Part shown: one piece after another, positions 1-45,397 of the stretch
How the letters are laid out: each line of letters begins with the position of its first letter
How positions within the stretch are numbered: position 1 is the first letter of the stretch
Assembly (NCBI GenBank): GCA_001917585.1
Contig: MNEG01000169.1
Span: 1 to 45,397 of the forward strand
Origin: Candidatus Rokubacteria bacterium 13_1_40CM_68_15
GTDB lineage: Bacteria > Methylomirabilota > Methylomirabilia > Rokubacteriales > CSP1-6
Length of the DNA: 45,397 nt
Direction of reading: 5' to 3'
Made by a program: the position numbers and the translations under genes
The notes under the pieces: generated by a model
What the model was told of the DNA's origin: nothing
Database searches by the model: none
What the model saw: only the letters and a program-made list of their open reading frames with translations

Positions 1-289
1 CGTAGAGGGCGTTCACCAGCTTCTCGTTCTGGTTGAAGGCCTGGACGAGCTGGCGGTTGGCTTCCCGCAGCTTGTTCTCGAGCACCATGAATTCCTTCGG
101 CGAGTCCTCGAGCTTCTTGCGCAGATGCACCGTCTCCGCTTCCAGGGACCGGACATACGCCTGAAGATCCTGCACCTGGATCTCGTACTCCGTGAGCCGG
201 CGGCGGGTGCCGGAATCGGACATCGACGCGGGAAGGAACTTGGAGAACCCTTCGCGACTTGGGCTACCCTTTTTCTCGAACTCCTTCAT
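1..289 (-). CDS. arc: Proteasome-associated AAA ATPase (ARC/Mpa type), N-terminal part
   Basis: Only the first 96 codons lie in the window; the gene runs off the left edge. Read on the minus strand from ATG 289, the protein starts MKEFEKKGSPSREGF and continues into a long heptad-like helix containing LRKKLEDSPKEF and LREANRQLVQAFNQNEKLV. This is the coiled coil that precedes the OB and AAA domains of ARC/Mpa, the hexameric unfoldase that feeds substrates to the bacterial 20S proteasome; in Mpa the coiled coil binds the tag protein Pup. The ATP-binding domains are outside the window, so the assignment rests on the coiled coil alone. An AGAGGGGA Shine-Dalgarno precedes the start. Proteasome genes are known outside actinobacteria in several soil and candidate phyla, which fits the rest of the window. 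Confidence 0.75.
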   Translation of the reverse strand, partial: MKEFEKKGSPSREGFSKFLPASMSDSGTRRRLTEYEIQVQDLQAYVRSLEAETVHLRKKLEDSPKEFMVLENKLREANRQLVQAFNQNEKLVNALY

Positions 290-363
290 AGCCCATCCCC
301 TCTGTCCTGACTCCAGGTGAGCGGCTCGTGCATTTTGCGCTGGATTTCGCCGACTCTGCCCGA

Positions 364-393
364 AGTATAGGCGGCTGTAAAAAAGAAAGTCAA
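364..393 (-). promoter_or_regulatory. Sigma70-type promoter for the ARC ATPase gene
   Basis: On the minus strand, TTGACT (393-388), an 18-nt spacer and TATACT (369-364) are close to the -35/-10 consensus. The start codon at 289 is about 70 nt downstream, giving an ordinary leader. This is the best promoter match in the 284-bp divergent gap. Confidence 0.65.
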
Positions 394-538
394 GGTTCCG
401 AGGCTCTTGCGCGCCTTTCGGGCCCGCGATTTTCCTCGCGTTTCATTCGCCGACGTCCTCCTGCGCCTCCTCGCTATCGTTCAGGGGAGCAAGTTCCATA
501 CCGAGCGCGCGCACGGAACCCTCCCGTCGAGCAAACGG

Positions 539-568
539 TTGGCGTCTTCACCGGGTTCCTCGTATAAG
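539..568 (+). promoter_or_regulatory. Candidate promoter abutting the solute-binding protein start
   Basis: TTGGCG (539-544), an 18-nt spacer and TATAAG (563-568) form a plausible promoter whose -10 box ends five bases before ATG 574. If it is used, transcription would begin at or near the A of the start codon, giving a leaderless mRNA. There is no Shine-Dalgarno immediately upstream of the ATG, which agrees. Confidence 0.45.
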
Positions 569-573
569 AACGT

Positions 574-2109
574 ATGCGTCTCGCACGTCTCGGGTTCGCC
601 GTCATTCTCGGGGCGGCAGTCGTTGCCGGGTGGACGTCCGTTTCTTCTCCTCAATTTGGCTCAGGCAGGAAGGAAGTGCGCGTCGGGGCCGTCGGAATCC
701 CTTCCACCCTCGACCCGGCGGCAGCCCTCGATGGAGCGGCAGCACTCATCGCACGACAGGTGTTCGACACACTGGTCTCGTGGAAGGAGGGGAGCACTGA
801 CATCGAGCCGGCGCTCGCCACACGATGGACGGTGTCGCGCGATGGCCTGACGTGGAGCTTCACGTTACGTGACAATGTGCGCTTTCATGACGGAACGGCA
901 CTTACTGCAGGAGAAGTTGCCGCGAGCTTTGATCACCACTTGAAAGACACGCAGCGAACGCCGGTTGTGTGGACCGCGCTCCTGCGTGGTGCGCCGGGAG
1001 TGGTGAAGGAAGTGCGCGCCGCCGACGCGCGCACGGTGCAATTCGTCCTCGTCCAGCCGTACGCCCCTCTGCTGACGGTGCTCGCTCACCCCGGCTTCGG
1101 CATCGCCCGACAAGTGGCCGCCGCCGACGGAAGTGTCAGGTTTATCGGCACTGGCCCTTACAGGTTGACCGACGCGTCAAGTGGACGGATGACGCTCGAT
1201 ACCGTCGCCGGGCACTGGGCTGGAGCACCCCGCGCGGAGCGGTTGATCTTCCTCGAGGTGGCGAACGACGACCACGCCGAAGCGGAGTTCGACGCTCGGG
1301 CGCTCGATCTGTGGTTTCCGTCGTGGGCACCACGCCGCAACGAAGGCGCCCTCTCCGTCCCTGGGCTCCAGGTTGGCTACCTCGCGTTTCAGACCGAAAA
1401 GGAGCCGTTTTCTCGTAAGAAAATCCGACAGGCGCTGGCGGCGGCCATCGATCCGGCTGCGGTCGGCGCGGCGCTCGGGCGCACGGCGGTCCCTCTCCAG
1501 TCGTTCCTGCCCGCCGGTACGTGGGCGCGGCGCGAGGGCTCTCCGATCCTCGGGGGCACGCGCCGCGCCGTGACGATGTTGCTGGCTGAAGGCGGTTGGC
1601 CCAAGGGCTACGCGCCGACGTTGCTGGCACCGAGCGAGTTGCCGGGTTTCGACGTCAGCGCCCTGGCCGAGGCGCTGAAGACGACGTTGCAGGCGGCCGA
1701 TATCCCGGTGCGCGTGCGTCTCGAACCCGACGCGGCACTCAGGACCGCGCGTGGCTCCGGGGAGCACGACATCGCTCTCGCCGAGGCCAGCATCGCGGGC
1801 GGTGATCCGCATCTCTTCCTGTATCCACTGTCGACCAGCGAAGGCGCCAGCCGGGGACCACAGACGCTGAACTTCTCCTTCTATCGAAATCCCCGGCTCG
1901 ACGACATGCTGATCCGAGCGAGCCAGATCGCCTTCCGGCCGGAGCGCGCACGCCTCTACCAGCGCGCCCAGGCCGTGCTGTCCGAAGAGCTCCCGTGGAT
2001 TCCGCTCTACGTGCGCCTGGTGTGGGCGGTCGCGCGCCCGGAGGTCCGTGGACTGCGCCTGCACCCGACCGGCCTGCCGCGCCTCACCGCGGTCAGCCTC
2101 GAGCCATAG
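574..2109 (+). CDS. ABC transporter solute-binding protein, family 5 (peptide/opine type)
   Basis: 511 aa. Residues 1-25 form a signal peptide (MRLARLGFAVILGAAVVAGW) with no lipobox cysteine, so the protein is probably periplasmic. The mature part begins KEVRVGAVGIPSTLDPAAA and carries the family-5 opening pattern: a target-site statement (IARQVFDTLVSW), PALATRW, then WSFTLRDNVRFHDGT and a C-terminal QAVLSEELPWIPLY segment. This matches DppA/OppA-like receptors that deliver short peptides, nickel-chelates or glycosides to ABC permeases. No permease or ATPase gene follows, so it is an orphan receptor here and its ligand cannot be deduced. The start is fixed by the signal peptide; a candidate promoter sits directly at it. 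Confidence 0.85.
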   Translation: MRLARLGFAVILGAAVVAGWTSVSSPQFGSGRKEVRVGAVGIPSTLDPAAALDGAAALIARQVFDTLVSWKEGSTDIEPALATRWTVSRDGLTWSFTLRDNVRFHDGTALTAGEVAASFDHHLKDTQRTPVVWTALLRGAPGVVKEVRAADARTVQFVLVQPYAPLLTVLAHPGFGIARQVAAADGSVRFIGTGPYRLTDASSGRMTLDTVAGHWAGAPRAERLIFLEVANDDHAEAEFDARALDLWFPSWAPRRNEGALSVPGLQVGYLAFQTEKEPFSRKKIRQALAAAIDPAAVGAALGRTAVPLQSFLPAGTWARREGSPILGGTRRAVTMLLAEGGWPKGYAPTLLAPSELPGFDVSALAEALKTTLQAADIPVRVRLEPDAALRTARGSGEHDIALAEASIAGGDPHLFLYPLSTSEGASRGPQTLNFSFYRNPRLDDMLIRASQIAFRPERARLYQRAQAVLSEELPWIPLYVRLVWAVARPEVRGLRLHPTGLPRLTAVSLEP

Positions 2110-2207
2110 TCGCGCGCGCGGCCGACGTTTGCGCGGGGGCGCGCCGAGTGATAGAAGGAGGCGAGCCTCTCGATCGCTCCGATCGGGCTGCTCGCATTCC
2201 TCCGCCG

Positions 2208-3245
2208 ATGCCGACGATCGCCGAGACCACCGTCGAGAAGATCGAAATGGTGTTCCCCGAACACGCGGGTGCCCCCGGTCAGATCCACGGGGGCCGCATG
2301 ATGGAGTGGATCACCGAGGCCGGGACGATGGCGGCGGCGCGGGTGGCGCGCGGCCAGGTCGTGCTCGGCGCCATGGACGACATCGACTTCCTGCATCCCG
2401 TCAAGGTCGGCGAGATCGCCATCCTGCGCGCCCAGGTCGAATACATCGGGCGGAGCTCGCTGGAGGTCGGTGTGCGGGTCTGGGCCGAGAACGTCAGCAC
2501 CGGCGCCCGTAGCGTCACCCTGAACTCTCACCTCGTATTCGTCAGCGTCGGCGACGACATTCGCCCACGGCCCGTGCGGGAGAGGATCGAGCCCCGAGGC
2601 GCCACCGAGCTGGCTCTCGTCGAGGCCGCTCGGCAACGTCGCGAGCAACGCCTCGCCCGGTGGACGAAACGCCGCGCCCAGTCACAGGATGCGGAGCCAC
2701 GGACCACCTCGAACAGGCCACCCACGGCCCAAGGCGAGCTGGAAGCCCCCGATACGACATGGCGATTCGAGTCGGTCCGGCCGGTGCTGCCGGAGGACGC
2801 CCTGTTCGGGACGACGATGTTCGCAGGCAAGCTCCTCATGGCGCTCGACGAGGCAGGTGGCATCCTGTCGATGCGATACTGTCGGGGTCTGGTCATGACG
2901 GCTTGTCTCGATGCGATGGACTTCTACGCGCCGATCTCGACGCACGAGGTCGTCACGTTCAAGGCCGGATTGAACTACGTCGGGACGTCGTCCCTGGAGG
3001 TGGGCGTGAAGGTGCTGACGGAGAAGCCGTGGACGGGCGAGGTGCGCCACGCCTGCACGGCCTTTCTCACCTACGTGCACCTGGGGCCTGATCTCCGGCC
3101 GCGCCCGTGCCCCCCGTTCACGCCCGAGACTCCGGGCGAGAGGCGGCGCTGGGAAGCGGCCAGGGAGCGGAGGGAACTTCGGTTGGCGCGGGTCAAGCGC
3201 CTCAAGGCGGCTCTCGCCGGTGACAGTCCGGCGGAGAAAGGGTAG
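2208..3245 (+). CDS. Tandem hot-dog acyl-CoA thioesterase
   Basis: 345 aa with two hot-dog folds in tandem, about residues 7-125 and 185-300, joined by a charged linker; the C-terminal tail is helical and Arg-rich. Both repeats show the acyl-CoA thioesterase pattern (IHGGRMMEWI, FAGKLLMALDEAGG, then IDFLHPVKVGE / MDFYAPISTHE and GRSSLEVGVRV / GTSSLEVGVKV). Such proteins hydrolyse acyl-CoA to free acid and CoA in the cytoplasm, like YciA, ACOT7 or BFIT. In repeat 2 the catalytic-type Asp is present (D214), whereas repeat 1 has Thr (T36) there, so the sites look asymmetric. ATG 2208 is chosen because the first fold begins just after it; a GTG at 2148 is in frame. The stop is 5 nt before yebC. 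Confidence 0.8.
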   Translation: MPTIAETTVEKIEMVFPEHAGAPGQIHGGRMMEWITEAGTMAAARVARGQVVLGAMDDIDFLHPVKVGEIAILRAQVEYIGRSSLEVGVRVWAENVSTGARSVTLNSHLVFVSVGDDIRPRPVRERIEPRGATELALVEAARQRREQRLARWTKRRAQSQDAEPRTTSNRPPTAQGELEAPDTTWRFESVRPVLPEDALFGTTMFAGKLLMALDEAGGILSMRYCRGLVMTACLDAMDFYAPISTHEVVTFKAGLNYVGTSSLEVGVKVLTEKPWTGEVRHACTAFLTYVHLGPDLRPRPCPPFTPETPGERRRWEAARERRELRLARVKRLKAALAGDSPAEKG

Positions 3246-3250
3246 CGACG

Positions 3251-4000
3251 ATGTCAGGGCATTCCCGGTGGTCGCAGATCAAGCGCAAGAAGGGCAAGGC
3301 CGACGTCCAGCGCGGGAAGCTGTTCTCGAAGATCCTGCGCGAGATCACGGTCGCGGCCAGAAATGGCGGCGGCGATCCCAAAGCCAACATGCGCCTCAAG
3401 GCGGCCATCGAGTCGGCCAAAGAGGCGAACATGCCGCAGGACAACATCAAGCGCGCCATCCAGAAGGGTACCGGCGAGCTCCCGGGAGAATCGTACGAGG
3501 AGATCACGTACGAGGGGTACGCGCCGGGCGGCGTCGCCGTGTTGATCCGGGTGCTCACCGACAATCGCAACCGGACGGCTCCCGAGGTCCGGCACACGTT
3601 CGAGAGGTTCGGTGGAAACATGGGGGCATCGGGTGCCGTCGCCTGGATGTTTGAGCGCAAGGGCGTGATCCGGGTGGACGCGACCAAGATCGCCGAGGAC
3701 GACCTGCTCGCCAAGGCGCTCGACGCCGGGGCCACCGACATGACGCGCGAAGAAAAAGTTTTTGAGATCACCACCGGCCCTGGTGAAATGGACGCGGTCC
3801 GCGGGGCGCTTGAAGCAGCCCGGGTTCCGGTCGTGGAGGCCGAGGTGACGTTCGTCCCGCAGTCCACGGTGCGAGTGGAGGGCAAGGACGCTCCCCAGGT
3901 GCTGCGCCTCATCGAGGCGCTGGAGGAACTGGACGACGTCCAGGCGGTCTACGGGAACTACGACATCCCGGACGAGGTCATGGAGGCCATCACGGTCTGA
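3251..4000 (+). CDS. yebC: YebC/PmpR family protein
   Basis: 249 aa, full length. It starts with the near-invariant MSGHSRWSQIKRKKGKAD and continues with the three YebC domains, including RGKLFSKILREI and the acidic second domain with GNMGASGAVAWMFERKG. YebC-family proteins bind DNA as regulators, and recent work links them to relief of ribosome stalling at proline stretches; either role is family knowledge. The ruv genes follow immediately, the usual arrangement in many bacteria. Confidence 0.95.
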   Translation: MSGHSRWSQIKRKKGKADVQRGKLFSKILREITVAARNGGGDPKANMRLKAAIESAKEANMPQDNIKRAIQKGTGELPGESYEEITYEGYAPGGVAVLIRVLTDNRNRTAPEVRHTFERFGGNMGASGAVAWMFERKGVIRVDATKIAEDDLLAKALDAGATDMTREEKVFEITTGPGEMDAVRGALEAARVPVVEAEVTFVPQSTVRVEGKDAPQVLRLIEALEELDDVQAVYGNYDIPDEVMEAITV

Positions 4001-4016
4001 GCGGCCGTCGGGCGGC

Positions 4017-4502
4017 CTGGCCGCCCGGGTCGTCGGCGTCGATCCTGGCCTCGTCGGCACCGGCTTTGCCGTCCTCGAATCGGGCCCCACCGGGATCGGC
4101 GTCCTCGACGCGGGCGTCATCGAGACGCGAGCCAGCATGCCCCTCTCCGAGCGCGTGCACGCGATCTATGACGGCGTGTGGGCGCTCTTCGACAAGCACG
4201 CTGCCGCCGCCGTCGTCGTGGAAGACCTCTACGCCTCCTACGCGTTTCCACGCACGGCGCTTCTCATGGCCCATGCCCGCGGCGTCATCTGTCTCGCTGC
4301 GCATCAGAAGGGCCTGACCGTCGTGACCCTGGCCCCGGCCGAGGTCAAGCGGGCGATCGCGGCTCACGGCGCGGCGTCGAAGGAGCAGATCCAGCACTCC
4401 ATCCAGCGGCTGCTCTCCCTCGCCGAGCTGCCGAGGCCGTCCCACGTGGCCGACGCCCTCGCCCTGGCGTTCACCGGCCTCGGACGGCTGCACCTGCGGT
4501 GA
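4017..4502 (+). CDS. ruvC: Crossover junction endodeoxyribonuclease RuvC
   Basis: About 161 aa if read from CTG 4017. RuvC resolves Holliday junctions as a dimer working with RuvAB. The RNase H-like acidic catalytic set is visible: the Asp in VVGVDPGLVGTGFAV, the Glu in VVVEDLYASY, and the His/Asp pair in RPSHVADALALAF. In this reading frame there is no ATG, GTG or TTG between the catalytic first strand and well into yebC; the first such codon downstream (ATG 4137) would remove the catalytic Asp. CTG 4017 lies where a RuvC start is expected, four codons before the VVGVDPG strand, but has no convincing Shine-Dalgarno. A sequencing error or translational coupling to yebC are alternatives. ruvA follows after 7 nt. 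Confidence 0.85.
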   Translation: MAARVVGVDPGLVGTGFAVLESGPTGIGVLDAGVIETRASMPLSERVHAIYDGVWALFDKHAAAAVVVEDLYASYAFPRTALLMAHARGVICLAAHQKGLTVVTLAPAEVKRAIAAHGAASKEQIQHSIQRLLSLAELPRPSHVADALALAFTGLGRLHLR

Positions 4503-4509
4503 TGGCCCG

Positions 4510-5163
4510 GTGATCGCCTCGCTCAGCGGGCGTCTGCGGCGGCGACTGGACGACCGGATCGTCCTCGAGACGGCAGGCGTGGGCTACGAGGTCTTCCTTC
4601 CGCCGATCGTCATGCGGCAGATCGAGCACCTCGCGCCCGATGACGGCGAGAAGGCCAGCGAGCTGAGCCTGGTCACTCACTATCACGCCACCCGTGACCA
4701 GCCGCGCCCTGTGCTGATCGGCTTTACCAACGAGCTGGACAAGGAGTTCTTCGAGAAGCTGATCACGGTGAAGGACATGGGGCCGATGGTCGCGGCACGG
4801 GCACTGGCGGTGCCGGTGGCGGAAGTGGCGGCGGCGATTGCGCGGCAAGATGAGAAGTACCTCCGCTCCCTGCCTGGCATCGGGCCGCAGAAGGCCAAGA
4901 ACATCGTCGCTCAGCTCCACGGCAAGGTGGCGAAGTTCGCGCTGCTGCAAGGAGAGGCCGCGCCGGCCCCGACGCCTGCGCCTGTCGGCGCGGAGGGCCA
5001 GGACGGTCTGCGGGAGCTGGTGTGGGAAGTGCTCGTCAAGCAGCTCGGCCATCGCCCGAGCGAGGCGTCGCAGCTCATCACCGACGCCCTCAAGCGCCGG
5101 CCAGGCGTCATGAGCGCCGAGGAGCTGTTCGACGAAATCTACCGGGGGGCGAAGAGCTCGTGA
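4510..5163 (+). CDS. ruvA: Holliday junction branch migration protein RuvA
   Basis: 217 aa from GTG 4510. Domain I is the OB fold (IASLSGRLRRRL, VLETAGVGYEVFLPP), followed by the two helix-hairpin-helix motifs of domain II (LITVKDMGPMVAARAL, LRSLPGIGPQKAKNI) and, after an Ala/Pro linker, domain III (REL through SAEELFDEIYRG), which contacts RuvB. RuvA tetramers bind the four-way junction and load RuvB rings. The stop overlaps the ruvB start as GTGA, indicating translational coupling. Confidence 0.95.
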   Translation: MIASLSGRLRRRLDDRIVLETAGVGYEVFLPPIVMRQIEHLAPDDGEKASELSLVTHYHATRDQPRPVLIGFTNELDKEFFEKLITVKDMGPMVAARALAVPVAEVAAAIARQDEKYLRSLPGIGPQKAKNIVAQLHGKVAKFALLQGEAAPAPTPAPVGAEGQDGLRELVWEVLVKQLGHRPSEASQLITDALKRRPGVMSAEELFDEIYRGAKSS

Positions 5164-6227
5164 GCGCCGGCGCCGCCCCGCCGCCTCCCGACGACCAGAC
5201 CGTCGGGCGAATCCTCAGTCGAGCCGCTGCGCCCGAGGAGGCCCAGTTCGAGCGCCAGCTCCGCCCGCAATCGTTCGCCGAGTACGTCGGCCAGGAGCAG
5301 GCGGTGGCGAGCCTGCGCGTGTCCGTGGAGGCCGCCCGGGGACGCCGGGAGTGCGTGGATCACGTCCTGCTCTACGGGCCGCCCGGCCTCGGCAAGACCA
5401 CCCTCGCCGGCGTGATCGCCAACGAGATGGGCACGAATCTGGTGACCACGTCGGGTCCGGCCGTCGAGCGTGGCGGGGATCTGATGGGGATCTTGTCCAA
5501 CCTCAATCAGCACGATGTCCTCTTCATCGACGAGATCCATCGTCTGCCGCGAGTGGTGGAGGAGCTGCTGTATCCGGCGATGGAGGACTTTTCGGTGAAT
5601 TTCGTCATGGAGCGCGGCATGTATGCGCGCGCCATCAAGCATCGGCTCTCCCCGTTCACGCTGGTCGGCGCGACCACGCGGCCCGGGATGCTATCGGCGC
5701 CGTTGCGCGAGCGCTTCGGGATCTTTCACCATCTCGACTTCTATTCGGAGGCGGAGCTCTCGCGCATCGTGCTCCGCTCAGCCGAGATCCTCGGCGCGAA
5801 GATCGAGCCGGGCGGGGCGGGTGAGATCGCACGGCGCGCCCGCGGCACGCCGCGGATCGTGAATCGTCTGCTGCGCCGGGTGCGCGACTACGCCCAGGTG
5901 GCGGGCGACGGCGTCATCACGGCCGCCATCGCTCGGGACGCGCTCGACAAGGAGGGTGTCGACGGGCGGGGTCTCGACCGGCTCGACCGGCGGTTCCTGG
6001 GCGCCATCGTCGAGCACTACGGCGGAGGCCCCGTCGGCATCGAAGCCGTCGCGGCCACGATCAACGACGAGGCGGAGTCGCTCACGGAGCTGGTGGAGCC
6101 CTATCTCTTGAAGATCGGCTTCGTCGTGCGAACGCCGACGGGGCGACGGGTGACACGTGAGGCATACTTGCATCTGGAGAGGCAACCGCCCGCCACGCCA
6201 GGCGGGCAGGGCGGCCTCTTCGAGTGA
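5160..6227 (+). CDS. ruvB: Holliday junction branch migration helicase RuvB
   Basis: 355 aa. The start is taken as GTG 5160, overlapping the ruvA stop, because upstream codons in this frame lie inside ruvA. It is an AAA+ motor with Walker A GPPGLGKTTLA, Walker B FIDEIHRL, sensor GATTRPG, and the arginine-finger region APLRERFG. The C-terminal winged-helix domain (GPVGIEAVAATINDE, PYLLKIGFVVRTPTGR) binds DNA. With RuvA it drives ATP-dependent branch migration during recombination repair. The N-terminus is slightly longer and more proline-rich than usual. Confidence 0.97.
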   Translation: MSAGAAPPPPDDQTVGRILSRAAAPEEAQFERQLRPQSFAEYVGQEQAVASLRVSVEAARGRRECVDHVLLYGPPGLGKTTLAGVIANEMGTNLVTTSGPAVERGGDLMGILSNLNQHDVLFIDEIHRLPRVVEELLYPAMEDFSVNFVMERGMYARAIKHRLSPFTLVGATTRPGMLSAPLRERFGIFHHLDFYSEAELSRIVLRSAEILGAKIEPGGAGEIARRARGTPRIVNRLLRRVRDYAQVAGDGVITAAIARDALDKEGVDGRGLDRLDRRFLGAIVEHYGGGPVGIEAVAATINDEAESLTELVEPYLLKIGFVVRTPTGRRVTREAYLHLERQPPATPGGQGGLFE

Positions 6228-6231
6228 CACC

Positions 6232-6447
6232 ATGTCGGATGTCGGCCGTGCCCTGGTCATCGTCGGGGCCGTCATTGCGGTGGTCGGCATCGTGCTGATG
6301 CTCGCGGGGCGGGTGCCCTGGATCGGGCGGCTGCCCGGCGACATCTATATCCGTCGTGGCAACTGGTCCTTCTACTTCCCACTGGCGACGTCACTCCTCC
6401 TGAGCGTGGTCCTCACGCTGATGTTCTGGTTGATCGGCCGCCGGTGA
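6232..6447 (+). CDS. DUF2905 small membrane protein
   Basis: 71 aa with two predicted transmembrane helices (ALVIVGAVIAVVGIVLMLAG and LATSLLLSVVLTLMFWLI) separated by the conserved loop GRLPGDIYIRRGNWSFYFP. This is the DUF2905 signature. The family has no known function but recurs directly downstream of ruvB in many bacteria. ATG 6232 follows the ruvB stop by 4 nt, and its own stop overlaps the GTG of the next gene. Confidence 0.9.
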   Translation: MSDVGRALVIVGAVIAVVGIVLMLAGRVPWIGRLPGDIYIRRGNWSFYFPLATSLLLSVVLTLMFWLIGRR

Positions 6448-7562
6448 GGCTCCTCCTCGGGGCGTTGGCGCTGCTGGTCGCCTCACCAGCCGCCGCCGTC
6501 GCCTCGGGAATGATCCGCGTCGCTCTGGTGGAATCAGTGCGCGCGGCCGAGATCCGTGGCCTGGACATCGAAGTGACCCCGCTCGGCGTTGGCTGCCCGC
6601 GGTGCCCGGGCGCGTCCTGGCGAGCCGACGTCGTCCGCGCCGTAATCACGGGCACGGCCATCGAGATCGACGGTCGCGCGGCCGCCGGCTTCCGGCTCAC
6701 TAGCGACCGCCCGTTGCGGCTCAATGGCCGCGAGTACGTGTCGGCATTGGAGATCGTCCGGAATGGCGGCGGCCTCGCCATCATCAACGAGTTGCCGATG
6801 GAGGAGTATTTGGCCGGCGTGCTCCGAGCAGAGACTGGTGAGCGCTGGCCGGCCGAAGCCCTGCGGGCCCAGGCCATCGTGGCCCGCACCTACGCGGCGT
6901 ACCAACGCTCGATCGCCGCCGGCAAGCCCTACCAGATCGTAGCGTCCACCGCGCATCAGCTGTTCGCCGGGCGCGTGTCGCCGGCGTCGCCAGCGTGGAA
7001 CGCCGTGCAGGACACCGCCGGCCAGGTTCTGCGCTGGGAAGGCGAGCTGTTCCCGGCCTTCTATCACAGCGAGAGCGGTGGCTACACCGAAGACCCGCGG
7101 ACGGTCTTCGCGGCGCGCAACATCCCGGCGCTGAAGCCGGTCGTGTGCCCGTTCTCGACCGGCTCACCGCACTACTACTGGAGTCTCGACGTCCGGCTCG
7201 GTGAGCTGACGGAAATCTTGCGGAAGGGCGGCGTGGACGTCGGCCCCGTCGGCGCGATCGAGGTGACCGAGCGAACACCGTCATTGCGTGCGTCGGTCGT
7301 GACGGTGCGGGGAACGCGCGGCGCCGTCCGGGTGCGAGGCAACGAGCTGCGACGCATCGTCGGCTTCGAGACGTTGAAGAGCACGCTCTTCGCCGTCGCC
7401 GTCGACGGCGAGTCCGCGCACTTCGCCGGCCGCGGCTATGGCCATGGCGTCGGCCTCTGCCAGTGGGGCGCCAAGGGCATGGCCGAACAGGGCCACGCCG
7501 CGCGGCGAATCCTCGAGTTCTATTATCCCGGCGCGACGCTCGGCTTCCTCGACGGCAGGTAA
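6444..7562 (+). CDS. SpoIID/LytB domain protein, probable peptidoglycan lytic enzyme
   Basis: 372 aa from GTG 6444. An N-terminal signal sequence (LLLGALALLVASPAAAVASG) precedes the SpoIID domain: NELPMEEYLAGVLRAETG, then PAEALRAQAIVARTYAAYQR, FYHSESGGYTED and the terminal GYGHGVGLCQWGAKGMA with ILEFYYPGATL. SpoIID proteins are lytic transglycosylases that cleave glycan strands; the Glu in the RAETG segment is in the region of the known catalytic residue. In organisms with no other sign of sporulation, as here, these proteins act in cell-wall turnover, often next to ruvB/queA. The domain is complete. Confidence 0.88.
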   Translation: MRLLLGALALLVASPAAAVASGMIRVALVESVRAAEIRGLDIEVTPLGVGCPRCPGASWRADVVRAVITGTAIEIDGRAAAGFRLTSDRPLRLNGREYVSALEIVRNGGGLAIINELPMEEYLAGVLRAETGERWPAEALRAQAIVARTYAAYQRSIAAGKPYQIVASTAHQLFAGRVSPASPAWNAVQDTAGQVLRWEGELFPAFYHSESGGYTEDPRTVFAARNIPALKPVVCPFSTGSPHYYWSLDVRLGELTEILRKGGVDVGPVGAIEVTERTPSLRASVVTVRGTRGAVRVRGNELRRIVGFETLKSTLFAVAVDGESAHFAGRGYGHGVGLCQWGAKGMAEQGHAARRILEFYYPGATLGFLDGR

Positions 7563-7568
7563 CCGCGC

Positions 7569-7901
7569 ATTCCGATCACGTGGCAGGACTTCGAGAAAGT
7601 CGACCTTCGCGTCGGCGTCGTGACCGACGCCCGCGAATTCCCCGAAGCCCGCCGTCCTGCCTACCAGCTCTGGATCGACTTCGGCCCGCTCGGCGTCAAG
7701 CGCTCCAGCGCTCAGATCACTCGCTACTATCGTCCCGCCGAGCTCATCGGTCGCCTCGTGATCGCGGTCGTGAACTTTCCACCCAAGCAGATCGGTCCGT
7801 TCGTGTCCGAGGTCCTCGTCCTCGGTGCCTACGACGAGGCGGGTGAGGTGATCCTGCTCCATCCCGATCGCGCGGTCTCTCCGGGGGCGAAGATCGGCTG
7901 A
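7569..7901 (+). CDS. csaA: CsaA-like tRNA-binding (EMAP/OB-fold) protein
   Basis: 110 aa if started at ATT 7569. The whole CsaA pattern is present: ITWQDFEKVDLRVGVV, then REFPEARRPAYQLWIDFG, KRSSAQITRYY, AVVNFPPKQIGPFVSEVLVLG. CsaA dimers bind tRNA-like RNA and have been described as secretion-related chaperones. The frame is closed upstream by the spoIID stop TAA (7560-7562), and there is no ATG/GTG/TTG before GTG 7620, which would remove the first strand including DLRVG. ATT 7569 puts Met one residue before PITWQDF, as in normal CsaA starts, and AGGT (7557-7560) lies 8 nt upstream. It is therefore probably an ATT-initiated gene. Confidence 0.82.
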   Translation: MPITWQDFEKVDLRVGVVTDAREFPEARRPAYQLWIDFGPLGVKRSSAQITRYYRPAELIGRLVIAVVNFPPKQIGPFVSEVLVLGAYDEAGEVILLHPDRAVSPGAKIG

Positions 7902-7951
7902 TCCGGCTTCACTGGCAACGGTCTTGCAGCCCGCCAACACAGAGCTTCCCC

Positions 7952-9520
7952 ATGCGCAGACGGTCGATCTGGATCGCAAGCATCGTCGGGGCGCTGGTGG
8001 TGCTCGCCATCGTCGTCAGCTTTTTCATCGACGAGCCGTTGCGGCGACGGGTCGAGTACGAGATGAACCAGCGTCTGCACGGGTATTCCGTCCGCATCGG
8101 TGCGTTGAATTTTCATCCGCTCGGGTTCTCCATCGACTTCAAGAACATCGTCGTGACCCAGGACGCCTATCCAGATCCGCCAGTCGCGCGAGTGCCGCTG
8201 CTCCACGCGAGCGTGCAATGGCGGGAGCTCATCCGGGCGAAGCTCGTCGCCGATTTCCTTCTCAATCGGCCGGTGATTTACTTCGACCGCCGCCACGCGA
8301 TCGCGGAGGTCAAGGAGGGGATCCCGCCCGACAAGCGCGGCTGGCAGGACGCGCTGCAGGCGATGTACCCGCTCAAGATCAACCTGTTCCGGATCCGCGA
8401 CGCCGAAGTGACCTACGTGGACCAGCCGACCCAGCCGCCGCTGACCCTCAAGGAGCTCTACGTGCGCGCGGAGAACATCCGCAACATCCGCTCGAAGGAT
8501 CGGGTGTATCCCTCACCGCTGAAGGTGAGCGCCGTCGTCTTCGATCGCGGCAAGCTGGTCCTGGACGGCAACGCCGATTTTCTGGCCGAGCCCCATCCGG
8601 CCTTCCTCGCCAAGGTCGCCCTGGACGACATCGCCCTCGACTACTTCAAACCGGTGCTCGCCAGCTTCAACGTCGCCATGCGCCACGGCATGCTCTCGGC
8701 CAGGGGTGACTTCGAGTACGGCCCCAAGATCAGCGCGGTGCACCTCGAGCACGTCGTGCTGCGCGGCGCCGATCTCGACTACGTCTCCACCAAGGAGACG
8801 AAAACGACGGAGAAGGCCCGGGTGAAGACCGTGGCCAAGGCCGCCGACGCCAGCGCCAACCGTCCCGACCTCGAGTACCGCATCGACCGCCTCGAGATCG
8901 CTGACGGAAAGTTCGGCTGGGTCAACGAAGGCGCGACGCCGGCGTACAAGGTGTTCATCACCAAGACGGATCTCGTGCTGGACAACCTCAGCAATCACTT
9001 CACGGCCGGCACGGCCAAGCTGAGGCTGACCGGCCGCTTCATGGACACCGGGGCCACCACGGTCACGGGAGCGTTCCGATCGGAGCTCAACGGCCCCGAC
9101 TTCGATCTGAACGCCGAGATCGTCGACGCCGATCTTCGCGCGATGAACGACGTCCTACGTGCGCACGGGAAGTTCGACGTGGTGTCGGGTGTCTTCTCGT
9201 TGTACTCGGAGGTGCACGTCAAGGACCCGTGGATCCGGGGCTGGGTGAAGCCGCTGTTCCGCGACGTGCAGGTCTACGACAAGGACCAGGACCGGGACAA
9301 GCGCTTCATGCAAAAGGTCTACGAGCGCGCGGTCGGCGTCGCCGCCAAGGTCCTGAAGAACCGTCAACGCAGGGAAGTGGCAACGGTCGCCGACATCTCG
9401 GGTCCGCTCGACAACCCGAAGGCGAGCACGCTCCAGGTCATCGGCAGGCTGATCGAGAACGCGTTCTTCCGCGCGATTCTCCCGGGGTTCCAGCGCGACG
9501 TAGGCAAGAACCGCGCCTGA
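7952..9520 (+). CDS. DUF748 / AsmA-like inner-membrane-anchored protein
   Basis: 522 aa. One N-terminal membrane helix (IWIASIVGALVVLAIVVSFFI) anchors a long periplasmic beta-rich part with AsmA/DUF748 features: VRIGALNFHPLGFSIDFKNI, repeated statements of the type INLFRIRDAEVTYVD and LEIADGKFGW, and a late LTGRFMDTGATTVTGAF strand. Members of this superfamily (AsmA, YhdP, TamB) are bridge-like proteins tied to lipid transfer and outer-membrane homeostasis. The C-terminus has a basic segment (KVLKNRQRREVATVADISG) before a final helix. Its presence supports a two-membrane envelope. The precise role is unknown. Confidence 0.75.
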   Translation: MRRRSIWIASIVGALVVLAIVVSFFIDEPLRRRVEYEMNQRLHGYSVRIGALNFHPLGFSIDFKNIVVTQDAYPDPPVARVPLLHASVQWRELIRAKLVADFLLNRPVIYFDRRHAIAEVKEGIPPDKRGWQDALQAMYPLKINLFRIRDAEVTYVDQPTQPPLTLKELYVRAENIRNIRSKDRVYPSPLKVSAVVFDRGKLVLDGNADFLAEPHPAFLAKVALDDIALDYFKPVLASFNVAMRHGMLSARGDFEYGPKISAVHLEHVVLRGADLDYVSTKETKTTEKARVKTVAKAADASANRPDLEYRIDRLEIADGKFGWVNEGATPAYKVFITKTDLVLDNLSNHFTAGTAKLRLTGRFMDTGATTVTGAFRSELNGPDFDLNAEIVDADLRAMNDVLRAHGKFDVVSGVFSLYSEVHVKDPWIRGWVKPLFRDVQVYDKDQDRDKRFMQKVYERAVGVAAKVLKNRQRREVATVADISGPLDNPKASTLQVIGRLIENAFFRAILPGFQRDVGKNRA

Positions 9521-9544
9521 CCCGCCCGTGTACACTGCGAGGTC

Positions 9545-10579
9545 GTGGACGTCCACGATTTCGATTACGAGCTGCCGCCTGAGGCGATCGCCCAGGCGCC
9601 GGCGATCGAGCGGGACGCTGCGCGCCTTCTCCTCATCGACCGCGGCCGCGGCGCGCTCGAAGACCACGTCTTTCGCGAGCTGCCCGATCTGCTCCGGCCC
9701 GGAGACTGTGTCGTCGTCAATGACTCCCGAGTGATTCCGGCCCGCGTCCTCGCGCTCGACGCCGGCCGGCGCCGCATCGAGCTCCTCTTCGTCGAGCCGC
9801 AGGCCGGTGGACGGTGGCGCGCGCTGGTGCGGCCGGGACGACGATGCCGCGCGGAGACGACGCTGGTCGTTCCGGGCCCGGTGGAGGCGCAGCTGCGCAT
9901 CGTCGCGGTCGAGGCCGAGGGCCCGCGTATCGTCGAGCGCGTGGGCGGCACGATCGAGGATCTGCTGGCGCGCCACGGCATCCCGCCACTACCGCCGTAC
10001 ATCGCACGCCATGCCGAGCCCACGGCGGCCGATCGCGAGCGCTATCAAACGGTGTACGCCCAGCCCCCGGGCTCGGTGGCGGCGCCGACGGCGGGGCTTC
10101 ACTTCACGCCGGCACTTCTCGATCGCATGCGCGCACGCGGCATCGAAGTCCACGCGCTGACGCTCCACGTTGGGCCGGCGACCTTTCGGCCCATCAAGAC
10201 CCGGCACGTCGAGGATCACGTCCTGGCCGGCGAGCGCGTGATCATCCCCGCTGGCGTCGCCGACGCCGTCAACGCGGCGCGGGAGGAGGGCCGGCGTGTG
10301 GTGGCGGTGGGGACGACGACGACGCGTGCGCTGGAGTCCGCCGCCGAGACCAATGGGCAGATTCGAGTGCGGCACGGGACCGCGGACGCCTATATCACGC
10401 CGGGTTACCGGTTCCGCGCTGTCGACGCGCTCGTCACCAACTTCCACTTGCCGCGCTCGTCACTCCTGGTACTGGTGTGTGCCCTCGCCGGACGTGAGCT
10501 GATCTTCAAGGCCTATCAGCACGCGCTTCGCGCCGGCTATCGCTTCTATTCTTACGGCGACGCGACCCTCATCGTGTGA
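9545..10579 (+). CDS. queA: S-adenosylmethionine:tRNA ribosyltransferase-isomerase QueA
   Basis: 344 aa from GTG 9545. It starts VHDFDYELPPEAIAQAP and contains GDCVVVNDSRVIPARV, PLPPYIARHAEP, the long conserved segment SVAAPTAGLHFTPALLD, HALTLHVGPATFRPIK and the C-terminal TNFHLPRSSLLVLVCALAG. QueA transfers the ribosyl moiety of SAM onto 7-aminomethyl-7-deazaguanine in tRNA, giving epoxyqueuosine, the step after Tgt. A TACACT -10-like hexamer (9531-9536) lies 8 nt before the start. tgt begins one base after the stop. Confidence 0.96.
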   Translation: MDVHDFDYELPPEAIAQAPAIERDAARLLLIDRGRGALEDHVFRELPDLLRPGDCVVVNDSRVIPARVLALDAGRRRIELLFVEPQAGGRWRALVRPGRRCRAETTLVVPGPVEAQLRIVAVEAEGPRIVERVGGTIEDLLARHGIPPLPPYIARHAEPTAADRERYQTVYAQPPGSVAAPTAGLHFTPALLDRMRARGIEVHALTLHVGPATFRPIKTRHVEDHVLAGERVIIPAGVADAVNAAREEGRRVVAVGTTTTRALESAAETNGQIRVRHGTADAYITPGYRFRAVDALVTNFHLPRSSLLVLVCALAGRELIFKAYQHALRAGYRFYSYGDATLIV

Positions 10580-10580
10580 A

Positions 10581-11732
10581 ATGACCTTCGACGTCGTAGC
10601 CACCGACGGTGGAGCGAGGCGCGGCCGGCTCACGACGGCGCATGGCGTCGTGGACACGCCGGCGTTCATGCCGGTGGGCACCCGCGGCACCGTGAAGGCC
10701 CTGGGACCCGACGACCTCACCGCGGCCGGCGCCCAGATCGTGCTGGCCAACACCTATCACCTTCTCCTGCGGCCCGGGCACGACCTGATCCGAGACCTGG
10801 GCGGCCTGCACCGCTTCATGGCGTGGGACGGCCCCATTCTCACGGACTCCGGCGGTTTTCAGGTGTTCAGCCTTTCGAAGATCAGAAAGATCAGCGAGGA
10901 CGGCGTGGAGTTCCGGTCACCCGTCGACGGCTCCGCCCATGCGCTCACACCCGAGCGGTCCATCGAGATCCAGCACGCGCTCGGCGCCGACATCATCCAT
11001 CCTCTCGACGAGTGCCTGGCGTATCCGGCCACCCGCGAGGCGACCGAGCGGTCGCTCGCGTTGACCCTCCGCTGGGCCAGACGCGCGCAGGTGGCCCACG
11101 CCGCGGTCGCCAGTGACGCAGCGCTCTTCGGGATCGTCCAGGGCGGCGCCTGGGACGACCTGCGCGAGCGCGCGGTCGCCGAGACGGTGGCGCTGGGCTT
11201 TGACGGCTACGCCATCGGCGGAATGGCCGTCGGCGAGCCGAAGCCCCTCATGTACGCCTTGACGGCGACTGTCGCCGCACGCCTGCCGGTGGCGCAGCCG
11301 CGCTATCTCATGGGCGTGGGCAAGCCCGAGGATCTGGTCGAGGCGGTCAGCCAGGGCGTGGATCTCTTCGATTGCGTGTTGCCCACGCGGAACGCCCGCA
11401 ACGGCCAGTGCTTCACCGCCGATGGCCCTCTCGTGATCAAGCATGCGGAGTACGCCCGTGACGCCCGGCCGCTCCAGGAGGGGTGTGGCTGCTACGCGTG
11501 CCGGCGATTTTCTCGCGCGTATCTCCGCCACCTCTTCGTCACCGAGGAGTTGCTGGCGTTCCGGCTCCTCAGCCTGCACAACATTCACTTCTTCCTCGGG
11601 TTGATGGCCGACCTCAGGAGTGCGATCGCCGAAGGGCGTCTGGGGCCATTCAAGACTCGGTTTTTCGAGCGATATCCCGTACACCCCGTGGAGGGGAAAG
11701 CCGGCGACACCACGAGATTGCTGTCTCCGTAA
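10581..11732 (+). CDS. tgt: tRNA-guanine transglycosylase Tgt
   Basis: 383 aa. Tgt exchanges the wobble guanine for preQ1 in tRNAs with GUN anticodons. Visible signatures are TPAFMPVGTRGTVK, ILTDSGGFQVFSL with the general catalytic Asp, FGIVQGG, and GVDLFDCVLPTRNARNGQ with the nucleophilic Asp. The zinc site is GCGCYAC plus the later His of LHNIHFF. One mildly unusual segment is IIHPLDECLAYP, where many family members read MAFDEC. Coupled to queA. The usual next gene, yajC, is displaced nearly 5 kb downstream. Confidence 0.97.
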   Translation: MTFDVVATDGGARRGRLTTAHGVVDTPAFMPVGTRGTVKALGPDDLTAAGAQIVLANTYHLLLRPGHDLIRDLGGLHRFMAWDGPILTDSGGFQVFSLSKIRKISEDGVEFRSPVDGSAHALTPERSIEIQHALGADIIHPLDECLAYPATREATERSLALTLRWARRAQVAHAAVASDAALFGIVQGGAWDDLRERAVAETVALGFDGYAIGGMAVGEPKPLMYALTATVAARLPVAQPRYLMGVGKPEDLVEAVSQGVDLFDCVLPTRNARNGQCFTADGPLVIKHAEYARDARPLQEGCGCYACRRFSRAYLRHLFVTEELLAFRLLSLHNIHFFLGLMADLRSAIAEGRLGPFKTRFFERYPVHPVEGKAGDTTRLLSP

Positions 11733-11750
11733 TGCGGGCATCTGCAGTGG

Positions 11751-13328
11751 TCATTTCGTGGCGTCTTGCTCGACCCGGACGATCGCGCGATGGACCAGAC
11801 GCCGAACTTCGGGCACATCGAAGGGCTTCATCAGGAACGGCGCTCCGGTGGACTCGAGGAACTCTCGCTTGGCACGGTCGAGGACGTCACCGGTCAGAAA
11901 GATGATGCGGCGGCATAGTTCCGGGAATCGGCTCTTCAACTGTCGATAGAAGTCGGAGCCGTCGAGCACCGGCATCTTCGTGTCGCTGAGGATGAGGTCG
12001 TAATGCCGGTTGGCGAGCCGCGCCAGAGCCTCGGCGCCGTTCGACGCCATGTCGACCTGATGACCGGACTGCGTCAGGATCTCGGTGAGCATCTGGGCGA
12101 TCTCGACCTCGTCGTCGACCACCAGAACCCGCTTGGCGCTCACCGGCGGCAGTGCGTCGACGGACTGCGCCGTGATGCCGACGACCTTCCGTTCGGGCAA
12201 TGGCAGCTCGATCAGAAAGGTCGCGCCGCGGCCCTGCTCGCTCTGGATGTCGATCGTTCCCCCGTGGTCCTCGATGATTCCCCGACAGAGCGACAGTCCG
12301 AGCCCCGTCCCCTCGCCAACCGGCTTTGTCGTGAAGAAGGCCTCGAAGATCTTCTCCCGGAGCTCTTGGGGGATTCCGGGTCCCGTGTCGGTGACCGCGA
12401 GCTGGAGACGCTGGCGCGCTCGGTCCAGGCGCGTCGCCAGGCTGATACGCCGCGGCGCCTCCCTGCCTCGCATCGCGTGATGGGCATTGGCAATCAGATT
12501 GACGACGACCTGATGGAGTTGATGGCCGTCAGCCCACAATGTCGGCAGCCCATCGCTTAGATCGCACGTGACCTCGACATTGCAGGTGCGCAACTCGTAG
12601 GCGAGCATCTCGAGCGCTTCGTGCACGACCGTGTTGAGCTGCACATCCCGGCGCTCGGGCGGCTGCTGGCGGGCGAGGGCGAGGAAGTTTCGCACGATGC
12701 GGGCGCACCGATCGGCCGCCGCGCGGATCTTCTCGGCCCGTGCGGCCAGGGACTCGTCCTTCGCACCCTCGCGAAGCAGGTGAGCGTGGCCCGTGAGCAC
12801 CGCGAGGGGGTTGTTGAGCTCATGGGCCACCCCCGCGAGCAACGAGCCCATCGTGGCCACCTTCTCGCTCTGCAGGAGGCGCTGGGTCCTCTCGGCAACG
12901 ATCTGCTCCAGCGAGCGGTTCTGGCGGTCGAGCTCGAGGTAGAGAAACCGGGTGTCCAGGAGGTTCTTGATTCGGAGGAGCACCTCGACCCGGTCGAAGG
13001 GCTTGGTCAGGAAGTCCTTGGCGCCGGCGGCTAGTGCCCGCTGCTTGGCCTCCATCGTCACGTCGGCGGTCAGCACGAGGATCGGCACATACGCGCCCTC
13101 GGGAATCGACAGCTGGCCCATCACGGCGACGCCGTCGAGGTGCGGCATCATGAGGTCGAGCAGGATCAAGTCAGGTTGCAGCTCGTCATAGAGGGCGCGG
13201 ACCTGCCGGGGATCCGTCGTCGTGACGAGGTTGTGGTAGCCCGTCTGTTTCAGCAGGCGCTCGAGGAGCCGGACGTTCGCGATTTCATCGTCGACGACCA
13301 GGATTCGGGCTTCGTTGAGGTCACCCAC
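11751..13328 (-). CDS. Hybrid histidine kinase REC-HisKA-HATPase-REC
   Basis: 525 aa from GTG 13328, chosen because RILVVDDE begins seven residues later and a GGAGG Shine-Dalgarno lies 6-7 nt upstream; codons further upstream in this frame fall inside the preceding gene. Domains: receiver 1 (8-123, phosphoacceptor D58 in LILLDLMMP); a coiled-coil linker; HisKA with H169 in GVAHELNNPLAVL; HATPase with the N-box (VVVNLIANAHHAM), DTGPGIP, and GEGTGLGLSL; receiver 2 (about 400-520, D449 in LILSDTKMP). No membrane segment, so it is cytoplasmic. It follows the membrane kinase gene after 2 nt and has no DNA-binding output domain. Confidence 0.92.
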   Translation of the reverse strand: MGDLNEARILVVDDEIANVRLLERLLKQTGYHNLVTTTDPRQVRALYDELQPDLILLDLMMPHLDGVAVMGQLSIPEGAYVPILVLTADVTMEAKQRALAAGAKDFLTKPFDRVEVLLRIKNLLDTRFLYLELDRQNRSLEQIVAERTQRLLQSEKVATMGSLLAGVAHELNNPLAVLTGHAHLLREGAKDESLAARAEKIRAAADRCARIVRNFLALARQQPPERRDVQLNTVVHEALEMLAYELRTCNVEVTCDLSDGLPTLWADGHQLHQVVVNLIANAHHAMRGREAPRRISLATRLDRARQRLQLAVTDTGPGIPQELREKIFEAFFTTKPVGEGTGLGLSLCRGIIEDHGGTIDIQSEQGRGATFLIELPLPERKVVGITAQSVDALPPVSAKRVLVVDDEVEIAQMLTEILTQSGHQVDMASNGAEALARLANRHYDLILSDTKMPVLDGSDFYRQLKSRFPELCRRIIFLTGDVLDRAKREFLESTGAPFLMKPFDVPEVRRLVHRAIVRVEQDATK

Positions 13329-13330
13329 CG

Positions 13331-15394
13331 CTATGCCTCCACGTTGACCAGCGTGTCGTCCACGAGGGCCAACACCTGTCTGATGTCGAGCGGCTTGGTC
13401 AGGTATTCGCGAGCCCCCTGCTCCAGTAGCCGCTTGATCTGTCCCGGCGTGGCATCGGCGCTGAGGATCACGACGGGGATCCCCCTGGTGCGTGGATCGG
13501 CGGAGAGCCGGGCCAGGACATCGCTGCCGGGAAGATCGGGCAGATGAAGATCCAGAATGATCAGCTCCGGGCGATGGTCTCGGGCCAGCTCGAGCCCGCG
13601 CGTGCCCTGCATGGCGGACAGGAGCCTCACTCCGGGCCGCCACATCATGATCCGCTCCAGCAGGCGCACGTTGGAGAGGTTGTCCTCGATGTACAGCACT
13701 GTCCCGCGGATGCCCGCCAGTCCGGCGTCATGGGTGTCGACACTCTTCGTGCTGTCGACCGCTACGGGCGGAGACTCCGCGCGCTGCAGCTCCACCGTGA
13801 ACGTGGTCCCGTGGCCGATCGTGCTCGTGGCCGAGAGCGTGCCGCCCATCGCCTCGACGAGGTGGTGGGAGAGCGCGAGCCCAAGCCCGGTGCCTTCAAT
13901 CGTCGTCTGCTCGGCGCCGAGCCGGTCGAACGGCCTGAACAACCGCTCCATCATCTCGGGCGCGATGCCGCGACCCGTGTCGGCGACGGTGAGGCGAAGC
14001 CGAGCCGCCGGGCCGGTTTCGCACGCCACGCGAACGACCCCGCCTTCGCGGTTGTACTTGATGGCGTTCGAGAGGAGATTCAAGACGACTTGCTGAAGGC
14101 GTTGCCGGTCAGCCGTGACGTATCCATCATGCGCTGGCGTCTCGACGAGTGCGATTCTCTTGATTGACGCCTGCGGACGGACCATGTCGAGGGCGGCGCG
14201 GAGGACCTCGCTGACCAGCACCGGCTCGAGGGACATGGGCAGCTTCCCGGCCTCGATCCGTGCGATGTCGAGCACTTCGTTGATCAGGCCGAGCAAGTGG
14301 CGCCCGCCCTTGAGGATGTGATCCACGCTCTCGCGTTGCTCAGCGCTCTGGACCTCGAGCTCGAGCAACTGGGCGAAGCCGATGATGCCGTTCAACGGCG
14401 TGCGCAGCTCATGGCTCATGCGTGAGAGGAACTCGCTCTTCGCCCGGTTGGCGGTCGTGGCGGCCTCCTCGGCCTGTTGCACGCGCCGGCGCTCCTGGCG
14501 CTCGCGTTCGTGCACCTCGACGAGCCGGGCGTAGAGCATGCCGTTCTCGAGAAGCAGTACGAGCAGCACGAAGCTTGCGGCGAGCAGCCCATAGATCCGG
14601 CCGGCGTAGAAGCCGAGGTCGAAACGGCCACCGTTGAGGACCCCGGCCAGCGCGATATCGAACAGCCACGCGCACATCACGACCATGAGCCACAGGTCGA
14701 GCACGGAGTGCGGCCGTCGCTTCCAGAGCACGGCCAGGGCAAGGAGACTCAAGCCCCAGACGGCGGAGACGACGAAGATCATCGTCGGCGTGTAGCGATT
14801 GTTCAGGATGACCATGGGCAGAGCGCCCTGGCCCACCGTGGCGAGGAGCGTGAGCCCGCCCACGACGGCGAAAACGGTGGTCAAGCTCCGGAGGACGGCC
14901 CAGCGGGCAGGTCCTGGCGCCGGGCTCGTCTCACGGGCCTCGTCCTTGAGCAGGGCATACGTGATGACGACGATTGGAAAGCCGCCGTGCCAGAACATGT
15001 ACAACCACGCCGTGGTCTGGGACCCGGCGCCGAGCAGGCCGGTCGGCGAAAAAAGGCCGGGGAAGCTGAGCGTGTGAAAGACCGTAATGCAGGCCGTGAA
15101 CAGGTAGCCGCTGGCCAGCACCAGCAGCGCCCGGGCCGGCAAGATCCTGAACTGACCGAGCAAGAGGACCGCCGTGATCACGTCGTTGATCACGAGGGCC
15201 GACTGATAGATCGGGATGAAGGCCCACACCTGACCGAGCGGCATCTTCGCAAACGGTACCGCCGCGACAAAGAGCGAGACCGATACGAACACGACGGCTA
15301 ACGCGAGCCGGCGGTCGTCGCGCTCAGCCGGCAGTGTCGACAGGAATACTCGGCGCTCGTCTGCTGACTCTGATTGCCGCGCGGGAGAACGCAT
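13331..15394 (-). CDS. Membrane hybrid histidine kinase with MASE4 sensor and receiver
   Basis: About 687 aa from ATG 15394. The N-terminal 270 residues are a multi-pass MASE4 sensor (SLFVAAVPFAKMPLGQVWAF, YQSALVINDVITAVLLLGQF, WLYMFWHGGFPIVVITYALL). Then follow a coiled coil, HisKA with H328 (SRMSHELRTPLNGIIGFAQL), HATPase (VVLNLLSNAIKYNREG, DTGRGIAPEM, EGTGLGLAL), and a C-terminal receiver with D615 (LIILDLHLPDLPG). The signal sensed by MASE4 domains is not defined. The frame is open to an ATG at 15538, but a promoter-like element at 15443-15471 lies between, so 15394 is preferred; its Shine-Dalgarno is weak. The downstream kinase gene is 2 nt away. Confidence 0.9.
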   Translation of the reverse strand: MRSPARQSESADERRVFLSTLPAERDDRRLALAVVFVSVSLFVAAVPFAKMPLGQVWAFIPIYQSALVINDVITAVLLLGQFRILPARALLVLASGYLFTACITVFHTLSFPGLFSPTGLLGAGSQTTAWLYMFWHGGFPIVVITYALLKDEARETSPAPGPARWAVLRSLTTVFAVVGGLTLLATVGQGALPMVILNNRYTPTMIFVVSAVWGLSLLALAVLWKRRPHSVLDLWLMVVMCAWLFDIALAGVLNGGRFDLGFYAGRIYGLLAASFVLLVLLLENGMLYARLVEVHERERQERRRVQQAEEAATTANRAKSEFLSRMSHELRTPLNGIIGFAQLLELEVQSAEQRESVDHILKGGRHLLGLINEVLDIARIEAGKLPMSLEPVLVSEVLRAALDMVRPQASIKRIALVETPAHDGYVTADRQRLQQVVLNLLSNAIKYNREGGVVRVACETGPAARLRLTVADTGRGIAPEMMERLFRPFDRLGAEQTTIEGTGLGLALSHHLVEAMGGTLSATSTIGHGTTFTVELQRAESPPVAVDSTKSVDTHDAGLAGIRGTVLYIEDNLSNVRLLERIMMWRPGVRLLSAMQGTRGLELARDHRPELIILDLHLPDLPGSDVLARLSADPRTRGIPVVILSADATPGQIKRLLEQGAREYLTKPLDIRQVLALVDDTLVNVEA

Positions 15395-15442
15395 CACGAA
15401 GCCGTGACGGAAAACACGGCTCGCACCGAGGCGAGCATCGTG

Positions 15443-15471
15443 GGAATACGCCGAAAACCGCGAACGGCCAA
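15443..15471 (-). promoter_or_regulatory. Candidate promoter of the two-kinase operon
   Basis: On the minus strand, TTGGCC (15471-15466), a 17-nt spacer and TATTCC (15448-15443). The distance to ATG 15394 is about 49 nt, and the element supports that start over the in-frame ATG at 15538. Confidence 0.4.
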
Positions 15472-15661
15472 TGTCATCCCGTGAGTTCCCTTCGCTGTGA
15501 TGTTCGGGGTGTCGTGAGTGAGGCATCGCCCATGCCAAGCCCGATTGGCGGCGCTCAACGCTAGAAATGGGGGAGAAACAACTTTCCTACGACGGGCGGG
15601 GGCTCGGGAATGTCGTAAGGGCACAGACACTGCCGAAAGGCCCGAGACGATCCTCTGGCCA

Positions 15662-15900
15662 TCAGAAGCGGAGCGCGACTCCCGCGTTGAGCCCCTGGGG
15701 CAAGAAGTCGGAGCCCTCGAAGGAGAGGCGGCCCAGAAGGACGGGCTCTGGGTGGAATTGATGCTGCGATCGATCTGGTTGCCCGAGCGCGCCGCGTTGT
15801 TGGTGTAGAGGAACGTGTAGCCGGGGGGAGACCGATCGGTAACGTCAGCGAGGATGTTTACATGTCGCTCGAGCCCCGTGCGGACCGCTGAACACCGTGT
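15662..15900 (-). pseudogene. Decayed 3' end of an outer-membrane beta-barrel gene
   Basis: On the minus strand one frame reads SPPGYTFLYTNNAARSGNQI. A second frame takes over near 15720-15740 and ends VLLGRLSFEGS then DFLPQGLNAGVALRF followed by TGA (15664-15662). The alternating hydrophobic pattern and final Phe are typical of the last strands of outer-membrane barrels. Neither frame has a plausible start and the two need a frameshift to join, so it looks like a relic with its 5' part gone. It could belong to a TonB receptor or porin; the family cannot be named from this piece. It overlaps the 3' end of the small Cys-containing ORF. Confidence 0.35.
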
Positions 15901-16064
15901 CGCACGCTTTCTAGCCGCATGCAGTGCGAACACCGCGGCCGCTCGTCGGTCCCGGGACGCCGGTTGCGCGCCCGGATCTTCTTGCCCTCCGGGCACTTGT
16001 TGTCGTCGTGATAGACATTGCGGTACTGAGGAATGGACGAGTGGAATGGGGGTACTTTGGACAT
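15858..16064 (-). CDS. Small Cys-motif protein (possible zinc-binding), uncharacterised
   Basis: 68 aa from ATG 16064 on the minus strand, with AGGTGA about 6 nt upstream. The centre reads QYRNVYHDDNKCPEGKKI, then a basic stretch ending in CSHCMRL. A single CPEG, a Gly-Thr turn (RRPGTDE) and a CxxC form a compact Cys/His set that recalls small hypothetical zinc-ribbon-like proteins of soil bacteria, which I recognise only as a pattern. The C-terminal 20 residues are low quality and overlap the barrel relic, so the true end may have been replaced. No function is proposed. Confidence 0.5.
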   Translation of the reverse strand: MSKVPPFHSSIPQYRNVYHDDNKCPEGKKIRARNRRPGTDERPRCSHCMRLESVRHGVQRSARGSSDM

Positions 16065-16624
16065 CCTTCGTCACCTATCTTCTGCAGATCGACCCGATCC
16101 TCGAGCCACCTCTTCGCGAGGCAACGGGTGTGCCACTCCACGCCAGCAGAAAGATCACCGACTTCCGACTTCGGGCGAGGGCGACACCGACAGAAACTGT
16201 GCAGCGTGCACACGATCTGTCCGGCGATGCGATTCACGGCGCGTGCGCCTTCGGAAGTCAGAGCTGACCGCTACGTGAAATTACGTCCGCCGCAGCCACG
16301 TAAAATTACGGAACCCTCGGTTGCGCCGCCAGGCGGAGCCGGTCGAGCACGATGAGGCGCACTACAGGCGGGATCGCACCTCGATTCATCGCGACTGCGT
16401 GGAGAAAATTCGAGAAGCGCAAGCCCTCGAGCCGGCGCAGAACGCCCTCGGGCCGAGAGAGGTGGCCAGGTCGATCATCGGCCACATCACCGACGCCGGC
16501 TGGCGGCCGGGGACATCCAAGTCCTCGCTGATACAATCTTCTTCGCATGCTCGCTGGATATCCTGTACCATCCGCCGTTGTCTCCCTCGACTAAGAGTTT
16601 CGGACGGAGGCCTGATATTTCAGA
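16065..16624. other. Gene-poor stretch before yajC
   Basis: 560 bp in which I find no convincing gene. Open frames exist on both strands (for example 16306-16548 minus), but none shows a recognisable motif or good start. It contains the paired operator-like repeats at 16273-16310 and the unassigned leader of yajC. A TGATACAAT string near 16530 could be a -10 region for yajC, without a clear -35. Confidence 0.5.
16273..16310. repeat. Two near-identical 13-bp inverted-repeat boxes
   Basis: ACGTGAAATTACG (16273-16285) and ACGTAAAATTACG (16298-16310) match at 12 of 13 positions and lie 25 bp apart. Each is nearly palindromic (CGTAA/TTACG arms around AA). They could be a tandem operator, or the repeated terminal boxes of an IS21-like element whose body is lost. 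No transposase is recognisable beside them. Confidence 0.45.
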
Positions 16625-16972
16625 ATGAACGCTGCCCACGCTGCCGACCTTGCGTACGCCGCGTCGGCTCCCCCCGGCGCCGGTGGATCGAGCGCCTTGG
16701 TGACCCAGGTCCTGTTCTTCGCCGCGATCTTCGCGATCTTCTATTTCCTGCTCATCCGGCCTCAGCAGAAGCAGAAGCGTGACCGCGAGCAGATGCTGTC
16801 GGCGCTCAAGAAGGGCGACCGCATCGTGACCACCGGCGGGCTGCACGGGACGGTGACCGGGTTGAACGAGCACACCGTGACGGTGCGGGTCGCCGACCAG
16901 GTGAAGCTCGAGTTCGACCGGAGCGCGGTGGGGAGGATCATGGTGGAAAGCACGGCCGAGAAAGATGCCTAG
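16625..16972 (+). CDS. yajC: Preprotein translocase subunit YajC
   Basis: 115 aa. One membrane helix (VTQVLFFAAIFAIFYFLLI) is followed directly by the family signature RPQQKQKRDREQML and the SH3-like cytosolic part KKGDRIVTTGGLHGTVTGL. YajC associates with SecDF in the inner membrane. The 23-residue Ala/Gly-rich N-terminus before the helix is longer than usual. The last codons overlap the secD start by 8 nt. Confidence 0.95.
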   Translation: MNAAHAADLAYAASAPPGAGGSSALVTQVLFFAAIFAIFYFLLIRPQQKQKRDREQMLSALKKGDRIVTTGGLHGTVTGLNEHTVTVRVADQVKLEFDRSAVGRIMVESTAEKDA

Positions 16973-18521
16973 ACGGATCTGGGTCCGGATCGCGATCGTT
17001 TCCGTGGTCGTCCTCGGGTCGCTCTGGTACCTCTATCCGCCGAAGAAGGCGATCAATCTCGGCCTGGACCTTCAGGGAGGCATCCATCTGGTCCTCGGCG
17101 TCGAGACGGACAAGGCCGTCGCCAGCCAGACCGACCGGGCCGCCGAGGATCTGAAGGCGGCTCTCGAGCGCAAGGGCATCGGCGTCACCCGGATCGCCCG
17201 TGAGGGCAGCTCCACGATCACGGTCCAGCTCGCTTCCCCCCAGAACTGGAACGACGCGCTGACCGTGACCAACGAGCTGGGACGGTTCCAGCGCACCGAC
17301 GAGAACCCGGCCGCCGGCAGCTTCAAGCTCGTGCTCACCGATGCCGAGATCAAGCGGCTGTCCGATCTCGCCGTGCGCCAGGGCGTCGAGACGATCCGGA
17401 ATCGGGTGGACCAGTTCGGGGTGGCCGAGCCGACCATCACGCGTCAGGGCCAGGACCGCATCCTCATCCAGCTCCCCGGTGTGCAGGATCCCGAGCGGGC
17501 CAAGGCCCTCATCGGCAAGACGGCGCTCCTCGAGTTCAAGCTCCTCGATGAACGGACGTCCGTGGAGGACGCCCAGACCGGACGGCTGCCCGAGGGCTCG
17601 GAGCTGCTCTATCAGCGGCGGGTCGACAAGCAGACGAAGACCGAGCGCAAGGTTCCCTACGTCGTCCAGAAGCGCACGCTGCTGACGGGCGCCGAGCTCA
17701 ACAGCGCCGAGGTGCAGGCCGACCCCAACTCGCCGGGGAACTGGCAGGTCGCCATCGAGTTCAACCCGGTGGGCACGCGGATCTTCGGCGAGATCACCGA
17801 GCAGAACGTCGGCAAGCATCTCGCCATCATCCTCGACGGCAACGTGTATTCGGCGCCGCGCATCAACGAGCGCATTCCCGGCGGCCGTGCCGTCATCACT
17901 GGCCAGTTCGCGATCGAGGAAGCGCGCGACCTCGCCATCGTGCTGCGCGCGGGCGCCCTGCCGGCCCCGGTCGTGGTCCTGGAGGAGCGCACGGTGGGCC
18001 CGTCGCTGGGCGCCGACTCGATCCGCCAGGGCCTCATCGCCATCACGGCCTCGGCCGCGGTCGTCTTCGTGTTCATGCTCTTCTACTACCGGCTGTCAGG
18101 GCTCATCGCCGACGTCGCGCTCGGCCTGAACCTCCTGATCCTCTTCGCGTGCATGGCGGCGTTCGGCGCCACGCTCACGCTGCCCGGCCTGGCCGGCATC
18201 GCGCTCACGGTAGGCATGGCCGTCGACACGAACATCCTCATCTTCGAACGCATCCGGGAGGAGCTCAAGCTGGGCAAGACGCCGCGCTCGGCCATCGAGG
18301 CAGGCTTCACGCGCGCGCTGCGCACGATCATCGACACGCACCTGACCGTCATGGTGACGGCCGCCATCCTCTACAATTTCGGCACCGGCTCGGTGAAGGG
18401 CTTCGCGGTCTCCCTGTTCGTGGGGCTGGCCGCCAGCCTCTTCACGGCATACTTCTTCACGCGCTTGTTGTTCGATCTCGTGTTCGTGCGCCGTCGGACG
18501 CTGCAGGCGATCAGCATATGA
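16965..18521 (+). CDS. secD: Protein translocase subunit SecD
   Basis: 518 aa. After one N-terminal helix (IRIAIVSVVVLGSLWYLY) come the conserved NLGLDLQGGIHLVLGVETD, the periplasmic P1 domain (GVETIRNRVDQFGVAEPTI, RILIQLPGVQDPERAKALIG), and five C-terminal membrane helices including ADVALGLNLLILFACMAAFG and VGMAVDTNILIFERIREEL. SecD with SecF uses the proton gradient to pull exported chains through SecYEG. The stop overlaps the secF start as ATGA. Confidence 0.97.
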   Translation: MPRRIWVRIAIVSVVVLGSLWYLYPPKKAINLGLDLQGGIHLVLGVETDKAVASQTDRAAEDLKAALERKGIGVTRIAREGSSTITVQLASPQNWNDALTVTNELGRFQRTDENPAAGSFKLVLTDAEIKRLSDLAVRQGVETIRNRVDQFGVAEPTITRQGQDRILIQLPGVQDPERAKALIGKTALLEFKLLDERTSVEDAQTGRLPEGSELLYQRRVDKQTKTERKVPYVVQKRTLLTGAELNSAEVQADPNSPGNWQVAIEFNPVGTRIFGEITEQNVGKHLAIILDGNVYSAPRINERIPGGRAVITGQFAIEEARDLAIVLRAGALPAPVVVLEERTVGPSLGADSIRQGLIAITASAAVVFVFMLFYYRLSGLIADVALGLNLLILFACMAAFGATLTLPGLAGIALTVGMAVDTNILIFERIREELKLGKTPRSAIEAGFTRALRTIIDTHLTVMVTAAILYNFGTGSVKGFAVSLFVGLAASLFTAYFFTRLLFDLVFVRRRTLQAISI

Positions 18522-19459
18522 TCGAGCTCTTTCCGAACCCGAACTACGACTTCATCGGCAAGCGGAAGTGGGCCTACATCGTCTCGATCGCCATCACGCT
18601 CATCGGTATGGCGTCGATCGTCGCCCACGGCGGGCTGCGTTACGACATCGACTTCACGGGCGGCACGCTGGCTCAGGTGCGCTTCGAGCGCGCGCCGTCA
18701 GTGGCGCAGATCCGGACGGCACTGGCCAAGGTGGGCCTGGGTGACGCGGTCATCCAGCGCTTCGGCGATCCCAACGAATATCTGATTCGCGTGGGCCTGA
18801 CGTCGACCACTCCCGAAGAAGTCGGCCGGCGCCTGCAATCGGCGCTGGCGGCAGACCAGGGGCTCGGGAAGTTCGAGATCCGGCGCGTGGAATTCGTCGG
18901 CCCCCAGGTCGGTCGCGACCTGCAGCTGCAAGCGATCTATGCCGTTCTGGCCGGCCTCGTCGGCATCATGCTCTACATCGCGATGCGCTTCGACCTCAAG
19001 GGCGGTGTGGCGGCCGTGGTCGCGGTCTTTCACGACGTGCTCGTGTGCCTGGGCGCTCTTTCCATGACGAACCGTGAGTTCTCCTTGCCCGTGCTGGCTG
19101 CGCTCCTGACCATCATCGGATACTCGGTGAACGATACGATCGTCGCCTACGACCGCCTTCGGGAGAATCGCGGGAAGGTCGCGCTGCAGAAGGGCATGAC
19201 CTTTGCCCAGCAGATGAACCTCGCCGTCAACCAGACTCTGTCCCGGACGATCCTGACAGCGCTGACCGTCTTCTTCTCCGCGGCCGTCCTGCTCTTCTTC
19301 GGGGGCAAAACGCTCGAGGACTTCGCCTTCGTGCTGTTCATCGGGGTCATCACGGGGACGTATTCGACCACGTACGTGGCGGCCGCCATCGTCGTGGACT
19401 GGACGCAGTACGTCGAGGGCCGGGTCCGCCGGGCAAAAAAAGCTGTAGCAAAAGCCTGA
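18518..19459 (+). CDS. secF: Protein translocase subunit SecF
   Basis: 313 aa from ATG 18518, overlapping the secD stop. Typical features: FPNPNYDFIGKRKWAYIVS, the first periplasmic signature RYDIDFTGGTLAQVRF, FVGPQVGRDLQLQAIYAVLA, and the membrane motif GYSVNDTIVAYDRLRENRGK. It ends in a Lys/Ala tail (RRAKKAVAKA). Works as the partner of SecD. Confidence 0.97.
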   Translation: MIELFPNPNYDFIGKRKWAYIVSIAITLIGMASIVAHGGLRYDIDFTGGTLAQVRFERAPSVAQIRTALAKVGLGDAVIQRFGDPNEYLIRVGLTSTTPEEVGRRLQSALAADQGLGKFEIRRVEFVGPQVGRDLQLQAIYAVLAGLVGIMLYIAMRFDLKGGVAAVVAVFHDVLVCLGALSMTNREFSLPVLAALLTIIGYSVNDTIVAYDRLRENRGKVALQKGMTFAQQMNLAVNQTLSRTILTALTVFFSAAVLLFFGGKTLEDFAFVLFIGVITGTYSTTYVAAAIVVDWTQYVEGRVRRAKKAVAKA

Positions 19460-19474
19460 TCGCCCCTGTAAAAT
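19446..19474 (+). promoter_or_regulatory. Possible promoter for relA
   Basis: A good -10 box TAAAAT (19469-19474) lies 17 nt after a weak -35 TAGCAA (19446-19451), at the end of secF. Predicted transcripts would start about 20 nt before TTG 19503. An imperfect pair CCCCTG (19463-19468) and CAGGGG (19487-19492) overlaps it; the second half also serves as a Shine-Dalgarno 10 nt before the TTG. Confidence 0.35.
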
Positions 19475-19502
19475 CACGTGTTTAACCAGGGGTATCAAGG
19501 CC

Positions 19503-21647
19503 TTGACCGAGCTCCAGACACTGATCGAGGAGATTCCCAAGTATCAGCCAGGCGCTGATCTTGACGTCCTGACGCGCGCTTACCGCTTCTCGGAGGCGTC
19601 GCACCAGGGACAGCAACGCGCCTCCGGTGAGCCGTATCTGAGCCATCCCCTCGCGGTCGCACACCTCCTCGTCGACTTCAAGATGGACGTGACGACCGTC
19701 ACCGCCGGCCTCCTCCACGACGTCCTCGAAGACACCGGCGCCACCAAGGACGAGCTGGAGCGCGAGTTCGGCCAGGAGATCGCCAACCTGGTGGACGGCG
19801 TCAGCAAGATCGGCAAGCTGGCCTTCTCCTCGCGCGAGGAGCGGCAGGCCGAGAACTTCCGCAAGATGCTGGTGGCGATGGCGCGCGACCTGCGCGTTCT
19901 CATGATCAAGCTCGCCGACCGGCTCCACAACATGCGGACACTGGATTACCTGCCGCCCGAGAAGGCCCGCAAGATCGGCCAGGAGACGCTCGACATCTAC
20001 GCGCCGCTGGCCCACCGGCTCGGCATGGCCAAGGTCAAAGCCGAGCTGGAAGACCTCGCCCTGCGCACGCTCCATCCCGAGGCCTACGTGGACCTCCAGC
20101 GGCGTGTGGCCAAGCGGCGCCTCGAACGCGAGGCCGAGATCAATCAGGTCATCGCCATTCTCGAGCGCAAGCTGACCGAGGTCGGCATCGAGGCCCAGAT
20201 CCGTGGTCGGCCCAAACACTTCTTCTCGATCTGGAAGAAGATGCATGACCAGGGCCGGGAGTTCGACGAGATCTACGACCTGACGGCCGTGCGCGTGATC
20301 ACCAGCTCCGTGCGCGACTGCTACGGCACCCTCGGCATCATCCACTCGCTGTGGAAACCGGTCCCCGGTCGCTTCAAGGACTTCATCGCGATGCCGAAGG
20401 TCAACATGTACCAGTCACTCCACACGACGGTCATCGGCCCCAAGGGCGATCCGGTCGAGATCCAGATCCGCACCTGGGAGATGCACAAGATCGCCGAAGA
20501 GGGTATCGCGGCCCACTGGCTGTACAAGGAAAAGAAGGCAGGGAAGGACAAGCTCGACGAGTCGCTCGTCTGGCTGCGGCAGCTCATCGAGACGCAGCAG
20601 GACATGAAGGACCCGCGGGAATTCATGGATACCGTCCGGGTCGACCTCTTCCCCGACGAGGTCTACGTCTTCACGCCGAAGGGCGACGTCAAGGCGCTGC
20701 CGGAGAGCGCCACGCCCATCGACTTCGCTTTCGCGGTCCACACCAAGGTCGGCGAACACTGCGTGGGCGCCAAGGTCAACGGCAAGCTCGTGCCGCTGCG
20801 TACGAGGCTGCGCCAGGGCGACATCGTCGAGATCGTGACGTCGCCCAACGCCCATCCCACCCGCGACTGGCTGCAGATCGTCAAGTCGACGCGGGCCCGG
20901 TCGAAGATCAATCAGTGGCTGAAGGTCGAGGAGCGCGCCCGATCCATCGAGCTGGGGCGGGAGCTCTTCGAGCGCGAGGCCAAGAAGTACCGCCTCAACG
21001 CCAACGCGATCCTGGGCGGCGACGACGCGCGCAAGGTGGCCGCCGAGCTGGGCTTCCCCGGGGTCGACGATCTGCTGGCCGCGATCGGCTACGGCAAGAG
21101 CTCCGTGCACCAGATCCTCAACAAGCTCGCGCCGACCGCCATCCTCGAACCGCCCGAGAAGGCGCGGACTGCCACCAGCAAAGCCAAGGCCGAACAGGGT
21201 GTCCGCATCCGCGGCGTGGACGATCTGCTGGTTCGCTTCGCCAAGTGTTGTAACCCGCTTCCCGGTGATCAGATCGTCGGCTTCATTACCCGCGGGCGCG
21301 GGCTCACGGTTCACACTCGCGACTGCCTGACCGTGGCCAAGAGCGTGCTCGATCGCGAGCGGCTGATCAACGTCGAGTGGGACGTGGAGGAGGAGACCTC
21401 GACCCGTCCCGTCCGTATCGCCGTGTACATCGGGCGCGATCGTCCCGGGCTGCTATCCGAGATCACCGGCGCCATCTCCTCTCAGAACGGGAACATCACC
21501 AAGGCCGAAGTGACGGTCACCGACGACCGCCGGGGTATCAACAACTTCGTCGTCGAGGTGGCGGATCTGGAGCAGCTTCAAGGAATCATGACGGCGATCA
21601 GGGAAGTTCCCGACGTTATCAACGTCGAACGCGTCCGCGGGCTCTAA
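19503..21647 (+). CDS. rel: Bifunctional (p)ppGpp synthetase/hydrolase (RelA/SpoT, Rsh)
   Basis: 714 aa from TTG 19503. Domains: HD hydrolase (about 25-180; H48, H72-D73, E76-D77 in LLHDVLEDT; LADRLHNMRTL); synthetase (about 230-350; RGRPKHFFSIWKKM, IYDLTAVRVI, RFKDFIAMPKVNMYQSLHTT); TGS (about 395-455); a helical region; a Cys-containing domain (VRFAKCCNPLPGDQIVGFIT); and C-terminal ACT (about 640-714). All HD metal ligands are kept and the RxKD motif (R290-D293) is the form seen in bifunctional enzymes, so both synthesis and hydrolysis of (p)ppGpp are expected. It is the only Rsh in the window. Confidence 0.96.
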   Translation: MTELQTLIEEIPKYQPGADLDVLTRAYRFSEASHQGQQRASGEPYLSHPLAVAHLLVDFKMDVTTVTAGLLHDVLEDTGATKDELEREFGQEIANLVDGVSKIGKLAFSSREERQAENFRKMLVAMARDLRVLMIKLADRLHNMRTLDYLPPEKARKIGQETLDIYAPLAHRLGMAKVKAELEDLALRTLHPEAYVDLQRRVAKRRLEREAEINQVIAILERKLTEVGIEAQIRGRPKHFFSIWKKMHDQGREFDEIYDLTAVRVITSSVRDCYGTLGIIHSLWKPVPGRFKDFIAMPKVNMYQSLHTTVIGPKGDPVEIQIRTWEMHKIAEEGIAAHWLYKEKKAGKDKLDESLVWLRQLIETQQDMKDPREFMDTVRVDLFPDEVYVFTPKGDVKALPESATPIDFAFAVHTKVGEHCVGAKVNGKLVPLRTRLRQGDIVEIVTSPNAHPTRDWLQIVKSTRARSKINQWLKVEERARSIELGRELFEREAKKYRLNANAILGGDDARKVAAELGFPGVDDLLAAIGYGKSSVHQILNKLAPTAILEPPEKARTATSKAKAEQGVRIRGVDDLLVRFAKCCNPLPGDQIVGFITRGRGLTVHTRDCLTVAKSVLDRERLINVEWDVEEETSTRPVRIAVYIGRDRPGLLSEITGAISSQNGNITKAEVTVTDDRRGINNFVVEVADLEQLQGIMTAIREVPDVINVERVRGL

Positions 21648-21818
21648 GCAGCGCCGATTGGTTTCGCCTGCCGCTCAGGCCATGTCACCGCCCACCTCGC
21701 GGCGCTCGTGGTTGCGCCCCGTCGCCCGCCGCTCGACTCACACTCCGGGGTCTCGTCAGGCTCGCCCCTCGGCGTTGCTGAAAACAGTCCCGCCGGACGG
21801 CGGGCGCGGGCGACGGTG

Positions 21819-22193
21819 ATGACGCGCCGGCAGTTCGAGGCGCTGGTGGAGAAGGCCCTGCGGAAGCTGCCCAGGCAGTTCAAGGAGAAGCTCGCCAACG
21901 TCGCCGTGGTCGTCGAGGACTGGGCCGACGACGCTACCCTGGCCGAGATGGAGATCGAGCCTCCCGACACTCTGTACGGGCTGTACCGTGGCGTGGACAT
22001 CACCCGGCGAGATTCGACGTACGGCAACGTCCTGCCCGACACCATCACGATCTACCAGGGCCCGATCGAGGAGGACTGTGCCGACGAGGCGGACATGGCG
22101 CAGCTCGTGCGCGAAACGGTGATCCACGAGATCGGCCATTATTTCGGCCTCGACGACGACACCATGCACCGCATCGAGGAGGACGAGGGCTAG
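21819..22193 (+). CDS. Minimal zincin metallopeptidase (PF06262 family)
   Basis: 124 aa. The family pattern is clear: FEALVEKALRKLPRQFKEKL, NVAVVVEDW, LYGLYRGVDITRR, DTITIYQGPIE, and the zinc motif RETVIHEIGHYFGLDDDTM (HExxHxxG). These small cytoplasmic zincins are widespread and largely uncharacterised; some may be peptidases for short substrates. ATG 21819 is chosen because the conserved part starts immediately; GTG 21816 is one codon upstream. The gap back to relA (170 bp) carries a short hairpin CCCGCC/GGCGGG near 21789-21804 without a T tract. Confidence 0.85.
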   Translation: MTRRQFEALVEKALRKLPRQFKEKLANVAVVVEDWADDATLAEMEIEPPDTLYGLYRGVDITRRDSTYGNVLPDTITIYQGPIEEDCADEADMAQLVRETVIHEIGHYFGLDDDTMHRIEEDEG

Positions 22194-22272
22194 GCCCGGC
22201 ATACGGTCGGGGGACTTGCCGGCGCCTGTAGGCTGGGGGGTGAAGGCCTACTTCCGAGACGAGGTGTTGCCC

Positions 22273-22644
22273 ATGCCCCAGGGTTCGACTACCTTCCATG
22301 AGTCCGAAGAGCACCTGAAACCGTCCACCCGCGACATGCATCGAGCCCTCGTGAGCCTCATGGAGGAACTGGAGGCGGTGGACTGGTACCAGCAGCGAAT
22401 GGACGCCACCGAGAACGACGACCTTCGGTCCATCCTGCGCCACAACCGGGACGAGGAGCAGGAGCATGCCGCCATGGTCCTCGAGTGGATCCGCCGGCAC
22501 GATGCGGGATGGGAACGACAACTGCGCGACTACCTCTTCAAGGAAGGCTCCATCGTGGCGCGCGAAGGCGCCGCGGAGCAGGGTAATGGCAGCGGCGAGC
22601 GGGTCAACGGCGCGAGCATTGGCTCGCTGAGGGCACGGCGATGA
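22273..22644 (+). CDS. encFtn: Encapsulated ferritin-like protein EncFtn (encapsulin cargo)
   Basis: 123 aa. It follows the Rhodospirillum rubrum EncFtn pattern closely: HRALVSLMEELEAVDWYQQR and HNRDEEQEHAAMVLEWI. With ATG 22273 as start, the ferroxidase ligands of that family fall at E32, E62 and H65, the same numbering. An AGGT Shine-Dalgarno lies 8-9 nt upstream. EncFtn forms an annular decamer that oxidises Fe(II) but cannot store iron without its shell. The tail GASIGSLRARR resembles the encapsulin targeting peptide (consensus around GSLR) and is extended by an extra ARR. The stop overlaps the encapsulin start (ATGA). Confidence 0.93.
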   Translation: MPQGSTTFHESEEHLKPSTRDMHRALVSLMEELEAVDWYQQRMDATENDDLRSILRHNRDEEQEHAAMVLEWIRRHDAGWERQLRDYLFKEGSIVAREGAAEQGNGSGERVNGASIGSLRARR

Positions 22645-23447
22645 TGGACAACCTCCGGCGCGACGCAGCTCCCCTGACCGAACGGACCTGGAAGGCGCTC
22701 GACGAGGCGGTGGCCCAGGCCGCCCGCCATGTCATGGCCGGCCGACGCGTGGCCACGTTCGATGGTCCGCGTGGCTGGGATCACGCCGCCACACGTCTGG
22801 GCACCATGAAGCCATGCGCGACGCGCGAGGGTAAGGCCACCGTCTGCGTGGCCGAGATGGCGTTGCTGGCGGAAGTCCGCACCGAGTTCACGCTGTCGTG
22901 GACGATGCTCGAGCTGTTCGACCGCGGCGCGCCCGCGCTCGATACGGGCTCGGCCGAGAACGCCGCGCGGGAAGTAGCGCTGGCGGAGGATCGGATCGTC
23001 TTCTACGGGGAGCCGGTGGGTCACGGCTTCCTGGTCTCAAAAGAGTCACCCACGGTGACCGTGCAGGACTGGGCGAAGCCAGGCCAGGCGCTGACCGACG
23101 TCCTGCATGCCGTGGAGCGGCTCGATTCGCAGGGCATCGGCGGCCCCTACGAGCTCGTGCTCGCACCGGGACGCTATTACACGTTCCTTCAGGGCACCGA
23201 GGGCGAGGGCGGCTATCCCACGTCTCGCCATCTCCGCGAGGTGGTCGCCGGCGTCCACCGCTCGAGCGTGATCCGCGATGCCGGCGCCGTCTTTTCGACA
23301 CGCGGGGATGACTTCGTCATCACGGTCGGTGGTGACCTCTCCGTCGGCTATCGCGGTCACGATACCGGGGGCGTCCACCTGTTCTGCATCGAAACGATCG
23401 CTCCTCAGCTCGTGACGCCCGAGGCGGTCTGCCTGCTTCGACCGTAG
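22641..23447 (+). CDS. enc: Family 1 encapsulin shell protein
   Basis: 268 aa. The HK97-like encapsulin markers are MMDNLRRDAAPLTERTWKAL at the N-terminus (the cargo-binding helix), then GWDHAATRLGTM, LVEVRTEF-like LLAEVRTEFTLSW, ALDTGSAENAAREVALAEDR, IGGPYELVLAPGRYY and FVITVGGDLSVGYRGHD. Shells self-assemble into icosahedral compartments around cargo bearing the C-terminal peptide, here the upstream EncFtn, and mineralise iron. Translational overlap with EncFtn suggests a coordinated cargo-to-shell ratio. Confidence 0.95.
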   Translation: MMDNLRRDAAPLTERTWKALDEAVAQAARHVMAGRRVATFDGPRGWDHAATRLGTMKPCATREGKATVCVAEMALLAEVRTEFTLSWTMLELFDRGAPALDTGSAENAAREVALAEDRIVFYGEPVGHGFLVSKESPTVTVQDWAKPGQALTDVLHAVERLDSQGIGGPYELVLAPGRYYTFLQGTEGEGGYPTSRHLREVVAGVHRSSVIRDAGAVFSTRGDDFVITVGGDLSVGYRGHDTGGVHLFCIETIAPQLVTPEAVCLLRP

Positions 23448-23566
23448 GGCCTGAATTCGCGCCGGGACGCTGACTCACGCGGCTGTCTGCGTGCCATCAG
23501 GGCTACTTCGCCTACCTGTCAGGTCACAGATCCTCGGAGTTCTAGACCTCAGGAATAACTTTCATC

Positions 23567-23613
23567 TTGACAAGGAGTTTCAGTAGTTCGTAAGGTTTCA
23601 GCGGATGCTGAAA
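23567..23613 (+). promoter_or_regulatory. Promoter and inverted repeat before the AbiEi-like gene
   Basis: A consensus -35 TTGACA (23567-23572), 18-nt spacer and TAAGGT (23591-23596) are followed at once by a 7-bp inverted repeat, TTTCAGC/GCTGAAA with a 4-nt centre (23596-23613). A repeat overlapping the transcription start is a typical place for an autorepressor. The rest of the 185-bp gap shows nothing else clear. Confidence 0.5.
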
Positions 23614-23632
23614 GAGGCGGGGCAAACGAAAC

Positions 23633-24682
23633 ATGCTCAAATCCGCGGAAATCAGGCGACAGGCTGTGCAGCGCCTCCGAGAGTTGTTTCCTCGGGCAAA
23701 GGCCTGGGAGGAGAGCCAGGACGTCGCCATTGGCGGCCAGACCGCGGATTTGATGGTGAAGTTCCGGCTTGGCGAGCAGGAGCACCTCTTGATCGCTGAA
23801 GTGTGCTCGCTCGGACAGCCCCGGCAAATACGCGCGGCCGTGACGCGCCTGGGGGAGATCCGGCGTGAGGTTCCCGCCGCCTATCCCCTCGCAGCAGCGG
23901 TCTACATCGCCCCGCAAAGCGCGCGAATCCTCAAGACCAACAACTTCGGTTACGTCGATCTATCCGGCAACTGCTACGTGGCGCTCGAGAACGTCCTGAT
24001 CGAGAAAGAGGGCAAGCGCAACGTCCGGCCGTCCACCCGGCCGCTGCGCTCGCTGTTTGCGCCTCGGGCGACCCGCGTCGTGCGCGCGCTGCTGAGCGAG
24101 CCGGCGCGCTCGTGGCGGCTGGAAGAGTTGGCGCGGGCCGCGCTGGTGAGCCTTGGCCACGCCCACAACGTCATCAAGCGCCTCGAGGAGCTGGCGTGGG
24201 CGGAGCGGGATGACCATCAACGCCTTCGCCTCACCAAGCCGGCCGATCTGCTCGAGGCGTGGGCCGAGTCCTACACCTACCGCGAGAACGAGATCCACTC
24301 GTACTTCGCGCCGGAGCGAATCAGCCGCAAGTTCATGGGTGAGGTGGCGCGGGCCGCCGACGCTGCGGGCCGGCGTTACGCCTTCACGCTCAACGCAGGG
24401 GCATTACTCGTCGCGAGTCACCTGCGCCTGCCGAACGTGCATTGCTACCTCGAGGGCGATCCGGAAGAGGTGGCGAGCGGGCTCGGTGCGCGCGCGGCGA
24501 CTGAAGCCGAGGGCACTCTTCATCTCCTGACGCCCTACGACTCCGGCGTGTTTTCCGGCGTGCTCGAAAAGGGCGGCCTCAAGGTCACCTCGCTGCCTCA
24601 GCTCTACGCGGATCTGCTTCATTACGAGCGCAAGGGCCCAGAGCAGGCGGAACATCTCCGCCGTGAGGCGATGGGGTTCTGA
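23633..24682 (+). CDS. AbiEi-type regulator (PF09952-like), orphan
   Basis: 349 aa. The N-terminal third resembles a nuclease-fold domain (DLMVKFRLGEQEHLLIAEV, QPRQIRAAVTRL, AAAVYIAPQSARIL). It is followed by the characteristic NFGYVDLSGNCYVALENVLI, then a winged helix (SWRLEELARAALVSLGHAHNV in part) and a C-terminal domain with RRYAFTLNAGALLVASHLRL. This layout matches the AbiEi family of type IV toxin-antitoxin regulators, which repress their own promoter through inverted repeats. No AbiEii nucleotidyltransferase toxin gene lies nearby; what follows, 29 nt later, are two lysine-rich micro-ORFs. It may be a solitary regulator. Confidence 0.7.
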   Translation: MLKSAEIRRQAVQRLRELFPRAKAWEESQDVAIGGQTADLMVKFRLGEQEHLLIAEVCSLGQPRQIRAAVTRLGEIRREVPAAYPLAAAVYIAPQSARILKTNNFGYVDLSGNCYVALENVLIEKEGKRNVRPSTRPLRSLFAPRATRVVRALLSEPARSWRLEELARAALVSLGHAHNVIKRLEELAWAERDDHQRLRLTKPADLLEAWAESYTYRENEIHSYFAPERISRKFMGEVARAADAAGRRYAFTLNAGALLVASHLRLPNVHCYLEGDPEEVASGLGARAATEAEGTLHLLTPYDSGVFSGVLEKGGLKVTSLPQLYADLLHYERKGPEQAEHLRREAMGF

Positions 24683-24711
24683 CCATCGCTCGGAAGGGGG
24701 TGAGCGGATCC

Positions 24712-24747
24712 ATGAAGAAGAAGGCGGCCAAGAAAAAGAAGAAGTAG
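24712..24747 (+). CDS. Lysine-rich micropeptide 1 (MKKKAAKKKKK)
   Basis: An 11-codon ORF, ATG 24712 to TAG 24745-24747, encoding MKKKAAKKKKK. A strong Shine-Dalgarno AGGGGGTGA (24695-24703) sits exactly 8 nt upstream. An in-frame GTG at 24700 would add four residues but lies inside the Shine-Dalgarno. The ORF starts 29 nt after the AbiEi-like gene and is probably on the same transcript. A perfect palindrome GGGGTCGACCCC (24748-24759) follows the stop. No known family is recognised; the evidence for translation is the ribosome site and the duplicate downstream. Confidence 0.6.
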   Translation: MKKKAAKKKKK

Positions 24748-24805
24748 GGGGTCGACCCCGATGATGGAGCGGACGACGCGGAGTAGAGAGGAGGTGAGAG
24801 CGCAT

Positions 24806-24844
24806 ATGGCGAAGAAGAAGGCGGCAAAGAAGAAGAAGAAGTAG
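24806..24844 (+). CDS. Lysine-rich micropeptide 2 (MAKKKAAKKKKK)
   Basis: A 12-codon ORF, ATG 24806 to TAG 24842-24844, encoding MAKKKAAKKKKK. A perfect AGGAGGTGA (24789-24797), complementary to the 3' end of 16S rRNA, lies 8 nt upstream, the same spacing as in micropeptide 1. The ten residues KKKAAKKKKK are identical between the two although codons differ (GCC/GCA, AAA/AAG). An in-frame ATG at 24761 would give a 27-residue form, but lacks such a site. The strong hairpin at 24894-24922 ends the unit. Function unknown; a polybasic nucleic-acid-binding or ribosome-tunnel-interacting peptide is conceivable. Confidence 0.65.
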   Translation: MAKKKAAKKKKK

Positions 24845-24893
24845 GCCGTCGTTTCTGGGGTGGGGGGTGGCGGCCTCCCACCTTGCAACTGGT

Positions 24894-24922
24894 CGGGAGG
24901 GGGCAGGCACTGCCCCCTCCCG
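24894..24922. terminator. Bidirectional hairpin between micro-ORFs and rpmB
   Basis: A perfect 13-bp inverted repeat, CGGGAGGGGGCAG / CTGCCCCCTCCCG, with a 3-nt loop. It lies between the convergent micro-ORF unit and rpmB. There is no long T tract on the plus side. The stem sequence is nearly the same as the hairpin at 30741-30772. Confidence 0.65.
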
Positions 24923-24934
24923 TTGTGCTCGTGT

Positions 24935-25126
24935 TTAAATGACCTTCGTGACCTTGCCGGCCTTCAGGCAGCGCGTACATACCCGAACACGCTGAGTCTT
25001 GCCGCCGATCTGGGCGCGCATGGACACGAGGTTCGGGAGCCAGCGCCGCCGCGTGAGCTTGTGAGCGTGACTGATCGTGTTACCCACGGAGGGCTTTTTC
25101 CCGCAGATCTCACACCGCTGAGCCAT
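24935..25126 (-). CDS. rpmB: 50S ribosomal protein L28
   Basis: 63 aa on the minus strand. It begins MAQRCEICGKKPSVGNTISH, continues HKLTRRRWLPNLVSMRAQ, and ends VRVCTRCLKAGKVTKVI. CxxC pairs at both ends make it the zinc-binding (C+) form. AAGGAG lies 6 nt before the start. Monocistronic, convergent with the micro-ORFs and divergent from recG. Confidence 0.97.
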   Translation of the reverse strand: MAQRCEICGKKPSVGNTISHAHKLTRRRWLPNLVSMRAQIGGKTQRVRVCTRCLKAGKVTKVI

Positions 25127-25171
25127 CTACTGCTCCTTCGACGAAGGAATACTCTCGGAAAGCGAGCACTT

Positions 25172-25200
25172 CTTATAGCACAGCACCCTGCATGAGACAA
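25172..25200 (-). promoter_or_regulatory. rpmB promoter
   Basis: On the minus strand TTGTCT (25200-25195), a 17-nt spacer and TATAAG (25177-25172). The -35 box lies within the first codons of recG, so the two divergent genes share a very short control region. The predicted leader is about 40 nt. Confidence 0.6.
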
Positions 25201-27285
25201 AATAGCGCGCCGCCACCCGGACTCGGCACCCCGCTCCAGTACCTGAAGGGCGTGGGACCCGAGCGGGCCAAGCTCCTCGCCAGGAAGGAGCTGACGACCG
25301 TCGAGGACGCGCTGTTCTTCGTGCCCTTGCGCCACGAGGATCGGACGCGACTGACGCCCTTCCGTGCGCTCCAGCCGGGTCAGGTCCAGACGTGCTCCGG
25401 GGTGATCGTCGGTCTGAGCCCGCCGCCGCCAGGACGCTCCCGCGTGCCGTTCACGGCGATGCTCCGGGACGAGAGTGGCTACGCCACCGCGAGCTGGTTC
25501 GGCGGCGCCTACCTCGGACGCGTGCTGAAGCGCGGCCAGCGGCTCGTTCTTCACGGCAAGGTGATGCGTTACAAGGGCGCCATCAACCTCCAGCATCCGG
25601 ATTACGAGATCGTGGAGGCAGGTGAGGACGAGCGACTGCATACCGGCCGGCTGGTGCCCGTGTACTCCACGACGGAAGGCCTGCATCAGCGTGCCCTCCG
25701 CCGGCTCATGTGGACGATCGTCGAGCAGTTCGGGGCCAGCGTGCCCGAGATCCTTCCCGAGGCCGTCCGGACACGCCGGCGGCTGGCCGCGCTGCCCGCG
25801 GCACTGCGCGACGCGCACTTCCCGGAAAGCGAGCAGGCGCAGGCGACGGCACGGCACCGGCTTGCCTTCGACGACTTCCTCTTCCTGCAGCTCGGCCTCG
25901 CGATCCTGCGCTCGCGCACGACACGCGCGCGCGGCATCGCGCTCAACCCACCGGGCGACCTCGTACGCCGCCTGCGTGCCGAGCTGCCCTATCGCCTCAC
26001 CGGCGCCCAGGAGCGGGTGTGGGACGAGATCCGTCGCGACATGGCGGCGCCGTTCCCGATGCACCGCTTGTTGCAGGGCGACGTCGGCTCCGGGAAGACG
26101 ATCGTGGCGGCGCTGGCCGTGTTGACCGCCGTCGAAGCGGGTCATCAGGCAGCCGTGATGGCGCCGACCGAGATCCTGGCCGAGCAACACATCATGACGT
26201 TCCGTCAGCTGCTCGAGCCCCTCGGAGTGACGGTCACCCTCATGACCTCGGCGTCGCGGCCGCGTGAGCGGCGGGCGGTACGGGCCGCCCTGGCCGCTGG
26301 CGAGATCGCGTGCGCCGTGGGCACGCATGCCCTGGTACAGGAGGGCGTCGAGTTCCGCCGTCTGGGCCTGGCCGTCGTCGACGAGCAGCATCGGTTCGGG
26401 GTCGAGCAGCGGGCTCGCCTGCGCGCGAAGGGCGAGCACCCCGATCTGCTGGTCATGACCGCGACGCCGATTCCGCGGACGCTCGCGCTCACGCTGTACG
26501 GCGACCTCGACGTCAGCGTGCTCGACGAGATGCCGCCGGGCCGCCAGCCGATCAAGACGGTCGCCCGCACGGAGTCCAAGCGAGGCGAGATCTACGAGTT
26601 CCTCCGCAAGCAGATCGCCGAGGGCCGTCAGGCTTACGTGGTCTATCCGCTGGTGGAGGAGTCGGAGGCGATCGACCTGAAGGCGGCGACGGACATGGCA
26701 CGTCATCTCCAGCAGCACGTCTTTCCCGAGCTCGCGGTGGGACTGCTCCACGGGCGGCTCGGCTTCGAGGAGAAGGACGCCATCATGCGGCGCTTCAAGG
26801 CCGGGGAGATCCACATCCTGGTCTCGACGACCGTGATCGAGGTCGGGATCGACGTGCCGAACGCCGCGCTGATGCTGGTCGAGCACGCCGAGCGCTTCGG
26901 CCTCTCCCAGCTCCATCAGCTTCGCGGCCGAGTCGGCCGCGGCCCATGGAAGTCGTACTGTATCCTGCTTCACGCCGGCAAGCCCACCGAGGACGCGGAG
27001 CGCCGGATCGAGGCGATGGTGCAGACCAACGACGGATTTCGGATCGCCGAGACCGACCTCTCACTGCGCGGACCCGGGGAGTTCTTCGGCACGCGTCAGT
27101 CGGGCTTGCCACAGTTCCGGGTCGCCGATCTTCTGCGCGACGCCGCCATTCTCGAGGATGCGCGGACCGAGGCGCAGGCGATCATCGCCACCGATCCGGA
27201 GCTCAGGGATCCGGCCCACCGCGGCCTCCGCGAGGGACTTCTCCAGCGCTGGCGCGGCAAGCTCGGCCTCGCGAGCGTCGGGTGA
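25192..27285 (+). CDS. recG: ATP-dependent DNA helicase RecG
   Basis: 697 aa. The N-terminal wedge domain opens with PLQYLKGVGPERAKLLARKE and the OB segment GVIVGL through HGKVMRYKGAINLQHPDYEI. The helicase core has Walker A GDVGSGKTIVA, VMAPTEILAEQH, the DEQH box (VVDEQHRFGVEQR), VMTATPIPRTLALT, VSTTVIEVGIDVPNA and QLRGRVGRG. RecG reverses stalled forks and migrates branched DNA, complementing RuvAB earlier in the window. The start ATG 25192 follows no strong Shine-Dalgarno. Confidence 0.97.
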   Translation: MRQNSAPPPGLGTPLQYLKGVGPERAKLLARKELTTVEDALFFVPLRHEDRTRLTPFRALQPGQVQTCSGVIVGLSPPPPGRSRVPFTAMLRDESGYATASWFGGAYLGRVLKRGQRLVLHGKVMRYKGAINLQHPDYEIVEAGEDERLHTGRLVPVYSTTEGLHQRALRRLMWTIVEQFGASVPEILPEAVRTRRRLAALPAALRDAHFPESEQAQATARHRLAFDDFLFLQLGLAILRSRTTRARGIALNPPGDLVRRLRAELPYRLTGAQERVWDEIRRDMAAPFPMHRLLQGDVGSGKTIVAALAVLTAVEAGHQAAVMAPTEILAEQHIMTFRQLLEPLGVTVTLMTSASRPRERRAVRAALAAGEIACAVGTHALVQEGVEFRRLGLAVVDEQHRFGVEQRARLRAKGEHPDLLVMTATPIPRTLALTLYGDLDVSVLDEMPPGRQPIKTVARTESKRGEIYEFLRKQIAEGRQAYVVYPLVEESEAIDLKAATDMARHLQQHVFPELAVGLLHGRLGFEEKDAIMRRFKAGEIHILVSTTVIEVGIDVPNAALMLVEHAERFGLSQLHQLRGRVGRGPWKSYCILLHAGKPTEDAERRIEAMVQTNDGFRIAETDLSLRGPGEFFGTRQSGLPQFRVADLLRDAAILEDARTEAQAIIATDPELRDPAHRGLREGLLQRWRGKLGLASVG

Positions 27286-27313
27286 TGAAACAGCGTCCCG
27301 TGGAGTTGGGCCG

Positions 27314-27907
27314 CTGAAGATCATCGCCGGTGAGCTGAAGGGGCGGCGGCTGCTCACTCCACGCGGGGCCACCACGCGCCCGACCGCGGATCAAGTTCGC
27401 ATCGCCTTGATGGACACACTGACGCCCCGGCTCCCGGGCGCCCACGTCCTCGATCTCTTCGCCGGCGCCGGGGGTGTTGGACTGGAGGCGCTGTCGCGGG
27501 GAGCCGCTCACACGACCTTCGTCGAGCGCGACCGCCGCGCCCTGGCCGCGCTTCGCGACAACCTCGCGGCGCTCGGCGTGCACGTCCGGGCTCGGGTCCT
27601 CGGCGAGGACGTCGAACGCGCCCTCGATCGCCTGGTGCGCGAGGGCGCCCGCTTCGACGTCGTGTTCCTCGACCCACCCTACGAGAGCGACCTCGGCGAT
27701 GCCGCGCTCGAGCGCGTCGGCGCCGGCCGTCTCGCCGCGACGGGCGCCGTCGTGATCGCCCAGCATCTCACCAAGCGCGCGCCCGTCGTCAGCGCCGGCG
27801 CGCTCGCGGCATTCCGAACGCGCCGATTCGGGGAGACAACCTTGACTTTCTTTCGGAGCGGGGACTACGATGCTGCGTCGCGAGCCGATCCGAGCGAGAG
27901 GATCTAG
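27314..27907 (+). CDS. rsmD: 16S rRNA (guanine966-N2)-methyltransferase RsmD
   Basis: About 197 aa from CTG 27314. RsmD features: KIIAGELKGRRLLTPRG, TRPTADQVRIALMDTL, the SAM-binding HVLDLFAGAGGVGLEALSRG, and the catalytic DPPY (VVFLDPPYES). The usual family start is M-R/K-IIAGE; here the codon in that place is CTG, and no ATG, GTG or TTG occurs in frame between the recG end and KIIAG. GGAG (27302-27305) lies 8 nt before the CTG, an ideal spacing. The frame is open far into recG, but an earlier start would add an unrelated N-terminus. coaD overlaps by one base. Confidence 0.88.
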   Translation: MKIIAGELKGRRLLTPRGATTRPTADQVRIALMDTLTPRLPGAHVLDLFAGAGGVGLEALSRGAAHTTFVERDRRALAALRDNLAALGVHVRARVLGEDVERALDRLVREGARFDVVFLDPPYESDLGDAALERVGAGRLAATGAVVIAQHLTKRAPVVSAGALAAFRTRRFGETTLTFFRSGDYDAASRADPSERI

Positions 27908-28404
27908 TGGCCAAGCGCGCCGTCTATCCCGGAATGTTCGACCCCGTGCACAACGGCCACGTCGACGTCATCCAGCGGAGCCTCCGGATCTTCGACGAGC
28001 TGATCGTCGCCGTCGTCGCCAACCCGGCCAAGGAGCCGCTGTTCACCGTTGATGAGCGGCTGGAGATGATCGACGAAGCGACCGCCGATCTCCGGAACAA
28101 CTTCCGGATCGTCGCCTTCGACGGCCTGCTCATCGACCTGGTGGCGCGTGAGCGCGCCGACTGCATCGTGCGGGGCATCCGGGCCGTCTCCGACTTCGAG
28201 TACGAGTTCCAGATGGCGCTCATGAACCGCAAGCTGTCCAGCACGGTGGAGACCGTGTTCCTGATGCCGCACGAGAGGTACACGTACATCTCGTCACGCC
28301 TGATCAAGGAAGTGGCCAGCTACGGCGCCTCGGTGGGCAGTCTCGTGCCCGCGGGTGTGGAGAAGCGCCTCGCCGAAAAGTTTCCCCCCAAGTCGCCGGC
28401 CTGA
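27907..28404 (+). CDS. coaD: Phosphopantetheine adenylyltransferase CoaD
   Basis: 165 aa from GTG 27907, whose G is the last base of the rsmD stop. Nucleotidyltransferase signatures: AVYPGMFDPVHNGHVDVI (the common GTFDPxTxGH appears as GMFDPVHNGH), RGIRAVSDFEYEFQMALMNR, and YISSRLIKEVASYG. It makes dephospho-CoA in coenzyme A synthesis. The rsmD-coaD pairing is common in bacteria. Confidence 0.97.
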   Translation: MAKRAVYPGMFDPVHNGHVDVIQRSLRIFDELIVAVVANPAKEPLFTVDERLEMIDEATADLRNNFRIVAFDGLLIDLVARERADCIVRGIRAVSDFEYEFQMALMNRKLSSTVETVFLMPHERYTYISSRLIKEVASYGASVGSLVPAGVEKRLAEKFPPKSPA

Positions 28405-28420
28405 GTTGGCGGAGGACTCG

Positions 28421-29626
28421 ATGCCTGTGTTTGCCGATCGCTTGAAGAGCCTTGCCCCGTCGTCGACGCTCGCCGTGCAGGCCCGGGCCCGGGAGCTCCG
28501 CGCCCGCGGCATCGACGTCATCTCGTTCGGCGCCGGTGAGCCGGATTTCGACACACCGGCCCGCATCAAGGACGCGGCGGTCGCCGCGATGCGCCGCGGT
28601 CAGACGAAGTACACCGAGGTCGGCGGCATCGCCGAGCTGCGGGCGGCGGTCGTGGCCAAGCTGAAGCGTGACAACGGGCTCGACTACGATCCGGCCGACG
28701 TCGTCGTCTCCTGCGGCGCCAAGCACACGCTCTTCAACATCATGGTGGCCCTCCTCAATCCGGGCGACCACCTCTTGGTGCCGAGTCCTTACTGGGTCTC
28801 GTATCCCGAGCAGGCGCGCCTCCTCGAGGCCGAGCCGCTCGCCGTCCCGACCGACGAGGCCACGGGGTTCGACCTCGATCCGGCCAGGCTGCGGGACGCG
28901 GTCACGCCGCGGACGAAGATCATCGTCCTCAACAGCCCGAACAATCCGACGGGCGCGGTCTTCTCGCCCGCCGCGCTGGAGGCGGTCGCGCGTCTGGCCG
29001 TGGATCGCCAGCTCTGGGTCATCTCCGACGAGTGCTACGAGGCGCTGACGTTCGACGGCCGCCACATCTCGATCGCCCAGCTCGGGTCCGACATCAAGGC
29101 GCGTACGATCGTCGTCAACACGTGCTCGAAGGCCTACGCGATGACGGGCTGGCGGATCGGGTACGCTGCCGGCTCGCGCGATCTCATCCGCGCCATGACG
29201 AACGTCCAGAGCCAGGTGACGTCCAACCCGTCGTCGATCGCTCAGTGGGCCGCTGTCGAGGCGCTCACGGGTCCCCAGGACGAGGTGGCGAAGATGGCGG
29301 GCGAGTTCGATCGCCGGCGTCGCCTCATCGTTCAGGGTCTCAACGCGCTGCCCGGGGTGAGCTGCATCATGCCCAAGGGCGCGTTCTACGCGTTCGCCAA
29401 CGTCCGACGCCTCTTCGGCAAGACAACGACGATCGGCGGCGCCCCCCGCACTCTGCGCGGCTCGGCCGACGTGACCGAGTTCCTGCTCGAGAACGCCCGG
29501 GTTGCCGTCGTCCCCGGCGTCGACTTCGGCTCCGACGCCCACGTCCGGCTGTCGTACGCGACGAGCGCCGAGCTCATCCGTGAAGGTCTGAGCCGGATGG
29601 AGGCCGCCCTCCGCCGCCTGGGGTGA
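28421..29626 (+). CDS. aspC: Class I aminotransferase, aspartate aminotransferase type
   Basis: 401 aa from ATG 28421, with GGAGG 5 nt upstream. Family landmarks: ISFGAGEPDFDTPARIKDAA, GQTKYTEVGGIAELRAAV, the PLP-binding NSPNNPTGAVFS and ISDECYEALTF, the Schiff-base lysine in NTCSKAYAMTGWRIGY, and the terminal Arg in HVRLSYA. Subgroup I-gamma aspartate or aspartate/prephenate transaminases look like this. Cytoplasmic amino-acid metabolism. The stop overlaps the next GTG start. Confidence 0.93.
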   Translation: MPVFADRLKSLAPSSTLAVQARARELRARGIDVISFGAGEPDFDTPARIKDAAVAAMRRGQTKYTEVGGIAELRAAVVAKLKRDNGLDYDPADVVVSCGAKHTLFNIMVALLNPGDHLLVPSPYWVSYPEQARLLEAEPLAVPTDEATGFDLDPARLRDAVTPRTKIIVLNSPNNPTGAVFSPAALEAVARLAVDRQLWVISDECYEALTFDGRHISIAQLGSDIKARTIVVNTCSKAYAMTGWRIGYAAGSRDLIRAMTNVQSQVTSNPSSIAQWAAVEALTGPQDEVAKMAGEFDRRRRLIVQGLNALPGVSCIMPKGAFYAFANVRRLFGKTTTIGGAPRTLRGSADVTEFLLENARVAVVPGVDFGSDAHVRLSYATSAELIREGLSRMEAALRRLG

Positions 29627-30636
29627 TCGACGCGGCCTGGGCGCCGGCCCTCGACGCCGCGGCAACGGCGCCTCTCACCATCGTCATCGGTCCCGGCGAT
29701 GCCGGCAAGACGACGCTCGTCACGGCACTCGCCAACGCGCTGTTCGACCGCGGCTTCTCCGTAGGCATCGTGGACGCCGACGTCGGCCAGTCGGTGTTGG
29801 GACCGCCGACGACCGTCGGCGTCGGCCGGGTCACCCGTGTGCTGCAGCGCCCGGGAGACGCGGAGCTGATCGCGATGGCGTTCGTGGGCGCGACGTCCCC
29901 CGCCGCCAACCTCACTGGCACGGTCGTCGCCACTGGCCGCATGGTGGCCCGCGCGCGTGCTCAAGGGATCGCCCGCGTTCTCGTCGACACCGGAGGCCTC
30001 ATCGCCGGTGACCTGGGCCGCGCCCTGAAGCAGGCGAAGATCGATCTGCTCGATCCCGATCTCGTGGTGTGTCTCGAGCGTGGCGACGAGTGCGAGACCG
30101 TGCTGCGGCCTTACCGTGCCGTCGCCCGGCCGCGTGTGGTTCGCCTGGCACCGTCGCCAGCGGCCCGTCCGCGGAATGCGGAGACCCGCCGCCGCTTCCG
30201 CGAAGAGGCACTCGCCCGCTACTTCGCCGGGTCGCGGCGGATCGTCCTCGACCTCCGCTCCGTCGTGCTCAAGCGGCCCGCCCTCTTCGGTGGCGAGCCG
30301 TTGAGCGTGGAGAAGCGCCGTGAGGCCTCGGCGGCCATCGGCCACGACGTCATCTGGGCCGAGCGCCGCCACGGCGACACCGCCGTGCTGACCGCGACGG
30401 CGCTCACGGCGAACGAGGGGCGCCGGCTCGCGCGCATCTTCGAGGCCGGGCCGGTGGTGGCCTACGCGGTCGTCGATCTCGTGGGCACGCTGGCGGGCGT
30501 GGATGACGCGGCGGGAGAGACCACCGGACTCGGTGTCGTCCGGGCCATCGGGATCGATCCGCCGTCGCTCGAGCTGGAGACGCCGGTGGCGCCGGATGCG
30601 ATCGCCGTTGTGACGATCGGCCGAGCGAAATTCTGA
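29623..30636 (+). CDS. Clp1/Grc3/Nol9-like polynucleotide 5'-kinase
   Basis: 337 aa from GTG 29623. The P-loop GPGDAGKTT (residues 23-31) is followed by LVTALANALFDRG, VGIVDADVGQSVLGPPTTVG and VLVDTGGLIAGDLGRALKQAKIDLL in consecutive blocks, the pattern of the CLP1_P domain. Eukaryotic and archaeal relatives phosphorylate RNA 5'-hydroxyl ends. The C-terminal half (about 190-337) has no partner fold I can name. Coupled to the aminotransferase gene by a 4-nt overlap, with no obvious functional link. RNA repair or processing is a family-based guess. Confidence 0.75.
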   Translation: MIDAAWAPALDAAATAPLTIVIGPGDAGKTTLVTALANALFDRGFSVGIVDADVGQSVLGPPTTVGVGRVTRVLQRPGDAELIAMAFVGATSPAANLTGTVVATGRMVARARAQGIARVLVDTGGLIAGDLGRALKQAKIDLLDPDLVVCLERGDECETVLRPYRAVARPRVVRLAPSPAARPRNAETRRRFREEALARYFAGSRRIVLDLRSVVLKRPALFGGEPLSVEKRREASAAIGHDVIWAERRHGDTAVLTATALTANEGRRLARIFEAGPVVAYAVVDLVGTLAGVDDAAGETTGLGVVRAIGIDPPSLELETPVAPDAIAVVTIGRAKF

Positions 30637-30740
30637 TCGTGAAGTCCAAGCGTCGAACGACCCGCCGCGCAGACGACGAGTGGCCCGGTGGCGCGGCGCA
30701 AAGCGACCCGTAATGTCGGGGCTCGCGTAACGGGGTGGGT

Positions 30741-30772
30741 ATGGGAGGGGGCACTGCTGTGCCCCCTCCCAT
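30741..30772. terminator. Bidirectional hairpin between kinase and lipoprotein genes
   Basis: A perfect 14-bp inverted repeat, ATGGGAGGGGGCAC / GTGCCCCCTCCCAT, with a TGCT loop. It separates two convergent genes. Eleven stem bases match the hairpin at 24894-24922 (GGGAGGGGGCA). Confidence 0.65.
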
Positions 30773-30780
30773 GTGATTAC

Positions 30781-31062
30781 CTACTTGCTGCCGCTTCCCG
30801 ACGGAGACGGCGTCGACGATGGCGACGAAGACGAGCTGCTCGAGCTCGAGCCGGACGGCGGCGTGGTCGTCGTGCCCGAGCCGCTGCTCGAGCTCGAACC
30901 GGTCGTCGTGTCCGTCGAGCGCGACGGGGTGCCCGGTGACGCCGACGGCGTACGATCGGTGCCCGGCCGCTCGCCGACGCGGTCAGTGCGCGACTCGCTG
31001 CAGCCAGCAATCATCGTCGCGCCCAGAGCCAGAGCGAAAACTGCACTGAGCAACTTTTTCAT
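30781..31062 (-). CDS. Small Ser/Gly/Thr-rich lipoprotein
   Basis: 93 aa from ATG 31062 on the minus strand, with GGAGG upstream. MKKLLSAVFALALGATMIAG followed by Cys 21 is a lipoprotein signal with a usable lipobox (MIAGC). The mature part is low complexity: a short charged and Pro segment (TDRVGERPGTDRTPSASPG), then Ser runs mixed with Gly, Thr and Pro (SGSGTTTTPPSG), ending in GSGSK. It looks like an unstructured surface or periplasmic tether. No family can be named from such sequence. The ORF is open further upstream, but the signal and Shine-Dalgarno fix this start. Confidence 0.75.
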   Translation of the reverse strand: MKKLLSAVFALALGATMIAGCSESRTDRVGERPGTDRTPSASPGTPSRSTDTTTGSSSSSGSGTTTTPPSGSSSSSSSSSPSSTPSPSGSGSK

Positions 31063-31191
31063 TTGGCCTCCCTCCTGTTGGTGGCGCTGTTCGCCGCTCC
31101 CTTCGGCTGCAATGGCAGTGCCACGCACCTTCGTGCCCTGGTACACTAAAGCGCCTTTCATCACGCAAGCGCAGCACAGGAGATCCAACCG

Positions 31192-31635
31192 ATGAAGATC
31201 GAAGGCGCTCACGATATCCCCGCGCCCCGGCAAAAAGTCTGGGAGGCGTTTCTCGATCCCGAGCGCCTCCGTCAAGCGATTCCCGGTTGCGAAAAACTCG
31301 AAGCCCTCGGCAACGACGAGTACAGGGCCGTCATGAAGATCGGCGTGGCCGCCGTCAAGGGAACGTTCGAGGGCAAAGTCCGACTCGTCGACAAGAAGCC
31401 GCCCGAGTCGTACCGCATGGCGGTCGAGGGCAGCGGAGGCCCCGGCTTCGTGCGCGGCGACACGGTCATCACGCTGTCCGACATCGAAGGCGGCACGCGC
31501 GTCGCCTACAGCGCCGACGTCCAGGTCGGTGGGCTCATCGCCGGCGTCGGGCAGCGCATGCTCGGCGGCGTGTCGAAGATGATGGCCGACCAGTTCTTCG
31601 GACGCATGAGCCAGCTCCTGCAGGACCAGGGATGA
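31192..31635 (+). CDS. CoxG-like SRPBCC-domain protein
   Basis: 147 aa. It starts MKIEGAHDIPAPRQKVWEAF and has the CoxG pattern LDPERLRQAIPGCEKLEALG, then YSADVQVGGLIAGVGQRML and a final amphipathic helix DQFFGRMSQLL. CoxG proteins tether maturing molybdenum hydroxylases (CO dehydrogenase type) to the membrane; homologues near other catabolic genes may bind hydrophobic ligands. No Mo-hydroxylase genes lie in the window. AGGAG lies 9 nt upstream, and a TACACT -10-like box is at 31142-31147. It heads a run of ten same-strand genes. Confidence 0.85.
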   Translation: MKIEGAHDIPAPRQKVWEAFLDPERLRQAIPGCEKLEALGNDEYRAVMKIGVAAVKGTFEGKVRLVDKKPPESYRMAVEGSGGPGFVRGDTVITLSDIEGGTRVAYSADVQVGGLIAGVGQRMLGGVSKMMADQFFGRMSQLLQDQG

Positions 31636-32660
31636 AGGCGGCCTTCTTCAAAGAGCACGGCGGCAGCGAGAAGATCCTCTACGACGACTATCGCGACCCC
31701 GTTCCCGACGCCACCGACGTCGTGGTTCGCGTCGCGGCCTGCGCGCTCAATCACGTCGACATGCTGCTCCTCGACGGCCGCTTCCCGCCGCCGGAGGGGC
31801 TGCCCCACGTCAACGGATGCGAGGTGACCGGCGTCGTCGAGACCACCGGCCGCGAGGTGAAGGGCCTGACGCGTGGTCAGCGCGTGATCATCTTTCCCGG
31901 CTTCTCGTGTGGCCAGTGCGAGTACTGCCTCCGTGGCGAACGGACGGTGTGCACGCGCTACGGGTATCTCGGCGCTCACAAGGACGGCGGCTACGCCGAG
32001 CGGGTGAAGGCGCCGGCCGCCAATCTCCTGCCGTTGCCGGAGGCGATCTCGTTCGAAGCGGGCGCCGCGCTGCCGCTGGCCATGCTCACGTCGTGGCATG
32101 CGCTCGTCGCCAAGGCCGACGTGCGCCCGGGCCATACCGTGCTGGTACAGGCGGCCGGCAGCGGTGTCGGAAGCGCGGCGATTCAGATCGCCCGGTTGGC
32201 CGGCGCCCGCGTCATGACCACGGTCGGGAGCGACGACAAGATCGAGTTCGCGCGGCGGCTCGGCGCCGAGCACGTGGTCAACTACCGGACGCAGGACTTC
32301 GTCGAGGAGGCGAAACGGTGGACCGGCAAGCGCGGCGTGGACGTCGTGATCGAGCACATCGGGGGCGACACGTTCGAGCGCTCGACGTACGCGCTGACCC
32401 GGATGGGCGTACTCGTCACGATCGGCTCGCACGACACCCACTGGGGGCGCCTCGACCTGCGCCATGTCTACTCGAAGAACCTCCGCATCGTCGGGACGAA
32501 TCTCGGCACGATCCTCGAGCTCAAGCAGGTTCTCGACCACGTCGTGGCCGGGCGCCTCACGCCCGTCATCGACCGGGCGTTCCCACTGAAGGACACGCGC
32601 GCTGCCGTCCAGCACGTGCTCGATCGCAAGAACAAGGGCAAAGTCCTCCTCGTCCCGTGA
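31632..32660 (+). CDS. Medium-chain dehydrogenase/reductase (zinc/quinone oxidoreductase type)
   Basis: 342 aa from ATG 31632, overlapping the CoxG-like stop. MDR fold: GroES-like half, then the nucleotide-binding AAGSGVGSAAIQIARLAGA and HVVNYRTQDF. The four structural-zinc cysteines are present (CGQCEYCLRGERTVC). The catalytic-zinc positions are altered: the usual first Cys segment reads ACALNHVDML and the GHE motif reads NGCEVTG, so hydride transfer to a carbonyl via active-site zinc is doubtful. An NADPH quinone/enone reductase role is a reasonable reading. The GTG of the ligase gene overlaps its stop. Confidence 0.85.
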   Translation: MKAAFFKEHGGSEKILYDDYRDPVPDATDVVVRVAACALNHVDMLLLDGRFPPPEGLPHVNGCEVTGVVETTGREVKGLTRGQRVIIFPGFSCGQCEYCLRGERTVCTRYGYLGAHKDGGYAERVKAPAANLLPLPEAISFEAGAALPLAMLTSWHALVAKADVRPGHTVLVQAAGSGVGSAAIQIARLAGARVMTTVGSDDKIEFARRLGAEHVVNYRTQDFVEEAKRWTGKRGVDVVIEHIGGDTFERSTYALTRMGVLVTIGSHDTHWGRLDLRHVYSKNLRIVGTNLGTILELKQVLDHVVAGRLTPVIDRAFPLKDTRAAVQHVLDRKNKGKVLLVP

Positions 32661-34207
32661 CCCTCGCCGGTCTCCTCGAACGCGCGACGCTGCGCCGGCC
32701 CCGGGCTGAGGCGGTTGTCGACGGCGCAACCCGGCTGACGTATGCCGAGCTCGACGCCCGGACAGCCGCGCTCAGCCGCCGGCTCGGCGGCCTCGGCGTC
32801 GGTCGTGGGGATCGTGTACTGCTCGTCCTCAAGAATCGCGTCGAGCACGTGCTCGCGTACTGGGCGCTCCAGCGCATTGCGGCCGTGGCGACACCGGTGA
32901 ATTTCAGGTTGGCCGCGGGCGAGCTCGCCTACCTGCTCGCCGACTCGGGCGCCCGCCTCGTGCTCTTCGAAGCCGCGACGGCGTCTTCGGTGCTCGAAGC
33001 CTCACGAAGCCACGGCGACGTGACCCTCGTGTACGTGGGACACGGTGTGGCGCCCGAAGGTGCCTTGCGGTTCGAGGATCTCGACGCTGGCGCTGCCGGA
33101 AGGGCGGGAGCCTCCCGCCCTGACGAGCAGGATCTCTCGCTGATCCTCTATACGTCAGGTACGACCGGGAGGCCGAAGGGCGTTCCTCGGACACACAGGA
33201 ATCATGTCGCGGGCGCCGTGGCCCACGCGCTCCAATGCGGTTACACGTGGGAGGAGCGCACGCTCGGCGTCATGCCGCTCTATCACACGATGGGAATCCA
33301 CGCCCTCACCAGCATGGTGGCCGTCAACGGGTGCTTCGTCTGCCAGCCCGAGTGGTCGACGAGCGACGCACTCCGTCTCATTGCGGCCGAGCGGATCAGC
33401 GCGCTCTACCTGATCCCGACGCTCTTCTACGACCTCGTCCACGCTCCGGAGCGCGCGAGTGCGGACGTCTCCACGGTCCGCAAGCTCGGCTATGCCGGCG
33501 CCCCCATGCTGGCGCCGTTGACGGAGGCATGCGTCAAGGCATTTGCTCCGGAGGTATTCGTCAATCACTACGGCTCGACGGAGATCTACACGGCCTCGAT
33601 CCGACCCGACGTCCACCTGAAGCCCGGATGCGCCGGCCGGGCCGGGCTCCACTCGGTGCTTCGCATCGTCACGCCGAGCACGGAGCGCCGGGTCGGGCCC
33701 GACGAGGTCGTGCCGGCTGGCGCGAAGGGTGAGATCATCGCGCGGCTGGATTCCCCGGAAGCGTTCGCCGGCTACTGGAATCGGCCCGACGCGGACGCCC
33801 GTGCGCTGCGCGACGGCTGGTACTTCACCGGCGACATGGGATATCTCGACGCCGACGGTGAGCTCTACGTGGTCGGCCGCGTCGACGACATGATCATCAG
33901 CGGCGGCGAGAACATTCATCCGATCGAGGTCGAGGAGGCGCTGGCCCGTCACCCTGGCATCCGGGACGTCGCCGTCGTCGGCGAGCCCGACGAGCGCTGG
34001 GGAGAGCGCGTAGTCGCCTTCGTGACGCCGATCTCGCCCGCTCTCACCGCCGATGCCCTCGATCTCTACTGCCGGGAGACTCCGCTGCTCGCCAGCTTCA
34101 AGCGGCCCCGGCGATTCGTGTTCGTGACCGAGATTCCGAAGACGGCGTCGGGAAAGATCCTGCGCCGCCTGCTCCGCGAGGGGCGGTACACGGAGATGGC
34201 GCGATGA
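32657..34207 (+). CDS. AMP-dependent acyl-CoA synthetase/ligase
   Basis: 516 aa from GTG 32657. ANL superfamily landmarks: the P-loop LILYTSGTTGRPKGVPRTH, VMPLYHTMGIHALTS, the adenine site NHYGSTEIYTA, GWYFTGDMGYLDADGELYVV, GRVDDMIISGGENIHPIEVE and the catalytic lysine in PKTASGKILRR. These enzymes activate carboxylic acids to acyl-CoA through an acyl-AMP intermediate; closeness to benzoate-type ligases is possible but the substrate is not readable. A perfect 10-bp palindrome (33101-33121) lies in the coding region, encoding part of GRAGASRP. Overlaps the next gene as ATGA. Confidence 0.93.
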   Translation: MTLAGLLERATLRRPRAEAVVDGATRLTYAELDARTAALSRRLGGLGVGRGDRVLLVLKNRVEHVLAYWALQRIAAVATPVNFRLAAGELAYLLADSGARLVLFEAATASSVLEASRSHGDVTLVYVGHGVAPEGALRFEDLDAGAAGRAGASRPDEQDLSLILYTSGTTGRPKGVPRTHRNHVAGAVAHALQCGYTWEERTLGVMPLYHTMGIHALTSMVAVNGCFVCQPEWSTSDALRLIAAERISALYLIPTLFYDLVHAPERASADVSTVRKLGYAGAPMLAPLTEACVKAFAPEVFVNHYGSTEIYTASIRPDVHLKPGCAGRAGLHSVLRIVTPSTERRVGPDEVVPAGAKGEIIARLDSPEAFAGYWNRPDADARALRDGWYFTGDMGYLDADGELYVVGRVDDMIISGGENIHPIEVEEALARHPGIRDVAVVGEPDERWGERVVAFVTPISPALTADALDLYCRETPLLASFKRPRRFVFVTEIPKTASGKILRRLLREGRYTEMAR

Positions 34208-34971
34208 GCGAGTTCCTGCGAGTGGAGCGGAAGGGGGCGATCGCCACCGTGTGGATCGATCGCCAGGCGAAGATGAACACGATGACGGTGGCCATGCGCA
34301 ACGAGTTCCCCGCGATGTTCATGGGCCTCGACGGCGATGACGCGGTCCGCGTGGTGGTGATCCGCGGCGCCGGCGGCAAGGCGTTCAGCGCCGGTGGCGA
34401 CGTCGCCGAGTTCCTCACCCTGGCGCCGGCCGACCTCGAGCTGTGGGGCGACACCTTGACCTGGGCCGAGCGGTGCCGCAAGCCGGTCATCGCTGCCATC
34501 GATGGCTATGCGATGGGCGCTGGCCTCGAGCTCGCGCTCGCCTGCGACTTCCGGATCGCCACGCGCCGCTCGGAGTTCGCGTTTCCCGAGGTTCGGCTGG
34601 GGATGATTCCCGGCAGCGGTGGCACCCAGCGGGCCATCCGATTGATCGGGATGACGCGCGGCAAGCTCTTCATGATGACGGGGCAGCGCATCCCCGCCGA
34701 GCGCGCCGAGGCGTGGGGCCTCATCACCCAGTGTGTGGCCGACGACACGCTCGACAGCGCGGTCGACGCGCTGGCCGGTGACCTGGCCGAGCGGGCTCCG
34801 CTGGCCCTTCGCACGCTGAAGACCGTGCTCAACCGCGGCGCCGACGCTCCGCTCGAGACCGCCCTCGAGCTGGAGCGCAAGGCGTACGCGTGGCTGCGCT
34901 CGACCCACGACTACGAGGAGGGCGTGAAGTCGTTCGTCGAGAAGCGCCCGCCGCGGTATCGGGGGCGGTGA
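34204..34971 (+). CDS. Enoyl-CoA hydratase/isomerase
   Basis: 255 aa. Crotonase fold with the oxyanion-hole segments KAFSAGGDVAEF and GYAMGAGLELALACDFRIA. Both hydratase glutamates appear to be present (GLELAL and FPEVRLGMIPGSGGTQ), so hydration of an enoyl-CoA is plausible. It follows the acyl-CoA ligase, suggesting the activated acid is taken through a beta-oxidation-like step. Its stop overlaps the next ATG by one base. Confidence 0.93.
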   Translation: MSEFLRVERKGAIATVWIDRQAKMNTMTVAMRNEFPAMFMGLDGDDAVRVVVIRGAGGKAFSAGGDVAEFLTLAPADLELWGDTLTWAERCRKPVIAAIDGYAMGAGLELALACDFRIATRRSEFAFPEVRLGMIPGSGGTQRAIRLIGMTRGKLFMMTGQRIPAERAEAWGLITQCVADDTLDSAVDALAGDLAERAPLALRTLKTVLNRGADAPLETALELERKAYAWLRSTHDYEEGVKSFVEKRPPRYRGR

Positions 34972-35972
34972 TGGCGCCGCCGTTCGGCCTGATCCTCGCC
35001 AACCGCGCCGTCGTCCTGGGCGTCATCAAGGCCCGCGATCTCCTCGACATCGCCGTGGCCGCCGAGCAGTCGGGGGCGTTCGACACCGTGTGGGTGGGTG
35101 ACAGCCTGCTCGCCAAGCCGCGCCTGGAGGCCGTCTCCCTGCTCTCCGCCCTGGCCGGTGTGACGTCGCGCGTGCGCCTGGGCGTCGGCTGCCTGGCCAC
35201 GTTCGTCCACCGCCATCCGGTGCTCTTTGCTCAGCAGTGGGCCAGCCTGGACCAGCTCTCGAGCGGACGAGCCTGGCTCGCCGTGTGTCTCGGCGGGCCC
35301 GACGAGCAGTCGAAAGCTCAGGCGCTGGAACACAGCGTGATGCAGGTGCGCTCGAGCGAGCGCGTCGGCCGGCTCGAGGAAGGGATCGTCATCCTGCGCA
35401 AGCTCTTCGCCGAGAAGAACGTCGCTCACGCCGGAGAGTTCTACCGCTTCGAGGGCGTGACCGTGGAGCCCAAGCCCGTGCAGCAGCCCTGTCCGATCTG
35501 GATCGCGAGTAACCCGACCGGCCTCACGTGGAAGGGCGGGGCCAGCGCCTCCGACGCCGTGGTCGAGCGCTCCTTCCGGCGAGTCGCCCGTCACGCCGAC
35601 GGCTGGATGAGCAACAAGCTCAGCCCCGACGAGTTCCGCCGGCAGTTCGCGCGGATCAAGGCAATGGCCCGCGAGGAGGGCCGCGATCCGGCCCGGCTCG
35701 GCGGCGCCCTCTACCACAACATCAACATCAACGAGGACCGGGCGGCCGCGCTCGCGGAGTCGAAGAAGTTCCTCGACACGTACTACACCTCGAACTTCAG
35801 CGCGGCCTTCGTCGAGGGCTGGACGGTGGCCGGCGGCCCGAAGCACTGCACCGAGCAGCTCCGCGCGTATCTCGACGCAGGGCTCGGCCACATGGCCCTC
35901 CGGCTGACGTCATGGGATCAGCGGGGTCAGCTCCAGCGGTTCCTGACCGAAGTGGCGCCCGCCTTCGCCTGA
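34971..35972 (+). CDS. LLM-class (luciferase-like) F420- or FMN-dependent oxidoreductase
   Basis: 333 aa. Bacterial-luciferase-like TIM barrel: LLDIAVAAEQSGAFDTVWVG, RVRLGVGCLATFVHRHPVLF, QWASLDQLSSGRAWLAV, GEFYRFEGVTVEPKPVQQP and CPIWIASNP. Members are flavin-dependent monooxygenases or F420-dependent dehydrogenases; the cofactor cannot be decided here. The insertion TGLTWKGGASASDAVVERSF and the active-site region HNININED are individual to this protein. GTG 34968 immediately before the ATG is an equally possible start. Confidence 0.87.
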   Translation: MAPPFGLILANRAVVLGVIKARDLLDIAVAAEQSGAFDTVWVGDSLLAKPRLEAVSLLSALAGVTSRVRLGVGCLATFVHRHPVLFAQQWASLDQLSSGRAWLAVCLGGPDEQSKAQALEHSVMQVRSSERVGRLEEGIVILRKLFAEKNVAHAGEFYRFEGVTVEPKPVQQPCPIWIASNPTGLTWKGGASASDAVVERSFRRVARHADGWMSNKLSPDEFRRQFARIKAMAREEGRDPARLGGALYHNININEDRAAALAESKKFLDTYYTSNFSAAFVEGWTVAGGPKHCTEQLRAYLDAGLGHMALRLTSWDQRGQLQRFLTEVAPAFA

Positions 35973-35989
35973 CCGAGAAAGGAGCCGGG

Positions 35990-36760
35990 ATGCTGCAGGG
36001 CATCGATCACATCGTCATCGCCGTCCCCGACCTCGCTGTCGCGAGCCGGAACTACGAAGCCCTCGGCTTCACCGTGGTACCGGGCGGGCGGCATCCCGTC
36101 GGCACCCACAACGCGCTGATCGCATTCGGCGACGGCGCCTACATCGAGCTGATCGCGTTCTACGAGAAGAACACGCAGCACAAGTGGTGGGCGCCACTCC
36201 AGAAGGGAGGCGGCCTGGTCGACTTCTGCATGCAGACCGACGACCTGCTGCGTGATACCGCCGCCTTTAGAAAGGCCGGTGTCGACATCGACGATCCGTC
36301 GCCGCTGTCGCGGGTGCGGCCCGACGGCTATCAGCTGAAGTGGGTGCTCTCGATCCCGAAGGGTGTCGATCGCGGCGTCGCGCCGTTCCTGATCCAGGAC
36401 GAAACGCCGCGCGAAGAGCGTGTGCCACGACAGACGCGGCACGCCAATGGCGTGACCGGGATCGGAACGGTCACGGTGGCCGTGGACGACGTGAGTCGCG
36501 TGGCCGGCTGGTACGCCAGGGTGCTCGGCACGCCCGGTCAGCGCATCGTCAGCGAGGAGCTGGACGGCGTCGGGCAGCGCTTCACCAGCGGTCCCCACAC
36601 GCTGGACTTCGTCGCGCCCGACGCAGCCGGCAGCCCGCTCCGGCCGTGGCTGGCCGCCCGTGGGGCCTCGCCGTACGCGGCGACGCTGACGGCGTCGGGT
36701 GCACGCGGGGGCCTCCTCGACGAGTCGAAGACGCTCGGCGCCCGCCTCACCCTCGCGTAG
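35990..36760 (+). CDS. VOC-family (glyoxalase-like) protein
   Basis: 256 aa from ATG 35990 with AAAGGAG 6 nt upstream. Two VOC modules: residues 1-125 (IDHIVIAVPDLAVASRNYEA, LIAFGDGAYIELIAF) and a second from about 150 (IGTVTVAVDDVSRVAGWYAR, QRFTSGPHTLDFVAPD). This matches the glyoxalase-like domain type PF13468. Such proteins include dioxygenases, isomerases and resistance proteins; the exact reaction is unknown. Metal ligands would be the early His of IDHIVI and the Glu of YIEL. Confidence 0.82.
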   Translation: MLQGIDHIVIAVPDLAVASRNYEALGFTVVPGGRHPVGTHNALIAFGDGAYIELIAFYEKNTQHKWWAPLQKGGGLVDFCMQTDDLLRDTAAFRKAGVDIDDPSPLSRVRPDGYQLKWVLSIPKGVDRGVAPFLIQDETPREERVPRQTRHANGVTGIGTVTVAVDDVSRVAGWYARVLGTPGQRIVSEELDGVGQRFTSGPHTLDFVAPDAAGSPLRPWLAARGASPYAATLTASGARGGLLDESKTLGARLTLA

Positions 36761-36768
36761 GAAACATC

Positions 36769-37746
36769 ATGCCCAGAATGATCGCCCTCGTCCTTCTCAT
36801 CGTCCTCGTCGTGAGCCCGGTATCGGCCCAGGCCCCCATCACGCTGGCCTTCGCGACGCTCGACGCGGGCAGCGCGTGGTACGTCTACGGCGCCACGATG
36901 GCCGAGCTGCTGCGCCGAGCCTTGCCGGCCGGCTCGAACATCGACGTGAAACCCTTCGCCGGCGGCGTGGGCAATGCGAAGCTGGTGGCCAGGAACGAGA
37001 CACCGCTGGCGCTGTCGTTCACCGTGACGAACCGCTGGGCCTTCGACGGCAAGGAAGCCTACGACACGAAGCTCCAGAACCTGCGTGGTCTCGTCGGCGG
37101 GCTGGACACCTACTATCTCGTCGCCGTCGTCCAGAAGAAGCTCGCCATCGACTCGCTGAAGGACATCAAGGACAAGAGGCTCGGTGTCCGCGTCTTCACG
37201 CAGCCGATCGGCGCGCTCGGAGAGTTCGGTGGCCGACAGCTTCTTCGCGCCTACGGCATCGCCTACGCCGATCTCAAGGCGTGGGGCGGCAGCACCAGCC
37301 ACGTCGGCTACAACGTCATCGTCGACGCCTTCAAGGATGGCCGAGCCGATCTGCTGCTCGCGGTCGTGACGCCCAGGCATCCGTCGGTCACCGAGCTCAC
37401 GACCTTTTCCGAGGTGAAGTTTCTCGCCATCGAGCCGGACATCATCAAGGCGCTGGCGCCGCTGGGTTACACCCCGGCCACGATGGCGGCCAACACGTTC
37501 AAGAATCAGCCCGAGCCGGTGAAGACGGTCGGCTTCCCGACCGTGCTCATCACCAACCAGGAGCTGCCCGAGGCGGTCGCCTATACGGTCACGAAAACCG
37601 TCGTCGACAACAAGGACGCGCTGGTGCGCGGCCACGCCGGCCTCGCCCAGTTCGATCCGATAACGGCGTGGCAGCCCGACAAGGTCGGCATCCCGCTCCA
37701 TCCCGGCGCCGAGCGCGCGTATCGCGAGAAGGGGTGGATGAAATAG
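36769..37746 (+). CDS. TRAP transporter solute receptor, TAXI family
   Basis: 325 aa. The signal peptide MPRMIALVLLIVLVVSPVSA is followed by ITLAFATLDAGSAWYVYGAT, the TAXI-type opening, NIDVKPFAGGVGNAKLVARN, KRLGVRVFTQPIGALGEFGG and FPTVLITNQELPEAVAYTVT. It is the periplasmic receptor that hands an organic acid or similar solute to the fused TRAP permease encoded two genes downstream. Ligand unknown. Its 3' end overlaps the amidohydrolase gene. Confidence 0.9.
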   Translation: MPRMIALVLLIVLVVSPVSAQAPITLAFATLDAGSAWYVYGATMAELLRRALPAGSNIDVKPFAGGVGNAKLVARNETPLALSFTVTNRWAFDGKEAYDTKLQNLRGLVGGLDTYYLVAVVQKKLAIDSLKDIKDKRLGVRVFTQPIGALGEFGGRQLLRAYGIAYADLKAWGGSTSHVGYNVIVDAFKDGRADLLLAVVTPRHPSVTELTTFSEVKFLAIEPDIIKALAPLGYTPATMAANTFKNQPEPVKTVGFPTVLITNQELPEAVAYTVTKTVVDNKDALVRGHAGLAQFDPITAWQPDKVGIPLHPGAERAYREKGWMK

Positions 37747-39323
37747 CGGCCGACAGCGTTCTCGTCAACGGCCGCATCGTCACGCTCGACCCGGGATGCC
37801 CCCGGGCGAAGGCGCTCGCGATCGCGAGCGACCGCATTGTCGCCGTCGGGGGCGACCGCGAGATCCTTCGGCTGCGCGATCGCCGGACGAAGGTGGTCGA
37901 TCTGCGGCGGGCCACGGTCGTGCCCGGGCTCGTGGATGCCCACGCCCATCTCGACCGCGAGGGCCTGAAATATCTCTATCCCTCGCTGGCACGCTGCCGC
38001 TCGATCGCCGACATCCAGGTCGTCATCCGTCGGCTCGCGAGAACCCGGCGGCGCGGCGAGTGGATCGTGACCATGCCGGTGGGCACGCCGCCCTTCTACA
38101 TGGATGCGCCCGGCGGGCTCCGGGAGCGGCGATGGCCGACCCGGGCCGATCTCGACGCGGCCGCGCTCGCGCGCGCCGGCATCGGCCGTGACACGGCGCC
38201 GCCGAAGGGCGTCGAGATCGTCCGGGACGCCGCGGGTGAACCCACCGGTGTCTTCGTCGAGCACAACCTCATCCAGGTGCTGGAGTTCACACTGATGCGG
38301 TCGGCGCCGCGCTTCACGCATGCCGATCGGCTCACCGCGCTCACGGATTCCCAGCGCCGCTACGCCGCGCGCGGCGTGACGGCGATCTACGAGGGCCACG
38401 GCGTGGCGCCGGAGCTCCTGGCGGTGTACCGGGAAGCTCACGAGCGCGGCACGCTGCGGCTCCGGGCCTTCCTCGCCGTGAGCCCGACGTGGGACGCCGC
38501 CGACGCCGGGCGAGCGATCCCCGAGGTGGCGGCGTGGGCCGGTGGCCGTGGGCTGGGCGACGATCGGTTGCGCGTGGCGGGTATCTGTCTCCACTACGGC
38601 GGCGACCCCGAGGTGGCGCACATCCTTCATGCGGCGCAGCCCTACACCGGTTGGGCCGGCTTCGTCGAGAGCGCCAACTCGCCGGAAGCCTACCGTGAGC
38701 AGGCCGAGCTGGCCGCCCGCCACCGGCTGCGCGTCAACACGCTGGTCACGCGGAATCTCGCCCAGGTCCTCGACGTGTGGGAGAAGATCGCGCAGAGCAC
38801 GCCGATCGCCGGCCTCCGATGGGTGGCCGTGCACCTCAACGCGGCGACCGGTGATCAGCTCGCGCGGCTCAAGCGCCTCGGCGCGGTCGCGACGACCAAC
38901 CCGATCTCTTATCTGTGGCGCTCGGCCGCCGAAGAGGCCCGCAAGCTCGGAGATGCCGCCGGGACGCTTCTGCCTCATCGCAGCCTCGAGCGGGTGCGTC
39001 TGCCCTTCGGGCTGGCCACCGACAACAAGCCGGCCGACCCCTGGCTGGCGTTCCGTGCCGTCGTGGAGCGGTCCGACATGACGTCGGGCGAGATCCTGGG
39101 ACCTCGCGAGCGGCTGACGCGGCTGGCGGCGCTCCGGGCGCTCACGGTGGGCGGCGCCTTCATCACGTTCGCCGAGCGTGAGCGCGGGGTCCTCGCGCCG
39201 GGGCGACAGGCGGATCTCGCCGTGGTCGACCAGGATCCGCTCACCATGCCGCTGGCCGAGATCGGCTCGCTGGCCTGCCGGCTCACGATGGTCGGCGGCC
39301 GCGTCGTGCACGGCGATGACTAG
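37734..39323 (+). CDS. YtcJ-like metal-dependent amidohydrolase
   Basis: 529 aa from GTG 37734, the only standard start before SVLVNGRIVTLDPGCPRA; it overlaps the receptor gene by 13 nt. Amidohydrolase-3 features: VVPGLVDAHAHLDREG (HxH metal site), GVTAIYEGHGVAPELL, VNTLVTRN, GLATDNKPADPW with the metal-ligand Asp, and RGVLAPGRQADLAVVDQDPL. Between RWPTRADLD and ALARAGI the family normally has about 25-30 further residues; here the two segments join directly, so an internal in-frame loss seems to have happened. Hydrolysis of an amide or carbamate solute brought in by the TRAP system is inferred. Confidence 0.85.
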   Translation: MDEIAADSVLVNGRIVTLDPGCPRAKALAIASDRIVAVGGDREILRLRDRRTKVVDLRRATVVPGLVDAHAHLDREGLKYLYPSLARCRSIADIQVVIRRLARTRRRGEWIVTMPVGTPPFYMDAPGGLRERRWPTRADLDAAALARAGIGRDTAPPKGVEIVRDAAGEPTGVFVEHNLIQVLEFTLMRSAPRFTHADRLTALTDSQRRYAARGVTAIYEGHGVAPELLAVYREAHERGTLRLRAFLAVSPTWDAADAGRAIPEVAAWAGGRGLGDDRLRVAGICLHYGGDPEVAHILHAAQPYTGWAGFVESANSPEAYREQAELAARHRLRVNTLVTRNLAQVLDVWEKIAQSTPIAGLRWVAVHLNAATGDQLARLKRLGAVATTNPISYLWRSAAEEARKLGDAAGTLLPHRSLERVRLPFGLATDNKPADPWLAFRAVVERSDMTSGEILGPRERLTRLAALRALTVGGAFITFAERERGVLAPGRQADLAVVDQDPLTMPLAEIGSLACRLTMVGGRVVHGDD

Positions 39324-41169
39324 CTCGCGGCTGGGCGTCGCTGTCGCATGGTCGCTCTTCCAGCTCTACACGGCGTGGGCGGGAACCTACGACCTGCTCA
39401 TCCAGCTTCCCGTGCACGTCGCCTTCGCCGTCGCGCTGGGTTTCCTCACGCCGGCAGGCGACGCGCCCACCGGCCGTCTCTCGCGCGGTGTCGATGCGCT
39501 GGCCGCCGCGCTGGCGCTCGGCTGCGGCGCGTACTACGTCGTGAACAACCCACGCCTGGCCAGTCGCATGGCGATGGTGGACGAGCCGTGGACCATCGAC
39601 GTCGTCGTCGGCGTGCTGCTGGTGATCCTGCTCCTCGAGGCGTCGCGGCGCCACATCGGAGGCGCGCTCGTCATCCTCGCCCTCGCCTTCGTCGTCTACG
39701 CCTTCGTCGGGCCGTGGCTGCCGGGCTTCCTCTCCCACGGCGGCGTGACGGCGCTCCGGCTCGTCGATCAGCAGATGCTCACGACGGGCGGCGTCTTCGG
39801 CATCCCGACGCTGGTGTCCGCGACGTACATCTTCCTCTTCGTCGCCTTCGGGGCCGTGATGGCCCGGGGAGGTCTGCTCGGCTTCTTCAGGGACTTCGGC
39901 CTGGCCGTCGCCGGCTCATCGAAGGGCGGGGCGGGGAAAGTCGCCGTCATCGCGAGCGGCCTCTTCGGCACCGTCAACGGAAGCGCCATCGCCAACGCCG
40001 TGACGACCGGCAGCATCACCATTCCGATGATGACGCGCGCCGGCTACCAGCCCGCCTTCGCGGCCGGCGTGGAGGCGACGGCGTCGATGGGCGGCCAGCT
40101 GATCCCACCGGTCATGGGCGCGGCCGCCTTCATCATGGCCGAGACGCTCGGCGTGCCCTACGCGACGATCGCGCTGTCGGCGGCGATCCCCGGCGTGCTC
40201 TACTTCGTCGCCGTCGGCGTCATGGTCCACTTCGAGGCCGGGCGGCAGGGGCTGCCGGTCCTGTCGCGCTCGGCCCTGCCGCGCCTCGGCTCGGTGTTGC
40301 GCAGGGACTTCCACCTGCTGGCCGGCCCGGCGCTCCTCCTCTACTTCCTGGTGGACGGACGCTCACCCATGTTCGCCGGCTTCTGGGCGCTGGTGGCGGC
40401 GGTCGTGGCGAGCTGGCTCAGGGCCGAGACGCGCATCGGCCCGCGCCAGGCGCTGGCCATTCTCGTGGATGCGGCGCAGAACGCGATGCCGGTCGCGCTC
40501 GCCTGCGCCACCGTCGGCATCGTCGTCGGCGTCGTCTCGCTCACCGGTCTCGGCTTGAAGCTCGCCACCGGGATCGTCGGCCTCGCCCAGGGCAATCTCT
40601 TCATCACACTGATCCTGACGATGATCGCCGCACTCGTGCTGGGCACGGGACTGCCGACGTCGGCGACCTACATCATCACCTCGATCATGGCCGCGCCGGC
40701 GCTCGTGCAGCTCGGAGTCCCCAAGCTGGTCGCCCACATGTTCGTGTTCTACTTCGGCATCCTGGCCGATCTCACGCCGCCGACCGCGATCTCGACGTAT
40801 GCGACGTCGTCCATCGCCGGCGCCGACGTGTGGGAGACGCAGTGGCGGGCCATGCTGCTCGCGCTGTCCGGCTTCATCATCCCGTTCAGCTTCGCGTACG
40901 ATCCGGCGATGTTGCTGATCGGCGCCGGCCCGGTGGGCATCGCGCTGCGCACGGCCGCCGCCACGCTCGGTATCGTGATGCTCGGCGCCGGCCTCATCGG
41001 ATACTTCAGGGCGCCCACGCGACTGTGGGAGCGTGGCGCATTGCTCCTCGGCGCCTTCCTGCTGATCTTCCCGGGCGCCATCAGTGACCTGCTCGGCGTC
41101 GCCTGCTTCGTTGCCGTCGTCGTGTCGCAGCGCACGGCGAAGCGGATGACCGCGACTCAGATTGGCTAG
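39316..41169 (+). CDS. TRAP transporter fused permease (DctQ-DctM type)
   Basis: 617 aa from ATG 39316, overlapping the amidohydrolase stop. Roughly 16-18 hydrophobic segments: an N-terminal DctQ-like part (YDLLIQLPVHVAFAVALGFL, VVVGVLLVILLLEASRRHIG) fused to the DctM part with GLFGTVNGSAIANAVTTGSI, GGQLIPPVMGAAAFIMAETL, LGTGLPTSATYIITSIMAAP and FVFYFGILADLTPPTAIST. This is the fused 4TM/12TM type that partners TAXI receptors. Sodium- or proton-driven uptake in the inner membrane. Confidence 0.94.
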   Translation: MTSSRLGVAVAWSLFQLYTAWAGTYDLLIQLPVHVAFAVALGFLTPAGDAPTGRLSRGVDALAAALALGCGAYYVVNNPRLASRMAMVDEPWTIDVVVGVLLVILLLEASRRHIGGALVILALAFVVYAFVGPWLPGFLSHGGVTALRLVDQQMLTTGGVFGIPTLVSATYIFLFVAFGAVMARGGLLGFFRDFGLAVAGSSKGGAGKVAVIASGLFGTVNGSAIANAVTTGSITIPMMTRAGYQPAFAAGVEATASMGGQLIPPVMGAAAFIMAETLGVPYATIALSAAIPGVLYFVAVGVMVHFEAGRQGLPVLSRSALPRLGSVLRRDFHLLAGPALLLYFLVDGRSPMFAGFWALVAAVVASWLRAETRIGPRQALAILVDAAQNAMPVALACATVGIVVGVVSLTGLGLKLATGIVGLAQGNLFITLILTMIAALVLGTGLPTSATYIITSIMAAPALVQLGVPKLVAHMFVFYFGILADLTPPTAISTYATSSIAGADVWETQWRAMLLALSGFIIPFSFAYDPAMLLIGAGPVGIALRTAAATLGIVMLGAGLIGYFRAPTRLWERGALLLGAFLLIFPGAISDLLGVACFVAVVVSQRTAKRMTATQIG

Positions 41170-41294
41170 ATGAATCAGACCGGCCACGATTGCGGCGGGG
41201 CGCGCCGGGGGAGTCCGAGGGGGGCGTAGCCTCCCTTCGTGTGAATGTGCGCAAGCCCGGGCGCCCGCGCCCTGTTGAATAGAGGAGAACGACG

Positions 41295-42785
41295 ATGCCC
41301 TTCGTGGACCTGCGTGAGTGGCTCGGCCGGCTCGACAAGGAAGGCGAGCTGCGCCGGATCACGGCCGAGGTGGACTGGGATCGCGAGATCGGCGCCATCG
41401 CGCGCCGCGTGCTGGAGAAGAAGGGCCCGGCGCTGCTCTTCGAGAAGATCAAGGGCTACCAGACCGGCCGCTGCACGAAGCTCGTCACCGGCGTTCTCGG
41501 TGACCGCCGGCGCCTCGCGCTCGCGCTCGGCTTTCCCAAGGACGTGCCGAACCGCGAGCTCGTGCAGTACGTGATGCAGAAGAATCGCGAGAAGATTGCG
41601 GCCGTCGTCGTTCGCACCGGCCCGGTGAAGGAGAACATCGAGCGGGGCGATCGCATCGATCAGGCCGAGTTCCCGGTCCCGAAGTGGCACTTCAAAGAGG
41701 GCGGGCGCTACATTCACACGTTCTCGGCGATCGTGACCCGCGACCCCGACACGCGCGTGATGAACGCCGGGATCTACCGCGGCATGATCGGCAAGAAGAA
41801 CACGACGCCGATGCTGCTCATGAAGGGCGGCCAGCACTGGGGTCACCACTTCGTCAAGTACTCCGAGCGTGGCCAGCCCATGCCCGTGGCCTGCGTCATC
41901 GGCTGGGACCCCATCATGCCGTTCCTCGCCGGATCGCCGATCCCGGCCGGAGTCTGCGAGTGGGACGTGATGGGCGCCTATCGTGGGGAGCCGGCCGAGC
42001 TCGTGCGTTGCGAGACGGTGGACCTCGACGTGCCAGCGACGGCCGAGATCGTCATCGAGGGCCTGATCCACGACGACCCGTCCACGTGGGAAATGGAAGG
42101 CCCGTTCGGCGAGTTCACCGGCTACGTCTCGGACGTGCCGACGCCGCGCCCGACGATGCAGATCACCTGCATCACGCATCGCAACGATCCCGTCTTCCAG
42201 GGCTGCCTCGAAGGCACGCTGCCCGGCTCCTACAGCGAGAACAGCGTGATGTCCTCGACGCAGCGGGCGGCCATCGCCTGGAACATCCTCAACGGCGCCG
42301 GCATCCCCGGCATTCGCGACGTCTGGGTGCCGCCCATCACCAACGGCGTGAACATCCACGTGCAGATCACCAAGCACTACCAGGGCCAGCCCAAGCAGAT
42401 CGCGGCGGCGCTCTGGGGCGCCAGCGCCGCGCAATACCGCTACAAGCACGTCGTCGTGGTCGAAGAGGATATCGACGCGTCGTCGTACGAGCAGGTCGAC
42501 TGGGCCTTCGCCCATCGCGTGAATGCCGGCGAAGGCGGCATCGTCGTCTTCCCGGGCGGCTTCGGCTCGCCGATCGATCCCTCGACGCCGCTCGAGGACC
42601 GTGACGTCGCCCAGCTCGGCACCGGGCTCTGGAACCGCGTGCTCATCGACGCCACGCGCTCGTGGAAGATGCCGAAGCGGCCGGAGTGGGACAACGAGCG
42701 CTTTCCGCCGACCGTGCGGCCGGCCCCGGAGGACGAGGCCCGCGTGCGTGCGCGCTGGCAGGAATACGGGCTCGGGGATTTGTAG
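41295..42785 (+). CDS. UbiD-family decarboxylase
   Basis: 496 aa with a GAGGAG Shine-Dalgarno 8 nt upstream. It begins FVDLREWLGRLDKEGELRRI; the prFMN-binding and catalytic region is visible as the Arg of NAGIYRGMIGKK and the Glu residues of WEMEGPFGEFTGYVSDV. IPAGVCEWDVMGAYRGEPAE and NGVNIHVQITKHYQGQPKQI are family-conserved. UbiD enzymes reversibly (de)carboxylate aromatic or alpha,beta-unsaturated acids with prenylated FMN; the UbiX partner is not in the window. It lies 125 bp after the TRAP permease, downstream of the CoA and hydratase genes, so a role in breaking down an unsaturated or aromatic acid is inferred. Confidence 0.94.
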   Translation: MPFVDLREWLGRLDKEGELRRITAEVDWDREIGAIARRVLEKKGPALLFEKIKGYQTGRCTKLVTGVLGDRRRLALALGFPKDVPNRELVQYVMQKNREKIAAVVVRTGPVKENIERGDRIDQAEFPVPKWHFKEGGRYIHTFSAIVTRDPDTRVMNAGIYRGMIGKKNTTPMLLMKGGQHWGHHFVKYSERGQPMPVACVIGWDPIMPFLAGSPIPAGVCEWDVMGAYRGEPAELVRCETVDLDVPATAEIVIEGLIHDDPSTWEMEGPFGEFTGYVSDVPTPRPTMQITCITHRNDPVFQGCLEGTLPGSYSENSVMSSTQRAAIAWNILNGAGIPGIRDVWVPPITNGVNIHVQITKHYQGQPKQIAAALWGASAAQYRYKHVVVVEEDIDASSYEQVDWAFAHRVNAGEGGIVVFPGGFGSPIDPSTPLEDRDVAQLGTGLWNRVLIDATRSWKMPKRPEWDNERFPPTVRPAPEDEARVRARWQEYGLGDL

Positions 42786-42918
42786 CGCTCTCCGTCCCTG
42801 CGCCCGGTGTCGGTTCTCTTGACAGTTCGCGAAGCCGATCGAAGCGGGGTACCGCCAAGTAGCCAAGACATCAGGCAAGTCGGTCGTGGCAGATGAATTG
42901 CTCCCCCTGCGACGGGCC

Positions 42919-42936
42919 TGACGGAGAACTCCGTCA
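42919..42936. repeat. Inverted repeat before the Tat tail-tube gene
   Basis: TGACGGA / TCCGTCA with a GAAC centre, 134 bp after ubiD and 31 bp before ATG 42967. There is no T tract. It could be a weak terminator or an operator for the following pair. The remaining 180 bp of the gap shows no gene. Confidence 0.4.
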
Positions 42937-42966
42937 CGGTTACCACTACACCGCGGGGGGCGCGCG

Positions 42967-43509
42967 ATGTCCGATGCTCGGAGTCTGAACCGCCGAACTC
43001 TTCTCAAATTCATGACGGCTGGCGCCGTCCTGGCCTGCGCGCGGGCGAGCGCGGCGGCCGAGGTCGACACTCGTCTCGCCACCGACGGCTCTCCCTCCTG
43101 GGTTGCGGTCGTCGACATCCCCGGCGCTCCCGAGGCCGGCAGCAACATCCTCGACATCGCGCTCGACGAGCTCTCGATCGACGCCCGTGAGATGACGACC
43201 GGCGCCGACTGGGACTATCGCATCTACGCCCCGGGTGACGCGCATTACGGAAATGCGACCTTCACGAGGTCGCGCACCCCGGGCACGCCGAGCCAGCTCC
43301 AGCGGTGGTTCGAGGAATGCTCCAAGGGCAAGAACATCCGGAAGAACATCACGGTGACGCTGTTCAAGTCCGACAAATCCGGTCAGCGGACCTACAACCT
43401 GATGGACTGCTTTCCGACTCAGTGGAGCTCCGTCGCCTTCGACACGAGCTCGTCCGTCCAGACCGAGACGATCAGGGTGAAGGTCGGGCGGATCGAGTTC
43501 AAGGTCTAG
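42967..43509 (+). CDS. Tat-signal phage tail-tube-like (gp19) protein
   Basis: 180 aa. Residues 1-31 are a twin-arginine signal: SLNRRTLLKF with R9-R10, a hydrophobic stretch FMTAGAVLACARASAAA and a small-residue cleavage zone. The mature part resembles T4 gp19/TIGR02241 tail-tube proteins: IALDELSIDAREMTTGADWD, YGNATFTRSRTPGTPSQLQR, NIRKNITVTLFKSDKSGQR, CFPTQWSSVAFDTSSSVQTE and IRVKVGRIEFKV. Mature cysteines are C118 and C148. Tail tubes are normally cytoplasmic and assemble with sheath and baseplate proteins, none of which are encoded here. A periplasmic or surface tube or ring is inferred. A second gp19-like gene follows after 30 nt. Confidence 0.8.
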   Translation: MSDARSLNRRTLLKFMTAGAVLACARASAAAEVDTRLATDGSPSWVAVVDIPGAPEAGSNILDIALDELSIDAREMTTGADWDYRIYAPGDAHYGNATFTRSRTPGTPSQLQRWFEECSKGKNIRKNITVTLFKSDKSGQRTYNLMDCFPTQWSSVAFDTSSSVQTETIRVKVGRIEFKV

Positions 43510-43539
43510 GCGCCGCGAGTCGCCCAGGAGGATATGACC

Positions 43540-43965
43540 ATGGCAGAGGCAACCGTCTCCGACAAGTTCGCACAGGTGCGTGGGTTCCAGGTCGAGATCA
43601 GCGGCGCCGGGGACGTCGACGTCGACGGGGCCTGGGAGTCCGTCTCCGAGGGCCTGGTCCTGCTGGATCGTCCGCACCACGCCGGCGTGTGCACGGCCCC
43701 CGAGATCACACTGCGCGGCCCGCTCACGGCCACGCGGAAGGCACTCCTGACGTGGCTCAACAATTCTGCACGGGGGCGGCATGCGCGGCGCGACGTGACG
43801 ATCACCGTCGCTCCGGCCGATCCCGGCCAACCGGCCAAGACGTTCCAGTACCTCGAGTGTTTCATCACGGGGTACGCCATATCGCCACTCGACGCCACTG
43901 ACCCTCGTCAGGAGCCGATCGAGGAGCTTCGCTTCGTTCCGGGCCTCGCCCTCCGCGCACGCTGA
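43540..43965 (+). CDS. Second tail-tube-like (gp19) protein, no signal
   Basis: 141 aa from ATG 43540, chosen over ATG 43534 because AGGAGG (43526-43531) is 8 nt away rather than 2. Tail-tube-like traits: VRGFQVEISGAGDVDVDGAW, APEITLRGPLTATRKALLTW, RDVTITVAPADPGQPAKTFQ, and the terminal LDATDPRQEPIEELRFVPG. It is shorter than usual in the first loop. It also has two cysteines (C51, C107). There is no signal peptide, so it either stays in the cytoplasm or is exported bound to the Tat-targeted partner, as known for Tat hitchhiker complexes. The similarity is weaker than for its neighbour. Confidence 0.6.
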   Translation: MAEATVSDKFAQVRGFQVEISGAGDVDVDGAWESVSEGLVLLDRPHHAGVCTAPEITLRGPLTATRKALLTWLNNSARGRHARRDVTITVAPADPGQPAKTFQYLECFITGYAISPLDATDPRQEPIEELRFVPGLALRAR

Positions 43966-44023
43966 GCCGCGGCCACGGGAGGTCGTCAAGACCGCCGATC
44001 CCGGATAGCATGGGCGGCGCTCG

Positions 44024-45139
44024 ATGAAGATCACCGGCGTCGGTGCGATCCCGCTCGCCATTCCGCTGGCGCCGTCCACGCCGGAGTCGTCGTGGGCGGC
44101 CGGCATCGGCAAGCAGATCCTCGTCCGCATGACGACGGACGACGGCCTCATCGGCTGGGGCGAATGCTTCGCCTACGGCGCGCCGCTGGCCGTCTGCAAC
44201 GTCGTCGACGATGCGCTGGCGCCGCTCCTCGTCGGACAAGATGCGATTGATCTCGAGCGCCTGACCCAGGTGATGCACCGGGCGCTGATGATCTGGGGCC
44301 GGCGTGGCCTCGGCATGTGCGCGGTGAGCGGCGTGGAGCTCGCGCTCTGGGATCTCGCCGGCAAGGCCCAGCGCGTGCCCGTCCATCGCCTGCTCGGTGG
44401 CCTCAACCAGCCCCGCGTGCGGGCCTATGCGAGTCTGCTGCGCTACGACACGGCGTCCGACGTCGGCCGTGTGTGCCAGGCGATGGTCGGCCAGGGCTAC
44501 ACGGCGATCAAGCTGCACCAGATCGACGTTGAATCGGTCGCCGTCGCCCGCGACGCCGTCGGCGATGGCGTCGACCTGATGCTCGACACGAATTGCCCGT
44601 GGCCAGTCGAAGAGGCGATCAGGATCGGACGGCTGTTGGAGCCGTACAATCTGCGATGGCTCGAAGAGCCCGTCTGGCCGCCCGAGGATTACGCCAGTCT
44701 CGCCCAGGTGCGTCGGGCCCTGCGCATCCCCATCGCATCCGGTGAGAACGACGCGACGGTGTTCGGGGCGCGCGAGCTCATCGCTGCCGGCGGTGCGGAC
44801 ATCGTGCAGCCCAGCGTCACGAAGGTCGGCGGGCTCGGCGAGATGCGCAAGATCGCGACCCTGGCGGCGGCCGCGAACATCACCTTCCAACCCCACTCGT
44901 ACTATTTCGGGCCGGGCCTGGCGGCGACGGTCCATCTCTGCGCAGCGACACCCGGTGTGCCGTACATCGAGATGCCGCCGGGCGCGCTGCAAGCGCCGCT
45001 GCTCGCCGAGCCGATCCGCTGCGACCGTGGCTTCGTTCCACCCTCCCAGGCGCCCGGACTGGGCGCTGACCCCGATCCCGAGGTTCTGCGCCGCTTTCCT
45101 CTGAGTGGCGCCGCCGTCAGGCCGTTCTATCTGACCTGA
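44024..45139 (+). CDS. Mandelate racemase/muconate lactonizing enzyme family protein
   Basis: 371 aa. Enolase superfamily: the capping domain (MKITGVGAIPLAIPLAPSTP, GWGECFAYGAP) and the barrel with KxH (K163, H165 in AIKLHQ), metal ligands D188 (LDTNCPW), E214 (LEEPV), E241 (GENDA), and H291 in QPHSYYFGPG. The KxH plus a late His fit mandelate-racemase-type acid-sugar dehydratases or racemases. Substrate unknown. An IclR regulator gene starts 113 bp downstream and is likely its regulator. Confidence 0.92.
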   Translation: MKITGVGAIPLAIPLAPSTPESSWAAGIGKQILVRMTTDDGLIGWGECFAYGAPLAVCNVVDDALAPLLVGQDAIDLERLTQVMHRALMIWGRRGLGMCAVSGVELALWDLAGKAQRVPVHRLLGGLNQPRVRAYASLLRYDTASDVGRVCQAMVGQGYTAIKLHQIDVESVAVARDAVGDGVDLMLDTNCPWPVEEAIRIGRLLEPYNLRWLEEPVWPPEDYASLAQVRRALRIPIASGENDATVFGARELIAAGGADIVQPSVTKVGGLGEMRKIATLAAAANITFQPHSYYFGPGLAATVHLCAATPGVPYIEMPPGALQAPLLAEPIRCDRGFVPPSQAPGLGADPDPEVLRRFPLSGAAVRPFYLT

Positions 45140-45162
45140 GTCGTTCCGGGCTCGGCCGCGTC

Positions 45163-45190
45163 TTGACACTTCTTCGAGCCGCGTGATACA
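45163..45190 (+). promoter_or_regulatory. Candidate promoter of the IclR gene
   Basis: A consensus -35 TTGACA (45163-45168), 16-nt spacer and GATACA (45185-45190). The palindromic operator begins 16 bp further on, over the expected transcription start. Confidence 0.5.
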
Positions 45191-45206
45191 CGCTCGCAAG
45201 CCACAT

Positions 45207-45227
45207 ATGCGGACATCATGTCCGCAT
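45207..45227. promoter_or_regulatory. Perfect palindromic operator, probable IclR autoregulatory site
   Basis: ATGCGGACA (45207-45215), a TCA centre, and TGTCCGCAT (45219-45227) form a perfect 9-bp inverted repeat. IclR regulators commonly repress their own genes from such sites beside the promoter. The in-frame ATG at 45226 lies within it. Confidence 0.65.
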
Positions 45228-45252
45228 GGTGAGACGACGAACCGGAGCGTCG

Positions 45253-45397
45253 ATGGCGACGACCCAGATCGGCCGCCGATCGGTGGGGAAGGCGCTGGCC
45301 ACGCTGGAAGCTCTGGCGGTGGCCCCCCGGCCGGTCTCAGCCGGCGCGCTTGCCCGGTCGCTGAAGCTCGCGCGGCCCACGGTGTACCGCATCCTGT
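45253..45397 (+). CDS. IclR-family transcriptional regulator, N-terminal part
   Basis: 48 codons before the window ends. MATTQIGRRSVGKALATLEA leads into the winged helix PVSAGALARSLKLARPTVYR. IclR regulators pair this DNA-binding domain with a small-molecule effector domain, which is outside the window. ATG 45253 has GGAG 5 nt upstream and is preferred; ATG 45226 is in frame but lies in the operator without a ribosome site. Probably controls the enolase-family gene and possibly the catabolic array. Confidence 0.85.
   Translation, partial: MATTQIGRRSVGKALATLEALAVAPRPVSAGALARSLKLARPTVYRIL

Follow-up and report, generated by a model that had tools for sequence, protein, structure and literature searches.

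bTHX (about 26 aa), eL41 (about 25 aa), bL37 and bS22 are very small basic ribosomal proteins. Like the micropeptides reported here, they are strongly basic and easily missed by annotation. They combine, however, Arg/Lys with hydrophobic residues and have conserved positions, a signature not found in the polylysine peptides, whose length drifts. Attenuator leader peptides and uORFs of the thrL, hisL and pheL type likewise comprise 10-20 codons, with one amino acid over-represented, and are followed by hairpins. In contrast to such leaders, the microgenes occur in tandem, lack a conserved co-directional gene downstream and, at a second locus (locus B, see below), have their own promoter and hairpin. 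Bacterial histone H1-like proteins (Chlamydia Hc1/Hc2, Burkholderia/Bordetella; PF07382) are also Lys/Ala/Pro-rich, unstructured and highly basic. They are far longer (the HC2 model has 194 positions), whereas the micropeptides mostly comprise 10-18 aa, follow an extended Shine-Dalgarno (SD) sequence and are often encoded in tandem. Small membrane or toxin smORFs (type I toxin-antitoxin (TA) systems, TimP-like) are short, too, and encode hydrophobic membrane peptides (PMC7667032), whereas the micropeptides are purely cationic. The annotation of short ribosomal proteins is known to be difficult (PMC3353972), and one smORF catalogue has a lower limit of 30 nt (PMC11364881).

The window, a stretch of 45,397 nucleotides from Candidatus Rokubacteria bacterium 13_1_40CM_68_15, carries two tandem micro-ORFs on the plus strand. 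Micro-ORF 1 (24712..24747) opens with ATG 24712, encodes MKKKAAKKKKK and ends with TAG at 24745-24747. Micro-ORF 2 (24806..24844) opens with ATG 24806, encodes MAKKKAAKKKKK and ends with TAG at 24842-24844. Both were read directly from the sequence and are kept in relatives. The SD sites, AGGGGGTGA (24695..24703, plus strand) and AGGAGGTGA (24789..24797, plus strand), are each located 8 nt before the corresponding ATG. The final ten residues of both peptides are identical, while the codons differ (GCC/GCA, AAA/AAG). The first-pass annotation had described these tandem ORFs with their shared residues, SD spacing and TAG stops, and had placed the first one 29 nt behind the stop of an AbiEi-like gene; the sequence agrees in each respect. 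The SD motif AGGNGGTGA is found twice in the 45-kb window, once before each micro-ORF. Since 35 of 100 shuffled windows also contain at least two copies, the recurrence of the SD carries no significance by itself. When up to 3 mismatches are allowed, the 33-mer that encodes the peptide is found twice in the window and in none of 100 shuffles, and in the 4.1-Mb assembly the peptide-encoding motif is present only at these two window positions.

At this locus (locus A), the AbiEi_2-like gene is followed by SD1, ORF1, a small palindrome, SD2, ORF2, the hairpin GGTGGGGGGTGGCGGCCTCCCACC, a second hairpin, convergent rpmB and then recG. The upstream gene (23633..24682, plus strand) encodes a 349 aa protein with an HTH and an AbiEi_2-like C-terminal domain (Pfam PF09952, E=2e-5, above the cut-off), and judging from the spacing, it is probably co-transcribed with the micro-ORFs. 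The palindrome between the ORFs, GGGGTCGACCCC (24748..24759, plus strand), is predicted to form a small hairpin; short hairpins at this position are predicted in many, though not all, relatives. A strong hairpin behind the micro-ORFs had been proposed as well, and hairpins are indeed predicted there (z=-3.45 for the region). They are GGTGGGGGGTGGCGGCCTCCCACC (24859..24882, plus strand), supported by prediction and comparison and the probable 3' end or terminator of the micro-ORF transcript, and the predicted strong hairpin CGGGAGGGGGCAGGCACTGCCCCCTCCCG (24894..24922) between the micro-ORFs and rpmB, which is likely a bidirectional terminator. In 0.79 Mb, the locus-A hairpin was found in 37 copies beside micro-ORFs and nowhere else, and it shares this near-complete restriction to micro-ORF surroundings with the hairpin of locus B. 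The idea that both are merely generic terminators was discarded on account of this specificity, while a role in termination is still likely. The rpmB gene for ribosomal protein bL28 (24935..25126, minus strand; PF00830, 1.5e-21) is a conserved neighbour. It is convergent, so that no same-strand gene is present directly 3' of the micro-ORFs.

Further upstream in the window, at 22216-23447 (plus strand), an encapsulin shell gene (Linocin_M18, PF04454) is located just behind a gene for an EncFtn-like ferritin cargo, with a few bases shared between the two ORFs. In this genome, the pair lies between a zincin gene and the AbiEi_2-like gene. Among relatives, it was detected in no more than two or three: L042, L101 and, with a trace only, L100.

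In Methylomirabilota, the core pattern matched 58 of 95 genomes. A looser single pattern (SD, start codon and KKK) matched 68 of 95 genomes and 31 of 33 genera, without any match in the reversed control. As pattern searches select for the motif itself, loci were also located by a motif-independent route, via the upstream neighbour protein (AbiEi_2-like or HEPN) and not via the micro-ORF. Orthologues of the AbiEi_2-like protein yielded 30 loci; micro-ORFs are present directly downstream in all 30, and exactly two of them in 28. A search with the HEPN protein (PF05168) yielded 30 loci in families f5, f6, f7, f9 and f10, each of them with one to three downstream micro-ORFs, three being the largest number observed in tandem. 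Conservation in relatives, the check recommended by the first-pass annotation, thus holds for frame, SD, peptide type and position in 60/60 orthologous loci, and the outcome that would have refuted the claim, a lack of conservation or a drift like that of neutral simple-sequence DNA, is ruled out by these data. The motif GGnGGTGA is kept in the SD sequences of relatives, and the SD match is extended to 8-10 nt in 107 of 155 micro-ORFs. The peptides vary in length and order and keep their character, as MAKKKATKKKKK, MATKKKATKKAAKKKK, MAKKKAKKARPKKKR and MAAKKPAAKKAAPKKAAPKKAAAKKTGKGC illustrate. In one f10 genome (G025, a single contig), MAAAKKKAATKKTATKKK is found 3' of the HEPN gene. As a computational finding, derived from comparison of genomes, a phylum-wide microgene is firm.

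The upstream gene is AbiEi_2-like in families f1-f4, and an HTH + HEPN operon takes its place in the more distant families f5, f6, f7, f9 and f10. Both the HTH/HEPN pair (L305-L334) and the unrelated AbiEi_2-like protein (L335-L364) are TA-like, which was observed as a switch of the upstream gene between families. The micro-ORF feature does not require the AbiEi-like neighbour, because the HTH/HEPN operon replaces it in other families and because it is absent at locus B. The position of locus A behind such genes might suggest that the peptide belongs to the adjacent TA-like operon as a modulator or antidote. We consider this very unlikely: TA-like neighbours are missing at locus B and in other phyla, as would not be expected of a dedicated antitoxin, and the conserved neighbours that were examined included no recognisable AbiEii-like toxin gene. 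Among these neighbours, the pairing of AbiEi antitoxin and AbiEii nucleotidyltransferase toxin that defines an AbiE type IV TA system was thus not seen, although an AbiEi_2 domain is present. PADLOC reported only weak PDC-M05A HTH matches at the locus.

Coding constraint was assessed in a set of 155 micro-ORFs chosen by SD and K/R content; a separate search found the ORFs without requiring an SD. The peptides consist of 69% K, 21% A and 2.5% R, and among 1,898 residues there are 1308 Lys, 48 Arg and a single acidic one. Lysine columns contain AAG 763 times, AAA 83 times, AGG 7 times, ACG 3 times and GAG not once. With no GAG against 83 AAA, A-to-G changes that create Glu are excluded, whereas synonymous ones are common. 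The AAA:AAG ratio in the micro-ORFs equals that in flanking genes (109:1199 vs 401:4185, p=0.70). None of the 155 micro-ORFs ends with TGA compared to 113 of 312 neighbouring genes, and TGA stops are also absent from the later sets obtained by the HEPN and AbiEi routes, so that release by RF1 is always possible. In AT-rich Levybacteria (see below), micro-ORFs prefer AAG over AAA (62:29, 68% AAG), while neighbouring genes show the opposite (376:1480, 80% AAA; p=1.6e-21). Ribosomes slide on A runs, and iterated AAA cuts protein output more than iterated AAG (PMC4363877). Therefore, the AAG preference in Levybacteria looks like selection for accurate translation. Because of the shared ancestry of the loci, the counts lack independence and the p-values are too optimistic, but no test leaves doubt about its direction. 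A protein-coding gene is recognised by a kept frame, favoured synonymous changes and the exclusion of acidic and stop changes, and the micro-ORFs fulfil all of this. Selection on translation, as inferred from the two window copies alone, is supported by this synonymous drift and protein-like constraint in relatives. Hence, it is well supported from sequence data that the micro-ORFs are genuine translated genes evolving as coding DNA, with expression in vivo being inferred. What is conserved is positive charge and composition, small size and strong initiation, not the exact sequence.

These data bear on two further explanations. Low-complexity sequence could consist of neutral AAG simple repeats with fortuitous SD sites, but the 60/60 orthologous loci, the absence of control matches, the synonymous pattern and the stop-codon bias contradict this so clearly that the artefact was rejected and deserves practically no credence. 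Alternatively, the function might reside in the RNA: through its start codons and its one or two extended SD sites, a transcript could sequester 30S subunits as a decoy or sponge, with the peptide as a by-product. The perfect extended SD sequences, the strong conserved hairpins specific to the microgenes and the shortness of the ORFs would fit. However, a purine-rich decoy would be indifferent to K versus E, whereas selection acts at the amino acid level, tolerating Arg and excluding acidic residues, and the hairpins differ completely between lineages. As the sole function, a 30S-binding RNA decoy is unlikely.

An additional copy, locus B, is present in many f1 genomes as a complete stand-alone gene of roughly 190 bp. 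Its neighbours are a radical-SAM/B12 gene on one side and convergent nrdR on the other (type 1), or else an EamA transporter gene. An alignment of 32 loci revealed a promoter with an invariant TTGACA (32/32) and a TAGCAT-like -10 box, an invariant SD GGnGGTGA, a start codon, 10-13 codons, TAA or TAG and, after the stop, its own hairpin with the invariant stem CGGCCCTG...CAGGGCCG. In the assembly from which the window derives (84% complete), locus B was not found. Just upstream of the -35 box, two conserved palindromic boxes of ~14 bp (CCCCAnATnTTGGG) are located 31 bp apart. The pair was seen upstream of TTGACA at L041, L034, L063 and other locus-B loci, also at those without adjacent nrdR. 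NrdR boxes are two palindromes 15-16 bp apart, about 31-32 bp from start to start (PMC12051234). Ribonucleotide reductase (RNR) promoters of the same genomes have box pairs at similar spacing, but their sequence differs from that at locus B, and scores are near the null range. A genome scan for box pairs was uninformative, with two extra matches preceding an unrelated ORF. The geometry is suggestive, yet control of locus B by NrdR is unproven and only a lead. In several relatives, RNR genes (L286, L287, L291, L293, L294) have open frames of 1,195-1,593 aa with a split PF02867 match, which suggests inteins.

A short ORF rich in one codon and followed by hairpins could also be a leader peptide or attenuator that senses lysyl-tRNA or the state of the ribosome on behalf of a downstream gene. 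The Levybacteria microgene, which lies upstream of secA and has alternative TTGGTAA/TTACCAA pairings, would be in line with this. However, rpmB is convergent at locus A and nrdR at type-1 locus B, and neighbours elsewhere vary, all of which speaks against such a peptide; leaders, moreover, are not usually repeated in tandem. As the criterion of a conserved co-directional downstream gene was not met, this explanation was rejected on gene orientation, and we give it hardly any weight.

Database searches did not assign the peptides to a known family. The literature contained no match that we could find for the peptide strings KKKAAKKKKK, AAKKKAAKK and MAKKKAA. In Rfam, the window had no match at the gathering score, and L041, L248, L204 and L238 had none at E<=0.1. 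The 10-13-mers are too short for profile searches. Among the longer micropeptides, Pfam and NCBIfam detected nothing beyond sub-threshold Hc2 similarity, confined to the longest f10 variants: 15.6 bits for Pfam HC2 PF07382 (cut-off 40, E=0.018) and 13.9 for NCBIfam Hc2 NF038052 (cut-off 135, E=0.047). Variants of f10 such as MAAKKPAAKKAAPKKAAPKKAAAKKTGKGC have an H1/Hc2-like composition with AAKKPAAKKAAPKK-type repeats. It appears that these Lys/Ala micropeptides of 10-13 codons (up to about 31 in some lineages) with a charge near +9 form an undescribed class.

From their conserved charge, small size and strong initiation and from the H1-like composition of the longest variants, we favour, at little better than an even chance, a polycationic micropeptide that acts on nucleic acid or ribonucleoprotein; expression, abundance, binding and target are inferred. 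Efficient translation would yield a free peptide as the product. This small polycation could bind and screen nucleoid DNA or rRNA/RNP and might thus act in miniature as a separate piece of a histone-H1-like C-terminal tail would. The unrelated neighbourhoods point to an autonomous function. On the other hand, the resemblance to H1-like proteins is one of composition and reaches none of the curated cut-offs, it is not obvious how a 10-mer polylysine would be specific for a target, and the near-perfect SD sequences and strong conserved hairpins leave room for an RNA function. The main rivals are the RNA decoy and, with more weight but still doubtful, a dedicated ribosome component or an assembly or hibernation factor (like bTHX or archaeal/eukaryal eL41) that occupies one rRNA site and is not a general polycation. 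Extreme basicity and shortness are properties of the known tiny ribosomal proteins, and the unrelated contexts in which single or tandem copies occur point to a housekeeping role. However, a residue-specific rRNA binder would not be expected to let its length and K/A/P/T/G order drift freely. Furthermore, no ribosomal protein matched in Pfam or NCBIfam for peptides of at least 21 aa, and the longest variant tried (30 aa) matched no PDB chain.

Genes of 11-13 codons are below the size that most pipelines call, yet here they are phylum-wide and under protein-level constraint, and locus B represents a complete promoter-SD-ORF-hairpin unit at such a short gene length. It seems, therefore, that entire classes of conserved peptides escape annotation. 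The microgenes provide a clean, testable case for the minimum length of a functional gene, for the absence of UGA stops and, in AT-rich genomes, the avoidance of AAA runs, and for the question of whether bacteria manage DNA, RNA or ribosomes with gene-encoded polycations. A simple DNA signature, GGNGGTGA, 4-9 nt, start codon, (A)KKK...KK and TAR, can be used for mining metagenomes.

A scan of 84,980 species genomes extended the search beyond the phylum. Among the matches listed, bacterial micro-ORFs with full SD were found in Levybacteria (MAKKKKKKK), Brocadiales, Phycisphaerae, other Planctomycetota, Nitrospirota, Omnitrophota, Endomicrobiales, Eisenbacteria and FCPU426, and archaeal ones in Micrarchaeota, Woesearchaeota and other archaeal MAGs. 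Long proteins of Bacilli and Methanobrevibacter and ORFs inside longer open frames were set aside as false positives. When 22 such genomes were searched again, matches were obtained in 22/22 and none in the controls; in at least one of them (L132), the micro-ORF seems to be the end of a longer frame. Occurrence is patchy: 2 of 198 sampled Nitrospirota, about 7 of 233 genomes of the Levybacteria class and about 12 of 51 of the family have matches, and 50 genomes of one archaeal order contained few clear cases. A cross-phylum microgene class is likely, while homology versus convergence across phyla is not decidable from 10 residues. A broader hypothesis is possible, but tentative: polylysine microgenes (8-14 codons, extended SD, never TGA, often with own promoter and terminator) could be an old cross-phylum, possibly cross-domain class that supplies uncultivated bacteria and DPANN archaea with a gene-encoded polyamine-like or H1-like polycation, and would then be among the shortest self-standing protein-coding gene types known.

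The Levybacteria unit has a TTGACA-like promoter and a rho-independent terminator. A contig labelled Nanoarchaeota (L137) appears to be misbinned Levybacteria DNA with the same microgene UTR and a secA-like downstream ORF; given the match of its flanks to Levybacteria, it was excluded from the archaeal cases. In Levybacteria (L248, L162, L170 and others), the microgene sits between serS and secA. Its 3' UTR is conserved and contains the alternative pairings TTGGTAA / TTACCAA / TTGGTAA ahead of the terminator, which are possibly regulatory.

Follow-up and report, generated by a model that had tools for sequence, protein, structure and literature searches.

A signalled and a signal-less tube gene among metabolic genes

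Near the downstream end of the window, the whole stretch of 45,397 nucleotides that we analysed, lie two adjacent forward-strand genes of the tail-tube type. ORF A (42967..43509, + strand) encodes 180 amino acids, and its gp19 domain (residues 70-173; 43174..43485, +) matches PF06841, the T4 gp19-like tail-tube family, at 3.4e-14 and 53.2 bits, above the gathering score of 28.2. It is also matched by the NCBIfam model CIS1_fam (4.2e-6, below the cut-off of that model), and its best match in the PDB is the eCIS tube protein Pvc1 (2e-4). ORF B (43534..43965, +) encodes 143 amino acids, or 141 counted from the ATG at 43540; its gp19 domain (residues 50-123; 43681..43902, +) matches PF06841 at 8.9e-6 and 26.0 bits, slightly below the same gathering score. 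TIGR02241 matches both ORFs, in each case below its cut-off (6.5e-7 for ORF B). The A-type family profile reached Pvc1 (5e-10), the B-type profile (A5) reached 8bl4/Afp1 (3e-5) and also Pvc1, and between them the two profiles extended to the All3324 and AlgoCIS tubes. This profile match to solved tube proteins supports the predicted membership of ORF B in the tube family. AlphaFold models, built on shallow alignments, had pLDDT values of 34 for A and 52 for B. The initial annotation had placed these two ORFs correctly, and its assignment of the pair to the gp19-like family is borne out by the PF06841, TIGR02241 and Pvc1 matches. A scan for promoters and terminators found none.

The tube domain of ORF A begins at about residue 47, after an N-terminal extension that carries a putative Tat signal (residues 1-31; 42967..43059, +; SLNRRTLLKFMTAGAVLACARASAAA-EV). 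The signal consists of an NRRTLLK motif, a short hydrophobic stretch (FMTAGAVLACA) and an inferred cleavage site between AAA and EV; by these three features, ORF A is a predicted Tat-type substrate. Among the 164 ORFs of at least 100 amino acids in the window, it alone had a Tat-like N-terminus under a motif-plus-hydrophobicity rule, which 0.2% of shuffled ORF A N-termini also passed. The Pfam TAT_signal model gave 12.3 bits, below its cut-off of 22.7. All Sec-type and Tat signals reported here were assigned by motif and hydrophobicity, and the rule is strict: the signal of a homologue from SAR202 fails on hydrophobicity despite a textbook RR motif (SRRDFLK). The sequence of ORF B lacks an export signal. 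The initial annotation had likewise described a Tat signal for A and no signal for B, and the SAR202 homologue is also signalled and followed by a signal-less B. The same annotation gave B its own ribosome-binding site. A good Shine-Dalgarno sequence (AGGAGG, 43526..43531, +) is indeed present, but it fits the second ATG rather than the first; because its spacing is better there (8 nt to 43540 vs 2 nt to 43534), ORF B probably starts at 43540.

The nine other ORFs tested, spanning 31.8-45.1 kb, all encode metabolic enzymes apart from one transporter: an acyl-CoA ligase, an enoyl-CoA hydratase, a luciferase-like protein, a glyoxalase, an NMT1-like protein, an amidohydrolase, a TRAP DctM protein, UbiD and an enolase-family enzyme. 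The contig stops at position 45397, which leaves 1.4 kb of visible sequence on the downstream side of the pair. The host genome (G000) holds one PF06841 match above the cut-off. Neither a sheath gene (PF04984) nor gp25 (PF04965) was found in it; the same searches were positive in G100, G030 and G045 for the sheath and in G100, G030 and G247 for gp25. The sheath was also not found in G084, G099, G101 and G102, and was found in the eCIS genome G100; gp25 was not found in those same four genomes, nor in G794. The earlier statement that phage and contractile genes are missing from the vicinity thus stands for the neighbours tested, and extends to sheath and gp25 in the whole assembly. Plasmid matches were weak and distant. 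A phage origin was rejected, given that the phage records and IMG/VR yielded no relative and no phage genes occur among the nearby ORFs tested.

These surroundings bear on whether A and B could form the tube of a functional prophage tail or injection system whose remaining genes lie elsewhere or were not assembled. With the genome 84% complete and the pair close to the contig end, there would be room for such genes. However, sheath and gp25 were not found in the genome, a tblastn search of 50,697 phage records returned no match to ORF A, a search of IMG/VR with A-family patterns found no relative, and an export signal is not expected on a tube that is assembled in the cytoplasm. We consider a working system very unlikely.

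Relatives inside and outside injection clusters

One scan of GTDB species genomes yielded four loci (L002, L003, L004 and L005), and profile searches covered the host's own phylum (95 genomes), Chloroflexota (400), Acidobacteriota (396), Planctomycetota (392), a 10-genome phylum and a 291-genome phylum. Across these phyla, most gp19 matches carry no signal, and in the 291-genome phylum of G098, taken as a negative control, none of the gp19 loci had a signal-like N-terminus.

The closest unsignalled A genes, which belong to the same A subfamily, lie in eCIS loci, all seven of which have a sheath gene (PGVYVEEVDRG) in the cluster, usually with B next to A; none of the seven A homologues carries a signal. 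In the Planctomycetota locus L003, an unsignalled A followed by B sits directly 3' of the sheath gene, and this A is 46% identical to the window A over the mature part. No sheath-like motif was found at the signalled loci within the stretch read. The initial annotation had held that homologues inside contractile injection clusters would speak against its reading; the nearest unsignalled homologues do lie in such clusters, whereas the signalled ones do not. Because these nearest unsignalled homologues sit in contractile injection clusters, the ancestor of the A-B pair was most likely an eCIS tube.

The same comparison removes one earlier argument, namely that two cysteines in each mature part (C118/C148 in A, C53/C109 in B; C24 of A lies inside the signal) could form disulfides outside the cytoplasm. 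C148 does not vary among the A sequences of the A4 alignment, and the unsignalled L003 proteins share both C118 of A and C109 of B. The argument fails because conserved cysteines also occur in an unsignalled eCIS homologue, and we reject disulfides as an export signature.

Signalled relatives take several forms. In SAR202 (Chloroflexota; L002, 2229-3700), a CIS_tube gene of the CIS7 type, the Tat-signalled A and the signal-less B stand together; the CIS_tube protein matches PF19266 at 5.8e-32, and its nearest relative is the CIS_tube of the L003 cluster. Neither sheath nor gp25 was found in that genome. The SAR202 locus keeps all three eCIS tube classes (CIS_tube, A and B), classes that have been named Cis1/5/7 (PMC12210884). 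Its A gene contains an internal TAG stop, so this copy may be decaying. In two further genomes (G084, L006; G1029, L099), A and B are fused in a single chain behind a Sec-type signal. In two others, from two phyla (G030, L018, 8140-9510; G794, L068, 1036-2562), a signal is followed by PF01391 collagen repeats and then by A-B; the tube domains of G030 score below the Pfam threshold and were identified by the A3 profile (1.8e-6), and this genome has sheath and gp25 elsewhere. The A-B collagen gene of L018 is followed by a gene for a 1025-aa secreted-looking protein. G247 encodes a single tube domain behind a Sec-type signal, and G969 one tube domain behind an N-terminal hydrophobic anchor.

We also observed tube domains in other settings. 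A secreted-looking protein of G1036 (L091, 715-2601) joins a partial A domain to eCIS_core (PF13699), a domain usually seen in injection-system cargo. In Acidobacteriota, an RHS-repeat ORF that adjoins an assembly gap (L004, 6708-8843) has at its end an incomplete A domain followed by a complete B domain. At L005 (6045-9769), a very long secreted-looking protein contains a single A-type tube core, with other repeats around it.

In the A-domain tree, seven exported and seven other members form a 14-row group with an SH-aLRT of 87. Placement of the exported A domains in one clade was rejected (p-AU 0.003), and with it a single origin of the exported copies; a pairing of window A with SAR202 A was neither supported nor rejected (p 0.31). 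Since the exported members are not one clade, export was gained more than once: the export signals are lineage-specific gains of more than one origin.

This history matters for the possibility that the pair is a remnant of a lost eCIS, its tube genes lingering with an N-terminal signal that arose by chance or is useless. The distribution is patchy, with any match in 4 of the 95 genomes of the host phylum; the pair is missing from a same-genus genome and from most of the phylum, so no conserved role is visible. The stop codon in SAR202 A and the truncated A domain within the RHS frame of the Acidobacteriota copy likewise fit decay. In contrast, both window ORFs are intact and still show a strong codon-position G+C pattern, a Tat-signalled A plus B is kept in two phyla, and decay is not expected to yield the independent acquisition of signals and collagen stalks. 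We regard a remnant as unlikely, though it deserves more weight than the other alternatives.

A possible sheath-free ring outside the cytoplasm

Our preferred reading, in which our confidence is evenly balanced, is a domesticated eCIS tube pair, sheath-free and exported by Tat with B as passenger, that probably forms a six-domain ring outside the cytoplasm. The A and B tube pair would have been recruited from an eCIS and put to work in the absence of the contractile machinery. Both proteins would fold and associate with each other before leaving the cytoplasm, and the Tat signal of A would carry the A-B complex out. Once outside, three A-B units could assemble into an (AB)3 ring with six tail-tube-type domains, and such rings might be stacked. 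The ring would have a structural or binding role, in the periplasm or on the cell surface, and would not act as an injector. Export, co-export, ring formation and the biological role of the pair are all inferred. Without a sheath, injection by the pair is unlikely, and its task is most economically read as that of a structural or binding ring. The initial annotation, which proposed a non-phage use of the tube fold as a periplasmic or surface ring, channel or filament, is as a whole partly supported.

In four other genomes, A and B are joined in a single exported chain, which supports the view that the two may act together on the exported side. The collagen triple helix is threefold (trimeric). 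With two tube domains per chain, a collagen-stalked trimer would therefore bring together six domains, as in the T4 gp27 trimer. Tail-tube rings consist of six domains, a number that gp27 reaches as a trimer of two (PMC3004832). The Tat pathway carries folded proteins together with passenger subunits, as is known for HybOC and PaoABC (PMC4273604).

Two other readings accept export and differ in what is exported or why. A alone might be exported, periplasmic or lipid-anchored, with B staying in the cytoplasm; B has no signal, and C24 of A, following VLA, resembles a lipobox. K14 of A, however, breaks what we take to be the strict PROSITE lipobox pattern, SAR202 A has no lipobox, and the four fused relatives export A and B in one chain, which makes export of A alone rather improbable. 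Alternatively, the exported tube subunits might work by attaching to other tube proteins and could, for instance, serve as decoys for incoming injection systems or phage tails. Tube subunits are built for binding tube subunits, and some relatives carry a fused surface-type stalk, but no linked defence genes were seen among the ORFs tested (31.8-45.1 kb), and we consider this reading very unlikely.

Beyond the window, we propose more tentatively, at somewhat short of even confidence, that exported A-B pairs are a recurrent extracytoplasmic class of ring or tube, made of injection-system tube proteins without sheath or baseplate, and that at least four phyla arrived at it by separate gains of Tat, Sec or collagen-stalk export. 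The known roles of tail-tube proteins are as components of phage tails and injection machines, put together in the cytoplasm. The tube fold seems to be reused outside the cytoplasm, because relatives in other phyla gained export tags separately. If signalled, sheath-less copies do recur in several phyla, a ring-forming fold would have moved outside for another job. A concrete structural model that can be tested follows from the order of A and B, their fusions and the collagen stalk. Such pairs would escape surveys of contractile injection systems that, like the one in PMC12210884, depend on the presence of baseplate and sheath-initiator genes.

Comparison with known systems

A literature search on exported gp19 or collagen-gp19 proteins found no description of them, and PMC11937823 deals with ordinary eCIS tubes. 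Like the Tat passenger complexes HybOC and PaoABC, the pair comprises a signalled and an unsignalled subunit encoded together; those complexes are cofactor enzymes, and co-export of the window pair is a prediction. The fused relatives resemble T4 gp27/VgrG in having two tube domains per chain, an arrangement in which a trimer yields a pseudo-hexamer (PMC3004832). In contrast to gp27/VgrG, the gp5/spike part is absent and the window domains are separate genes, and the likeness is one of analogy, not of sequence match. Secreted bacterial collagen-like proteins are paralleled by the G030 and G794 relatives, with a signal, PF01391 repeats and then A-B, whereas the window pair has no collagen part.

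The closest likeness by sequence is to the eCIS tube proteins CIS1/CIS5 (Pvc1/Pvc5, Afp1, AlgoCIS), which share the gp19 family and the adjacency of tube paralogues, and the nearest homologues, A and B of L003, adjoin an eCIS sheath. Unlike these tubes, window A has a putative Tat signal, and the pair has metabolic neighbours in a genome in which neither sheath nor gp25 was found. The arrangement is real and unusual, and it belongs to a known group, the eCIS tube proteins.
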